Shown here: piece after piece, positions 1 to 39,117 of the stretch
How the letters are laid out: every line of letters begins with the position of its first letter
Numbering within the stretch: the first letter of the stretch is position 1
Virus record (IMG/VR): IMGVR_UViG_3300031566_000157
Location: 1-39,117 of that record
Direction: 5' to 3' (one strand)
Source of the DNA: a virus
DNA length: 39,117 nt
Notes under the pieces: model-generated
Seen by the model: only the letters and a program-made list of their open reading frames with translations
Told to the model about the DNA's origin: nothing
Database searches by the model: none
Made by a program: the position numbers and the translations under genes

Positions 1-167
1 ATAGCAAAACAAACTAATAGTCCATATATTACTGGAACCACAATTTTCCAAAGTGGCTTCAGCTTACGCCATAAAACATAACAACCATAAAAATATGGTA
101 TTAATATAATTCCCACAACTACAAATGCCAAAAGAATCGTTATCAAAGTAGCTATTACAAATGTCAT
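1..167 (-). CDS. Small membrane protein, 3' end cut off by window edge
   Basis: This gene starts at an ATG at 165-167 and runs off the left edge after about 55 codons. A ribosome binding site (AGGGAGAA) sits just upstream, next to the endolysin stop codon. The peptide begins MTFVIATLITILLAFVVVGI and stays hydrophobic, then has a short basic WRKLKPLWK loop and a second hydrophobic stretch (IVVPVIYGLLVCFA). That gives two likely membrane segments, as in a small holin. Its place directly after the endolysin supports a lysis role, but the C-terminus is missing and no family is recognised. Confidence 0.55.
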   Translation of the reverse strand, partial: MTFVIATLITILLAFVVVGIILIPYFYGCYVLWRKLKPLWKIVVPVIYGLLVCFA

Positions 168-179
168 AATTATTCTCCC

Positions 180-713
180 TTAAAGTTTTAAAACCCAAAC
201 TGGAATATGATTTAACTGCCTAATTATAGGTATAATCTTCTCCAAATATTTAGGATCACTCGCATATCCGGCTTTCCAAATTTCGGTAATGAAAGCCTCC
301 GCATCGTTCAAATGTTCAAATGCTTTTCTATAACGTTGTAACCCGTTATCATCTTTCGAAACAACGAGAATTCTTGCGTGGTCCGTAAAGCAATCCTTAT
401 GGGACTTGTAAGCCCGGAAATTCGCAAGTATCAATTCTTTCTTCTTCGTTGCTAAATTCCACTCATGAGTCAAATCTTGCACCCAACCATTATTGCCTAC
501 TGCTATTCCTACTCCATCTTTGACAATTGCCTTTATTCCAAGCAAATTATAAGACCTTTTTCCGGTAAACAAATCTATAGGCTCAGACTCCCCGAAACCT
601 GATTCTAATCTTGCCTGAGCCGTAAGTGCTGAAGCAGAAAGTCCTGTAATTAATTTAGATCTATATGCCTCTCGAAGTATTTTTACACACCACCAATACT
701 GGCTAATGTTCAA
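180..713 (-). CDS. Glucosaminidase-type endolysin
   Basis: The 177-residue protein is a single glucosaminidase domain of the FlgJ/LytG type, which cuts the glycan strands of peptidoglycan. The diagnostic segment SALTAQARLESGFGES near residues 28-43 holds the likely catalytic glutamate. It is followed by NLLGIKA, the FRAYKSHKDCFTDHARIL segment and the C-terminal AGYASDPKYLEKI motif, all typical of the family. There is no signal peptide or membrane segment, so the enzyme should depend on a holin for export. The start is TTG at 711-713, supported by AGGAG nine bases upstream. It lies between short membrane-protein genes, which fits a lysis cassette. Confidence 0.85.
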   Translation of the reverse strand: MNISQYWWCVKILREAYRSKLITGLSASALTAQARLESGFGESEPIDLFTGKRSYNLLGIKAIVKDGVGIAVGNNGWVQDLTHEWNLATKKKELILANFRAYKSHKDCFTDHARILVVSKDDNGLQRYRKAFEHLNDAEAFITEIWKAGYASDPKYLEKIIPIIRQLNHIPVWVLKL

Positions 714-715
714 AC

Positions 716-841
716 TTACTTTCTCCTTTCATTAAAATAATGATTATAATAATATTTAATGTCAATTCCTACGAAAAATGCTAAAATTAAAATACATATA
801 AGAACGAATATACGAAACCAAAGACTATTTATTACTACCAT
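716..841 (-). CDS. 41-residue single-span membrane protein
   Basis: This short gene starts at an ATG that lies inside the last codons of the upstream holin-like gene (17-base overlap, different frame). It ends two bases before the endolysin start codon. The peptide has a short N-terminus, one strongly hydrophobic span (IFVLICILILAFFVGI) and a polar C-terminus rich in Tyr and Arg. Its last codons contain the endolysin ribosome binding site. It has no clear ribosome binding site of its own, so translation would be coupled to the upstream gene. Position and design suggest a lysis accessory protein such as a holin or antiholin, but no family is recognised. Confidence 0.5.
   Translation of the reverse strand: MVVINSLWFRIFVLICILILAFFVGIDIKYYYNHYFNERRK
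737..765 (-). promoter_or_regulatory. Possible promoter before endolysin
   Basis: On the minus strand a perfect TTGACA (760-765) is followed after 17 bases by CATTAT (737-742), which matches four of six consensus -10 positions. It would start transcription just before the endolysin. It lies inside the small membrane-protein gene and in very AT-rich DNA, so a chance match is quite possible. Confidence 0.25.
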
Positions 842-1226
842 TGGTTTTTTTATCTAGATCAGCGGGTTGTTTTACGTTCACATTATTTTCTTTATAATTT
901 ACTTTATCGGCACATCCATTAAAATGACGATTCAAGTATTCTGTTAAAGAGGTAAATCTATCCAACAACGTTTTAAGCATCTTTACACTCTTTTGATTGA
1001 TCTTCACATTCAAGGAACTATCTTTATGCAAGTCTTTCAATTCATTTTGAAATAACCCCATAATGGTCGCTCTGTCTTCTGTTTGCTGTTTAACAAAAAC
1101 TTTTCTATCTTCTGTTTGCTGGGTAACATAATGTTTTATAAGCCAAATAGCACAAGCCACTAAAACAGCACCTATCCCAATTGCCATATATTTATTTACT
1201 AAGTCAGCTATTAAGTCTTCTCCCAT
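825..1226 (-). CDS. Holin-like single-span membrane protein
   Basis: The 133-residue protein has one membrane span (residues about 14-29, AIGIGAVLVACAIWLI) near its N-terminus. A charged, probably coiled-coil region follows, with two copies of a QQTEDR motif about a dozen residues apart, then a hydrophilic tail. One N-terminal span followed by a coiled coil recalls BhlA- or XhlA-type phage lysis proteins; this is a resemblance in architecture, not a recognised family match. A good ribosome binding site (AAGGAGATGATATAA) precedes the ATG. The gene follows the transglutaminase-like lipoprotein and leads into the endolysin, as expected of a lysis cassette. Confidence 0.55.
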   Translation of the reverse strand: MGEDLIADLVNKYMAIGIGAVLVACAIWLIKHYVTQQTEDRKVFVKQQTEDRATIMGLFQNELKDLHKDSSLNVKINQKSVKMLKTLLDRFTSLTEYLNRHFNGCADKVNYKENNVNVKQPADLDKKTNGSNK

Positions 1227-1231
1227 TTATA

Positions 1232-2041
1232 TCATCTCCTTTTTTTCTTTTTCTCCAACTGCTTAATTCTTTTCCTTTCTCCTCTTTTTAGATGCTTCAA
1301 GTTTCCCATTAATTTTAATTTTCTGTGGAAAATATTAGTCCCTTCTAAAATCTCTCCTTCTTTTGCCCTCTCCTGCCATTGCAATTTACCGCTTTCCCAA
1401 TGTCTGCACAATACCCAATAAATCCCTTCCGGAAAAGTTAGTTCTCCAATCTCAATAAAATCTTGAAAATTCTGAGTATTCCACCAGGAAGTATTAGAAA
1501 ATGCTAATAACTTCCCATTCTTCCGATATACAGTGATTGCGTGCCCTGCGGCCTTAAGCGTATAATTTCCTAACCATTTCCCAGTCTCTTTATTACTAAA
1601 ATATTCACGATAAAAACCATAATATTCTAGCCACCAGACCTCCGGGATCTTGACAAATCTTCCCAGCATGTCTGCGGAGAGCCGGGCCAAGCCGTCGCAG
1701 TCATCCTTTTTATTTACCCAGACTACATCCGGAAGCGCCCAATGATTTACCTTGTTCCACAAATCCCAATCTGAGACCCACTTGTAAAATCTCATTTCCA
1801 AAGCCACCAACGTATCAGTAGTTATCTTCTGCATATATTTGCAATAATCTGCCCAACGCTGAGTTGTATCATCAATCAATGGCCATTTCCAATACCAAGG
1901 GTCAGGAACTTCTTCCTCCTCCTCCTCTTCTTCCTCTTCTCCGTTCTCTTCCTCCTCCTTCTCTTCTTTCTTCTTACATCCAACCAGGAAAATTATTACT
2001 GCTATCCCTATAATTATTAAAATCCAAACCTTAATATCCAC
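1232..2041 (-). CDS. Lipoprotein with transglutaminase-like cysteine domain
   Basis: The 269-residue protein starts at GTG with a near-perfect ribosome binding site (AGGAGGTGATACT). The N-terminus is a lipoprotein signal with lipobox FLVGC (Cys22). It leads into a Lys/Glu and then poly-Glu linker (residues about 23-45). The folded part resembles transglutaminase-like cysteine enzymes: DDCDGLA gives Cys115, AGHAITVY gives His167, and AFSN supplies a candidate third residue near 183. The spacing and order (Cys, His, Asn/Asp) fit that fold. The tail (from about 240) is very basic. It should sit on the outer face of the cytoplasmic membrane or in the envelope, where it may act on peptidoglycan peptides or proteins. 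The substrate cannot be told from sequence. Confidence 0.6.
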   Translation of the reverse strand: MDIKVWILIIIGIAVIIFLVGCKKKEEKEEEENGEEEEEEEEEEVPDPWYWKWPLIDDTTQRWADYCKYMQKITTDTLVALEMRFYKWVSDWDLWNKVNHWALPDVVWVNKKDDCDGLARLSADMLGRFVKIPEVWWLEYYGFYREYFSNKETGKWLGNYTLKAAGHAITVYRKNGKLLAFSNTSWWNTQNFQDFIEIGELTFPEGIYWVLCRHWESGKLQWQERAKEGEILEGTNIFHRKLKLMGNLKHLKRGERKRIKQLEKKKKRR

Positions 2042-2259
2042 AGTATCACCTCCTTAAAAAGTTCCAAATAATTTAAACTTTTTTGACACTCGATCGCCTC
2101 TCCAACGCCTCTCCAATCTCTCACTTCCATGTATTTCAAACCATCAGGATAAAACGCATGTCCAATTTGTAAATAATCATCATAATTATGAGTTAACTCC
2201 TGATTACTAAACATAGAATATTTATTCTGATAAGAAAATACACAAACTATGTGACCCAT
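2017..2259 (-). CDS. C-terminal half of a second transglutaminase-like protein
   Basis: The 80-residue reading frame begins at GH and aligns by eye with the C-terminal half of the neighbouring lipoprotein: GHIVCVF..KYSMFSN against GHAITVY..KLLAFSN, then IGHAFYPDGLKYMEVRDW against IGELTFPEGIYWVLCRHW. The catalytic-Cys half is absent. Upstream the same frame stays similar for about 15 codons (HYRTRFGWKFW) and then meets a TAG stop, so the N-terminal part has been lost or replaced. The start codon overlaps the end of the small membrane-protein gene, and the stop overlaps the start of the lipoprotein gene by 25 bases. It is most likely a decayed duplicate, though it could still be translated by coupling. 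Confidence 0.5.
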   Translation of the reverse strand: MGHIVCVFSYQNKYSMFSNQELTHNYDDYLQIGHAFYPDGLKYMEVRDWRGVGEAIECQKSLNYLELFKEVILWILRFGF

Positions 2260-2390
2260 CCAAAACTTCCAGCCAAACCTCGTTCTGTAATGAGATATCT
2301 AACCAGCCAGCAAATCAACACCAGGAATATACCGGTTATAATTGGTATCCCATATTCAGCTATTGCCTTCCCTAAATCTATTGGATTCAT
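2247..2390 (-). CDS. 47-residue single-span membrane protein
   Basis: The gene starts at an ATG with a good ribosome binding site (AAAGGAGATGAGGCA). The peptide begins MNPIDLGKAIAEYGIPIITG and has one membrane span (about residues 14-33), then a basic YLITER segment and a Gly-rich end. It resembles small phage holin-like peptides in size and layout. Its 3' end runs into the remnant transglutaminase-like frame by 13 bases in another reading frame. No specific family is recognised. Confidence 0.5.
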   Translation of the reverse strand: MNPIDLGKAIAEYGIPIITGIFLVLICWLVRYLITERGLAGSFGWVT

Positions 2391-2428
2391 TGCCTCATCT
2401 CCTTTCGCTTAAAATGTCCCATTCCTCC

Positions 2429-3073
2429 TCATTCTAGATCATTCCATTTCATTATCTCTTTAGTATTCCATGTAGATATTGCTTGAGTATTCCATTTATG
2501 AGACCAACCAATTGCTTCATATAATCTCCAAAGTCTCGTCCCATATATACCTGCTATCATATAAGCACCGCTGACAGAACAGCAATACCAATCTTTATCA
2601 ACAGCTCCTGCTGGTTGCCTCTCCGTCCAGTTGACGCCATAGTCTGCAGAGGTATAGAGTCTGCCACCATAAACACCTGCTATCATATAAGCACCGCTGA
2701 CAGAACAGCAATACCAATTTTTATCAGCAGCTCCTGCTGGTTGCCTCTCCGTCCAGTTGACGCCATAGTCTGCAGAGGTATAGAGTCTGCCAGGATATGC
2801 ACCTGCTATCATATAAGCACCATTAACGGAACAGCAATACCAATTTTTATCAGCAGCTCCTGCTGGTTGACTCTCCGTCCAGTTGACGCCATAGTCTGCA
2901 GAGGTATAGAGTCTGCCATTATATATACCTGCTATCATATAAGCACCATTAACGGAACAGCACTGCCAATCTTTATCATAATCTCCTGCTGGTCTTAATT
3001 CTAAAAAATCCATACTATGAGCTAATGTAGTCAAAAGCAATATTAAAATTAAAGTTAATATTATTTTTTTCAT
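2429..3073 (-). CDS. Secreted repeat protein with Asp-box-like motifs
   Basis: The 214-residue protein begins with a clear signal peptide (residues 1-20, MKKIILTLILILLLTTLAHS). Four tandem repeats of about 42 residues follow, with the last one incomplete. Each has the pattern PAG..DK.WYCCSV.GAYMIAG.Y.GRLYTSADYGVNWTE. SADYGVNWT matches the Asp-box (S-x-D-x-G-x-x-W) of BNR/sialidase-type and HCF136-like beta-propellers, and GAYMIAG is the preceding strand. Each repeat carries a Cys pair. The C-terminus is rich in WN motifs. Four blades is few for a complete propeller, so it may oligomerise. It follows the fibre-like gene, and a glycan-binding or surface role is an inference. Confidence 0.65.
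   Translation of the reverse strand: MKKIILTLILILLLTTLAHSMDFLELRPAGDYDKDWQCCSVNGAYMIAGIYNGRLYTSADYGVNWTESQPAGAADKNWYCCSVNGAYMIAGAYPGRLYTSADYGVNWTERQPAGAADKNWYCCSVSGAYMIAGVYGGRLYTSADYGVNWTERQPAGAVDKDWYCCSVSGAYMIAGIYGTRLWRLYEAIGWSHKWNTQAISTWNTKEIMKWNDLE
2530..2990 (-). repeat. Tandem 126-bp coding repeats
   Basis: Near-identical DNA repeats lie inside the secreted repeat-protein gene. The anchor AGTCTGCAGAGGTATAGAG on the plus strand recurs at 2641, 2767 and 2893, exactly 126 bases apart, which equals 42 codons. The high DNA identity implies recent duplication or ongoing gene conversion, and copy number could vary between relatives. The repeats are contiguous and have no unique spacers, so this is not a CRISPR array. 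Confidence 0.85.
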
Positions 3074-3075
3074 AA

Positions 3076-4398
3076 TTAAATCTCTCCTACATCAATGGAT
3101 GGGTCGAAAAAGAGCACGTCAGCAGACTTTGCCACCCCTACCCTTTGCACCTGGTCCCCTGTTTCTGTTGGTGCAGTAGAACTCATTGCTCCAGGAGTAA
3201 CACTTGTATAGATCATTGCTCCAGTAAAATTCCAATTATCATCACGACAATATCCTTTGACAAGCATTAGGCAAGTTTCCCCATCTGCTTTTGTTTCTAA
3301 GGCAATTCTTAATCCCGGCATAGTAGCCGCTGTGTCCGCATCAGTTTTCTTCCATTCTTTGTCAGTCCAGTTAAAATATAGTAAATCTCCAAAAACTACC
3401 GATTCACCAACTGGTTGACTATCTATTTCACCCGAATAAGTATGATCAGAGCCTAAAGCATTAGTAAAAATTAAAGTTGTATCGGTATTTTGGGCATGTT
3501 TTTTACTAATAGCATCTTCAAGATTAGCTTCCGTAATTGTGGCCGTTGTCCTGACTGATTGCCCAGAAGCTGAAGGTACAGATAATCCAGTCAATTTATG
3601 TGTCCCCATATTAACATCGGCGGTCATAGTTCCAAGAGTGGTATCTGCTCCCGCTGCATGCTTTTTTGTTACTGCGTCTGCCACATCAGCGTCAGTATTA
3701 GTCCCCTGCTCTATAATTCCGGTAGCATTATTAATCTTTGCAATTCTACCGGCAGTAAAATCCCCTGTCTTAATTACTTCATCAACTAGAATCGCCTTAA
3801 TCTCTGCATCGGTATCTACGGTTGGATCGGCTTCTTCTGCAAATTCTAAGGCAGTTTCCCCAGCATTTATTCTAACAAACTTCAATGAACTACCGGTATA
3901 ATTAGCAGGGGTATCAGCCAAATCAGTAAATTTCAAGGCAGCAAGTTCGTCAGAATCAATTATATCTACAACATAGATAGTCTCTACTTTCGATAATGTG
4001 TTTATCTCTGTTTTAAGATAATAAAGCGATAAATCAATGCCTAATTCTGCCTTTGTTTGCCACATCATTTCACCGGCAATATAGGCAGCGATATCATTAT
4101 TTACAGGATCATTAGAAAATTTTAACCCGGCTTCGGGTATCTGTATTGTGCCCCCGGTAGTCCCATTCTTCGGGTATAGGTCATCTCTTTTTGAATGGAC
4201 CAGCAAAGCTCCCAGATCATCGATTATCTGCCTCATTTCATTAGTATCTTCCAGGGCATCGGCTTTATCAGCAGTACCCACATAAAAATTGGCCCCGGAT
4301 TCCTGTGTATACTTGTAGTATGCGGTAAAGCCATTTGCGCTAAACACCAGTAAGATAATCGATAATATTATCCCTAATAATTTTTTATTCTTAAACAT
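3076..4398 (-). CDS. Tail-fibre-like protein with N-terminal signal sequence
   Basis: The 440-residue protein begins with a hydrophobic signal or anchor (residues about 6-24, KLLGIILSIILLVFSANGF). The rest reads like a phage tail fibre or appendage: FTDLADTPANYTG.SLKFVRINAGETALEF, then two repeats built on TDADVADAVTKKHA..ADTTL and EANLEDAISKKHA..TDTTL, then a beta-rich C-terminal region (about 310-440) that could be a receptor-binding or fibre-tip domain. The mix of export signal and fibre-type sequence is unusual, because virion fibres normally assemble in the cytoplasm. The ribosome binding site (AGAGGTGATTTGAA) supports the ATG chosen. It lies downstream of the detached hub domain. Confidence 0.6.
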   Translation of the reverse strand: MFKNKKLLGIILSIILLVFSANGFTAYYKYTQESGANFYVGTADKADALEDTNEMRQIIDDLGALLVHSKRDDLYPKNGTTGGTIQIPEAGLKFSNDPVNNDIAAYIAGEMMWQTKAELGIDLSLYYLKTEINTLSKVETIYVVDIIDSDELAALKFTDLADTPANYTGSSLKFVRINAGETALEFAEEADPTVDTDAEIKAILVDEVIKTGDFTAGRIAKINNATGIIEQGTNTDADVADAVTKKHAAGADTTLGTMTADVNMGTHKLTGLSVPSASGQSVRTTATITEANLEDAISKKHAQNTDTTLIFTNALGSDHTYSGEIDSQPVGESVVFGDLLYFNWTDKEWKKTDADTAATMPGLRIALETKADGETCLMLVKGYCRDDNWNFTGAMIYTSVTPGAMSSTAPTETGDQVQRVGVAKSADVLFFDPSIDVGEI

Positions 4399-4417
4399 TT
4401 CAAATCACCTCTTTTTT

Positions 4418-4819
4418 TTAATCTTCTAATTCTAATATATTTGTATAATTCCCCCCACTAAATCTGAGATTAATTTTTCTTATAATCATATTTCGGCTAT
4501 CGTAATAATATTTTCCCTCTACTGCGGGGGCATAAGGAACTTTTGCCTCATCTGCAGGATAATAAGGCATTCGCTCAGATTTTTGCCGGATTGTATCTCC
4601 CACCTCGTAAGGCAGGGGGGTAGTAGTGGTTATTCTTACCTTTAGTTTTTGCTTTTTGTACTCTGCCAGATAGGTATCGGCCACTGCCTGCGCCGCGGCC
4701 TGGTCCTGGATAAGGTGGTTTCTGATGGTTAAGGTTCTCTTTCCACCGGCTGCTTCAATCTCTGCATCTGAAGCTATAGCCTCGGCAGTTATAGCGATTT
4801 TTTTTGAAGGATAGGCCAT
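4418..4819 (-). CDS. Stand-alone tail hub C-terminal domain
   Basis: The 133-residue protein reads like the last beta-rich domain of a siphovirus tail hub or baseplate protein. Features of that domain are AITAEAIASDAEIEAAGGKR, TIRNHLIQDQAAAQAVADTY, a Lys-rich strand, PLPYEVGDTI, and the closing MIIRKINLRFSGGNYTNILE. In related hub proteins this block follows a THIIVIG-type strand in the same polypeptide. Here the large hub protein upstream has that strand but then switches straight into FN3 domains. The start overlaps the stop of the preceding small gene by one base. The assignment rests on pattern recognition and would need a profile search. Confidence 0.5.
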   Translation of the reverse strand: MAYPSKKIAITAEAIASDAEIEAAGGKRTLTIRNHLIQDQAAAQAVADTYLAEYKKQKLKVRITTTTPLPYEVGDTIRQKSERMPYYPADEAKVPYAPAVEGKYYYDSRNMIIRKINLRFSGGNYTNILELED

Positions 4820-4983
4820 TATTTCTTCACCTCATCTTTTATATTTCCCGGTTTATAATTTTCAATCTCATTTAAAAGCATGTCTCTAAGAGCCTTCATA
4901 GCAAACTGACTCAGTCTATTGCCCAGTTCCTCCTGGATAAATTGGTTAAGTATCTGTTCTATTTTCTTGGCCAACTCTTCCAT
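4819..4983 (-). CDS. Small helical protein, unknown
   Basis: The ATG at 4981-4983 is preferred over an upstream TTG because AAGGAG lies nine bases before it, giving 54 residues. The peptide is amphipathic and helical (ELAKKIEQILNQFIQEELGN), with Leu/Ile spaced as in a coiled coil and a polar, Lys-rich end. Similar short helical proteins are seen among phage tail genes, but no function is known to me. Its stop overlaps the start of the detached hub-domain gene, so the two are translationally coupled. It is the first gene after the terminator at 5.0 kb. Confidence 0.55.
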   Translation of the reverse strand: MEELAKKIEQILNQFIQEELGNRLSQFAMKALRDMLLNEIENYKPGNIKDEVKK

Positions 4984-5010
4984 TAATCTGATCTCCTTCA
5001 ACTGCAATTA

Positions 5011-5065
5011 AAATAAAAAAACGCCTTAAACTCTTCTAATAATTTTAGAAAAAGCTTAAAGCGTT
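5011..5065 (-). terminator. Intrinsic terminator after caspase gene
   Basis: On the minus strand an imperfect hairpin is followed by a T-run. The outer stem pairs AACGC (5020-5024) with GCGTT (5061-5065), then TTAA (5026-5029) with TTAA (5056-5059), and the inner stem pairs TTCTAA (5034-5039) with TTAGAA (5045-5050). The T-tract corresponds to the A-run at about 5011-5020. Its design matches the units at 20.6 and 33.8 kb, and a similar leader segment (GTTAAGGCTAAC) lies just upstream. Only a weak promoter (TTAAAT with TTAAAT, near 5109-5137) can be proposed here. Confidence 0.65.
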
Positions 5066-5133
5066 AGCCTTAACTCTCCTGAACATTATTTATGTGTTCA
5101 CAGACCATATTTAATTTTTAGGATTTATTTAAT

Positions 5134-6033
5134 TTAATATTCTATTATTGAATAAGTCGAATTATCCGGATAAACTTGAACATCCTGTTGTAAGTCACTA
5201 AAATAATATTGCACCCAATCTTTTACATAAAGATACGCCTCTTGCAAGCTGACTTTGGTATCTCCGTTAGAATCTGCAGGATAATCATAATTAAAATAAC
5301 CACAACCTGTGCATAAAGCCATGGTAAATACCCCACAAGGTTTGCCGAATATTGGAATTATTTCCGCGCACTCCTGATTGTAATGGCAAGAAGTCAAAAC
5401 TTTATATTGATTAGTAGTAAGTAGCCCTTTGGATTCGGACTGAGAAAAGACATTAATAATCTCATCATTAAAAGATGTTAATTCTTCCTCTGAAATTGTT
5501 ACTCCCTCTTTGCCTTTCCCGATAAATCCTCCAGAATGACAGGTATCAAGTATGACTACTTTCGTTCCAGGTATAGCACTTAGAGCCTGCTCCAACTTAT
5601 TTATACTTATTTTTGAGAATATTGAAAATATTGGGAAATTGGAATAAAAAGGGCAAAGATAAGAAATTCCTAAAAATCTTCCTCCATGCCCGGTATAATA
5701 AAAATAGGATACATCATCATTATCTGCATCAGAAAAAGTAGAAGCAATTTCATCTAAAATCGCTTCTTTTGTTGCATCCGAATCTTTCAGCTCATTAATA
5801 ATAGAAAATTCGGTATCTAATAAACCAAATCTGCATTGGCTAAAAATTTGACGTATTCTATCTACACTATAAATTGGACTTGGCAGGTCATTTTCGCTAC
5901 CAAAATAATCTCCAATTCCTATAAGTAAAGCACGATGTACTATTTCGTTGTTAACGGACAGAGGGGGAACTACTCCTGTGCAACCAGTAATTAAAAATAT
6001 TAAAATTATAATTGATAAGACAATCTTTTTCAT
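5134..6033 (-). CDS. Caspase-family (C14) lipoprotein protease with EF-hand-like loop
   Basis: The 299-residue protein has a lipoprotein signal with lipobox LITGC (Cys18). A caspase/metacaspase-type p20 domain follows: the start strand HRALLIGIGDY (33-43), the catalytic His in YYTGHGG (His116) and the catalytic Cys in VILDTCHSGG (Cys165). Near the C-terminus DSNGDTKVSLQE (254-265) fits a 12-residue EF-hand calcium loop at positions 1, 3, 5, 9 and 12, and leads into a helix. The protein should be membrane-anchored outside the cytoplasm and possibly calcium-controlled. It overlaps the preceding gene by an ATGA junction and is followed by a terminator, so the pair looks like an accessory cassette inside the tail module. 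Substrate and role (superinfection exclusion, host envelope attack, defence) are unknown. Confidence 0.8.
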   Translation of the reverse strand: MKKIVLSIIILIFLITGCTGVVPPLSVNNEIVHRALLIGIGDYFGSENDLPSPIYSVDRIRQIFSQCRFGLLDTEFSIINELKDSDATKEAILDEIASTFSDADNDDVSYFYYTGHGGRFLGISYLCPFYSNFPIFSIFSKISINKLEQALSAIPGTKVVILDTCHSGGFIGKGKEGVTISEEELTSFNDEIINVFSQSESKGLLTTNQYKVLTSCHYNQECAEIIPIFGKPCGVFTMALCTGCGYFNYDYPADSNGDTKVSLQEAYLYVKDWVQYYFSDLQQDVQVYPDNSTYSIIEY

Positions 6034-6533
6034 TTAGATTTATCCTTCGGATTTTTCAAAATTATTTCTTCTACTTTTTTATTATATAACAAAAAATCAG
6101 GACAATCCAATTTCAATTCATCCAATATATATTTCAAGGTCTTGCGAATTATTTTTGCTTCGCTTGATGGATTATACAATTCACCGATTTTTAAAGCTAA
6201 AGCCATTCTTCTTTCGGTATTGGTAAAATAACTGTATTGATTATAGTCAAATGGAATTATCTTATCATCTTTAAATTCATATAATGGAAAACTCCACCAC
6301 GTTTTTTGTTCTCTAACCATGAACACTTTACCTTCTATTTCTTTAGTGTCGTTTCCTTTATTGTCTTTTTTGTAAATTATTTTTAGTGTATCTTTTATAA
6401 ACTTATCATCATTTGATAGTTCAATAATTTCGTCATAGCAAAGAAATTCTTTGTCAGATATCCCTCTAATAATATTATGTTCAATGTCATCTTTCTCAAA
6501 ATTCATTCTCGTAATTTTTAAATATAGTTTCAT
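6030..6533 (-). CDS. Unknown protein coupled to the caspase gene
   Basis: The 167-residue protein is not recognised. It is rich in Lys, Asp, Glu and aromatics, has no signal peptide or membrane segment, and contains a Trp/Phe-rich core (TWWSFPLYEF) followed by helical segments. The ATG has a strong ribosome binding site (AAGGAGGAATATAAATT). Its stop codon overlaps the caspase start as ATGA, so the two are probably made in fixed ratio. A regulator or inhibitor of the protease is possible, but nothing in the sequence shows this. Confidence 0.5.
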   Translation of the reverse strand: MKLYLKITRMNFEKDDIEHNIIRGISDKEFLCYDEIIELSNDDKFIKDTLKIIYKKDNKGNDTKEIEGKVFMVREQKTWWSFPLYEFKDDKIIPFDYNQYSYFTNTERRMALALKIGELYNPSSEAKIIRKTLKYILDELKLDCPDFLLYNKKVEEIILKNPKDKSK

Positions 6534-6548
6534 AATTTATATTCCTCC

Positions 6549-8939
6549 TTACCACCCTGCATCGAGCCACCAATGTCCCCAAGCATTATCAGGCGCACCA
6601 ATATAGCCTACAAATCTAGGGTTGTTTCCCCCATCAGGATTATAAGCCATTTCTCCAGCCGAAGCAGCAGGTGCGGAAGCCACATCTGGAAAATTAAACG
6701 TACCTGTGCTTTTACACGCGAAAATATATGAACCAGGATTAAAAGAAACAAAATCTCCATCCGAATATAACCTAACACCATTACTAAAATACATAGATAA
6801 TAAGGCAAGTCCACTTTTATAAAAATTTAATATATTACTACCAGCATCATACAAACGAATTCCACTTTGCACAAAAAGAATATTTCCTTGGCCTGAATAA
6901 CCGATGTTAAAATTTATTCCACTAATTGTTCCTGCTTTAATATTATCTGCAGTAAGTAAACTTGTTTTTATATAACCGCCTTCAATGATTGTTGTGCCTA
7001 ATCCAGTTAATGTAATAGAACCTGCATAAATCTTTCCACCATCAATATAAGTTATAGCTCCACTTTTCGCCCAGGCCTCAATATTAGTTTTATAGTCGCC
7101 ACTTTGAAACATTCGTGCTAATGCATCGCTGCCCAATTTACTTATTAAAACTTCACTTGCTCCTATCTTATCTGCTGTTATCGCTCCTGCCTGTAAAGCA
7201 TTAGTATAAATAGAATTAGCCGCTATTAAGTCAGCAGTAATGGCATAAGCTACGATATCATTGGTTCCCGCCTTGTTAGGCGCTATACTATCAGCGGTAG
7301 GGGTAGAGGTAGCCCCTTCTATCCCGGTCTGGGTAAAGGCTTTGATCCGATAACGATAATATTTGGTATAGGTCAATAGCAAATCCAACCACATAGTTGC
7401 ATCAGTTCTAACCCTTTCAGTCCATTCTCCGGTCCAGGTTGTTCCATTATCACTTTCCTGCCTTTCCACTACATAACCAGCAATATTATCCTCAGTCGCT
7501 ATATTCCACACGATCTTGATACCACAAAGTAAAGCAGTCGCTGTAGCTCCGGTTATTTGTGCTGGAGTTGTTGAATCGGTGGCCGTAACTTTAGTTACCT
7601 CCGTGCTCCAGTTGCTTCGGTTATTATAAATGTCCACCGCTCTTATTTGAACCCCATATTCGACTCCCGGCTCCAATCCATACCAGATAAAGGAAATATC
7701 GATAGTGGAGACCTCGGTAAAATCAGCATCTCCAACCTTCTTAATTCTTAACTCATAATGTCCAAAATCGCTCTCAGTATTGGCTTCCCATTCAGCTGTA
7801 ATCCAGGATAAACTCGCTTGAGTAGCTGATCCCAGACCAGTAGATAGAGCCAAACCAACTGGAACATCAGGGGCAATTTCGTCCTCTCCTATAATCCTGT
7901 CCCTTTCCTCTCCTATAACTATTATGTGGGTATAAGTTTCATCTATATTTTCTTCTACATCTTCAATCTTGGTTTCGTAGTCTGAAATTGTACTGACCGG
8001 GGATCCTACACTCGGCTTCGGTTTGAAGATAGGATTGCCGGCATAATCAAAATAGAATCTATACTGCACTACTTCCGATAATAAAGTAATAGCTTTTAAA
8101 GAGCTAGTCCCGGCAGCAAACCATACTCTATCGATGGTCTTTCCGGTGGCAGTACAATATCCGCTGGCTAACCAGGTGTTCCTCTCAGTCTCATTAGCGA
8201 ATATTCCAGCAGCTAATAAAATATCGGCTACAACATTTTCTATACTTTGGGTCTGAAAATAGTAGATTTTGAGGTTATTCGTTCCAGCGAAATCCGGTAT
8301 TCTCCGTGGAGTAAAGACTAATTGGTTATTGTGCCAATCGTAAGACCAATCGGTATTCTCATAGATCTCTTCCAGATTGCTCCCATCATAAGGAGAAGTG
8401 GAATCCAAAAAGACCCGATAAACTCCTTTGCAGTCGGCTTCCATGTCATATCTTATTTTATTAGCTATCGTATTATAGGTAATATTGGTTCCCCAGTAAG
8501 TGTTAGGAGAATATAGTTTAAAATCCAGAACCATCCTCATCAGGCAACGTCCGGTTATGGTGCAGATATCCTGGCCTGCTCTTTTGCCTAATTTAAAATC
8601 GTCTACTCTGCCCAGGATAAGTTGATAAGGATAATTGGTTTCGTTCTTTCTTATCCCTGCATATAACTTTATTTTTCTGCCTTGCGATAACCATCCATAA
8701 TAAGATGAGCCTAAATTTACAGGATCGTATCTATTATTAGTATTAAGGCAGGTTATATTAAAAGAGTAGCTACAGAATTTCGCTACTCGATTTTCTTCGT
8801 TAGTATTTATGCTATACGTTTTTATATCCGGTAACTCTTGGAAGTCCCCTTCACCATCAGAATCGATCTCTACTTTCGATATAACCAAAATTGAATCCTG
8901 CTCAAAATCCTCTACGGTTAGAGGAGCAATATCCTGCAT
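6549..8939 (-). CDS. Tail hub/tip protein with FN3 domains
   Basis: The ATG at 8937-8939 is chosen over an upstream TTG because it forms a TGATG junction with the preceding gene and has GGAGGT nine bases upstream, giving 796 residues. The N-terminal part (about 1-350) resembles tail hub proteins: beta-barrel segments (KIKLYAGI, YQLILGRVDDF), then SLKAITLLSEVVQYRFYFD and THIIVIGEERD. Two fibronectin type III domains follow (about 355-550, starting APDVPVGLALS and TTPAQITGATAT). A region typical of fibre attachment comes next (AITADLIAANSI, AGAITADKIGASEV, KTSLLTADNIKAGTISG), and then a Gly/Ser-rich tip. It lies right after the distal tail protein. The expected terminal hub domain is missing here and appears as a separate gene at 4.4-4.8 kb. 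Confidence 0.75.
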   Translation of the reverse strand: MQDIAPLTVEDFEQDSILVISKVEIDSDGEGDFQELPDIKTYSINTNEENRVAKFCSYSFNITCLNTNNRYDPVNLGSSYYGWLSQGRKIKLYAGIRKNETNYPYQLILGRVDDFKLGKRAGQDICTITGRCLMRMVLDFKLYSPNTYWGTNITYNTIANKIRYDMEADCKGVYRVFLDSTSPYDGSNLEEIYENTDWSYDWHNNQLVFTPRRIPDFAGTNNLKIYYFQTQSIENVVADILLAAGIFANETERNTWLASGYCTATGKTIDRVWFAAGTSSLKAITLLSEVVQYRFYFDYAGNPIFKPKPSVGSPVSTISDYETKIEDVEENIDETYTHIIVIGEERDRIIGEDEIAPDVPVGLALSTGLGSATQASLSWITAEWEANTESDFGHYELRIKKVGDADFTEVSTIDISFIWYGLEPGVEYGVQIRAVDIYNNRSNWSTEVTKVTATDSTTPAQITGATATALLCGIKIVWNIATEDNIAGYVVERQESDNGTTWTGEWTERVRTDATMWLDLLLTYTKYYRYRIKAFTQTGIEGATSTPTADSIAPNKAGTNDIVAYAITADLIAANSIYTNALQAGAITADKIGASEVLISKLGSDALARMFQSGDYKTNIEAWAKSGAITYIDGGKIYAGSITLTGLGTTIIEGGYIKTSLLTADNIKAGTISGINFNIGYSGQGNILFVQSGIRLYDAGSNILNFYKSGLALLSMYFSNGVRLYSDGDFVSFNPGSYIFACKSTGTFNFPDVASAPAASAGEMAYNPDGGNNPRFVGYIGAPDNAWGHWWLDAGW

Positions 8940-9295
8940 CAACTTCCCACCTCCACACAAGTTGCTGAAACTTCATAGTAACCCGGATAACTTCTGCTTA
9001 GTTTAGGCCTAATTGGATTTCTAAATTTAACCGTATGGTCTTCTAAATAATCTTCTTCTTCTAATTGTAAATTTAAATCCCCGGATAAATCAAAGATATC
9101 CAATAAGGCGTTCTTTTCAGTCTTAGTTAAGCACAGGAAAGTCAGACCATAAGTCTGATAAGTATTAACCGCCTCCTGCATTTTGATGTTTCCAGCAATC
9201 ATCAAATGCTCAGACTTGGTTTTTATCCTATCAGGTGCTATATTTACATAGTGAAAAATTGTCTCTGAATCTTTAGGTCCTATCTTTATATCCAT
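8939..9295 (-). CDS. Distal tail protein-like
   Basis: The 118-residue protein lies between the tape measure and the tail hub, where siphoviruses encode the distal tail protein. It is beta-rich, with a middle segment YGLTFLCLTKTEKNALLDIF and a closing strand YYEVSATCVEV, as in short Dit- or gp19-like tail proteins. The ATG has GGAGGAATAAA upstream, and that sequence overlaps the tape-measure stop. The stop overlaps the hub start as TGATG. The assignment leans on gene order. Confidence 0.6.
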   Translation of the reverse strand: MDIKIGPKDSETIFHYVNIAPDRIKTKSEHLMIAGNIKMQEAVNTYQTYGLTFLCLTKTEKNALLDIFDLSGDLNLQLEEEDYLEDHTVKFRNPIRPKLSRSYPGYYEVSATCVEVGS

Positions 9296-9296
9296 T

Positions 9297-12200
9297 TTAT
9301 TCCTCCATTAAAGTCAAGCCTCTCATACCGAACTGCTTTTTCAATTCCACAAATATCTTATCTCCCGCATTGGCAATAGTTTCATCATTCAATTCTTGAG
9401 CGAAGATTGATATCGACACCCCTTCAATATTTACCTGGTTACTTGTCGGGTTCGAAATAATCGATGGAACCGTGCCTCCCACAGCAAACGAAGGAGTCGG
9501 AGTCCTTGTCCCCATCCTAATTGCATTAATTAAATCACTAGTTACAATTCCCGTTCTCTTAATAAAATCAGTCATTGGTTTTGAAACTACATATTCTCCA
9601 GGAGTTGCTCTAATAAGAACAGTATCCGTTCCTCCTCCAAGTTGAAGACCTTTTATCAACCCACCTAAATCATATCCAATCCCGATACCTAAATCCTTAA
9701 CTTGTTTCGCAACTTCTCCGCCTAAAGCCATTCCCTGAGAGGCAAGAGCTGCGATAAATGCTATTCCTAGAATTGCCCAACCTACCCATCCCATAGACAG
9801 TAATGCTGATATCGCTTGTTTGGCAATAATTTCTGCAAGTGCGTTTATGGCAGCAGTTTTAATATCTTTCCAAAACTGGTCCCAGATATCTTTTTTAGTA
9901 ACCATATCATCTGACATATCTTGCATTGCCTGCTCGTGCTCTTCTTTGAGATCAGCAATATTTTGTAGTGCATTTTCTGCTGCCGCATCATCTCCTGCAA
10001 TAACTGCTTGGTTATACTCTTCCTGAAGTGTTGCCATCTCATCCAAGTATTCTTCTTCTAATTTAGCCATATCCTCCTTGATCTTTGCGTTAGTTTCTGC
10101 CATAGTAAATAGAGAAGTAATGGCGTTTGATAAGGCTCCTTCAAAGGAACTTACAAAACCTGATATACCGTCCTGTAATATGGTCATCGTAGTTCCATAT
10201 TTTTCTTTTAGGTTATCGAAAAATTCTTTCCATTCTTCCCAGGCTGATTTTGCGGCTTCTTCAAATTCAATGCCCAAAGCCTTTATTATTGGCATAAGCC
10301 CGGAAGCCTCCAATTCAACTGCCGACATTCCTTCAACTAATTTAATTAATTCCTCTTTTAGGGCTTCAGTTGCTTCTTCATTAGCATAAAGTTCTCCTTT
10401 TGCTTTGACCATTCCATCTGTCCACTCTTCGCCTTTATCTTTCAGGTCTGTTATTTTTCCAGCAAGAATTTCGTGCTCTTCCCCTAATAGTCCAAGTCTA
10501 TCTTTATAATAATCTGCATCTTTAGCAGTCACTTGATACTGCTTACTTTGAAGATCTAATTTAGCACGTACTAATTCTAAACCTTCTAATTCTTCATTTC
10601 TTACCTGATTTAGCTCGTTAATTGTTTCTTTTAAATCTTTGGCATTAATTCGTGCTTCCAGATATACAAGATTTGCCTCTTTATATTCTAGGGTTCCTTC
10701 CTCGAGGGAATCCCTTTCTGCTTTTTTCACCTTCACTATTTCTTCAGAGACCCTCAGCATGTCCTCATAATATTTTATGGTAATCTCTTCAGTCTGATTG
10801 GTAAGTTTATATTGGGCAGTTAATATCTGCATCTCGAGGGATAATAATTTGGTGACATCGACAACTTCTGTCTCTTTTTTGTATAATTCCTCTAATCTTT
10901 TTATCTCTAAATCGTACCATTCATTTATTAATTTCTTTTCAATTCCTAACTCTATAAGTCTCTGTTTCTCTTCATCAAGTAAGCGGATAGAATTTTCCAT
11001 AGCAGTATGGGATAGCTCATATATTTTAAGTCCAAGATCCTTTTCAGCGTTAGCAATTTCTTCTGCTTTTACCTTTTCCTCCAAGGCTATCCTTTCTGCT
11101 TCCATTTTTTCCTTTATCTCGTCTTGGATTGCTGCTATTTCTTTATCTAATTTTAGTCTTTCTGCGGTTACCTCTCTTCCTTCCTCTTCGGCTATAGTTA
11201 GTATTTCTCTCTGAACTTCCATTTTTTCTAATCTATCAGTTAAGTCTTTTATTGTTGCATCATACCATTTAAGTCCTTCTTCCATCGGTGCTTTCCACCA
11301 AGCATCTTTATATCCATCGACAAATTTCTTTCTTGCCTCTTCAACTTCTTCTAACTCTTTTTCTAATGCCTCTATCTGTGGAATTAAATCTGATAAATCT
11401 ATTTCTTTAAGTTCTTTCCTGGTTAAAAAAGTCGCATCGGTAAGATCCCTCATTTTTTCAACTAACTTATCCAACCCCCAATAGATAGCTGCGCCTACCA
11501 AGAAAGGAATAAAAGCTATTTTTAGAAAACCAAGTGAAGCAATAAGACCTGGGAGCATTATTAATAATGGTCCAAGAACTAATAAGGCTACACTAATGCC
11601 AGCTCCCCATTTAACTATCGTCTCGGTAAGGGGTTTATTTGCTTCGGTCCATTCTTTAACCTTTCTGATAATCTCTATCGCTTCAGTGGTAAGATCCATT
11701 ATAGGTGGAATTAAGACATCTCCTACGGTAACCTTTATAATATTAAACGCTGCTTTCAATTGGTTTAGTTTGAAGTTTAAGGTATCAGATTGCTTTGCAA
11801 AGGCTTCCTGAGTTAGGCCAGCAGAATCTAACATCAAAGCATAACTTTTAGCATACCCCTCGGCATCTCCCAAGGCTGCCGCCATACCTTTTAAACCTCT
11901 GATGTTAGGAAATATTTCTGCAAGCTGTTCAGCAGTTGCGTCTGTCAATTTTTCCATCACCCCGGTCAGACCCTCGGTTCTTAAGGTATTAGAATTAAGT
12001 TCCAGCCCAAATTTTGCCGCTGCCTCTTTGGCCTCATCGGTAGGTTTGAGAAATGCTATCAGCACACCATTAATGGCGGTCATGGTTTCTTCTGTCCGGA
12101 TTCCGGCCCTAGTCATAGTGGCAATAGAAGCTCCTAAATCATCAAAGTCCAATCCGGCCATCGAGGCGGTGGCAGCGACCTTTCCGATTGAGGGTGCCAA

Positions 12201-12797
12201 TTCAGCGAAATTAGTTTTACCCTCTCGAACTATGGCAAATAATTTATCACTTACCATCCCAGCTTGGTCCGCACTCATGCCATAGGAATTTAAGATAGTA
12301 GTTATGGCGTCGGCTGCCACTCCGGTATCGGTGATACCGGCTGCCGCCGCCTTAGCAGAAACTTCCAATACACTTAAGGCTTCGGCCGGGGGTATGCTGG
12401 CTGAAAGGATATCGTAAAGTCCTTTAGAAAGTGTTTCAGTTGATTCCCCAAATTCGACAGATAGAGATTGCAGACCCTTTCTGTATTCTGGTAAAATTTT
12501 CATGGCCGATTCATCGAGCATAGTGGAAACATTGGCTAATTGTTCTTCAAAATTAGCCGCACTCTTCACACTTACTGCAAAGGCCGCAGTGGCAATACCA
12601 CCGAATACCGTTAGATATTTACCGGCCTTTTTTATTTGGGCAGAATGCTTCTCTACATATCCGCTAAATTTAGTAAAAGATTTCCCCATTGCTGTTGAAG
12701 TTTTCTCTGCTTGTGCCTGTATCGATTTTATGTCTTTTAAGGCTTGCTCTTTGGAAATCGCAACTGTTCCGAGCAAGCGAAAGATTTCAAGGGCCAT
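9297..12797 (-). CDS. Tail tape measure protein (TP901 type)
   Basis: The 1166-residue protein sets tail length and is carried inside the tail tube. The N-terminal third matches the TP901-type tape measure core: FEEQLANVSTMLDESA, GLYDILSASIPPAEAL, AITTILNSYGMSADQAG, FAELAPSIGKVAATASMAGL and GIRTEETMTAINGVL. Two hydrophobic regions (about 400-440 and about 1010-1045) could insert into the host membrane during DNA entry. The middle is a long Glu/Lys-rich coiled coil. The C-terminus has the common PGEYVVSKPMTDFI segment. By the usual rule of about 0.15 nm per residue the tail would be about 170 nm long. It follows the tail chaperones and precedes the distal tail gene. Confidence 0.92.
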   Translation of the reverse strand: MALEIFRLLGTVAISKEQALKDIKSIQAQAEKTSTAMGKSFTKFSGYVEKHSAQIKKAGKYLTVFGGIATAAFAVSVKSAANFEEQLANVSTMLDESAMKILPEYRKGLQSLSVEFGESTETLSKGLYDILSASIPPAEALSVLEVSAKAAAAGITDTGVAADAITTILNSYGMSADQAGMVSDKLFAIVREGKTNFAELAPSIGKVAATASMAGLDFDDLGASIATMTRAGIRTEETMTAINGVLIAFLKPTDEAKEAAAKFGLELNSNTLRTEGLTGVMEKLTDATAEQLAEIFPNIRGLKGMAAALGDAEGYAKSYALMLDSAGLTQEAFAKQSDTLNFKLNQLKAAFNIIKVTVGDVLIPPIMDLTTEAIEIIRKVKEWTEANKPLTETIVKWGAGISVALLVLGPLLIMLPGLIASLGFLKIAFIPFLVGAAIYWGLDKLVEKMRDLTDATFLTRKELKEIDLSDLIPQIEALEKELEEVEEARKKFVDGYKDAWWKAPMEEGLKWYDATIKDLTDRLEKMEVQREILTIAEEEGREVTAERLKLDKEIAAIQDEIKEKMEAERIALEEKVKAEEIANAEKDLGLKIYELSHTAMENSIRLLDEEKQRLIELGIEKKLINEWYDLEIKRLEELYKKETEVVDVTKLLSLEMQILTAQYKLTNQTEEITIKYYEDMLRVSEEIVKVKKAERDSLEEGTLEYKEANLVYLEARINAKDLKETINELNQVRNEELEGLELVRAKLDLQSKQYQVTAKDADYYKDRLGLLGEEHEILAGKITDLKDKGEEWTDGMVKAKGELYANEEATEALKEELIKLVEGMSAVELEASGLMPIIKALGIEFEEAAKSAWEEWKEFFDNLKEKYGTTMTILQDGISGFVSSFEGALSNAITSLFTMAETNAKIKEDMAKLEEEYLDEMATLQEEYNQAVIAGDDAAAENALQNIADLKEEHEQAMQDMSDDMVTKKDIWDQFWKDIKTAAINALAEIIAKQAISALLSMGWVGWAILGIAFIAALASQGMALGGEVAKQVKDLGIGIGYDLGGLIKGLQLGGGTDTVLIRATPGEYVVSKPMTDFIKRTGIVTSDLINAIRMGTRTPTPSFAVGGTVPSIISNPTSNQVNIEGVSISIFAQELNDETIANAGDKIFVELKKQFGMRGLTLMEE

Positions 12798-12860
12798 TAG
12801 ATATTAACCTCTTTTTTTTAAAATTATTCCTTTTAGTAAAAAATACTCTTAGTCATTTAT

Positions 12861-12898
12861 AAAAATTGGGGAGTAACCTTCTTCTTCGGCTACTCCCC
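12861..12898 (-). terminator. Hairpin between tail chaperone and tape measure genes
   Basis: An eight-pair GC-rich stem joins GGGGAGTA (12868-12875) and TACTCCCC (12891-12898) around a 15-base loop. On the minus strand it is followed by AATTTTTAT, a short T-tract. It lies directly after the T-extension stop and before the tape measure gene. A leaky intrinsic terminator that lowers tape-measure expression relative to the chaperones is the simplest reading. No promoter is seen beside it. Confidence 0.55.
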
Positions 12899-12908
12899 AC
12901 TCATATTT

Positions 12909-13255
12909 TTAGTTCCCATGCTTCTGGTCCATCTCTACAATTTTATTTGCTATCTCGAGGGATTTTTTTCTCATTGCTTCTACATCTTCTATCCTCTCTT
13001 TTTTCTCCTTCTCTTCTAATAGACCAAAATTAGTTAGCCATTCCTGGAAGGACATCTTTCTCCGACCCCGGGCAGTAGCAGGTTGTAATAAATATATTAT
13101 CCAACCGAGATAACTTTGCTCCCTCATCCTCATTCTCAGATCATCGACTTTCTGTTCTGAGGCAACTCTTAAAATCTGCAAATACCGAGCATAAGGTAAT
13201 TCCTTAATCTCTCTGTCAGTCCAGCCGTAACGATCTTGAATTATGTCAAGTCCTT
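12909..13255 (-). CDS. Tail assembly chaperone T extension (by -1 frameshift)
   Basis: This frame is the second half of a lambda G/GT-type pair. It lacks a well-placed start with a ribosome binding site; a TTG at 13179-13181 is the only nearby candidate. The frame stays open upstream through the overlap with the first chaperone and reads GLDIIQDRYGWTDREIKELP before the QILRVASEQ segment, which is what a frameshift product needs. The extension is helical and charged and ends with an ELEIAN-like Lys/Glu-rich tail. It should bind the tape measure protein while the tube assembles. It ends just before the hairpin at 12.87 kb. Confidence 0.7.
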
Positions 13256-13699
13256 TTTCGAAAATTCCTTGAATATCGGAGTCTTTAGAAGCGCTCCTAA
13301 TTTGGTAAAAAAAGCCTTTACGTCCTCGTGCTCCGCCAGAACCTTTAATATGTCAAGTATGGAATCTACTGGGAATAGTTCGGGATTCTTCAAATCCTCT
13401 ACCTTAACACCAATAATACCGGCAATAAACTCCATGCATTGGTTCTCAGCATAGGGAAAACTTACTATGAGCAGACCGGCAAGCATACCAGGATTTAACT
13501 CCATTTTCCCTATCTCCTTGCCCATGCCTGCTGCCCCTACTGCCAATATACGTCCTAGCTTAAAGATATCTGCAATACCCAGTCGTCTAACCTTATACTC
13601 CCTACCTTTTATAGTTACAGTTGGAGTTTCGGCTACAAAAGCTTCTACTTCATCAAATTCCTTCTTCTCCGGTTTTTTGATTGGTTTGTCTTCAGGCAT
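13241..13699 (-). CDS. Tail assembly chaperone (G-like)
   Basis: The 152-residue protein lies between the tail tube and tape measure genes and has a Pro/Lys-rich start (KPIKKPEKKEFDEVEAF). A compact domain follows: VTIKGREYKVRRLGIADIFKLGRIL, then helical segments, as in short siphovirus tail chaperones. A strong ribosome binding site (AAGGAGGGCAATTGA) precedes the ATG. Most ribosomes would stop at 13241, and a fraction would shift into the T frame. The product is not expected in the mature virion. Confidence 0.75.
   Translation of the reverse strand: MPEDKPIKKPEKKEFDEVEAFVAETPTVTIKGREYKVRRLGIADIFKLGRILAVGAAGMGKEIGKMELNPGMLAGLLIVSFPYAENQCMEFIAGIIGVKVEDLKNPELFPVDSILDILKVLAEHEDVKAFFTKLGALLKTPIFKEFSKKDLT
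13253..13259 (-). other. Probable -1 frameshift site (G AAA AAG)
   Basis: Near the end of the first chaperone gene the zero-frame codons are TCG AAA AAG GAC. Slipping back one base on AAA AAG moves ribosomes into the open T frame, four codons before the zero-frame stop at 13241-13243. AAAAAG is a well-known slippery run in bacteria, although the preceding base is G where the classical heptamer has A. The position and the direction (-1) match tail chaperone frameshifting in many siphoviruses. Confidence 0.65.
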
Positions 13700-13727
13700 T
13701 CAATTGCCCTCCTTATTCAATTTTTAA

Positions 13728-15056
13728 TTATGCATTCGGCCATCGTACTTCCCAGGGTTCTGTGTCTAAATCTGAAGGGTCATAATGGCCAGTAAATACT
13801 ATTGCTGGAACTGCTTCATCTCTTGGCGCTGTAGCCAAAGAAAATCCTGCATCCGCAAGGGCATTCTTGACCATACAGATAACTGGTTTAGCTTTGCCAC
13901 TTACATTTCCTACAATAGCCACGTTATCTATATAATCTGTATCCCCAATTTCTCCACCAGTAATCGTAGTATGGTCCCCGGGTGCAGCAAGTTCATAAGT
14001 ATAACCGACATTAACTTCGTCATTGGTAGTAAGATTAGACATAAACACGATTGAACCCTTTGCTACTCCATCATCAGGAGCCTTATCTCCCCCGTCCAGT
14101 TTCACAACATAACCGACTTGACCTAATTCTATTTGAGCAGCAGTAGGATAATCTACTTTCTCAAGTTCCAGAGAATCGATATAGATAATATCAGTTGCAA
14201 CCGGTGCTGTTCCAGCAGTTAATGTAATAGTTGCATCCGTTCCAGTAGCTTTAAATGTTATGACATAAACAACCCAAGATGTGGTTGGAGTAATAGCTTT
14301 TGAACCATTATCACAAGCAAGAGTTACAGCACCTCCAGCCCATACATCCATTTTTACTGCAATCTGCAATCGATAATATTCATCTTTTACTAAATTAGTT
14401 AATATTGCTCCATTTGAACCAGGTAAACTCAGAAAAGTTTCTTTCCCAGTTGAAGTATCTTTACCAGTAAATTTCAAACAATTCCCAGGATACCCGCCTG
14501 TTGCTATTACAGGGGCATCATAATAAGCATCTTGCTCCCAGTCTCCGATTCCAGTATCAAACCCCTTATTATTGACTTTATTGTCACCCACAAATCTCGA
14601 AATATATTTCTTACTCCGATTCTGTAGAACCATTAAACCTGTGCCCGTTCCATCCTTTGGCCTTTGTACATAAACCTTTTCAGAATTTTCTATGATGTCG
14701 TTTTGGTCTAAGTCAAATTCTGCTTGAGCGAGACCAGCTATATATTCAAGTTCAATATATCCACGATCCGATTGATTTGCTCCAGCAATAGCTGCAATTA
14801 AATTCTCTATCGATAGTTCGAGTAGATTAGCCGTGATTTGAGGATTAACTTCTGTTACCCTCTTCATTCCTTTAACTGCGCCTTTTAGGCCATCTGCTTC
14901 AATATTTTTAGTAACCCTATTCAGGTTAAATTCGTTACCACCCCGGGTTGCTCCCAGTAATCTTTGAGTTGCCAGACCGTAATTTAGATATACGGCTCCG
15001 GCATCAATTATGATCCTATCCGGAGTACTACTTGATATTCCTGTTCTAACTGTCAT
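13728..15056 (-). CDS. Major tail tube protein with inserted CBM-like domain
   Basis: The 442-residue protein occupies the tail tube position, directly before the chaperones. Residues about 1-150 and 304-442 look like one tail tube protein (TPDRIIIDAGAVYLNYG, NPQITANLLELSIENLIAAI, then DEVNVGYTYE and VICMVKNALADAGFSL). Between them, about residues 155-303, lies a beta-sandwich resembling carbohydrate-binding modules of the CBM4/9 type: NKGFDTGIGDWEQD, a strand with CLKFTG, YYRLQIAVKMDVWAGG, SWVVYVITFKATG and DIIYIDSLELEK. Such a domain would stick out from the tube wall and could bind glycans. The ribosome binding site is ACGAGGTGATAAAAA. The insertion call is from sequence pattern only. Confidence 0.7.
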   Translation of the reverse strand: MTVRTGISSSTPDRIIIDAGAVYLNYGLATQRLLGATRGGNEFNLNRVTKNIEADGLKGAVKGMKRVTEVNPQITANLLELSIENLIAAIAGANQSDRGYIELEYIAGLAQAEFDLDQNDIIENSEKVYVQRPKDGTGTGLMVLQNRSKKYISRFVGDNKVNNKGFDTGIGDWEQDAYYDAPVIATGGYPGNCLKFTGKDTSTGKETFLSLPGSNGAILTNLVKDEYYRLQIAVKMDVWAGGAVTLACDNGSKAITPTTSWVVYVITFKATGTDATITLTAGTAPVATDIIYIDSLELEKVDYPTAAQIELGQVGYVVKLDGGDKAPDDGVAKGSIVFMSNLTTNDEVNVGYTYELAAPGDHTTITGGEIGDTDYIDNVAIVGNVSGKAKPVICMVKNALADAGFSLATAPRDEAVPAIVFTGHYDPSDLDTEPWEVRWPNA

Positions 15057-15078
15057 TTTTTATCACCTCGTTTCTTTT

Positions 15079-15513
15079 TTAAACATTTATATTTGATTTT
15101 CTGATGTATTTCACCGTACATAAAATAACTAAATGCTGAATGAATTCCTCCTCCTCTTCGATCATGTCACTACTATCAAAGAACACTCTCACTCCCTTCG
15201 CTTCCTCTCCCGAGATGGGGAACTCATGAAGGTCCATTAGCCATATTAATCTGTCCCTCATTTTGTTAATTCGGGTCATTAAATTGCTTTTATCCCACAA
15301 ATGGGTTTCCAGAGTCCCCGTTCCTAATAAAGGCATAAGTGGATCCACAAAAGGCCTGATTCCGAAAGTGATATAGGGGAAAACATCCGACCTTAAGGCC
15401 CGACCAACATGTATATTGCTGTTTCCCATAATTCCTACTAAATTATCTTCTGCGGTATCGTCAGCCCTTAAATAATCAAATATCTCGGCATTTATCGCTG
15501 CGATTACATCCAT
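15079..15513 (-). CDS. Tail terminator-like protein
   Basis: The 144-residue protein lies just before the tail tube gene, where tail terminator (neck) proteins are encoded. It begins with a helix (MDVIAAINAEIFDYLRAD) and contains VFPYITFGIRPF, a helix RINKMRDRLIWLMDLHEF, and a final strand FIQHLVILCTVKYI, the layout of DUF3168/gpU-like terminators. Its ATG directly follows the TAA of the preceding gene. The call rests on fold pattern and gene order. Confidence 0.6.
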   Translation of the reverse strand: MDVIAAINAEIFDYLRADDTAEDNLVGIMGNSNIHVGRALRSDVFPYITFGIRPFVDPLMPLLGTGTLETHLWDKSNLMTRINKMRDRLIWLMDLHEFPISGEEAKGVRVFFDSSDMIEEEEEFIQHLVILCTVKYIRKSNINV

Positions 15514-15948
15514 TTAAAACCACTCTTCCTCGAGGAATTTTTTAATCATTGGCCTTGATTTTTCTAAGGTTACTCCCAGCCACGGGCGCGCCGCCATATT
15601 CTTTGTTCCGAACTCTAAGCATTTACCATATTCTCCGATATCCCCACCTGTACCAACGTGCATTAAAAAGACCTGCCCTGCTTCAGTTACTATAAAGAAA
15701 ATGCTGCCATGTAGCCCGCCATGCCAGATGACTGGGGGCTTCCCAGGGGCACTAGCTATATGAACTCTGCCTCTTGGAGTTACATATTTTTTTCCAGTCC
15801 CTAATTGAGATATTACCTCTCTAATCTCTCTGACTAAAAGGTCACCTAAGTCATTAAGCCGATCATTAGAAACCCGGTTTATAGCATCTGACACTTCCTT
15901 ACCTTTCCAGGTTAATTTAAATTCATTCTTTCCTTTCAAATAAATCAA
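15514..15948 (-). CDS. HK97 gp10-like tail completion protein
   Basis: The 144-residue protein resembles HK97 gp10-type head-tail joining proteins. It has an N-terminal helix-rich part (VSDAINRVSNDRLNDLGDLLVREIREV), then TPRGRVHIASAPGKPPVIWHGGL, and a C-terminal EFGTKNMAARPWLGVTLEK, the usual aromatic/Arg/Pro signature. The most upstream start is TTG at 15946-15948, with a weak ribosome binding site, overlapping the preceding gene by 26 bases; a slightly later start is possible. It lies between the head-closure and terminator genes. Confidence 0.75.
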   Translation of the reverse strand: MIYLKGKNEFKLTWKGKEVSDAINRVSNDRLNDLGDLLVREIREVISQLGTGKKYVTPRGRVHIASAPGKPPVIWHGGLHGSIFFIVTEAGQVFLMHVGTGGDIGEYGKCLEFGTKNMAARPWLGVTLEKSRPMIKKFLEEEWF

Positions 15949-16258
15949 CTACCATTATCTTATTTTTTAACAATCGAGGATCTACGTATTTGACATCGAA
16001 GATTCTATCAGTCCCCTTTAGCTTCACCCTGTTCTTCTCGCTGTCCTTCTTGTTGAAATTTGGATACTCTGTATAAAGTCTAAAGTCTGCTATTACTCCT
16101 ACTTTATCGAAGGATATACCTTCTCTTCCTCTTAGAGAATCGATTACTCCACCGAACTCATCAGTCTCTTCCCATGTTATTTCTTGACCTTCGGATGTTT
16201 CTTCTCCTTCAATCCGTTTTATAAAAATAAACCGCTTTCTAGGTCCGATAATTCTCAT
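15923..16258 (-). CDS. Head closure (head-tail adaptor) protein
   Basis: The 111-residue protein resembles SPP1 gp16-like head closure proteins: a beta-rich chain with RIIGPRKRFIFIKR, EETDEFGGVIDSLRGREGI, DFRLYTEY and DRIFDVKYVDPRLLKNKIMVVDL. Such proteins plug the connector after DNA packaging. It sits between the connector gene upstream and the gp10-like gene downstream. The ATG has AGGATTAAAT before it. Confidence 0.65.
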   Translation of the reverse strand: MRIIGPRKRFIFIKRIEGEETSEGQEITWEETDEFGGVIDSLRGREGISFDKVGVIADFRLYTEYPNFNKKDSEKNRVKLKGTDRIFDVKYVDPRLLKNKIMVVDLFERKE

Positions 16259-16270
16259 ATTTAATCCTCA

Positions 16271-17422
16271 CTAAACCGCTAATATTACTCTCCGATTGAT
16301 ATATCGTCTCAGATATCTATCCGCCTCAATTATGCCACTTATATACTCTTCATCACCTTTATCATAACTATAGACCCGGCCCATCGATTCCTTTTGAAAT
16401 TCGTAGTGTTCATATAGTGTCGGATCATTTTCATCCCTGGCCAAGATTATGCAGGCATTTTTAATCGCCTGAGGACACGTATAGTGACCTATGGTCCCTT
16501 TAATCTCTATATTCCTCTGTCCTTTAGGGAAATAACCGTTAAGATAAAATTCCGACGGCTCCATAAGTACACCTGGCTCGTGGGTAATGCCTCGTACATT
16601 TCGATAAATACAGTCATCATCCCAGGCCCAGTTGGTTATAATCGATATGACATCCGCTTCTACCAGTGTGACTTTTAGTGGCTGCTCCAAAGTAAATATG
16701 GATTTTCCATCTCCGTCAGTTGCCGTATTGCCTAAAATCCTACTGCCCCATAAATTGTTTACTTGTTCCGAGGCATCCTTGATTCCCAAATAATTATTTT
16801 TATAGTAATCAGCAGTAGCAGAAATGGTTAGAGTGACCGTATATTCACCTTGGGTCCCGGCTATATCAGTTCCAGTTTTATCTATAGCGGAAACTTTAAC
16901 CTGACTTATGACCATATAATTAATCGATAATATTTTCTGCCTGATGGAAAGAAATAACTTATCCCTGCCATTCCCGTCGAGAAACTCATGGAAGGTCTTG
17001 GGATAAAAATAGTCCTTGGTTATTCGCTCCACCTGGGCTTCTACTCGATCTATAACAGCCTGCCGATCGGCCAGAGTTTCTCCTTCGCCGACATCTATGG
17101 TATGAGTTCCTACTCCCTGTGAAGTTATATCAATATAAACAGGAGGGTCAGCAGCAGCATTGACGGGAGAACTTGCGACCTGAATAATAGTCTCGTCAAT
17201 TCTAATCGCATAATAAATTACCTCTGTCTCAAGTCCTCCTGGCAGGACCCCGGTAGAACTAAATCTTATCTTCGAACCGGTAAGAATATTTAGGCCTACC
17301 GTAATTTTATCTTCTGTAATATTTACATCTTCAATAGTAAAATTAGCAGAAGCACTGACTGCAAATCCCCAGTTATCTACATCATCTTCGGTTATGTAAT
17401 TGCCTTTAGCTTTTTCTGGCAT
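16271..17422 (-). CDS. Head-tail connector protein with inserted beta domains
   Basis: The 383-residue protein lies after the capsid module and before the head-closure gene. It starts with YITEDDVDNWG, resumes after a long beta segment with ADRQAVIDRVEAQVERITKDYFYPKTFHEFLDG, and ends with ECPQAIKNA-like helices (CPQAIKNACIILARDENDP) and GIIEADRYLRRYINRR, which fits gp6-type connectors. Such proteins are usually near 100-200 residues long. The extra length comes from beta-rich inserts, one at about 22-112 (KIRFSSTGVLPGGLE, YYAIRIDETIIQVASSP) and one at about 180-260. GAGTGATCTTTA before the ATG supports the start. Confidence 0.6.
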   Translation of the reverse strand: MPEKAKGNYITEDDVDNWGFAVSASANFTIEDVNITEDKITVGLNILTGSKIRFSSTGVLPGGLETEVIYYAIRIDETIIQVASSPVNAAADPPVYIDITSQGVGTHTIDVGEGETLADRQAVIDRVEAQVERITKDYFYPKTFHEFLDGNGRDKLFLSIRQKILSINYMVISQVKVSAIDKTGTDIAGTQGEYTVTLTISATADYYKNNYLGIKDASEQVNNLWGSRILGNTATDGDGKSIFTLEQPLKVTLVEADVISIITNWAWDDDCIYRNVRGITHEPGVLMEPSEFYLNGYFPKGQRNIEIKGTIGHYTCPQAIKNACIILARDENDPTLYEHYEFQKESMGRVYSYDKGDEEYISGIIEADRYLRRYINRRVILAV

Positions 17423-17451
17423 TAAAGATCACTCGCAGTCTATTTTATATT

Positions 17452-17775
17452 TTAAGCAGCAGTCCCCAAATCGACCACAAAATAGTTTATCTTTTTACCA
17501 CTCAAGGCAACAGGGCTAGCTGCAACACCATCATAGACCGTAAAATATCCTTCAGCAGCTACTACAGAGCCAACGCCATCAGGTATAGACTCAGCTCCAG
17601 TAACTAAAACTATCCCATTCTCATGGAGGCCTTCAATAGCAATTTGTCCAGCAGTACCTGATGTTCCAGTAGTACCCTGTCCGGCTGGGCCAATCCTCTC
17701 AAATGTTACTGAAAGAATCCTGCTGATCATTTGATGTATATTAGTATCTATGTCTCTCAATTTAGTTAGATCCAT
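17452..17775 (-). CDS. Possible head decoration protein
   Basis: The 107-residue protein is not firmly recognised. It begins with a helix (LTKLRDIDTNIHQMISRIL), then has a Gly/Thr-rich segment (GPAGQGTTGTSGTAG) and a beta-rich C-terminus (GYFTVYDGVAASPVALSG). It is the second gene after the capsid protein, where small head decoration or fibre proteins are often found. Its ribosome binding site overlaps the stop of the preceding gene. Confidence 0.5.
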   Translation of the reverse strand: MDLTKLRDIDTNIHQMISRILSVTFERIGPAGQGTTGTSGTAGQIAIEGLHENGIVLVTGAESIPDGVGSVVAAEGYFTVYDGVAASPVALSGKKINYFVVDLGTAA

Positions 17776-17776
17776 T

Positions 17777-18058
17777 CTATTTCACCTCACTTAATCTATT
17801 AATTAATTCTTTCTTCTTAATATGTTTATCAAATTCGATTCCTTTATCTTTAGCTATTTTTTTAAGCTTGAAGAAATGGATATTATCATAATCTTCATCT
17901 TTAACTTCAGTTATCACATCAATATAAGGATAGGCAGACAGAGCGTCTGCCATTTCCTTATCCTCAGTCTCAATCATCTGTTTTTTCGCTATGAAAATAC
18001 TCATCTCTTTGTAGTGCAGGTTTCTTGAGTTACCGTAATTGTAAATTTTGTATAACAT
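17777..18058 (-). CDS. Small protein with HeH/SAP-like C-terminus
   Basis: The 93-residue protein directly follows the capsid gene. Its C-terminal third (FFKLKKIAKDKGIEFDKHIKKKELINRL) has the helix-extended loop-helix pattern of HeH/SAP/LEM-like domains, which recur in short phage head proteins. The N-terminal part is mixed and has no signal peptide. The role is unknown; a head-associated or DNA-contacting role is an inference. The ribosome binding site GGGGAGATTAA is good. Confidence 0.55.
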   Translation of the reverse strand: MLYKIYNYGNSRNLHYKEMSIFIAKKQMIETEDKEMADALSAYPYIDVITEVKDEDYDNIHFFKLKKIAKDKGIEFDKHIKKKELINRLSEVK

Positions 18059-18082
18059 TTAATCTCCCCTAATCAGTTTTTT

Positions 18083-19375
18083 TTAACCTATAGCCAGGTT
18101 CTTGATCAGGACAATGGCATTTACGTTCTCGATGGCTAAATCCGCTCTCAAACTATAGAAGAAGTAGGTAGCTTTGTCGGCAGCGGACCTTTCGGTTTCC
18201 ATTTCGATATCCCGGTGGATACCGATAATTAAATTGTCCTTATGGGTTAGCATACAGTCAGTAAGGGAACCCCCATTCAGTTTTCCATCCGCATCCAGGG
18301 TATTAGCCATTAATGGACAGGAAACAATAGGAATTTTTCCCCATTGAATCGGCGCCTGTCCTAAAATAGCGGTATCTCCTAGAGCAGTAGAACGTTCTGC
18401 TAATGCCTCGATGTAATCTTCCTCTACCTGGTCATTGGTGAAAAATCTGAGATTGGCCAAACCTTCCAACTTATATATAGCAGGCATTCTTCTTCTAGCT
18501 TTGGCAAACTTAAATTCCCAGTTATAAGGTGCAGTAGCGGCCTGTTCAACGATCTTCCCAGTAAGTAAGAAGTCTTGAATGGTGCAAACTCCCCCTGAAG
18601 TGTATGCAGTATATCCTGTTGAATCTATACCATCCAATGAGAAGGTATCAACAGTAAGCACAGTAATTTTATACAGCTTACTATTAAGTTCAATCATTCC
18701 TACTACATTAGTAATCTTCACTGTGTTCCCAGTAGAAAAACCGTGTGCTACAGCCGTAATTACACAAGGATCAGCTTGTGTTGCACCTGTAATGGCTGCT
18801 GTTGCCCCAGGAGCCGCATTCAATACGGTAGCCGAACCGGAAACATCATTTACGTAGTCTTGGTCTGCTCCACTATGGGTGATTCTGTATCTCCAGCCAT
18901 CAAAGAGGCTCCTGATATCAGTATTAGCGAAACCACCTAAGCTATGGGTATCTCCAATCCAATAAGCTTCATCGAGTTCATTAGCAATCTGTTTGGTTAC
19001 CATCTTCATGATATGGTCCATGAAAGCATCTCCCTCAATGTTATCCTCTATATCATCATCGTGGATTACGGCACAACCCCTCACTTCTTTGGCATTCAAA
19101 ACAATAAGGTTATGGCTAAGCTGTTGCTTGTAATCAGATGACACAAAAGTAGCCGCTGGATGGAGAAATTTGCCAGCACCCAATCCCATAGCCCTGATAT
19201 TTTTGCTCGCTTTATCCATCTTTACCTGTCTGGCATTATTTTTGAGGACAGATTGATCATATACGTAATCAATAAACCTATCCGCTTCCTCGGCAGCCAG
19301 AACAATGGTAGGCATGCTGATTAATGCCTTCTGGAAGCTTTCTTTATTTAATAGTTCACTATTAACTTTAAACAT
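18083..19375 (-). CDS. Major capsid protein with inserted E1-FCCH-like domain
   Basis: The 430-residue protein fits an HK97-fold major capsid protein: N-terminal arm (ESFQKALISMPTIVLAAEEADRFID), then DDDIEDNIEGDAFMDHIMKMVTKQIANELDEAYWIGD and a C-terminal LFDGWR.., ITNLAIG-type closing strand (NAIVLIKNLAIG). Between about residues 189 and 267 lies an inserted beta domain (AAITGATQADPCVITAVAHG, GNTVKITNVVGMIELNSK, FSLDGIDSTGYTAYTSGG). This pattern is known from FCCH-like domains first named in ubiquitin-activating E1 enzymes and often seen in phage proteins. It should decorate the capsid surface. It follows the scaffold gene as expected, and the ribosome binding site is GTGAGGTGAATAATAG. Confidence 0.8.
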   Translation of the reverse strand: MFKVNSELLNKESFQKALISMPTIVLAAEEADRFIDYVYDQSVLKNNARQVKMDKASKNIRAMGLGAGKFLHPAATFVSSDYKQQLSHNLIVLNAKEVRGCAVIHDDDIEDNIEGDAFMDHIMKMVTKQIANELDEAYWIGDTHSLGGFANTDIRSLFDGWRYRITHSGADQDYVNDVSGSATVLNAAPGATAAITGATQADPCVITAVAHGFSTGNTVKITNVVGMIELNSKLYKITVLTVDTFSLDGIDSTGYTAYTSGGVCTIQDFLLTGKIVEQAATAPYNWEFKFAKARRRMPAIYKLEGLANLRFFTNDQVEEDYIEALAERSTALGDTAILGQAPIQWGKIPIVSCPLMANTLDADGKLNGGSLTDCMLTHKDNLIIGIHRDIEMETERSAADKATYFFYSLRADLAIENVNAIVLIKNLAIG

Positions 19376-19425
19376 CTATTATTCACCTCACAATCTTTTG
19401 CCTAATTTTCTTTTAAATTATTAGA

Positions 19426-20553
19426 CTATACTCCAAATGAAGACCACTTCTTTTTGGGTTTATTTTCATCATCTCCACCATCATCTTGGCCTTCAATGGT
19501 CTTTTTTATTCCTTTATCTTTTTCCAGGGTCTCCAGTCTCTTGCTAAGTTCGGATATGCCTTTATCCTTTTCCTCCAAGTCTTTCCCCAGTTTTTCTATA
19601 GTCTGATCCTTCTCTTCCAGTTTCTTTTCTAATCTCTTGGCAATATCACTTACTTCATCTAAAGCATTTTTAAACTCTTTATCGGCATCTTTTCCTTCGG
19701 TGGCATCAGATTTTTTAAGTTTTATCTGATCTCCTTCAGGCAAAAGATCGTTCAAGGCTTTAACCACATTTTGAAGCTCGTTAAAGGCTTTAATTACGCT
19801 TTTAACTTTTCCTACAGTATCTTTGGAAAGTGCTTTCCCAGATTTCTCTACGTTCTTATCTTCTTCTTTCTTATCTTCTTCTTTCTTAACTTCTTCTTTT
19901 TTTTTGGCTGGATAGCCATAACCATAACTGGCATATTTAGCCAGTATTCCAACCGCATCTTTAAGGTCATCTGGAAAATCCTTTTTATATTTATCTATTA
20001 ATTTCAATGCCCCTTTTATAGCATTCAAGGCTTTATCAGAAAGTTCAGCTTTCTCAAGCTCGAATTCCTCGGGAGCAAAGCTAACTTCCTCATCAAAGTA
20101 TGAATCCAATAAATCTTTTAATTCTTTATTCATGTCCATTCCATTCACCTCCATTTCGGATTTTGACAGATAGAAAGTATCGCTGTGCTTAAATCCATCC
20201 TCGGTTTCGGTAATCTTTGAATAAGAGCAAGAGATTGGACTGCCGGCAAGTACTTTATCTTCTCCTCCCCGTGGTTTATAAAAAGAAAAATGAAAGTCCT
20301 GCAAGTTCTTAATCTCTTCTCCATTCAAAATTATTTTTGTTTCTTTGATGGTCCCATCACTTTCTATCGAGATACTTATTTTTTTATCATCCTTCTTCAC
20401 AATCAAGAATTTTCTCTTCTGGATATCAGAACTATCTTGATACTTGTCAAATAGTTCCTGCATATCCCTTTTAAAGAATAGAAACTTCTTTCTAGTTGCT
20501 GGCAAATCGGTAAAACTTATCTCACTTGGTTCTATATTCTTTAAATTTGCCAT
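19426..20553 (-). CDS. Capsid scaffold-like protein
   Basis: The ATG at 20551-20553 is preferred over an upstream GTG because AGGGGG lies six bases before it, giving 375 residues. The N-terminal half is a mixed domain of unknown fold (FSFYKPRGGEDKVLAGSPIS). The centre has a Lys/Glu low-complexity run. The C-terminus is a long coiled coil (DIAKRLEKKLEEKDQTIEKL and the following repeats) with an acidic end. Coiled coil, high charge and position between protease and capsid genes are typical of scaffolding proteins, which are removed by the maturation protease. The gene is preceded by the promoter-terminator unit at 20.6-20.7 kb. Confidence 0.65.
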   Translation of the reverse strand: MANLKNIEPSEISFTDLPATRKKFLFFKRDMQELFDKYQDSSDIQKRKFLIVKKDDKKISISIESDGTIKETKIILNGEEIKNLQDFHFSFYKPRGGEDKVLAGSPISCSYSKITETEDGFKHSDTFYLSKSEMEVNGMDMNKELKDLLDSYFDEEVSFAPEEFELEKAELSDKALNAIKGALKLIDKYKKDFPDDLKDAVGILAKYASYGYGYPAKKKEEVKKEEDKKEEDKNVEKSGKALSKDTVGKVKSVIKAFNELQNVVKALNDLLPEGDQIKLKKSDATEGKDADKEFKNALDEVSDIAKRLEKKLEEKDQTIEKLGKDLEEKDKGISELSKRLETLEKDKGIKKTIEGQDDGGDDENKPKKKWSSFGV

Positions 20554-20584
20554 CGATTGCCCCCTCACTTTGACCTAGCATCCA

Positions 20585-20654
20585 AAATAAAAAAAAGAGC
20601 GGATACTAAACCTAAGATTAATTGTGTAATCTTAAATGGCTTAGCATCCGCTCT
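20585..20654 (-). terminator. Intrinsic terminator in leader of scaffold-capsid operon
   Basis: A strong composite hairpin pairs AGAGCGGAT (20596-20604) with ATCCGCTCT (20646-20654), CTAA (20606-20609) with TTAG (20641-20644), and TAAGATTA (20613-20620) with TAATCTTA (20627-20634). On the minus strand a long T-run follows (A-run at about 20585-20595). With the promoter at 20706-20735 it would yield an RNA of about 110 bases. The upstream leader contains GTTTAAAGGTTAG, similar to the leaders at 5.1 and 33.8 kb. Confidence 0.75.
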
Positions 20655-20705
20655 AAACGAATCTAACCTTTAAACTTACATTCCATATTCAATTTTTCTA
20701 GTTAA

Positions 20706-20735
20706 ATATTATCATAAAAAATTGGTTACTGTCAA
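20706..20735 (-). promoter_or_regulatory. Promoter before scaffold-capsid genes
   Basis: On the minus strand a perfect TTGACA (20730-20735) overlaps the TGA stop of the large fusion gene. An A/T-rich -10 follows: TAATAT at 20706-20711 (18-base spacer) or GATAAT at 20708-20713 (16-base spacer). Transcription would begin near 20699 and meet the terminator hairpin within about 110 bases. Confidence 0.6.
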
Positions 20736-23700
20736 ATATGCATAGCTCGGCCCGCTAATGAATAGCCAGTTATCGTGCCATCCTTTATTCCTTTCCAGAC
20801 TTTTTCATCTAATACTCGGGCGATTAATAACCAACTCCCCTTTTTTATTTTTTGATTATTTATCTCAAAATCCACTGGTGCAATATAAATTTCCAATACT
20901 TTGGTATCAATGTATTTACCTTTATGGTTAACCTTAAATTTTTGCGGGCCTTCCATGTAAGAATAAAGAGCTTTTCTTATCTCTTCTTCATTAGTAGTAT
21001 CACCCTGGCTATCTACTTCATTCGGAGCATAGACGACCCCGCATACAATATGCTCATCTTCTTTCTTAGAGATATCAAATATGGGAATAAATTTATTAAA
21101 TTCATAATGCTTAGATTTTCCAGCCCCAGCTTCTTCCTTGAGCTTAGATACCATCCAGACTCTTTCACCCTTCTTCCCGGCTTCGGTTATTGGTACATAG
21201 GCAAAAAGGTAAATCCCCTCTGGTATCACCTCTATATTTTTTATTTTTAGTTTCTTAGCATGATCATCCTGAGGTTCAATTGCGTTCCAATCAAAACCAT
21301 CAAGGATTAGCATAGCCCCATATTTATTAGTGGTAGCTCCTACTGCTCCTGGTGGGAATATCTCAATCTTATTCCTACCGGCTTTCATCCATGAAACGGG
21401 ACCTCTAATCGTCTCTGCCTCCGGTTCTTCTACTCTTGGCACCTTCCAACCAAATCTGAGTTTGCCGCCTTCTTTCAACCTCTTTAATTTATCTAAACCA
21501 GTAAGGTTTCCGATCATTATCTCTCCACCTTCAAAATAATCATCGCCTTTTCTGACCATTCTTAAATCAATATGGGCTCCTTGCTCACCTATTGCACCCT
21601 TTAATAGCATCTTTAATTTAGTCGGATTGGCTCTGGATCTTACTGCTTCAGCGGACACCTTCTTAAGTTCTGAAATTTTATCTTCCTCTATCCCCATTAT
21701 GTGAAGCTGCAGAACCCCTTTGCCGGTATTTCCTATCACATAATCTATATTCCCTTCCTCCGCTTTCTGTAACGTACCCTTTTCTCTTAGAATTTCTCTC
21801 TCTTTTTCCCAGGCTTCCTCGTCATCAAATTCGTGTTTTTGGTACCAGCTGTCGGGCATATTACAAATCCCGCCTACCGGCTCTTCATCTCCACATATCA
21901 GACAACGCGGGTGTCCGTTGGGATGGGTATATTTAGCTGCTTTAAACTCGTGAATCTTTCCTGCTAAAGGTTTCTTCTTATTTTCATTAATAACGGCTGT
22001 CTCCTTCCCATATTCTTCTGTTTGCTTATCTGATAATTTCTTTTCCATCCCTTCATCTTTATAGAATTCTCTCTTTAATTCAGCCCAGATATTTGGATTT
22101 CTATTATCCCCAAATTTCTTTGCTGCTATTCCATCTTTTACTTCTTTAACAGAGATTATTTCACCCTTACCATCACCGGTTGTGGCCCATTCCTTGAAAT
22201 GTTTCTCGCAAAACCAGGCATGGCCTATTCCCTCAGCCCATAAGCATTCATAAACGGGAGGATTAGAGCATTCCATACATTGATCTCTCTTATGCTGTGC
22301 CTTCTGTAATATATTCGCACGTTCAGCTATCCCTATCACCTGCTTAGCAAAATAAGGCTCTTTTCGGTCCTTATCAATATCCAATACCCTTGGTCCTAGC
22401 CATTGCAATTTATCTTCTTGAGGTATAATTTCTTCAATGCCTATAGTCAATATATCTCCTACGTTAGCATTTATCTTGGTATTAAAGGTCTTGCCTAAGT
22501 CAATATATTTCTTACCTTTGAATTCGATCAGATTAGTAAATTTACTGTCTCCGGGCAGCAACCCGCAATGATAGTTATAACCACCGGCCCGGTTAGGAAT
22601 TTTCTTAATGGCCATTACCTTTATCTCTGCTTCTATCTTTATCTTGGCCCAACCTTCAATACTCCCATCAGTATCCCAGATACTATTTAGATCCTTAACC
22701 ATGATGCCTTCGCTTTGAGGCAACCTAGATAATTTTTTAAACTGAGCTTCTAACTCTTTGCCATCTTTAACTATTATAAAATTAGTCAAGTCAAAATGGG
22801 GATCACCCTTTAGGTATTTACTATAAAACTTCTCTAACTGTTCTCTCCTCTCTTTTAGCGGTTTAATATGCAGATCTTCTTTCCAGTAAGGCAAATCGAA
22901 TATAGTAGCCTTTATAATATCCTTTTCTTCCAACACCGGCTCATCACTCATTAAAGTCATTAGCTTAATACGGGGTAAGGCCTTACCGTCTCTCTCGATA
23001 CCCAAGCCAAAATCAAGAATGAAATCCTCGGATATCTTCTGTAATACATTAACTAATTCTTTAAGTTGTTTAGTCCTATCTTTATCCCCTTCAGTTTTTA
23101 GCCTTAGTTTATCTCCCAGCTTTTCCGCTACACATCTAAAGGCATTAAGTTTTTCCTCCACGTCCAGAGGAAACCTATCCTTAGCCCAGTTTTCAATCTG
23201 GGAATATTCAAATGCTTCAGTAATTCTGGCCATCGTGGGCTTAGGTGGGATAAAAGTTCCGAAGGGTTTAAGGTTATCGGCTTTTTTGATTTTAGCCACC
23301 TTGATAATGGCTATAGCAGTGTTGTCTCCATGGTCGACCATTTTAATTTCATCATTTTTATCGAATAATGCTTTGAAATCATCTATTTTAATAAACTCCT
23401 GTTTATGTGTGGGATCAAGCCTCTTGCCCAGAGGACTAATAAATATAATCTTATTATTAGACACCCGGGTAGCTTCCTTAATAGTTTTACCGGGATTCTT
23501 TAAATGTTCTAATATATGAAGGCCGATAACATTACAGAAAAAATTATCCGCATAAGGTAACTTATCTTTTTCCAGATCAAGTTTTTTAACGGCCAAGCCT
23601 TTCTTTTTACACATATCCAGAGCTATATCATTATTATCTACTCCATCCACCTGGTAATTATAATAATCCGAGTTTATCAAAGCCTGCATCACTCGGCCGG

Positions 23701-23878
23701 TCCCGCAACCCAGATCTAGTATTGTCTTACCCTCTAAGTTTTTGGCCATCTCTGCAAAGTCATAAATAAAGTTCTGCTTCCATTCATCCAGGCCCTCATA
23801 GTATTCGTGGTCACCTTTGGCAAGATTAATTATTTTATGGATAATTTTTCCATTCTCTAACCCATGTTTTATTTCCAA
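20732..23878 (-). CDS. Fusion: methyltransferase, ATP-dependent ligase, LigD-PE-like region, XkdF protease
   Basis: The 1048-residue protein starts at TTG (23876-23878), set by AGGAGG eight bases upstream. Residues 1-195 are a class I methyltransferase (ILDLGCGTG 53-61, acidic D81). About 205-505 is an ATP-dependent DNA ligase: Lys243 in EEKLNAFR (motif I, usually KxDGxR), TIFDLPY 325-331 then a PLKERREQLEK helix, EGIMVK 390-395 (motif IV) and WAKIK 410-414 (motif V), then an OB-fold-like part. The motif III glutamate is not evident. About 530-675 holds two Cys/His clusters (CMEC 534-537; CLIC 659-662). About 710-915 resembles the LigD 3'-phosphoesterase: HIDLR 769-773 and PPGAVGATT 842-850. 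About 930-1046 is an XkdF-like prohead protease (VCGVVYAPNEVDSQGD, IKDGTITGYSLAG). The protease may free the parts. Confidence 0.75.
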   Translation of the reverse strand: MEIKHGLENGKIIHKIINLAKGDHEYYEGLDEWKQNFIYDFAEMAKNLEGKTILDLGCGTGRVMQALINSDYYNYQVDGVDNNDIALDMCKKKGLAVKKLDLEKDKLPYADNFFCNVIGLHILEHLKNPGKTIKEATRVSNNKIIFISPLGKRLDPTHKQEFIKIDDFKALFDKNDEIKMVDHGDNTAIAIIKVAKIKKADNLKPFGTFIPPKPTMARITEAFEYSQIENWAKDRFPLDVEEKLNAFRCVAEKLGDKLRLKTEGDKDRTKQLKELVNVLQKISEDFILDFGLGIERDGKALPRIKLMTLMSDEPVLEEKDIIKATIFDLPYWKEDLHIKPLKERREQLEKFYSKYLKGDPHFDLTNFIIVKDGKELEAQFKKLSRLPQSEGIMVKDLNSIWDTDGSIEGWAKIKIEAEIKVMAIKKIPNRAGGYNYHCGLLPGDSKFTNLIEFKGKKYIDLGKTFNTKINANVGDILTIGIEEIIPQEDKLQWLGPRVLDIDKDRKEPYFAKQVIGIAERANILQKAQHKRDQCMECSNPPVYECLWAEGIGHAWFCEKHFKEWATTGDGKGEIISVKEVKDGIAAKKFGDNRNPNIWAELKREFYKDEGMEKKLSDKQTEEYGKETAVINENKKKPLAGKIHEFKAAKYTHPNGHPRCLICGDEEPVGGICNMPDSWYQKHEFDDEEAWEKEREILREKGTLQKAEEGNIDYVIGNTGKGVLQLHIMGIEEDKISELKKVSAEAVRSRANPTKLKMLLKGAIGEQGAHIDLRMVRKGDDYFEGGEIMIGNLTGLDKLKRLKEGGKLRFGWKVPRVEEPEAETIRGPVSWMKAGRNKIEIFPPGAVGATTNKYGAMLILDGFDWNAIEPQDDHAKKLKIKNIEVIPEGIYLFAYVPITEAGKKGERVWMVSKLKEEAGAGKSKHYEFNKFIPIFDISKKEDEHIVCGVVYAPNEVDSQGDTTNEEEIRKALYSYMEGPQKFKVNHKGKYIDTKVLEIYIAPVDFEINNQKIKKGSWLLIARVLDEKVWKGIKDGTITGYSLAGRAMHI

Positions 23879-23881
23879 TTT

Positions 23882-24592
23882 CTAATCCTCCTTTATTTTT
23901 AAGACATCGCAAAATCCATATTTCCGTCTGGTTATAATCTCATTGGGGATCTTGGTTTTAGCTATTTCAACCATCAGCTTTTTTCTACATTCATTATCAA
24001 CTTTTTCGCTAATTGGAATCTGAGAGAATAATAGAAGTAACCTATTATCAAGATAGGGAAGATATATTTTTATCTGATTAGAATTTTTGTCAAGGGGAAT
24101 TAAATTTTTATTTTGTAATTCTCTAAGATTAGCATAATAAGTATCTTCGCAAGGTTTATCTTGGTGACAATAGTATCCACACATAAACTCATCTATCCCA
24201 TCACAAGCTATTATTTTATCTGTATATCCTCTCAAAAACTTATAGAATAATCTAACTGCATTATCCCCTTCAAATTCTTCAAAAGATTCTTTAGCGTCTT
24301 TTATTTCAATACAAGAAGGAATATAAACCCTATGAATAACATTATCAAACTTATCTGTAACCAGTTTTGAATATCTAACATCGGGATGTAATTCTGAAAT
24401 ACCCATTGTAAAAGTTTCCACTTGTTTATGTATTTTAAGCATGAAATAAAGCATCAGACTTGAATCCAATCCTCCCGAAAAAGATAAACAATTACAATCA
24501 ATCTCAGATAATATTTGCAAGATTGTATTCTCAATATCTTTGAGTTTTATTGGTTGCCCTATTTCTTTCCAGTTTTCAGGATATATAATCAT
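23882..24592 (-). CDS. Asparagine-synthetase-like ATP-pyrophosphatase
   Basis: The ATG at 24590-24592 is preferred over the GTG nine bases upstream because AAGGAG sits eight bases before it, giving 236 residues. It is the synthetase half of asparagine synthetase B without the glutaminase half. The PP-loop SGGLDSS (residues 39-45) binds ATP, DGIDE (131-135) corresponds to the GDGxDE motif, and YLPYLDNR (177-184) and RRKYGF near the C-terminus match the synthetase core. Such enzymes activate a carboxylate as an adenylate and pass it to an amine donor. Lacking a glutaminase, it would use ammonia or another amine. It sits between the nucleotidyltransferase and the large fusion gene, with the fusion gene's ribosome binding site in its last codons. 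The substrate is unknown. Confidence 0.8.
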   Translation of the reverse strand: MIIYPENWKEIGQPIKLKDIENTILQILSEIDCNCLSFSGGLDSSLMLYFMLKIHKQVETFTMGISELHPDVRYSKLVTDKFDNVIHRVYIPSCIEIKDAKESFEEFEGDNAVRLFYKFLRGYTDKIIACDGIDEFMCGYYCHQDKPCEDTYYANLRELQNKNLIPLDKNSNQIKIYLPYLDNRLLLLFSQIPISEKVDNECRKKLMVEIAKTKIPNEIITRRKYGFCDVLKIKED

Positions 24593-24594
24593 AA

Positions 24595-25491
24595 TTACCA
24601 CTCCTTGGCCTTTTCCTTAAGGGTCATTCCCGATTTCATTTCTTTAGGTTTTATCTTGTTCCCTTCGGCTTCCTCGTCTGACCAAACAACTTCTTGGGTA
24701 CGTTCCAACCCTTTTATCACATGGAATATTCCCTCTTTAATCTCCTTGCCACCTAAATAAGCCTTTCCATTTTTGATTAACAGATGCTCCTGTTCAAACA
24801 TATTGCCAATATGGTCATAGACTAAGCAGTGATGGATTTTCTCTTCTCCTTTATTGTCAATCTCTATATGATGAAGAAGATACTCATAATCTTCTAAAGT
24901 ACGCTCTGGTCTTAAGTCTTTTTCTATTTTTTCCGATTTACTATAATCTTCTTTAACTTCAACCCTGTTAATCTTATTTTTCGATCTTAAAACCAAATCA
25001 AAAAGCGGAATGTAAGTTGAATGAGCCCCGGTTTCATTATAAACAAAATGGCATTTCTTCTCGATCTGCTTCTGCATTAATCGGGATAGCTTTAATTCCA
25101 ACCCTTCATCCCGTTTTCTTTCATCTTCTCTTACAATTAAATCCAGGTCATCTGCATCTTTCGGGGATTTGACGAAACCGCCACCAATGGACACATAATC
25201 GGGAACTTTTACTATATCACCTAAAGAGGATGTATTTAGCCCATATATATTTTTTCTGAATAATGCCCTATCGATGCTTTGAACACCATGAGTACGTTTC
25301 CTCTTATTCATCTCCTTAAGCAGCAATCTATATTGATCGAGAAAGTTATTCCTCTCTAATTTATCTACTTTCTGTCTATTATTATCTTCAAACCATTTAT
25401 TGAAAAGTTGAATAAATCTCAAGCGCAGGCTGTGTAATTCTAGACCTGACAATTTACTTAATTTTTCTGAAGTCATTTCCTCTATCTTCAA
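24595..25491 (-). CDS. Pol-beta-type nucleotidyltransferase
   Basis: The 298-residue protein starts at TTG (25489-25491) with AGGTGATT upstream. The central domain has the pol-beta nucleotidyltransferase pattern: SIGGGFVKSPKDADDLDLIV (about residues 101-120), where the Gly-rich strand precedes an acidic DxD that binds metal. A later strand, PLFDLVLR (about 161-168), may carry the third acid. The N-terminal 90 residues are helical and basic; the C-terminal third (HIEIDNKGEEKIHHCLVYDH) is unknown. Its acceptor could be nucleic acid, protein or a small molecule. It belongs to the enzyme block with the synthetase and the fusion gene. Confidence 0.6.
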   Translation of the reverse strand: MKIEEMTSEKLSKLSGLELHSLRLRFIQLFNKWFEDNNRQKVDKLERNNFLDQYRLLLKEMNKRKRTHGVQSIDRALFRKNIYGLNTSSLGDIVKVPDYVSIGGGFVKSPKDADDLDLIVREDERKRDEGLELKLSRLMQKQIEKKCHFVYNETGAHSTYIPLFDLVLRSKNKINRVEVKEDYSKSEKIEKDLRPERTLEDYEYLLHHIEIDNKGEEKIHHCLVYDHIGNMFEQEHLLIKNGKAYLGGKEIKEGIFHVIKGLERTQEVVWSDEEAEGNKIKPKEMKSGMTLKEKAKEW

Positions 25492-25521
25492 TTTTAATCA
25501 CCTACTTGTTTAACGATTAAT

Positions 25522-25537
25522 ATACCAAATCTGGTAT
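25522..25537. other. Small inverted repeat upstream of nucleotidyltransferase
   Basis: ATACCA (25522-25527) and TGGTAT (25532-25537) form six-base arms around a four-base centre in an 87-base AT-rich gap between genes. It could be an operator or a small hairpin. No convincing promoter is seen in this gap, so the meaning is open. Confidence 0.25.
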
Positions 25538-25578
25538 TTTTAGTTAATTTTTAATCTTAATATATTTTAATTTACTTT

Positions 25579-25809
25579 TTAATAAATCCTACCCTTTACG
25601 AATTTAGGCCTATCAGTTATTTTTACTATCATGCCACCTAGTTTTTTAACTGTTTCTTTAGCAACTGCCAAATCCGAGAAGGGAGAATAGTCCGTAAGAG
25701 TGTCCCTAGAAAATACTGATAACATATCTTTTAAAAATTTATCTTTACATTCCCATTTATCGTCTTTTATGGTGGCCTGAACTCCTTCTATCTCAATAGT
25801 CACAGCCAT
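25579..25809 (-). CDS. Small unknown protein
   Basis: The 76-residue protein starts at an ATG that overlaps the stop of the MuF-zincin gene by one base, with GGGGGAAG upstream. It has two short beta strands at the start (VTIEIEGVQATIKDDKWECK), a helix and a basic C-terminus (PKFVKGRIY). No family is recognised. Its place directly after the head morphogenesis gene suggests a head-related role. Confidence 0.5.
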   Translation of the reverse strand: MAVTIEIEGVQATIKDDKWECKDKFLKDMLSVFSRDTLTDYSPFSDLAVAKETVKKLGGMIVKITDRPKFVKGRIY

Positions 25810-27497
25810 TAATACTTCCCCCTCACCAGGTTATAAATGAAATCAAAATATCCCGGGTCCTTAGTAGCCAATCTATAAGGATTTTTATAGAACTCTCCCA
25901 GCCCCATACTTAATATCTCACTCGCCTTTCCTTCGTAATCTTTTCCCATATAAACGTCGATAAACTTATCTTTTCTGGTAAGCTCGTCTGCTCCGTATCC
26001 GTCCAATAGACGAATCAAACCTTCTCCTTTAGTTCGTTTCTTATAGAAGGCCATTATCGATTCATGCACTTTTGGGTTCATATCTTCCAGCCAGTGTCCC
26101 AGTTCATGGACAACCACTTCGGTATTTTCATAAAGTATCGAAGGTTTACCGATATAAATTGAACCTCTTGAATAAAATGATCTGGCTGCGGTTTTCCCAA
26201 CCCGGGGGAACATAACTCCCGTAGATTCCTTATCGATAAGCTTACTAAATTCCTTTATTGCATTTTTGAAAAATGGTTTCTCTCTTTCTTTTATTAATTC
26301 AGCCCATTCTGGATATAGGTTAAAACCTTCTTCAGATACCTGCAACATCTTCCTCATCTTTATATTATCTCTTATCCTGATAAAATCTATCTTAGCTTCA
26401 TTCTTCAGATACAGGTCTTTATATTTTTCTGCCGAATCAGTGAGCCCAAGTCTTTTAAATTCGAGTGATCTCTTTTGGTATCTGTAGGACTGACGTTCAA
26501 GTCCAGCAAGTTCTTCAATTGAATCTTTATGGATCTTCTCGATTCCTGACCTTACCATCCCAGGAGTTTTTGGTTTCCCTGGAACTTTAGGCTTCTTAGG
26601 AACCCCTGGTTTTTTCTTCCTGGGAACTACTACAATCCAATGACACCGGCAATTAGGATGTTTTGGAAGGACTCCTCTAGCTTCGGCTCGCGTGAATCTT
26701 TGCCCCGCCAAATCCAGACATTCGGAACAGGCATCTCCGGCCGAAGATATCTCCACCTCTTCATACCGAGTCCCCTCTAATGAATCTAAATAGCCCTCAT
26801 TCACACTTCTCGATACCTCTGTTCTAGCTATTAATTCACTCCGGTCTCTCAAAAGTCTATCATAACGTTTAGTATACTTTTGTAGATATAACTCTTTAGG
26901 GAGCTTCTGTGCCTCTAAGACTTTTCTATATTTCAGTAAGGCTGCACTCTGTCTCCCATTTAGCCCCACATCTTTTAAATGTTCTATATCCCTTGCTACC
27001 TGAGTAAGCGTCTTCCCTTCCTTCAATCCATGGGACACTATTTCCCGGATTCCTTTTTTCGTCTCCTTTTCTACCAGCGTGATTAATTCATAAGAGTATT
27101 TCTCGGCCCACTTAACCGATAGGGGATTTATTACATCAAAAGAGGCCTCGATCCTGGCATGCGCTCGGGATAAGTTACCAGATCTCTCCATTATATTAAG
27201 ATAGGCTGGCTTGATTATACTCTTGCCTTCTTCTTCTATCGTCTCCCAATCTACATAATCTATTATTATTTGGGACTTGGATTTCTTTTCAAATTTTAGA
27301 ATCCTATTTTTAATATCTCTGATAATCTGTTTCCGAGATAGTTGCATCCAATCCCGGATCTTAGGATATAGATAGGCCTCACACTCATCCATCAATTTAA
27401 GTATTTGCTTCCTCATCCTTTCTTTGCGGCCTACCTTCTCAAAAAATATACCTACAAGTTTATCCAATTCCTCTACGGTATCACTGGTTAATGGCAT
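25809..27497 (-). CDS. MuF-like head morphogenesis protein fused to zinc metalloprotease
   Basis: The 562-residue protein has two parts. The first (about 1-295) resembles the SPP1 gp7/Mu F minor head proteins: a helical N-terminus, RTEVSRSVNEGYLDSL, and the metal-binding-type motif CSEC (257-260) with HPNCRC (280-285). After a Pro/Lys-rich hinge (KPGVPKKPKVPGKPKTPG) and a helical linker comes a zincin-like domain: HELGH (464-468), with Glu527 in ASEILSMG as a plausible third zinc ligand. Such C-terminal enzyme domains on MuF proteins are often effectors carried in the virion. It sits directly after the portal region. The peptidase substrate cannot be told. Confidence 0.75.
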   Translation of the reverse strand: MPLTSDTVEELDKLVGIFFEKVGRKERMRKQILKLMDECEAYLYPKIRDWMQLSRKQIIRDIKNRILKFEKKSKSQIIIDYVDWETIEEEGKSIIKPAYLNIMERSGNLSRAHARIEASFDVINPLSVKWAEKYSYELITLVEKETKKGIREIVSHGLKEGKTLTQVARDIEHLKDVGLNGRQSAALLKYRKVLEAQKLPKELYLQKYTKRYDRLLRDRSELIARTEVSRSVNEGYLDSLEGTRYEEVEISSAGDACSECLDLAGQRFTRAEARGVLPKHPNCRCHWIVVVPRKKKPGVPKKPKVPGKPKTPGMVRSGIEKIHKDSIEELAGLERQSYRYQKRSLEFKRLGLTDSAEKYKDLYLKNEAKIDFIRIRDNIKMRKMLQVSEEGFNLYPEWAELIKEREKPFFKNAIKEFSKLIDKESTGVMFPRVGKTAARSFYSRGSIYIGKPSILYENTEVVVHELGHWLEDMNPKVHESIMAFYKKRTKGEGLIRLLDGYGADELTRKDKFIDVYMGKDYEGKASEILSMGLGEFYKNPYRLATKDPGYFDFIYNLVRGKY

Positions 27498-27528
27498 AAT
27501 TATTTAGTTCCTCTTTCTTCATAGCCAT

Positions 27529-27708
27529 TTACTCTTTCCTCCGCGGAGTCCGTCCATCTGCTATTCCCAGTTCTATTCTAATGGCTATATTGACTCCCGG
27601 CATATCTTCTTTAATCTTCTTATCTAACATCTGAACTATCTCTGCCAGGGTCTCTTTCACATAACCTTCTAATTCCATCTTTTTAATAAATTTCTCTACA
27701 TCCACCAT
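27529..27708 (-). CDS. Small unknown protein between portal and MuF genes
   Basis: The ATG at 27706-27708 is chosen because AGGGGA lies nine bases upstream and it begins just after the portal stop; a longer frame starts inside the portal gene. The 59-residue peptide is helical (VDVEKFIKKMELEGYVKETL) with a beta segment (NIAIRIELGIADG) and a basic tail. No family is recognised. Confidence 0.5.
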   Translation of the reverse strand: MVDVEKFIKKMELEGYVKETLAEIVQMLDKKIKEDMPGVNIAIRIELGIADGRTPRRKE

Positions 27709-27721
27709 GCTCTCTAGTCCC

Positions 27722-29209
27722 CTAACTTTCCCCTTCATCTTTCCCCACTTCTTTAAGAAAGTCACCTTCGGCTAGTTTGCTAATTCCCTCTTGAAGATCT
27801 TCCATTGCCTTGATAAATTTGTCTTCTCTCTTTTCCAGCTCTTCTTCTCCTACCTCTACCAAACTAGAACCAATATAAAATTTGTTTCCCCCCCGATAGG
27901 GTTTGCCTATATCCAGTAAATTTATTACTTGATTGGGAGTCATTGCCGCTGATTGAATCAAAGATACATACCTTTTGGCTTCGGCATCTACATCTCTGAT
28001 ATCTAGATCGTTAAGCTTGAATTTATAGCATTCACAATTTAATCCCTGCTCTATAATCTTATGATTTACTATATCCTCGATATCTTCCTGTAATGGTTCG
28101 ACGACTCCATTCTTATATATCTCGGTAGATTCTTTAATATTGGTTCCGCCTAATCTGCCCACAATATTAAGTCCTATACGGTAGCCTGGCATAGAATAGG
28201 CCATTAACACATCATCTATCAACCGCTGAGTATAGACCCTAAAACTGCCTTCCTGTATATCCACTGAAAGCTTTTCAGAATCCATGGAATCGCCTTCATT
28301 GACCTTGAAGACCATGGTCTTGTGGGCATTCTTAGAACCTTTAATCTCGGTATCCAGGAATTTTTCAATCTTCTTGGGTGAGTCATCGGACCAGTTGCCT
28401 TTTAAGACGATCATCCAGGCCGGGACCCCGTAGTTTTCAAAGAAGGCCAGATTGTAATCCCGAATTTCAATCAGGGCAATGACTGAACCGATGGCAGACA
28501 GGATATTAGGGGCACCATAATAATCAGAACGGGGATAATAATTTTTATAATAGATAAGTTCATTAGCCCTAGTCTTCAGGTCATAGGTTCCTTTCTTCCC
28601 ATCCTTAGCGGAAATATTATCTTTTGCTCCAAAGGCCTTGAACCAGACTTCTTTAAGTCCCCGTTGCTGAAAGAATTTCTCCTTTTTCTTGTGTATCTTA
28701 AAGGTATGAGCCGGAGTATGATAAATCTCTGCAATCTCACCTTTAGCATCCCTTACCACTTCCAAACCCCACCAACCTATTATTCCCCAATCAATCAACA
28801 GTTCATTTAGGATAGTCCTCAAAGAATCATCAGGATTGGGTTTTTCCAAGAACCCTTGGATCTTTTTACTCTCGGCCTCATTCTCCTTTTTGCCTTCCTT
28901 CAGGACCAGCTTCCAACCTAATCCGGCTACATCCTTGGCTATTTGCTTTACGCAAGCAGAAAATACCGAATTAGATTCATTTAGAATTAAAAAATTAGTG
29001 GGATTGTAGGGATAGGAAACCAAGCCCCTGATCCCGTAGACTTCTTTTTGGACCTGTTTGGAGGATTTTTCAAAAGCAGATTTTCGGCCTTCAGCCTTAA
29101 ATTTATTTAATATCGAAGTGGAGGCACTTTTGCTGGTCTCCACATAAACATACGATTGTTCTTTCTTACCTTTATCTTTAATATCTTTTTTATTATCCGG
29201 TGTAGACAT
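27722..29209 (-). CDS. Portal protein
   Basis: The 495-residue protein follows the large terminase (17-base overlap) and has the features of HK97-type portals: a Lys/Ser-rich N-terminus, SVFSACVKQIAKDVAGLGWK, YYKNYYPRSDYYGAPNILSAIGSVIAL, the stem segment NYGVPAWMIVLKGNW, and a C-terminal region with GRLGGTNIKESTEIYKNGVV and MTPNQVINLLDIGKPYRGGN. It forms the ring through which DNA enters and leaves the head. The ribosome binding site is AGGGGGAGACAAG. Confidence 0.88.
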   Translation of the reverse strand: MSTPDNKKDIKDKGKKEQSYVYVETSKSASTSILNKFKAEGRKSAFEKSSKQVQKEVYGIRGLVSYPYNPTNFLILNESNSVFSACVKQIAKDVAGLGWKLVLKEGKKENEAESKKIQGFLEKPNPDDSLRTILNELLIDWGIIGWWGLEVVRDAKGEIAEIYHTPAHTFKIHKKKEKFFQQRGLKEVWFKAFGAKDNISAKDGKKGTYDLKTRANELIYYKNYYPRSDYYGAPNILSAIGSVIALIEIRDYNLAFFENYGVPAWMIVLKGNWSDDSPKKIEKFLDTEIKGSKNAHKTMVFKVNEGDSMDSEKLSVDIQEGSFRVYTQRLIDDVLMAYSMPGYRIGLNIVGRLGGTNIKESTEIYKNGVVEPLQEDIEDIVNHKIIEQGLNCECYKFKLNDLDIRDVDAEAKRYVSLIQSAAMTPNQVINLLDIGKPYRGGNKFYIGSSLVEVGEEELEKREDKFIKAMEDLQEGISKLAEGDFLKEVGKDEGES

Positions 29210-30437
29210 AACTTTCTTGTCTCCCCCTTTCTTTTAAAAATGTTGCTATGGCATACCTCATGCAATCCATTCCATCGTCTAAATTCTTAACCATATCCTC
29301 TTTTCCCCTAGTGGCCCAGATGTAAGTACCAAATTCTTCTTCGGTTCTGATAGGCCTATTAATCATCTGTAATCTCTGGTCCACCTCCACCAAGGAATCC
29401 TCAAAAAAGAATAGCTGATTATTCTCAAATTTTGTATACACTATCTGCTGCCCAACAAGCCTATCCCTCTTTGCTGGTATAGTCTTGATCTTATTCTCCC
29501 TTAGGGTAGCCATATCTTCCGCATCGTGGTCACAAATGACTATGGGTTCAATCCCATCGATAGCACAATATTTTTTAATTTCGACACTATGGGCCTTTAC
29601 AGTACGATAAGTGTGGTAAATTTGCCTATATAGATACCAAGTATCGTTGGGATTCACATACCACCATTGGCATACGAAGGGATGATCAAAACCAAAGTCA
29701 ATAGTTATAACCCTTCTTCCATCCTTGGGTATCTCGAATCCCTTTATAATATGCTTGGTTGGATCAAAGGGATAAACCAATCCCTCAAAGGATACCCACT
29801 TTCCCTTCTTATATCTTTCTCGGTATATCCCAGTTAAGCTGTTGATCCGTTTATAATAACTTTCTGGCAGATCAGGAAGTATATTTCCCTCTATTTTCTG
29901 GTAGTCATCATCCTTTTTCTGCATATAAAATCTTTTATACAGAAAATGACTCGGTGCCCCCGGATTGGTAGCCAATAGTAATTGATGAAAGGGTACACAG
30001 GGCAACCTTAAACATCTGATTATCTTTTTATCATAGTCCTCTTCGGTAATCTCCACTGCCTCTTCCACTGCAATAAAACCATATTCATGAGAGGCCAATT
30101 TATTTATATCGTAGGTGGAATCCAGCCCGAATCCCTGTATCTCCGCACCATTAATCAATCTCCTGAATAGTTCCGTATCGTTTTTTTGGATCACATTTTC
30201 AGGCGGCAGTATCTTGTCGATAAGCCATTTCCAAAGGGTGGTCTTTAGGTCAACCCTCTTTTTCCTGATAAGGGCAATCCTATTATTACGATACATAAGA
30301 GCCAAAAAGTAGGCCTTCTCCGCAAGTATATGGGTCTTGCCGCTACCCCAGGGTCCATTAAATAACAAGTTAGGGGCTGTATTTTCCATAACCTGCTTTT
30401 GGGCTTCCGATTTAGCCTGAAATACTGTTTTTTTCAT
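29193..30437 (-). CDS. Terminase large subunit
   Basis: The 414-residue protein is the DNA-packaging motor and nuclease. Walker A is GPWGSGKT (28-35), Walker B is FIAVEEA (121-127) and the coupling motif is LLATNPG (154-160). The nuclease half has its conserved acids in TIDFGFDH (Asp247), VICDHDAED (about 305) and DDGMDCMRYA (about 392). It overlaps the small subunit gene upstream by ATGA and the portal gene downstream by 17 bases, so packaging genes are tightly coupled. Confidence 0.92.
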   Translation of the reverse strand: MKKTVFQAKSEAQKQVMENTAPNLLFNGPWGSGKTHILAEKAYFLALMYRNNRIALIRKKRVDLKTTLWKWLIDKILPPENVIQKNDTELFRRLINGAEIQGFGLDSTYDINKLASHEYGFIAVEEAVEITEEDYDKKIIRCLRLPCVPFHQLLLATNPGAPSHFLYKRFYMQKKDDDYQKIEGNILPDLPESYYKRINSLTGIYRERYKKGKWVSFEGLVYPFDPTKHIIKGFEIPKDGRRVITIDFGFDHPFVCQWWYVNPNDTWYLYRQIYHTYRTVKAHSVEIKKYCAIDGIEPIVICDHDAEDMATLRENKIKTIPAKRDRLVGQQIVYTKFENNQLFFFEDSLVEVDQRLQMINRPIRTEEEFGTYIWATRGKEDMVKNLDDGMDCMRYAIATFLKERGRQESYVYTG

Positions 30438-30799
30438 TTTGCTTTAGGATACTTGCCTATATCTACCTCTATTAACTTATGAACAACCACACCACTTAGC
30501 CTATGCTCCTGGACATCCGACCATCTGTCCTTCGCCCTGTTCTTTAGCCAGAATATTTGAGCAGTAACATTGCCTTTTACACCACTTGAATATAAAGCAT
30601 CTTCTACAGTCTGGGTTCGACTATCTATAATTGCATTTACTTTATTATCAAATCTTTTTGATTTTTTTCGCCATTCCCATATAGCATGACGACTTACACT
30701 TGCTGCTCCACAAGCATCAGTTATAGATACTCCACTCTCAAGTGATTTAAGTAATGCTTCCTTTTTTTCTTCTTTAATTTCTCTTGATATTTTTGGCAT
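30434..30799 (-). CDS. Terminase small subunit
   Basis: The 121-residue protein has a helix-turn-helix in its N-terminal half (SGVSITDACGAASVSRHAIWEW), followed by an oligomerisation region and NVTAQIFWLKNRAKDRWSD, a signature common to small terminases of this type. It recognises the packaging site and feeds DNA to the large subunit. The ATG has AAGGATAACG upstream, and its stop overlaps the large subunit start as ATGA. Confidence 0.82.
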   Translation of the reverse strand: MPKISREIKEEKKEALLKSLESGVSITDACGAASVSRHAIWEWRKKSKRFDNKVNAIIDSRTQTVEDALYSSGVKGNVTAQIFWLKNRAKDRWSDVQEHRLSGVVVHKLIEVDIGKYPKAK

Positions 30800-30854
30800 T
30801 TGCTTTTCGTTATCCTTTTGTCCTTTTTTTGTGTTTTTTGTGTTTTTTATTTAA

Positions 30855-32273
30855 TCAATCACTCAACTTTATAGCCTGCTTACCGGTAAATTTCTCATAT
30901 CTTAATAAAGTAACTTCCCCGTATATCGGTTCTATCTCTATCGCTCGACATTTCCTATGCATAATATCGCAAGCGATGATAGTGGATGCTGAACCACAAA
31001 AGGGCTCAGCTACTATCCCATCTCTTGGTGAAAGTATTTTTATATAAGGGACTAGTATCTGGATCGGTTTAGTGCCAAAGATTATATTCTGGCCACCTGA
31101 TTTCCCGGTTTCTGCAGCGTGAGTTATATGATCTGCTACCTTTGCCCATAAGGTGCCCTTCCTTCTATCCCAATATCCTTTACCTTTCTGGCCATATATA
31201 ATAACTTCATATGTATCTAAAAGCTTTTGGCCTCTATCCCGGAGATATTTCTCCATTTCTTCTTCATATCCTTCATTTCTTATTCCTTCTCCAGCTAGTG
31301 GGGCGATATCATATTTGTTAAAAAAATATCCTGGTCTGGAAAATCCCTGACATCGGTTAGGCAGCCACCAGATCACCATATTCTTTATCTTCCAATATTT
31401 CGCTATAGCCTGCCATATCTCTATGGTATTCCTCCAGTTTTCAAAGACCATAACATTGGCTCCCTTTGGATTTTGAAAGTCATTAGCTATGGAGAGCCAT
31501 TCATCATATTCTGGTACTCCACCTCTTCTATCCATATCTAAATAACTTCTATTTTGTTTTGCTCCAAATCCATTTTTTGCTGGTTTACCATTACCTGCTG
31601 TTTGACCTACGGATAAATAAACCTTTTGTCGTTTTAATATAAATCCATTTTTGATTTTTTGTTTATGAACTCTCTTTTTTGAATATGCTAATTTATATGG
31701 CGGGTCTGTGAAGAGATAGTCAAATTTTTCTTCTCCAAATAATCTGTTCCAATTATCTCTATTGGTGCAATCTCCGATGATTATTTTATGCTCCCCTAAC
31801 TGCCATAAGTCACCATCCTTGACTCTTCTAATTCCACCTTTAAGCAGCTTCTCTAATTCTTTATCCACATCGAACTCTTCATCAACATTCAAACCGAAAA
31901 CATCATCTAATTCTTCTCTGCTAAATCCTACATCTACTAGCATTTCTTCATCGTAATTGGCCAGCAAATCATAATCAAAATGCCCTAGATTCTTATTTAA
32001 CCTCAAATTTAGCTCTTGCTCTTTTTCTAACTTAGTGATTTTCACATAACTAACCGGTATTGTTTTATAGCCCATTTCCTTTGCTACTAATAGCCTTTGG
32101 TGTCCACCGATGACTATATTCTTTCTATTCTCTGCAGAATTGACCACTATCGGTTCTACAAAATCAAATCTCTTCAAGCTTTCCTTTAAATCTCTGTATT
32201 CCTTTTCAGTTAAAGCTCGGGGATTATATTCTGAAGGATTAAGTTCTTCTATTGGCACATCTTTTATTTCCAT
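30855..32273 (-). CDS. ParB-like domain fused to beta-class DNA methylase
   Basis: The 472-residue protein has an N-terminal ParB/Srx-type domain (PIEELNPSEYNPRALTEKE, then IVIGGHQRLLVAKEMGY at about 54-69). A DNA methyltransferase follows with DPPY at 190-193 and the AdoMet-binding motif FCGSAS at 425-430. DPPY before the FxG motif is the beta-class order, which gives N6-adenine or N4-cytosine methylation. The C-terminal helix IEIEPIYGEVTLLRYEKFTG is typical. It overlaps the upstream methylase by 10 bases. The ParB-like part may bind or use nucleotides and DNA. A role in protecting phage DNA from host nucleases is likely but not shown. Confidence 0.85.
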   Translation of the reverse strand: MEIKDVPIEELNPSEYNPRALTEKEYRDLKESLKRFDFVEPIVVNSAENRKNIVIGGHQRLLVAKEMGYKTIPVSYVKITKLEKEQELNLRLNKNLGHFDYDLLANYDEEMLVDVGFSREELDDVFGLNVDEEFDVDKELEKLLKGGIRRVKDGDLWQLGEHKIIIGDCTNRDNWNRLFGEEKFDYLFTDPPYKLAYSKKRVHKQKIKNGFILKRQKVYLSVGQTAGNGKPAKNGFGAKQNRSYLDMDRRGGVPEYDEWLSIANDFQNPKGANVMVFENWRNTIEIWQAIAKYWKIKNMVIWWLPNRCQGFSRPGYFFNKYDIAPLAGEGIRNEGYEEEMEKYLRDRGQKLLDTYEVIIYGQKGKGYWDRRKGTLWAKVADHITHAAETGKSGGQNIIFGTKPIQILVPYIKILSPRDGIVAEPFCGSASTIIACDIMHRKCRAIEIEPIYGEVTLLRYEKFTGKQAIKLSD

Positions 32274-33670
32274 ATTATTAATTCTCCCTGTTTTTTTCTT
32301 TCTATATATCCTATTCTCTTTCGAGCTATCTCATAATATTCAATGCCCAATTCAATGCCAACATAATTTCTATTGGTATTTACACAAGCTACACAAGTTG
32401 TCCCCGTTCCCATGAAAGGATCTAAAACTATTTGTCCTTCTCTGGTTATAAGTTGTATGAGGTATTCGCAAAGTTTTTCTGATTTTTGTGTGGGATGTGA
32501 GACAATATGCTTTTGTTCACTATCAGGTTTACCATGTTTATGGTCTTCTCCTTCCTTTGTTGGAAAAGCATCTTGGCAGATTTGACAATAAAACCACCTT
32601 TCACTTCTTGATGCCTTTGCACAATAAAAAAAGCGGGAAGCACCGCCTGTATCGTTAAAATGTTGCCCTGTTATTCCAGATGCTCCAAAATTATTTGTAA
32701 CTCCATTACCGCCCTTATGCTTATCCGTATCTCTCCAGCCACTTTTTAGCACCCCACTCTGCTCATTTAACATCTCGCCCGCTTCCTCATCCAAGATTAC
32801 ATTAGCAGGGAAGCGACCTTTGTTATTCGGGTATAAATGAATATCAGCATTTTTCTTTGTAAAATAGGTTGTATCATTATCAGACTTTCTACCCCTTGCT
32901 AAATCTTCTTTTTCTAAATCACATCCTATCCTTCCCCCATCAACATCAATCCCCCCTGTTCCCCATTTCAAAATGTTTTCAGCAACTGTTTTCTCTGATA
33001 AGGGTTTCCTCACAAGCCACCAGCATTCTACGGCTGGTTTCAAACCTGTTCCCCATCCTTCCCATTCGGAATTGCCTTTAGTAATTTCAATTTGTCCACT
33101 TACTCCAAAAGTGCTATTTTGTGATTTTGCCTTACAATCCCATTCTTTTTTTCTTATTCCATCAGCGACATCAGGTAATTGATATTTTCCAACAACCTTT
33201 CTTTCATTCCTTTGTAATTTATCTATCGCCTTTCCTATGTTCAAACTTTTCGAAAATCCTTGCCCAAAAATATGATACACACAATCCCGAATTTCAAAAC
33301 CTGCTTCCTCTAAAGCAAAAGCAGTCCAGTGTGAAGTTCTTGGCAAGGCCCATACAAGAGCATGTCCGCCTGGTTTCAATATTCTTTTCGCCTCAGTCAT
33401 TAAATCCGTGAGCCAACTGATAAATTGATTTCTCGCCTTTAAACTTTTGTCCCAATGAACATCACAAGCAAATCCTGGTGAACTGCAATCATTGCCGGAG
33501 CCTGTTCTTCTACAAGAGTTCCCTCTACCACCCTTCGGAAATGTATCCCATTTCTCACCCATAAAACTTATCCCCGCGGGCGGGTCAGTTAACATTCCAT
33601 CAAAAGAATTGTCCCCAAAAGTCCTTAATATCTCTTTGGAATCACCCTGTATTATTTTATTCATGGACAT
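32264..33670 (-). CDS. Beta-class DNA methylase (DPPA variant)
   Basis: The ATG at 33668-33670 is chosen because AGGGAGA lies eight bases upstream; the frame continues upstream into the terminator but has no ribosome binding site there. The protein is then 468 residues long. It has the motif TDPPAGISFMG (DPPA at 29-32, where most relatives have DPPY), followed by ILKPGGHALVWALPRTSHW, FEIRDCVYHIFGQGF and a C-terminal DPFMGTGTT (417-425). The order is again beta class. A Cys/His cluster (YCQIC..., EDHKH) near 330 may bind zinc. It is the first gene after the promoter-terminator unit at 33.8 kb. Confidence 0.82.
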   Translation of the reverse strand: MSMNKIIQGDSKEILRTFGDNSFDGMLTDPPAGISFMGEKWDTFPKGGRGNSCRRTGSGNDCSSPGFACDVHWDKSLKARNQFISWLTDLMTEAKRILKPGGHALVWALPRTSHWTAFALEEAGFEIRDCVYHIFGQGFSKSLNIGKAIDKLQRNERKVVGKYQLPDVADGIRKKEWDCKAKSQNSTFGVSGQIEITKGNSEWEGWGTGLKPAVECWWLVRKPLSEKTVAENILKWGTGGIDVDGGRIGCDLEKEDLARGRKSDNDTTYFTKKNADIHLYPNNKGRFPANVILDEEAGEMLNEQSGVLKSGWRDTDKHKGGNGVTNNFGASGITGQHFNDTGGASRFFYCAKASRSERWFYCQICQDAFPTKEGEDHKHGKPDSEQKHIVSHPTQKSEKLCEYLIQLITREGQIVLDPFMGTGTTCVACVNTNRNYVGIELGIEYYEIARKRIGYIERKKQGELIIWK

Positions 33671-33737
33671 CGACCTAATCTCCCTTTTGAACAATGCCCA
33701 AATGTTTCTCGAATCTTTGCCCAAAATTGTATTTTTA

Positions 33738-33808
33738 TTCAAAAATAAAAAATGACCTAAGCCCTCTTAAATTATTTTCCAATAATCCTCGAAAGAGCTT
33801 AGGTCATT
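33738..33808 (-). terminator. Intrinsic terminator in leader of methylase-packaging operon
   Basis: An 11-pair stem joins AATGACCTAAG (33751-33761) and CTTAGGTCATT (33798-33808), extended by CTCTT (33764-33768) with AAGAG (33793-33797) and an inner ATTATT/AATAAT hairpin (33771-33776 and 33781-33786). On the minus strand a T-run (TTTTTTATTTTTG) follows. The hairpin begins about 37 bases after the predicted transcription start, so it would stop most transcripts at about 105 bases unless relieved. Confidence 0.8.
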
Positions 33809-33851
33809 AACCTAACTTTTTAAGGCATTACTCTATTCTATTATCTATTAA

Positions 33852-33880
33852 ATTTTATCAAATTAAGTGATTTCTGTCAA
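33852..33880 (-). promoter_or_regulatory. Near-consensus promoter before methylase-packaging operon
   Basis: On the minus strand TTGACA (33875-33880) is followed after exactly 17 bases by TAAAAT (33852-33857), a near-perfect housekeeping sigma promoter. Transcription would start near 33845. It lies in a gap with no gene (33671-33910) and precedes the two methylase genes and the terminase, so it probably drives late or packaging expression. Confidence 0.75.
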
Positions 33881-33910
33881 AGAAGAAGTATCATTCCATT
33901 CTTATTCTTT

Positions 33911-34348
33911 TTATTCCCACCCAGGAATCAGCTTACTATATTCCTCTATCTCTTTATAGCTCATTATTTTTTCAAAATCTATTCCCAAATCATCACATAA
34001 AAATTTAATCATTCCCCCATTGGCCTTTGATTTCGAATATTTATCCGGTATTACAAACTCCAACTTAGCGAAGCTTCTTGGATAATATTTCTTAAACCGT
34101 CTCAATCTTGTGCAGTCTCCCGGCCTGAACCAACCTTTGATTTCTATAAATTTGTCTTGCTCGGGTAAGTAACCATCCGGTTTGTAAAACCTGCTACCTC
34201 TTTTAATTTTGGAGAATTCAAACTCCCATGGTTCATAAATGAATTTTATCTTCACATAATTATAATATCTTATAACATTTGCTTCCATCTTGCTTCTGAC
34301 ATATATCCCTAGATCTTCTCTGAAGCCACCTCTTGCTATATTACTCAT
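33911..34348 (-). CDS. PD-(D/E)XK nuclease-like protein
   Basis: The 145-residue protein has a PD-(D/E)XK nuclease pattern: SKMEANVIRYYNYV (with the first acidic residue on a helix), IYEPWEFEF, then YKPDGYLPEQDKFIEIKGWF, where PD and EIK are the metal-binding core. The short form resembles phage endonucleases that resolve branched DNA or trim ends. It could also be the nuclease partner of the neighbouring methylases. Its start overlaps the preceding gene as ATGA. Confidence 0.65.
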   Translation of the reverse strand: MSNIARGGFREDLGIYVRSKMEANVIRYYNYVKIKFIYEPWEFEFSKIKRGSRFYKPDGYLPEQDKFIEIKGWFRPGDCTRLRRFKKYYPRSFAKLEFVIPDKYSKSKANGGMIKFLCDDLGIDFEKIMSYKEIEEYSKLIPGWE

Positions 34349-34596
34349 TTTCTAATCCACCCTGCTCTATTCATTTCTTTTTCATTCACCTTTTCTAAAG
34401 CGATCCCGTTAGGAAGCAATACAATTAGATTATCCGGGAATATCTTGTGTAACTGTTCTCCAAAACGACTATCCGTTTTATCGAATAAACCTCTAATAAT
34501 TATGATATCGTCTTTCTTGATCTCTGCTCTAAGTTTGCCTAATCTTATTTTTTTCTTAAATTCCTCGTTAATTTTTAACCATTTAATAAGATCCAT
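34345..34596 (-). CDS. Small unknown protein
   Basis: The 83-residue protein is basic and mixed alpha/beta, with KDDIIIIRGLFD and DNLIVLLPNGIALEKVNEKE. No membrane segment or cysteine cluster is present. The gene overlaps the nuclease gene by four bases. No family is recognised. Confidence 0.5.
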   Translation of the reverse strand: MDLIKWLKINEEFKKKIRLGKLRAEIKKDDIIIIRGLFDKTDSRFGEQLHKIFPDNLIVLLPNGIALEKVNEKEMNRAGWIRK

Positions 34597-34622
34597 CTAA
34601 CTACTCTTTTTTTGCATTGTTT

Positions 34623-34766
34623 TCATAATAATTTACTTATGGAGATAATCGCTGTTACAACTAAGGTTACAATCAGGCCTATCCAAGCCCAATCGATTCC
34701 TCTTTCTGCTTTTTTAACCGGGCTACTAAACCCTTTAATTTTTTCTTCACCTATCTTTAATTTCAT
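34623..34766 (-). CDS. 47-residue single-span membrane protein
   Basis: The peptide has a charged N-terminus (MKLKIGEEKIKGFSSPVKKA) and one C-terminal span (WIGLIVTLVVTAIISI), suggesting a tail-anchored protein. The ATG lies immediately after the stop of the zinc-ribbon gene. The ribosome binding site is weak, so coupling is likely. The function is unknown. Confidence 0.5.
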   Translation of the reverse strand: MKLKIGEEKIKGFSSPVKKAERGIDWAWIGLIVTLVVTAIISISKLL

Positions 34767-35000
34767 TTAATCATCTCCTCTGCTTAATATTTCTTGGAAT
34801 TTATTTTTATCTTTTCTCCATATCGCTTCAAGTCTTTTTGTATCTTTTTGACGAATCTTTAAATTATCAGTAGATAGTTTCCCGTATTTTTTCTCGTGAT
34901 GATTCCATATTTGTTTTCTCATTTCCGACCAATCATTCAAACATCTATAACAAAAATTCATATTCCCAACAGTATCTTTGCCACAAGTTCTACATTTCAT
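34767..35000 (-). CDS. Zinc-ribbon protein
   Basis: The 77-residue protein has four cysteines in two pairs (CRTC and CYRC) within its first 20 residues, a zinc ribbon, followed by a basic helical tail (ETRYRK-like, KIRQKDTKRLEAIWRKDKNK). Such small phage proteins often bind DNA or RNA polymerase, but the target here is unknown. The start has AAGGTAGATGATTAA upstream, shared with the preceding small gene's end. Confidence 0.6.
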   Translation of the reverse strand: MKCRTCGKDTVGNMNFCYRCLNDWSEMRKQIWNHHEKKYGKLSTDNLKIRQKDTKRLEAIWRKDKNKFQEILSRGDD

Positions 35001-35008
35001 TTAATCAT

Positions 35009-35188
35009 CTACCTTTTTCTTGTCCTATTAAGATTATATTTTATTAACTTTTCTGATTCCTCTTGGGTTATTAATTCATTTTTACGCAAAGCTACTATAT
35101 ACCCTAAGCAAAAACAAAAAGCATCATTACTATTATGAACAGGGTAGACTTCATTTTTGAAAAATTTCTTAATTTCTTTAATTTCCAT
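35009..35188 (-). CDS. Small unknown protein (59 residues)
   Basis: This gene starts at an ATG with a strong ribosome binding site (AAAGGAGACTGACTA). The peptide begins MEIKEIKKFFKNEVYPV, has FCFCLGYIVALRKNELITQE in the middle, and ends basic (NLNRTRKR). The sequence continues into the next gene's ribosome binding site, typical of a compact phage operon. No family is recognised. Confidence 0.5.
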   Translation of the reverse strand: MEIKEIKKFFKNEVYPVHNSNDAFCFCLGYIVALRKNELITQEESEKLIKYNLNRTRKR

Positions 35189-35191
35189 TAG

Positions 35192-35323
35192 TCAGTCTCC
35201 TTTCTTTTTTAGTGCAGTACCTTTGTGCGTTTTATATACATAATTGTGCTGCTTTTTGATTTTCTTGGCCCTGCGCCTATCTTTGAGCCATTTTTTCTTT
35301 TTTAGAGAGCTTAATTTATTCAT
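35192..35323 (-). CDS. Very basic 43-residue protein
   Basis: About half of the residues are Lys, Arg or His (SLKKKKWLKDRRRAKKIKKQ). It is probably unstructured and binds nucleic acid, or is exported from AT-rich DNA only as a chance frame. The stop lies two bases before the next start codon region, and its last codons contain the following gene's ribosome binding site, which supports it being real. Its own ribosome binding site is weak. Confidence 0.4.
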   Translation of the reverse strand: MNKLSSLKKKKWLKDRRRAKKIKKQHNYVYKTHKGTALKKKGD

Positions 35324-35327
35324 TTAA

Positions 35328-35555
35328 TTATTTTTCCTTTTTGTCTTTACTTTCTTCTAGGCTTTTTTTGTATCTATAAACTTCAAAGAAATCTTCAGAT
35401 GTTAAATCTTCAAATGATAAAAATGGTCCACAGTTTTTCTGGTTTATATAACCTATACTTCTTGACTCGATTATAACTAAACGCTTACTATAACCATTAT
35501 TAATTGAGTTATAATTTACTATTGCGTTTAGAATCTCTATGCTTTGTTTATTCAT
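35328..35555 (-). CDS. Small unknown protein
   Basis: The 75-residue protein is polar, with a short helical start (NKQSIEILNAIVNYN), a strand RLVIIESRSIGYI and a Lys/Glu/Asp-rich end. A good ribosome binding site (GGAGCTTGATTAA) supports the ATG. No family is recognised. Confidence 0.45.
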   Translation of the reverse strand: MNKQSIEILNAIVNYNSINNGYSKRLVIIESRSIGYINQKNCGPFLSFEDLTSEDFFEVYRYKKSLEESKDKKEK

Positions 35556-35573
35556 TTAATCAAGCTCCTTTAT

Positions 35574-35771
35574 TTAAGGATTGCCCATTCGATATATCTG
35601 GAATTTTTCTTCTAATATCCCTCTTATTAAACAACATTCCTCTGCTATAATTTCTAAAGCAATCATCTCTCTTTCCTTGCGATTTAAAAATGCTGAATGT
35701 TCGACTTTCTCAGCTAATAATTTTCTATATTTTTTATCTTTAATTTTCTCTAAATACTCTAAATTAGTCAC
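35574..35771 (-). CDS. Small helical unknown protein
   Basis: The start is GTG, with AAAGGGATTAAG upstream. The 65-residue protein is mostly helical and charged (NLEYLEKIKDKKYRKLLAEK). It has no motif I recognise and belongs to the run of small early-type genes. Confidence 0.45.
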   Translation of the reverse strand: MTNLEYLEKIKDKKYRKLLAEKVEHSAFLNRKEREMIALEIIAEECCLIRGILEEKFQIYRMGNP

Positions 35772-35791
35772 CTTAATCCCTTTCTTTTTTT

Positions 35792-36157
35792 TTATTTACA
35801 TTCCTCTATATCTCTTTTAATAGATTGGCATATTTGAGCTAGTTCATACCTGAAATAAGAAATTTCTATTTTTTCATCCATTCCTTTTTGACCTAGTTTC
35901 TCTAACCTATTCTTCAAATTAAGGTATTTCGCAAATAGATTCATAAACTTCCTCATAAAAAACCCGGCTACTTCTTCATTGCTTCGCCTTCTGATATCTA
36001 TTATATTCATATATTTCTGTTCAATTTCATCCATAATAGAATCAATTTCTCTACCGGTTCTACAACCCTCTTTATCCGGGACGTATATCACCTGAATCCC
36101 AAAATATCTTTTAAATTCCTTCCAAGCCTTTTCATAATTACATTTCACAGAGGTCAT
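35792..36157 (-). CDS. Unknown helical protein
   Basis: The 121-residue protein is rich in helices and charged residues (FMRKFMNLFAKYLNLKNRLE). It overlaps the preceding gene by 20 bases in another frame. It has no membrane segment and only two cysteines near the ends. No function can be assigned. Confidence 0.5.
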   Translation of the reverse strand: MTSVKCNYEKAWKEFKRYFGIQVIYVPDKEGCRTGREIDSIMDEIEQKYMNIIDIRRRSNEEVAGFFMRKFMNLFAKYLNLKNRLEKLGQKGMDEKIEISYFRYELAQICQSIKRDIEECK

Positions 36158-36392
36158 ATTTTTTAATTAACTCCCCTTTATATTTGTCAAATTCTTCCTG
36201 GCTCATTTTCCAATCGCTCATAATCTTTCTAAGCTGGTCCCTGGATAATAACCTAACCTGAACATCCTCTTTACATAAATAAATATATCGGGTCCTCATA
36301 TCTATAAATCCCTTATGTAGTCTTAGCTTCGGATATGTAAGAGTGTTATCAGTAGTAAAAATTTGTCCCGGTTTAACTTCGTTCACCTTCAT
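36138..36392 (-). CDS. Small unknown protein
   Basis: The 84-residue protein starts with VNEVKPGQIFTTDNTLTYPK and continues through a beta-rich part (TRYIYLCKEDVQVRLLSR) to a helical, charged end. The first part recalls short phage proteins made of a small beta-barrel, but this is only a resemblance. It overlaps the next gene by 20 bases. Confidence 0.45.
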   Translation of the reverse strand: MKVNEVKPGQIFTTDNTLTYPKLRLHKGFIDMRTRYIYLCKEDVQVRLLSRDQLRKIMSDWKMSQEEFDKYKGELIKKYDLCEM

Positions 36393-36406
36393 TCGATCTC
36401 ACAATC

Positions 36407-36661
36407 TCAACAAAATATCTTTTCAAATATTTTATCAATTCTTTCTATAATCGATATCAAAATAGAACCTAATCGGGTCTCTCTCATGACTGCCCCGAAT
36501 TCATGATAAGCTTTCCTCAGCTGCCATCTTTGGAATGAAAAGGTATTTCTCATTCCTACGGCTTCCTTTTCACTAAGTGATTCAACCTCAATGTCTTCTT
36601 CTTTTAGCCATTGTAAAATATCATCATATTCTTCATCACTTATCGATATATGTTTCTTCAT
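36407..36661 (-). CDS. Small unknown helical protein
   Basis: The 84-residue protein is acidic at its N-terminus (SDEEYDDILQWLKEEDIEVE), with a basic centre and a hydrophobic amphipathic C-terminus (LGSILISIIERIDKIFEKIF) that could contact membrane or a partner. No family is recognised. Confidence 0.45.
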   Translation of the reverse strand: MKKHISISDEEYDDILQWLKEEDIEVESLSEKEAVGMRNTFSFQRWQLRKAYHEFGAVMRETRLGSILISIIERIDKIFEKIFC

Positions 36662-36704
36662 TTATCGACTCCTCTTCTATTATTGGTTTATTCCCATTAC
36701 TTAA

Positions 36705-37253
36705 TTAAAGTTCATCTGTGCTTATCTCAGTTTTTTCTTCTAATATTTTATCTATCCAACTTTTTAATTCTGTGCTTTCGTAAGTTATACTTAAAGAATC
36801 GAGCCAGGTAGAACAATCTAACTCTATCTTTGTAGTAGGAGTATTCCACGACGAACCCAAACTTACATAGGCATTACGTTCATCCTGACCAAAAGGTTTG
36901 CCATATTTTTCAATTAAACTCTTTTTGAATCTCTTATATTCAGTAATGGCAATAAAACCACTAGAATCAAGTATAGTATAGGCATCTCGATATTCACATT
37001 TATAAAGTTTATCTTCTACAAAATAGTAATAACAGTAATAATTATATAACCCAAGTTTTACTTTATGGGTTAGTTTATACTCTGTATATCCTTCTTTGTC
37101 TTTTTGGTATTCAATCTCTCCTTTTTCCGACAATTTAACTTGTTCTACGCTCATTCCCCAATTGATTTGTCTAAAATCGTAAATCTTCTCTGTGGCAAAC
37201 GTTGTTAAAATTAAACAAGTTAGCAAAATTAAAATCACTGCTAATTTCTTCAC
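36705..37253 (-). CDS. Exported protein of unknown function
   Basis: The 182-residue protein has a clear signal peptide (MKKLAVILILLTCLILTTFA) and no lipobox at the cleavage site. The mature part starts FRQINWGMSVEQVKLSEKG, a pattern typical of bacterial periplasmic or exported proteins, then a Tyr-rich beta region (YNYYCYYYFVEDKLYKCEY) and a helical end. Its presence among small phage genes is unusual and suggests an accessory gene acting in the host envelope. Confidence 0.6.
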   Translation of the reverse strand: MKKLAVILILLTCLILTTFATEKIYDFRQINWGMSVEQVKLSEKGEIEYQKDKEGYTEYKLTHKVKLGLYNYYCYYYFVEDKLYKCEYRDAYTILDSSGFIAITEYKRFKKSLIEKYGKPFGQDERNAYVSLGSSWNTPTTKIELDCSTWLDSLSITYESTELKSWIDKILEEKTEISTDEL

Positions 37254-37267
37254 TTTATCGCCTCCTC

Positions 37268-38128
37268 TTAAGTTTCTATTTCAGGTTCGTACTCTTCTTT
37301 CTCTAATCCAAACGTCCAGGCTTTTGCCTCTTGTACACTACGCATATCAGGAGGCACTTTGAGAAAATATATCTTCCCGCTCGAGGGATCTTTAACTTGT
37401 AAAAATGTTATATCCTCTGCTAGAAATATTATCTTATCCTCTCGGTTGTTAAAATACCCTTCCGGGATTCTATAAAAATCACTCCCCGGGTTATTATATT
37501 GAAAAATTTTATCCTCAATAATGAGATAGTTAATTTTACCTTTCTTAAACCCTTCTCTAATATAATCCTCATAGCCGAATTTCCGTAGTATCTGTTCTCT
37601 CAATTCCAGATTTTCTGTTTCTTCTACATCTTCGAATGTTATGGGATAAGCCATCTCTAATTTTATTTTCGTTTCTAAATCTTGAGTAAATCGTTTTAGA
37701 ATATATCTAAATCCATAAAGTACATTATTATTTCTTCTCAAAATTATAGTTTGTCCAAGATCTATTTTAAGACTTAATTCTATATCCAGAAAGTTATTAA
37801 TTAATCCTTTATCCCCCGAGAGTATTTCGGCTAAGTTCCTCTTATTTAGAATTTTTAGAGTCGTATAGCAAGGGAAAAATATTATAGTATGAATTTTGCT
37901 TACCACATTTACCGGAGGTATTATTATGTGAAAAATACATAATCCTTTATTTTTTGCTTCAAAATATAAATCAATTGTATAGGGATTAAAATCTCTATTT
38001 GATACCAAATCTGCTTCACTCATAATCTCATCCAGTATGTAATAGTCCCCGCATTCGGTATGCCTTATATTCTCTCCGGTCTTCCATGAATTTAATTTAG
38101 TCCTCAACGAATTTGATATAATCTGCAT
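37268..38128 (-). CDS. DUF6745-like protein
   Basis: The ATG at 38126-38128 is preferred because AAAGGGAAT lies just upstream; a longer frame begins 27 bases earlier. The protein has 286 residues. The C-terminal part (LREQILRKFGYEDYI, then GKIYFLKVPPDMRSVQEAKA and WTFGLEKEEYEPEIET) matches the end of DUF6745-type proteins as I recall them. The N-terminal half is mixed and not recognised. It overlaps the next gene upstream by 32 bases, and that partner is often found beside DUF6745 in my recollection. No biochemical role is known to me. Confidence 0.6.
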   Translation of the reverse strand: MQIISNSLRTKLNSWKTGENIRHTECGDYYILDEIMSEADLVSNRDFNPYTIDLYFEAKNKGLCIFHIIIPPVNVVSKIHTIIFFPCYTTLKILNKRNLAEILSGDKGLINNFLDIELSLKIDLGQTIILRRNNNVLYGFRYILKRFTQDLETKIKLEMAYPITFEDVEETENLELREQILRKFGYEDYIREGFKKGKINYLIIEDKIFQYNNPGSDFYRIPEGYFNNREDKIIFLAEDITFLQVKDPSSGKIYFLKVPPDMRSVQEAKAWTFGLEKEEYEPEIET

Positions 38129-38483
38129 CGTATTCCCTTTGTCTCCTAATCTCATATATTCCAGATGGAATAGTAATAGTAGAATGCTCTTCGTGGGTCA
38201 ATTCAGCTGGAGCATCTACCACTGCGTAACTAATCACATTATCCTTTAGTCTCACTATAGGAGTATTTACTATAAGTCTATATCTATTCCAAGCTTCAAT
38301 TCCATTATTAGCTATTTGTTCTGCTATTTCTAATATTTTAGTTTTCCCTTCTAATCTGTGAGCATGTCCCGTTACCTCTCCTTTTAAAATTACTTTATCC
38401 TTTTTAGTTTTGAATTTTATATTCTTGGGTAACTTATCAATCTTTATTAATAAGATATCTCCATGTCTATAGTGTTTATTCAT
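38097..38483 (-). CDS. Unknown protein with conserved TGHAH and HEEH motifs
   Basis: The 128-residue protein has several conserved-looking blocks: RHGDILLIKIDKLP, GEVTGHAHRLEG, LTHEEHSTITIPSGIYEIRRQ and REYDADYIKFVED. The His-rich TGHAH and HEEH motifs could bind metal, and the beta-rich layout suggests a small barrel. It belongs to a family I know only as a neighbour of DUF6745 proteins. Both genes are probably made together. The function is unknown. The ribosome binding site is GAAAGGAGGTTTTTATT. Confidence 0.6.
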   Translation of the reverse strand: MNKHYRHGDILLIKIDKLPKNIKFKTKKDKVILKGEVTGHAHRLEGKTKILEIAEQIANNGIEAWNRYRLIVNTPIVRLKDNVISYAVVDAPAELTHEEHSTITIPSGIYEIRRQREYDADYIKFVED

Positions 38484-38522
38484 AATAAAAACCTCCTTTC
38501 TCTTTTAAATATATTCGATAAA

Positions 38523-38861
38523 TTATTTTAGAAACATATATTTTCGTTTGGTAGAATTAAATTTAGTTTGGATCCGATAAAATTCAGCTACTCTTATATC
38601 TCTGTTCTCTTTAATATCTACCTCATCATCTAGATAAGTAATCCTCTCCACAAGCCATTCTTCGAATTCTTCCACTATTTTTTTATAATCATAATTCGGT
38701 TTTATCTTTTCTCTTGTCATTTTTTTTACCTTACTTTCTTTTTTCAAATATTTTTTCATAACCATTTCCAAAGCTGGTTTCAAAAATGGTTTCGGTTTTA
38801 TATCTTTATGACCTCGCTCATCAAATCTTATATATTCTTTACTAAGAAACGACAATTTCAT
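38523..38861 (-). CDS. Unknown protein overlapping the ClpP-like gene
   Basis: The ATG at 38859-38861 is chosen because it lies close after GGATTGGTGG and overlaps the protease gene by only 20 bases; longer frames begin deeper inside it. The 112-residue protein is basic and helical (KPFLKPALEMVMKKYLKK, then YKKIVEEFEEWLVERITYLD). No family is recognised. Translation is probably coupled to the protease gene. Confidence 0.5.
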   Translation of the reverse strand: MKLSFLSKEYIRFDERGHKDIKPKPFLKPALEMVMKKYLKKESKVKKMTREKIKPNYDYKKIVEEFEEWLVERITYLDDEVDIKENRDIRVAEFYRIQTKFNSTKRKYMFLK

Positions 38862-39117
38862 CCACCAATCCATATTCCAGGCATTGATCAGCATCAAACC
38901 ACAGATCGTGTTTCAATATTTCCTCGAGTTTCTTCGTCGGGATTTTTGTATATTCTCCGTATACCTTTTTTATCATCACCATAATCTTATCCAGATTCTG
39001 CATCTCATCCTTAAACTCCTCATACTTGCCCCACATAAAGGAACTCAATTGATGGATGAGCATATAGGCATGTCGATTGATAAATCTTTTCTTTCCACAA
39101 ATACTTAAGAATGTTGC
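38842..39117 (-). CDS. ClpP-like serine protease, 5' part cut off by window edge
   Basis: The last 92 codons are present. The sequence ATFLSICGKKRFINRHAYML followed by IHQLSS matches the ClpP/S14 fold after the nucleophile region; His in LIHQ is the likely catalytic His. DLWFDADQCLEYGLVDEI matches the closing segment, where the Asp of HDLWF would be the third catalytic residue. The nucleophilic Ser should lie upstream of the window. In phages such proteases often mature the prohead, but here an XkdF-type protease is also present, and this gene sits far from the head genes. The role is uncertain. Confidence 0.75.
   Translation of the reverse strand, partial: ATFLSICGKKRFINRHAYMLIHQLSSFMWGKYEEFKDEMQNLDKIMVMIKKVYGEYTKIPTKKLEEILKHDLWFDADQCLEYGLVDEIVVS

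Follow-up and report, generated by a model that had tools for sequence, protein, structure and literature searches.

Can a phage tail hub be divided between two genes with other genes lying between them and, if so, how did the division arise? The question is raised by the window, i.e. the whole 39,117-nucleotide stretch of viral DNA that we analysed (IMG/VR record IMGVR_UViG_3300031566_000157). The initial annotation had proposed that the hub protein of the window is split, its last domain being displaced to a 133-residue protein encoded downstream. The tail region contains the following features.

12797-9297, minus strand: tape measure-like gene, 1166 aa, followed by a 118-aa gene and then by hub-N
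Between the tape measure-like gene and hub-N, minus strand: 118-aa short Dit-like gene
8939-6549, minus strand: hub ORF, 796 aa, with an ATG start at 8939
7890-8939, minus strand: hub-N itself (residues 1-350 of 796), with the THIIVIGE strand at its end
6549-7886, minus strand: apparently imported arm (residues 352-796), which continues the hub-N reading frame with two FN3 domains and a fibre part
6030-6533, minus strand: gene of a 167-aa protein, directly behind the fibre part
5134-6033, minus strand: gene of a caspase-like putative lipoprotein, in the lipoprotein slot of the cassette
5008-5066, minus strand: hairpin of an intrinsic terminator, downstream of the lipoprotein gene
4819-4983, minus strand: 54-aa ORF, the last element of the cassette
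4418-4819, minus strand: hub-C, 133 aa, the displaced C-terminal block of the hub
3076-4398, minus strand: fibre-like gene, 440 aa, a conserved boundary on the right of the region, shared by the two lineages discussed below

A listed alternative TTG start at 8960 would lengthen the hub ORF to 803 aa. The position of hub-N after the tape measure and short Dit-like genes matches the expectation for a hub, and two related contigs, L002 and L008, are ordered alike. The fibre part, the 167-residue gene, the caspase gene and the terminator lie between the two halves as initially described; the 54-aa ORF had been overlooked.

Profile searches placed both pieces in the same hub family. The 133-aa protein matches positions 562-624 of the 670 positions of the phrog_1887 profile (E 2e-7), and relatives of hub-N match positions 317-544 (E down to 4e-9) as well as phrog_177, annotated 'baseplate hub' (E 1e-4); the hub-N of the window alone reached neither profile in hmmscan. 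A weak tblastn match of the L003 hub-N, at E 10, led to the intact family through the Tsukamurella phage TIN2, whose 'tail protein' (582 aa) is a full member of phrog_1887 (E 5e-277). We then aligned each half with a profile of ten intact hubs using hhalign, with 60 column-shuffled controls per half. Hub-N scored 47.1 (best of 60 shuffles, 21.5) and hub-C scored 37.3 (best of 60 shuffles, 16.3). As the control scores are far lower, the similarity of both pieces to hubs is not due to chance. Residues 229-347 of hub-N align to residues 349-462 of the TIN2 hub, and residues 16-80 of hub-C to residues 478-541; the two TIN2 segments are thus only 15 residues apart, and intact hubs join the two strands by a loop of ~15 residues. 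The C-terminal block of the family (SxxDIxxxGGKR, a helix, GDTI and the last strand) is present in the window, but in the separate hub-C gene. No second such block was found in the 796-aa protein, which past residue 351 consists of FN3 and fibre parts, or among the other tail-region ORFs tested. At the sequence level, these alignments confirm the assignment of hub-N and hub-C to consecutive parts of one intact tail-hub family, phrog_1887, and they bear out the initial proposals that the hub is split and that the 133-residue protein is its missing C-terminal part.

Other searches yielded little. With both halves, tblastn of GenBank phages at E 0.01 gave no matches, nor did tblastn of hub-C against plasmids or a related-locus search of GTDB genomes. 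In a PDB sequence search, the sole weak hub match was 3d37 (E 0.21). The AlphaFold models of the two halves have low confidence (pLDDT 44.5 and 36.7). In a fold search, the low-confidence hub-N model matched for the most part solved folds of phage and CIS hubs and of tail tubes (Mu gp44, 1wru; 3d37; T4 gp27, 1k28); with TM scores of ~0.2, these matches are no more than supporting evidence. The search with the pLDDT-poor hub-C model gave noise and no structural match. The hubs of the Gordonia phages Newt, Kvothe and Jumbo also carry insertions; we considered them as counterparts of the split and rejected them, as they sit upstream of the break loop.

Related contigs without the caspase-containing cassette described below were found in IMG/VR by a related-locus search (L002 to L006) and with the hub-C profile (L008); two of these six contigs are near-identical. 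The window and L002 share 86% identity in their major tail proteins, which places the backbone of the window in the clade of these relatives. All six relatives already have the hub divided over two genes, with the break at the loop and residue where the window has it, instead of the single polypeptide of a phrog_1887 hub. The first gene codes for a hub-N of ~350 aa ending in VxGExxETLG, and the second for a variable domain at the N-terminus, followed by FN3-like domains and the hub-C block. In L002, L003, L004, L006 and L008, the stand-alone hub-N proteins are 58-61% identical to hub-N of the window, and the C-termini of the second-gene products are 52-57% identical to its hub-C. In L004 and L005 the hub apparently comes in three pieces, with a further break that separates the last strand (25 residues, 64% identical to residues 109-133 of the window hub-C). 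At L004:9776-10998, hub-C is broken again after PYEIGDTI, and the final strand forms the C-terminus of a separate 318-aa fibre-like ORF. At L006:7660-8240, the second hub gene has a tandem duplication of its variable N-terminal domain, the first copy being truncated.

We considered whether an intron or readthrough might join the halves. No Rfam intron was found at the break at gathering score, and no endonuclease family was recognised by Pfam or PHROG among the ORFs between the halves. The downstream hub gene has its own start in each relative, preceded by a ribosome-binding site in most of those read, and the reading-frame offset between the two hub genes varies among contigs, which argues against readthrough. 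We therefore rejected this explanation.

Both halves appear to be maintained. Their pN/pS ratios (0.17-0.37 and 0.23-0.47) denote purifying selection, and both give the same subclades, L002 with L008 and L003 with L004 and L006, the window standing apart. A hub assembled in trans is the best reading of this selection and of these congruent relationships. One could instead regard hub-C, which in the window has no fused domain and lies behind a terminator, as a decaying remnant, with the N-terminal part and its FN3 arm alone, or another protein, serving as the hub. This is very improbable, since hub-C is a full-length ORF with a ribosome-binding site, its identity to the relatives and its purifying selection are as given above, and the tail-region ORFs tested offer no alternative C-terminal block.

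Elsewhere in the window, a 1048-aa ORF (20732-23878) combines a methyltransferase-like N-terminus with a C-terminal domain matching families associated with head maturation proteases. The adjoining ORF (19426-20568) matches the rest of the same protease profile, and this is possibly another split gene.

What lies between the halves is a cassette of FN3 domains, fibre part, 167-aa gene, lipoprotein slot (occupied by the caspase-like gene here), terminator and 54-aa ORF. Contigs L021 and L022 were found with the 167-aa protein, and L023 to L025 with the FN3-fibre part. In L022, L023 and L025, a complete hub, FN3 domains and fibre are encoded in one ORF, followed, with variations, by a homologue of the 167-aa gene, a putative lipoprotein gene, a 54-aa ORF and a fibre gene; of the hub ORF, L024 contains just the last part, and the 167-aa gene is missing from L023. 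These one-gene hubs belong to another lineage, matching phrog_196 or phrog_21793, and hub-N aligns with them weakly at the profile level. The FN3 part of the window is 73-75% identical to those of L023-L025 and 53% identical to that of L022. In L021, L022, L024 and L025, the ORF that immediately follows the fibre gene encodes a protein 60-69% identical to the 167-aa protein of the window. The latter belongs to no PHROG or Pfam family and is possibly a fibre-assembly factor. The 54-aa ORF is 56-63% identical to ORFs located directly before the fibre gene in L023-L025. The N-terminus of the 440-aa fibre-like protein is 82% identical to those of L023 and L025 and 74-76% identical to those of L002 and L006. 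This gene order supports the view that the intervening block, as initially suggested, is foreign to the hub and became fused to hub-N.

The junctions are sharp. Upstream, the FN3 homology begins at hub residue ~352. Downstream, the stop codon of the 54-aa ORF overlaps the hub-C start (TAATG), and hub-C begins right behind the cassette's GAGGTG ribosome-binding site, which is carried by the 54-aa ORF, is now used by hub-C and precedes the fibre gene in L023-L025. The first residues of the window hub-C are AYP, which the relatives also have where FN3 meets hub-C. The sequence AGGAGAGG, which has four occurrences on the minus strand of the window, is found at 7890-7883, inside the hub coding sequence, right at the point of fusion and at the position of the relatives' second-gene ribosome-binding site, and is a possible fossil of it. 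A short Y-x-P-A-x-x-A-x-I repeat occurs both in the last loop of hub-C (4495-4580) and in the linker, towards the C-termini, of the unrelated-looking L022 and L025 hubs. It might mark a recombination seam; being a short repeat, it was set aside as evidence of homology between hub-C and the L025 hubs.

The exact arrangement of the window was found in one contig only, and both parental types are present in metagenome collections. The junctions might thus be assembly artefacts joining two phages. We consider the odds of this to be very small, as each join falls at a domain boundary and either keeps the reading frame or coincides exactly with a ribosome-binding site. The split as such is independent of this contig, being found in the cassette-free relatives too.

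The initial annotation had attributed the arrangement to an insertion or domain swap that displaced the hub domain. The cassette exchange is upheld by our analysis; a causal role of the cassette in the split is not, as all six cassette-free relatives are already broken at the same site, so that the break most likely predates the cassette and is most likely ancestral to the clade. The contrary scenario, in which the insertion of the cassette itself split an intact ancestral hub and the relatives were broken independently, is unlikely. It draws on the position of the window, whose hub-N lies at much the same distance from every relative and outside both subclades, so that the tree does not fix the order of events. 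The loop also tolerates insertions: residues ~215-300 of the L023 and L025 hubs comprise ~80-90 extra residues relative to L022, in the loop corresponding to the break, an in-frame counterpart of the split. However, this scenario requires two independent breaks at the same residue, and both the AYP start of hub-C and the location of AGGAGAGG speak against it, though they are suggestive only.

We thus favour, with a probability of roughly 80%, a two-piece hub with an ancestral break after the HIIVIGE strand, a fold completed in trans and an arm exchanged by cassette onto hub-N in the window. Each hub subunit would consist of two polypeptides completing one fold, broken in the loop after the conserved strand. 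Since this loop would be flanked by the end of hub-N on one side and the beginning of hub-C on the other, an adhesin arm could be attached to either piece and leave at the same place. In the relatives the arm (variable domain and FN3) is carried by hub-C, whereas in the window it is carried by the C-terminus of hub-N. The variable-domain/FN3 arm would have been replaced by the FN3-fibre-167-lipoprotein-terminator-54aa cassette of the one-gene-hub lineage. Hub-C would thereby have been reduced to a minimal partner of 133 aa, whose translation now relies on the cassette's own ribosome-binding site. Such a double exchange would account for every part. The homology and order of the halves, their common break, the presence of the cassette behind one-gene hubs, the junctions and the purifying selection are read from sequence, and from these we infer that the pieces assemble in trans, where the loop lies in the structure and which way the exchange went. 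The hub core of mycobacteriophage Douge provides an indirect parallel: its beta-fold is made of residues 42-147 and 487-560, the late segment returning to the core (PMC13033339), a layout that would agree with the co-folding of hub-N and hub-C and with an arm leaving at the broken loop.

Against this reading count the poor models of the two halves, the lack of any structural match for hub-C and the occurrence of the arrangement in a single contig. In addition, the cassette's terminator (near 5066-5008; ~20 pairs followed by seven T; z -2.7 to -2.8) lies between hub-N and hub-C, and no promoter is evident behind it. An analogous terminator is present at the same place in L023 (z -4.1), likewise before the fibre gene. 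The gene preceding it in the window codes for a caspase-like protein (Pfam Peptidase_C14, PF00656, E 9e-16; PADLOC caspase, E 7.5e-17) with an apparent signal peptide and ITGC lipobox, both identified by eye; hence, it is a putative lipoprotein. No independent relatives of this caspase were found. In L022-L025 the same slot contains transglutaminase-like or other putative lipoproteins, and in L003 a gene for a transglutaminase-like lipoprotein lies between the two hub genes. The lipoproteins of the slot are possibly morons involved in superinfection exclusion or acting on the host envelope. Like morons, the block inserts non-structural cargo (the caspase-like putative lipoprotein) among the tail genes and brings along a terminator for it; unlike them, it carries an adhesin arm fused to the hub and has no convincing promoter of its own.

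Multi-chain hubs are already known, and the division site described here differs from those of lambda and RcGTA. A hub subunit may consist of one polypeptide or of up to three, as in lambda (PMC13243795; PMC10721106), whose tail-tip proteins gpL, gpI and gpJ together are equivalent to T5 pb3 (PMC10721106). As in the window, the lambda subunit is spread over several polypeptides, with FN3 domains and the central fibre fused to one of them. However, the lambda division separates HDI from the HDII-insertion, whereas that of the window follows the HIIVIGE strand, within the C-terminal third, and the window has, unlike lambda, a cargo cassette between the pieces. In RcGTA and phage R4C, the hub and megatron proteins distribute the hub domains over two co-assembling proteins, as we propose for the window; RcGTA is divided similarly to lambda, on the N-terminal side and not at the break of the window, and the available parts of these papers note neither cargo between the halves nor arm exchange (PMC10721106, PMC10276861). 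The window has no break of the lambda/RcGTA type (between HDI and the HDII-insertion, with an Fe-S domain in the first piece), its own being near the C-terminal third, and no four-cysteine cluster was noticed by eye in hub-N. The one-gene phrog_1887 hubs (TIN2, YP_009204455; SF1 gp17, a homologue of the 'baseplate hub protein' of Streptomyces phage Samy) show homology to the two halves, in unchanged order, but in a single ORF with a 15-residue loop where the window has a gene break. Split phage proteins that reassemble are known from Aeh1 nrdA, which is interrupted by mobE, and from split gene 43 (reviewed in PMC2988022). They resemble the window in that an interrupted gene yields pieces forming a working protein, as the hub pieces presumably do; those are enzymes interrupted by homing endonucleases, whereas the window concerns a virion ring with no recognised endonuclease between the halves. 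Our literature search, of limited coverage, found no published hub division at this loop.

A conserved virion ring protein is thus divided at a place unlike that in lambda or RcGTA, apparently into three pieces in one case, and the division site coincides with the site of arm and cargo exchange between phage lineages. We tentatively suggest, at somewhat below even odds, that the loop is a standing exchange port: a permanently divided hub would allow arms and cargo to be swapped on either piece with the ring undisturbed, and the second break of L004 and L005, in a later loop, would have produced the three-piece hub. The split also explains how standard annotation can overlook the hub in such genomes. 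That the division and exchange sites coincide provides a concrete and testable path along which phages may replace their adhesins without giving up the DNA channel.

Follow-up and report, generated by a model that had tools for sequence, protein, structure and literature searches.

A viral polyprotein fusing a DNA ligase, a predicted LigD-type phosphoesterase and a prohead protease suggests a DNA repair kit packed with the genome

Phage polyvalent proteins are large, multidomain proteins encoded in (pro)phage head contexts, whose domains include Pol beta nucleotidyltransferases, ADP-ribosyltransferases (ARTs) and methyltransferases, and C-terminal assemblin-like peptidases have been described in packaged ones (Iyer, Burroughs and Aravind 2017, PMC5512222). 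Phage T4 Alt and internal proteins, as well as MuF-fused effectors, are enzymes that travel in the head and are delivered together with the DNA (PMC5512222). A DNA ligase, LigD phosphoesterase (PE) or uracil-DNA glycosylase (UDG) cargo is not mentioned in the text of that paper. The mycobacteriophages Omega and Corndog, in the statement of PMC7719229 that cites Pitcher 2006, use Ku together with the host LigD for genome circularisation.

We analysed a virus record of 39,117 nucleotides (the window), which encodes, within its head gene cluster, several domains of unrelated activity on one chain. The architecture class is already known, and this particular cargo appears to be new: a literature search, with most subscription papers and all preprints outside its scope, returned no description of the fusion. 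The arrangement points to a repair kit that is loaded into the viral shell and delivered along with the DNA.

The polyprotein and its place among the head genes

20732..23878, minus strand: polyprotein ORF, 1048 aa, open frame

The ORF starts with TTG at 23878, preceded by AAGGAGG, and encodes, from N- to C-terminus, a SAM methyltransferase, an ATP-dependent ligase, two Zn-like clusters, a PE domain and an XkdF protease. Re-checking of motif positions agreed with the initial annotation that one uninterrupted frame carries ILDLGCGTG (residues 53-61), EEKLNAF with K243, the ligase motifs TIFDLPY (325-331), SEGIMVK (389-395) and WAKIK (410-414), Cys/His clusters at residues ~533-560 and ~658-675, HIDLR (769-773) and PPGAVGATT (842-850) in the PE region, and NHKG (984-987) and GYSLAG (1038-1043) at the protease end. 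Each of the four domains assigned there was borne out by profiles and, for the LigD-PE-like region, by structure. The minus strand of the ORF had been left unstated.

The neighbouring head genes are:

29193..30437, minus strand: terminase large subunit (Pfam E 2e-11; PHROG E 1e-31)
27722..29209, minus strand: portal protein (Pfam E 2e-33)
25809..27497, minus strand: MuF minor head protein with a metallopeptidase-like C-terminus, the upstream neighbour (Pfam Phage_Mu_F E 3e-7)
19426..20568, minus strand: scaffold-like protein (PHROG E 2e-7; synteny)
18083..19375, minus strand: major capsid protein candidate with an inserted FCCH-like domain (phrog_1623 E 9e-58; PF16190 E 8e-13)

The scaffold-like protein matches the C-terminal part of the XkdF-scaffold family phrog_3017, and phrog_1623 is a virion structural protein family. 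The order TerL-portal-MuF-polyprotein-scaffold-MCP is kept across relatives, and by this conserved synteny the gene has the position expected of a maturation protease, as had been proposed.

20735..21103, minus strand: XkdF prohead serine protease domain, PF14550 (Peptidase_S78_2/XkdF, Pfam E 1e-27)
22295..22309, minus strand: candidate cleavage site after the ligase, I/L-L-Q-K↓A (hypothetical; [ILV]xK[AGS] border enrichment)
21758..21772, minus strand: candidate cleavage site before PE, T-L-Q-K↓A (hypothetical; [ILV]xK[AGS] border enrichment)

XkdF forms the C-terminal end of the polyprotein and scores 97 bits against a cut-off of 24; its catalytic residues, His985 and Ser1040, are conserved in 74/74 and 73/73 family members, respectively. 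In a jumbo-phage review (PMC7824862), XkdF is said to have no relation to the prohead peptidase of the SH superfamily. The label 'DNA methyltransferase' attached to XkdF by PHROG 1530 was rejected, the protein being just the protease in the phages examined. The pattern [ILV]xK[AGS] is 1.8-1.9 times commoner at domain borders than inside domains in two sets, an enrichment confounded by shared descent.

The enzymatic domains

21131..21760, minus strand: LigD-type 3'-phosphoesterase domain (AlphaFold model pLDDT 93; VIA re-alignment; profile alignment)

The initial annotation had proposed profile searches of the separate regions. Profiles matched the ligase, methyltransferase and XkdF domains; the PE region on its own gave no sequence match in Pfam or in PDB, the latter searched with the PE profile. 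Pfam LigD_N did not match the A1 members and reached only sub-threshold values in divergent relatives (E 0.0028 in L164, E 0.005 in L168). A plain Foldseek search of the PE model against PDB likewise gave nothing significant (best E 0.065), and the relation to LigD became visible only after VIA re-alignment and profile alignment. With VIA, LigD phosphoesterases were the best PDB matches: all six top matches (Z 12.5, led by 3p43, then 12.3, 10.7, 10.6, 9.6 and 8.6) are LigD PEs, and the next-best stands at Z 4.2. Profile-profile alignment matches cellular PEs. The Mn triad of the window PE (His727, His769 and Asp771) is conserved, as is Arg773; its residues align with LigD H42/H48/D50 and are kept in 58/60, 64/64 and 64/64 distinct members. 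Two LigD residues with phosphate-binding roles (PMC8656161), His84 and Tyr88, are missing, the aligned positions being mostly Gly/Gln and invariantly Trp. Candidate residues for their role are a near-invariant His in DDHAKK and an invariant Trp in SWMKAG. By modelled fold and Mn-binding triad the region is predicted to belong to the LigD 3'-phosphoesterase superfamily.

22340..23266, minus strand: ATP-dependent DNA ligase catalytic core (Pfam DNA_ligase_A_M E 9e-11)

The ligase family profile finds DNA rather than RNA ligases, with E 2e-17 for the archaeal DNA ligase 2cfm, and the best NCBIfam match is 'DNA ligase D' (TIGR02776, E 5e-12), yet far below the curated cut-off. In the window ligase, motifs IIIa, IV and V are intact; a family motif table confirmed that motif I is altered (K243-L-N-A) and that the motif III acid is absent. 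Lys of motif I is invariant (59/59 family ligases) and so is Glu of motif IV (60/60). Asn stands in place of motif I Asp in ~70% of members, most of which have lost motif III Glu as well, and the two residues are changed together in most of the family; the canonical KxDG/acid pair is kept in 15/60 relatives, about one-quarter of the family ligases, L164 and L175 among them. Values of dN/dS between 0.02 and 0.11 (0.08 for the ligase core) indicate purifying selection. Because of the Asn in motif I and the loss of the motif III Glu, many of these ligases may not self-adenylate normally. The earlier suggestion that the ligase may be inactive is thus sound as to the altered motifs and too simple in its conclusion: a simply dead ligase was dropped as an explanation since the lysine is invariant, dN/dS is low and the two changed residues are coupled, and about one-quarter of members are canonical.

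23279..23809, minus strand: SAM-dependent methyltransferase domain, MetW/Methyltransf_11-like (Pfam E 2e-11)
22079..22291, minus strand: first Cys/His cluster (CMEC...FCEKH), a mobile insert module seen in the sequence
21854..21961, minus strand: second Cys/His cluster (HPRCLICGD...GGIC), a mobile insert module seen in the sequence

The methyltransferase (MetW/Methyltransf_11, E ~1e-11 in Pfam) is replaced or missing in many relatives and is an optional module of the family. The first Cys/His cluster, which has no match in Pfam, occurs in 29 loci of the set and the second in 30. Some relatives carry further in-frame modules, namely UDG (13 loci), Dam methylase or metallo-beta-lactamase (MBL), and one ART family was seen on MuF and also within the polyprotein.

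24595..25491, minus strand: Pol beta-superfamily nucleotidyltransferase (NT), domain at 24928-25482 (profile, alignment; a separate ORF here)
23882..24601, minus strand: asparagine-synthase-like PP-loop ORF (Pfam E 6e-19)

The NT domain is fused N-terminally in relatives. In the window it is split off by an insertion of ~1.1 kb between NT and methyltransferase that contains the PP-loop ORF and is missing in two records that are otherwise 95% identical (L001/L002, a synteny break). NT is a core module of the system; the initial annotation had not included it, and the methyltransferase that it listed is the optional one. The signature G[GS]...DxD...D, with the DxD and third aspartates conserved, and the palm fold are those of the Pol beta superfamily, and one member matches Pfam DNA_pol_B_palm (E 4e-6). 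Fold matches of the NT model by Foldseek and VIA are weak, minimal nucleotidyltransferases of the MNT type among them. A match to an L29-like helical hairpin (Z ~7) was not taken as evidence. Since the fold is minimal and relatives often modify protein or RNA, NT may not be a polymerase.

These MNT-type matches, with the modular exchange and the ART, Dam, MBL and Zn modules, would also fit conflict effectors, that is, packaged domains that act, like those of other polyvalent proteins, mainly on the host and do not maintain the virus's own ends. NT and ART would modify proteins or RNA, methyltransferases would modify DNA, and ligase and PE would reverse host-nuclease cuts or act on tRNA; nucleotidyltransferases of this kind have been tied to protein modification by Iyer et al. 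(PMC5512222). We consider this unlikely, with an appreciable chance of being right: the recurrent core of ligase and PE, with UDG in 13 loci, is a DNA-repair set, and the ligase profile points to DNA rather than RNA. Repair of restriction cuts would fall under both this explanation and the repair kit.

Alternatively, the N-terminal domains could be DNA-binding or core-forming pseudoenzymes that aid head scaffolding or the order of the packaged DNA, with catalysis unneeded. The altered ligase motifs I/III and PE His84/Tyr88 positions and the adjoining scaffold gene are consistent with such a role, which we nevertheless find improbable, because the nucleophilic Lys, the Mn triad and the NT triad are invariant, ~1/4 of members have a canonical ligase, and cargo domains are freely swapped, with the ligase sometimes missing.

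Recurrence of the fusion and the proposed role of its enzymes

The fusion is found in many uncultured tailed viruses, one long protein per virus. Ligase, PE and XkdF share one frame in 54 distinct uncultivated-virus proteins (90% clusters), 45 of which also contain NT, and these are almost always encoded between MuF/portal and scaffold/capsid genes. Recurrence in other viral contigs, one of the checks proposed at the outset, is therefore strong, and a frameshift or assembly error joining separate genes is ruled out. The fusion is not an artefact; misassembly, frameshift or false motif matches have virtually no chance of accounting for it given the independent recurrence, open frames and significant profiles. 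The ligase block is swapped within a conserved frame between the close relatives L026 and L032 (89% identity for NT, 94% for XkdF and 30% for the ligase). Some members have no ligase (L017, L076 and L128), and some also lack PE and consist of NT and XkdF only. Four MAG loci were found with the A5 query; as their bins are archaeal and bacterial, we claim no host. ANMV-1 was the only family member in the phage and plasmid collections searched.

As the best explanation, to which we give an even chance, we propose a virion-packaged polyvalent protein whose protease co-packages, and probably frees, a kit for the repair of DNA ends and nicks. NT, ligase and PE (in relatives also UDG and Dam methylase), fused ahead of XkdF, would be brought into the prohead by the protease with its scaffold. 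There XkdF would probably release the enzymes at linker sites with the candidate consensus I/L/V-x-K↓A/G/S, and the freed enzymes would remain with the packaged genome or leave with it on ejection. They could then clean up 3' termini, fill in or tailor the ends of the viral DNA itself, and seal its nicks or ends. The analysis shows that the domains are fused, that the fusion recurs with conserved synteny, which folds the domains have, that catalytic residues are conserved and that selection is purifying; that the enzymes are packaged, cut free, delivered and active, and on what substrate, we infer from architecture and synteny. Counted against the repair kit were the altered ligases (~70%), a PE without His84/Tyr88, the finding of no Ku, an NT that is possibly no polymerase, members without ligase or PE, and a cleavage motif whose modest enrichment is confounded by descent.

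A more far-reaching version, which we put forward tentatively and think somewhat doubtful, is that every capsid would hold a complete break-repair set (glycosylase, end-tailoring NT, end-healing PE and ligase) in a widespread group of tailed viruses of anaerobic archaea and bacteria, whose genomes would arrive with a Ku-independent end-joining system of their own. Translation would join the set to the maturation protease in a single chain, from which the protease would free the enzymes inside the head, and the paired ligase motif I/III change would mark an altered nucleotide or substrate chemistry.

The late operon position, and ORFs in ANMV-1, L040 and L065-L068 that encode the enzymes but no XkdF domain, would also be expected of proteins cut or active late in the infected cell, where they would repair the genome or prepare its ends before packaging, the fusion serving co-expression only. 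This we judge very improbable, as 54 distinct proteins retain the prohead protease fused in frame and NT-only fusions to XkdF exist too.

If the repair kit is real, a capsid maturation protease also serves to bring enzymes into the head, these viruses bring DNA repair in the particle instead of depending on the host, and part of the polyvalent-protein class gains a defined, testable function. The family would then be a first set of viral LigD-like enzymes and a natural source of new ligases and 3'-end-healing enzymes, and protease fusion would offer a route to load proteins into capsids. An old question would also become testable: how intact DNA ends and genomes free of nicks are kept or restored in viruses of slow-growing sediment microbes after a long time outside a cell.

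Comparison with known systems

Bacterial and archaeal LigD (POL, PE and LIG) resembles the polyprotein in joining a ligase, a PE and a third nucleotidyl-transferring domain on one chain, NT being fused in relatives, and in a PE fold with equivalents of Q40/H42/H48/D50/R52 (Z 12.5 to 3p43). The PE fold is also common to archaeal stand-alone LigD-type PEs. In contrast to LigD, the viral system has a Pol beta-superfamily NT in place of the primase-type POL (no Pfam match to a primase-type (AEP) POL was found in the polyprotein), mostly Gly or Gln and Trp for His84/Tyr88, ligase motifs I/III changed in most members, a fused protease and other modules, a setting in a viral head operon, and no Ku found alongside (PF02735, 0/23 viral records, many of them fragments). 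Some LigDs miss a domain, and an absent POL alone does not exclude LigD membership. The polyprotein is not a LigD orthologue, because a primase-type POL is lacking, no Ku was found in the 23 records and PE His84/Tyr88 are replaced; the likeness to LigD drawn in the initial annotation holds as an analogy, not as orthology.

ORF AJP62006 of the ANMV-1 virus, annotated 'ATP-dependent DNA ligase' (KP703175), likewise joins NT, ligase and PE in a head cluster, with the portal protein on one side and on the other a protein whose end is MuF-like. It differs in having neither an XkdF domain nor a methyltransferase, and its motif I is the canonical KFDG. The XkdF/head maturation protease and scaffold of psiM2/psiM100 and lactococcal phages share protease family and gene position with the polyprotein; none of five cultured-phage proteases examined carries NT, ligase or PE.

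T4 internal proteins undergo protease processing. Unlike the polyprotein, T4 Alt, the internal proteins and MuF effectors are targeted through a signal of their own or through MuF, and fusion to the protease itself plays no part. Omega and Corndog are alike in that a virus applies NHEJ-type chemistry to its own ends, as proposed for the polyprotein; they supply Ku and borrow the host LigD, whereas the viruses studied here encode LigD-like enzymes and gave no Ku match in 23 records. With polyvalent proteins the polyprotein, whose C-terminal XkdF may correspond to their assemblin-like peptidase, shares its multidomain build, head context and NT, ART and methyltransferase domains.

Polyprotein architecture and recurrence

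The polyprotein of the window is encoded by a single open frame of 1048 aa (20732-23878, minus strand), in which every motif listed in the initial annotation was located. Its TTG start codon is preceded by AAGGAGG, overlapping the 3' end of the ORF before it.

Pfam domains of the window polyprotein
Residues 49-147: MetW/Methyltransf_11 domain
Residues 236-414: DNA_ligase_A_M (E 9e-11)
Residues 936-1047: Peptidase_S78_2, the XkdF prohead maturation protease (E 1e-27)

Scans of IMG/VR with the polyprotein and with alignments of the LigD-type 3'-phosphoesterase (PE), ligase and nucleotidyltransferase (NT) gave 90 clusters at 90% identity. The fusion, whose occurrence in other contigs had been left to be checked, recurs: ligase, PE and XkdF lie within one ORF in 54 of the 90 clusters, with the NT also present in 45. 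Relatives keep the gene order TerL, portal, MuF, polyprotein, scaffold, capsid. Four matches fall in MAGs assigned to Thermoplasmatota, Desulfobacterales, Aminicenantes and Omnitrophota, bins of both archaea and bacteria, so no host is assigned. In a set of 50,697 phage records, the NT-ligase-PE part has a relative in ANMV-1 (a virus of methane-seep archaea) alone, and this relative is without the XkdF domain.

The initial annotation omitted the NT from its component list, which was incomplete in this respect, as the NT is part of the system. It belongs to the Pol beta superfamily, lies further upstream in ORF 24595-25491 with all three catalytic aspartates present, and matches DNA_pol_B_palm in one member (E 4e-6). 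In the 95%-identical contigs L001 and L002 it is joined to the N-terminal side of the same polyprotein chain. In the window the two are parted by ∼1.1 kb of inserted DNA that carries an asparagine-synthase-like PP-loop ORF. The insertion, missing from L001 and L002, covers 23882-24601 together with the 3' third of 24595-25491 and falls exactly on the NT/methyltransferase border. Of all partners the NT is the most constant; XkdF and NT alone, the latter in one or two copies, occur in eight clusters.

Other window genes were also noted. Inside the putative major capsid protein (18083-19375) lies an FCCH-like domain (PF16190, E 8e-13) that looks like an inserted surface domain, and the C-terminal region of the MuF protein (25809-27497) is HELGH metallopeptidase-like (phrog_33618 match). 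Upstream of the terminase, two neighbouring DNA methylase ORFs (30855-33742), one carrying a ParB N-terminal domain, are recognisable in some relatives (L001, L026).

Phosphoesterase and ligase domains

By sequence alone, the PE region had no match in Pfam or PDB. A structure model built from 39 relatives (pLDDT 93) was compared with PDB using VIA-align (1000 chains re-aligned), and the best six chains were all LigD-type phosphoesterases (Z scores: 3p43, 12.5; 3p4h, 12.3; 3n9d, 10.7; 3n9b, 10.6; 5dmp, 9.6; 2lj6, 8.6), the seventh scoring 4.2. Global profile alignment with ten cellular LigD phosphoesterases gave P 3e-6, and divergent members gave weak direct matches to Pfam LigD_N (L164, E 0.003; L168, E 0.005). 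The viral Q-x-H and H-x-D-x-R motifs align with Gln40, His42, His48, Asp50 and Arg52 of P. aeruginosa LigD, of which His42, His48 and Asp50 are the Mn ligands (PMC8656161); their equivalents are kept in 58/60, 64/64 and 64/64 distinct viral members, respectively. The His84 position is mostly Gly or Gln, and that of Tyr88 is Trp. Fold ranking, profile alignment and conserved Mn ligands thus support the LigD-PE-like domain proposed initially.

Within NCBIfam the ligase matches DNA ligase D best (TIGR02776; E 5e-12, far under its cut-off). The profile of the family hits archaeal and eukaryotic DNA ligases (2cfm, E 2e-17; LigD 1vs0, E 1e-4). Three residues are invariant across 60 distinct members: the Lys of motif I (59/59), the Asp of motif IIIa and the Glu of motif IV. 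The Asp of motif I co-varies with the Glu of motif III, both being present in 15/60; with Asn in motif I (n = 42), the Glu is kept in only 3. The earlier suggestion that the ligase could be inactive or use another substrate was correct as to the changes in motifs I and III, but the Lys conservation and the dN/dS of 0.02–0.11 (pairs tested) speak against a dead enzyme; an altered enzyme under selection fits these sequence data better. Since the NAD-ligase Glu corresponding to the motif III Glu is assigned to the ribose O-2' (PMC5052709), altered nucleotide use is possible, if speculative.

Exchangeable modules and the maturation protease

Swappable inserts occupy positions between the core domains. 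They include uracil-DNA glycosylase (UDG; 13 loci, E 2e-23 in L061), D12/Dam methylase (15 loci), metallo-beta-lactamase (10 loci) and ADP-ribosyltransferase-like (6 loci) domains, three Zn-cluster types and undescribed domains; these counts are of loci overlapping between scans, and so are higher than the numbers of distinct proteins. Such exchanges can be seen among near relatives. L026 and L032 are 89% identical in the NT and 94% in XkdF, with the methyltransferase-ligase block exchanged for metallo-beta-lactamase and a canonical ligase (30% identity). The window and L013 share 84–87% identity in methyltransferase, ligase and PE versus 33% in XkdF. An undescribed domain of ∼145 aa (LNSPTFAYKAVYG...RPRVVVAGK; 11 loci), for which Pfam gave no match, lies between PE and XkdF in L025, L003, L014, L016 and L027, and in one 2177-aa ORF (L003:4719-11249) the NT and the methyltransferase are separated by three Dam-type methylase copies in tandem. 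One ADP-ribosyltransferase family is found on MuF in L020 (1936-5160; PF03496, E 2e-19) and as a polyprotein insert in other viruses (L005:9441-10133, L131:5935-7542), so effector modules pass between two head-protein carriers.

XkdF is probably active, because its His and Ser are kept in every member readable there. Many records (Lactococcus, Pseudomonas and Rhizobium phages, e.g. L074, L073; phrog_1530) label XkdF proteases 'DNA methyltransferase', which looks like an annotation error. Prohead proteases of the XkdF type work within the prohead. In the simplest model, the protease fusion would carry the enzymes into the head, where XkdF would then release them. A candidate cleavage site, [ILV]-x-K|[AGS], occurs 50 times at domain borders versus 16 in shuffled sequence (12.1 per 1000 residues at borders versus 6.4 in domain interiors), and 46 versus 17 times in a second, more divergent set (9.6 versus 5.3), an enrichment weakened by the shared descent of the borders. 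The combination of glycosylase, NT, 3' end-healing PE and ligase suggests that the set may mend nicks, gaps or ends of the virus's own DNA; the main alternative is that the enzymes act on the host instead.

Comparison with known systems

Like LigD, the system brings together predicted 3'-end healing and ligation with a nucleotidyl-transferring domain. Unlike LigD, the polyprotein is without a primase-type POL and its PE without His84/Tyr88, and Ku did not turn up in the 23 viral records searched, many of which are fragments; we therefore do not class it as LigD. Among ∼3,000 actinobacteriophages no NHEJ components were reported in PMC7719229, which cites the Ku-encoding Omega and Corndog. By architecture, the polyprotein fits the phage polyvalent-protein class, for which packaged members with C-terminal assemblin-like peptidases were described by Iyer et al. 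(PMC5512222). The open-access literature searched yielded no account of a maturation protease with ligase, LigD-PE or UDG as cargo. The architecture class is thus known and this cargo appears to be new; it is coherent, widespread and directly testable.

Follow-up and report, generated by a model that had tools for sequence, protein, structure and literature searches.

Why should a virus encode an asparagine synthetase-like enzyme among its head genes, and on what would such an enzyme act? The question is raised by a 39,117-base virus record (the window, that is, the whole stretch of DNA analysed), whose minus strand runs in head–tail order from TerL through a portal, MuF and a nucleotidyltransferase (NTase)-like gene to ASN, an AsnB-type PP-loop synthase domain protein, and onwards to a methyltransferase–ligase–XkdF polyprotein, a scaffold-like gene and the probable major head protein, a virion structural protein. 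An initial annotation, made from the letters alone, had described ASN as an AsnB-type synthetase that lacks its glutaminase half, is out of place in a virion module and may share a modification pathway with its neighbours. By comparing the locus with its relatives in viral contigs, we find that the first parts of this description hold, that the proposed pathway does not, and that the partner of ASN is a small domain fused to the end of the gene in front of it (Table 1).

Table 1. Features of the ASN locus in the window
Feature	Position	Strand	Remarks
ASN, AsnB-type PP-loop synthase domain protein	23882..24592	−	237 aa; PF00733
HHC domain, His/Cys-rich partner of ASN	24598..24897	−	Residues 199-298 of the gene upstream of ASN; homology block with other loci begins at 24897
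Mobile cassette block (HHC domain and ASN)	23892..24897	−	1006 bp, 89.5% identity with L003/L004
Carrier gene (N-terminal NTase-like part, C-terminal HHC domain)	24595..25491	−	298 aa
NTase-like part of the carrier gene	24907-25491	−	Motif SIGGGFVKSPKDADDLDLIV
AAGGAG, probable ribosome binding site of ASN	24601..24606	−	In the Lys-Glu codons of the HHC-terminal KEW
AAAGGAGG, probable ribosome binding site of the next gene	23887..23894	−	Within the last ASN codons
PP-loop SGGLDSS, pyrophosphate/ATP binding	24458..24478	−	S-G-G-x-D-S kept in 34-35/35

The ASN frame is open from a GTG (23882-24601) or from the ATG used here (23882-24592), whose Met is an invariant column among 26 aligned relatives. 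Its product matches the Pfam family Asn_synthase (PF00733; E value 5.5e-19, 69.5 bits, above the cut-off of 21) and has human asparagine synthetase as its closest PDB protein (phmmer, E value 4e-8), while falling below the equivalog cut-off of TIGR01536 (62.6 against 267.1 bits). The motifs SGGLDSS, DGIDE and YLPYLDNR that had been read in it are all present, and the last codons do hold the ribosome binding site of the next gene (23894-23887). As had been noted, only the synthase half is encoded: the N-terminal class-II glutaminase with its Cys-2 is absent, whereas all 73 full-length viral AsnBs examined have at least 430 aa and open with MC[GAS]. With 35 distinct relatives and dN/dS values of 0.02-0.33 in five pairs, ASN is not a chance frame; the same five pairs place both ASN and its partner domain under purifying selection. 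The gene has a lower GC content than the sequence around it (0.295 compared to 0.34-0.40).

Across the family, the residues that handle ATP and pyrophosphate are intact, with SGGxDS, D134/E135, K204, R222 and K224 each kept in 34-35 of 35 members. In asparagine synthetase, an Asp-Arg dyad (human D400/R403) contacts the amino-acid part of aspartate, according to the available text of PMC6748925 and PMC13060819. The corresponding ASN columns, matched by alignment, are 163 and 166, and here the dyad is missing in all 35 sequences: position 163 is Q, H or N, and no Arg occurs at 166, which is Pro in 31. Since the nucleotide-binding residues are kept and the dyad is lost, ASN likely activates a carboxylate and is unlikely to use free aspartate, which agrees with the earlier suggestion that it may act on something else. 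A further hallmark is His143, found in 35/35 family members and in 2/45 others.

The family also descends separately. In a tree of 81 synthase domains (35 cassette ASNs, 26 full-length viral AsnBs, 19 cellular AsnBs and one more viral row, L128), the 35 ASNs fall on one side of a branch with an SH-aLRT of 97, and so form a clade apart from the full-length viral AsnBs and from a small bacterial sample whose cellular rows represent one phylum. A recent, incidental capture of host asnB, which the initial annotation had named as grounds against its reading, does not agree with this tree, with the lost dyad or with His143.

The partner of ASN emerged from its neighbourhoods. An ASN-led search gave 13 viral loci, and when their genes were compared with those of the window, what recurred was ASN accompanied by the final 100 residues of the ‘NTase’ gene product, mostly with nothing else. 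We named this region the HHC domain after its motif, E-x-[IL]-H-H-C. It spans roughly 85-105 residues, among which are many conserved His and a single invariant Cys; among 30 aligned members, the invariant positions are one Leu, two His in the first predicted strand, a Glu, a His and a Cys in the second, and one Trp. The Glu of the motif is the only invariant acidic residue. Pfam and PHROG searches with the carrier gene gave no match, and the domain has no consistent match in Pfam, PHROGs or the PDB and none to a toxin family; weak single hits such as crAss_CARGO2 (E value 0.026) were taken as chance, and an HNH/EndoVII-like nuclease identity, considered on account of the motif spacing, was dropped as unsupported. 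AlphaFold models of HHC reached pLDDT values of 66 and 76, and structure comparison with the HHC model gave neither a PDB chain at Z >=2 nor a viral model at an E value <=0.001. With a pLDDT of only 76 and no fold match, a metal site in HHC is a guess from composition. Judged by these comparisons, HHC is a new domain, previously unnamed.

The two partners are rarely found apart. Over all scans, the ASN family comprises 43 contigs, the window included, with L003/L004, L018/L020, L030/L031, L032/L033, L036/L012 and L158/L159 as near-duplicates; the tree used 35 rows, and L043-L046, L128 and L132 are other PP-loop proteins and lie outside it. By profile search, HHC adjoins ASN in 36 of the 43, all 36 HHC contigs carry ASN, and HHC-led scans found no viral HHC locus without it. 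The genes overlap or lie <=6 nt apart in 35 of these 36, the remaining one (L025) having a DNA methyltransferase gene in between. In five further contigs (L030, L031, L034, L042 and L040), the ASN neighbour has an H[HN]...HC signature in a sequence different from HHC; the last two are a synthase cut by the contig end (L038) and an ASN fragment (L039). An H[HN]..HC motif therefore occurs in the ASN neighbour of 41/43 contigs, compared to 2/800 other plus-strand ORFs of the ASN loci, 3/874 ORFs of 77 background loci and the neighbours of 0/77 other PP-loop loci, mainly full-length AsnBs. HHC and ASN distances correlate as well (Mantel r 0.42, with 0/9999 permutations as high).

Such pairing sets the genomic position of ASN in a different light. 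The gene does lie between the NTase and the ligase/protease fusion, as first described, but the neighbour that matters for its function is the domain at the C-terminal end of the NTase gene product, rather than the NTase itself. The supposed trio does not recur: among 34 representative loci, we counted NTase homologues in 4, the XkdF protease in 3 and the ligase in 1, numbers that are lower bounds as several loci have short flanks. The methyltransferase and ligase parts of the window polyprotein have no homologue in the other 33, and we rejected a pathway shared by NTase, synthase, methyltransferase and ligase/protease, as this gene set is not conserved.

The polyprotein itself (20732-23878, minus strand; 1048 aa) consists of a MetW-like methyltransferase (residues 49-147), a DNA-ligase-like domain (236-414), a Cys-rich middle and the XkdF head protease (936-1047). 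Elsewhere on this strand, the MuF protein (25809-27497) has a C-terminal stretch with HELGHWLE that matches phrog_33618 and appears metallopeptidase-like by eye, a virion structural protein (18083-19375; phrog_1623) contains an E1_FCCH-like insert at residues 209-265, and a caspase-like protein with a lipoprotein-like N-terminus is encoded at 5134-6033 (NCBIfam caspase_w_EACC1, E value 5e-14, 52 bits compared to a cut-off of 140).

HHC and ASN move together. Aligned with blastn, the window and L003/L004 have a single block in common, which opens with the first HHC codon, closes where ASN ends and measures 1006 bp (89.5% identity); outside it, 0 bp are similar. As this block is all that the window and L003 have in common, we regard HHC and ASN as a mobile cassette, which sits behind the NTase in the window and behind a portal–MuF protein in L003. 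Many other pairs of loci are likewise similar within the cassette and little or not at all beyond, and the related-phage pairs L027/L037 and L021/L024 also have flanks in common.

The partner can also change. In L030 (with its near-copy L031), L034 and L042, ASN is accompanied by a second type of protein, the FHNYEH type, which retains closely spaced His and one His-Cys as HHC does; hhalign found no homology between the two types, and the acidic residue of the FHNYEH type is not at the place matching the HHC Glu. ASNs with this partner occupy three separate places in the tree and not a clade (AU p 7e-15), that of L030 pairing with HHC-bearing L041 (support 100/99) and that of L042 with HHC-bearing L036 (98/85). 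On this topology, ASN is retained while its partner switches.

The setting of the cassette is that of a head module. Of 20 genes scanned downstream of ASN, head maturation protease or major-head/protease families account for 11, a MuF-type protein for 1 and sugar-nucleotide enzymes for 2, and 6 have no match at an E value of 0.001 (for L032 and L040, a gene lying further downstream was used, and for the contig of L158, L062). Among the upstream or carrier proteins that we scanned, 8/10 belong by their matches to terminase, portal or head morphogenesis families. As first remarked, an AsnB-type synthase is unusual in a virion module. HHC is encoded by itself or carries a short tag in 23/36 contigs and is joined to a longer carrier in 13/36. 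Carriers contain portals in L004 (Mu-type portal plus MuF), L023 (lambda-type portal with a LAGLIDADG insertion), L024 and L179, and are NTases in L019, where the GG...DxD motif is degraded, and L022; in L018 (3858-5120), an NTase-like part, a phosphoribosyltransferase and HHC form one protein.

Some of these loci show further peculiarities. The LAGLIDADG-bearing stretch of L023 (2948-6088) lies in frame within the portal gene and is probably an intein, with the HHC domain at the end. For the N-terminal tags of standalone HHC proteins, cultured phages gave no match; one short tag, RC...(Y/F)PD..Q.YAVC, occurs in the L032 HHC protein (7501-8004) and near the start of the L026 head maturation protease (8711-9619), and is possibly a head-targeting domain. 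In two large phages, the head module has sugar-nucleotide enzymes directly behind ASN (L021:8719-11895 and L024:8705-11726), a set of epimerases, a GDP-mannose-dehydratase type, a DegT aminotransferase and a C-methyltransferase.

We tentatively favour, at somewhat short of an even chance, the reading that ASN works on a head protein, where it activates a carboxylate of the HHC domain to give an amide or isopeptide, the two genes forming a mobile cassette of tailed-phage head modules. It draws on the pairing, co-transfer, separate descent, head-module location, intact ATP/pyrophosphate residues and lost aspartate dyad, all read from the sequences, and from these we infer the substrate and the product of ASN. 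The change of partner while ASN stays also speaks for it, as does the tag common to L032 and L026. The HHC domain would be placed in the head by C-terminal fusion to a portal, portal–MuF or other head-module protein, or be encoded alone, and its carrier would bring it into the prohead. ASN would then adenylate an HHC carboxylate, the Glu of E-x-[IL]-H-H-C being the candidate, and ammonia or a nearby amine would close the activated group into an amide or isopeptide. The product would mature a head-borne structural or injected domain, possibly a metal site or injected cargo. Against this weigh the 6/20 unmatched and 2/20 sugar-nucleotide genes downstream, the displaced acidic residue of the FHNYEH type, the negative hhalign comparison of the two partner types, and the modest pLDDT of the HHC model. 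A wider version is somewhat doubtful: that the AsnB-derived ligase puts an amide, isopeptide or thioester on a His/Cys domain of portal, MuF and other head proteins, as a mobile head modification system whose 1-kb cassette is swapped among unrelated phages and can switch to a second, unalignable His/Cys partner.

If HHC is the substrate, the strict pairing would follow; an obligate subunit would give identical pairing, and this is the chief rival, although we hold it to be unlikely. HHC would here replace the lost glutaminase half, as ammonia supply, tunnel cap or lid, in a two-chain amidotransferase whose substrate would be some other protein, a nucleotide or a surface sugar. The complementary distribution fits, with HHC beside short enzymes and never beside full-length ones with a Cys-2 glutaminase, as do a conserved His/Cys cluster that resembles an active or metal site and the sugar-nucleotide enzymes directly after ASN in L021 and L024. 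Sugar genes, however, occur in just 2/20 loci, a domain covalently joined to another protein in 13/36 contigs, several times a portal, would be odd for an ammonia supplier, and an unalignable partner type replaces HHC while ASN stays.

HHC might instead be an injected effector domain like those of MuF polymorphic toxins, with ASN as its activator or immunity protein in the producing cell, which we consider improbable. Exchange of a C-terminal domain and the next gene as a unit among portal, MuF and other carriers speaks for it, and MuF and portal proteins are known to carry effector domains in the available text of PMC5512222 and PMC5576092. HHC is conserved rather than polymorphic, however, 23/36 HHC proteins lack a long carrier, no toxin family is matched, and an ATP-dependent synthase with all its nucleotide-binding residues would be an odd immunity protein; the exchange of partners would be expected of substrates or adaptors more than of an immunity protein. 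That ASN is an ordinary auxiliary asparagine synthetase taken from the host is very improbable, and we rejected it, since membership in PF00733 and the occurrence of full-length AsnB in other phages are set against a separate clade (with cellular rows from one phylum), no glutaminase, an aspartate dyad lost in 35/35, a near-invariable partner and a head-module position.

Returning to HHC as substrate, the proposed chemistry has precedent. With asparagine synthetase B (PF00733; human ASNS, E. coli AsnB), ASN has the PP-loop synthase domain and ATP/pyrophosphate residues in common, and it differs in having no glutaminase and no Asp-Arg dyad, in H143, in being viral and in its partner protein. 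As described in the available text of PMC13060819, the AsnB-like lasso-peptide cyclase, TsrC, ScdTA and the PesC nitrile synthetase act on a dedicated ribosomal peptide; their substrates are small natural-product precursor peptides. HHC, in contrast, is a domain that in many cases is fused to head proteins. The lasso-peptide arrangement, in which a short precursor peptide and a B protease accompany the cyclase, is not seen here, as the ASN partner is a domain of 85-105 residues, often portal-fused, and no lasso-type B protease was found among the ASN neighbours scanned, within limited flanks. MuF polymorphic toxins and polyvalent phage proteins resemble HHC–ASN in layout, with C-terminal domains on MuF/portal and a cognate small gene behind (PMC5576092 and PMC5512222), and the cassette exchange is toxin-like; unlike them, HHC–ASN has one conserved domain and an enzyme as its second gene. 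A word search of the accessible portions of those two papers returned neither amidotransferase nor asparagine synthetase, and a literature search whose coverage mostly excludes subscription papers returned no description of the pair or of an AsnB-like enzyme on phage head proteins.

Every cassette member found is an IMG/VR viral contig. None occurs in 50,697 cultured-phage records, where four 30%-identity matches in Listeria phages were set aside as ordinary PP-loop genes. Plasmids gave none with an ASN query only, nor did genome contigs with a narrow ASN pattern that would miss L059/L070-type enzymes, and HHC was found in 0/395 genomes of one phylum; a narrow HHC pattern matched in genome contigs a single lipoprotein, L071, taken as chance.

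Across these many uncultured phages, the HHC–ASN pair has the look of a shared and transferable device by which some component of the virion is modified chemically. Through a new domain that is its strict companion, an AsnB-type ligase dependent on ATP is linked to virion proteins. If HHC does undergo modification, covalent maturation of a head protein in phages would have an enzyme of its own, in addition to proteolysis and self-catalysed cross-links.
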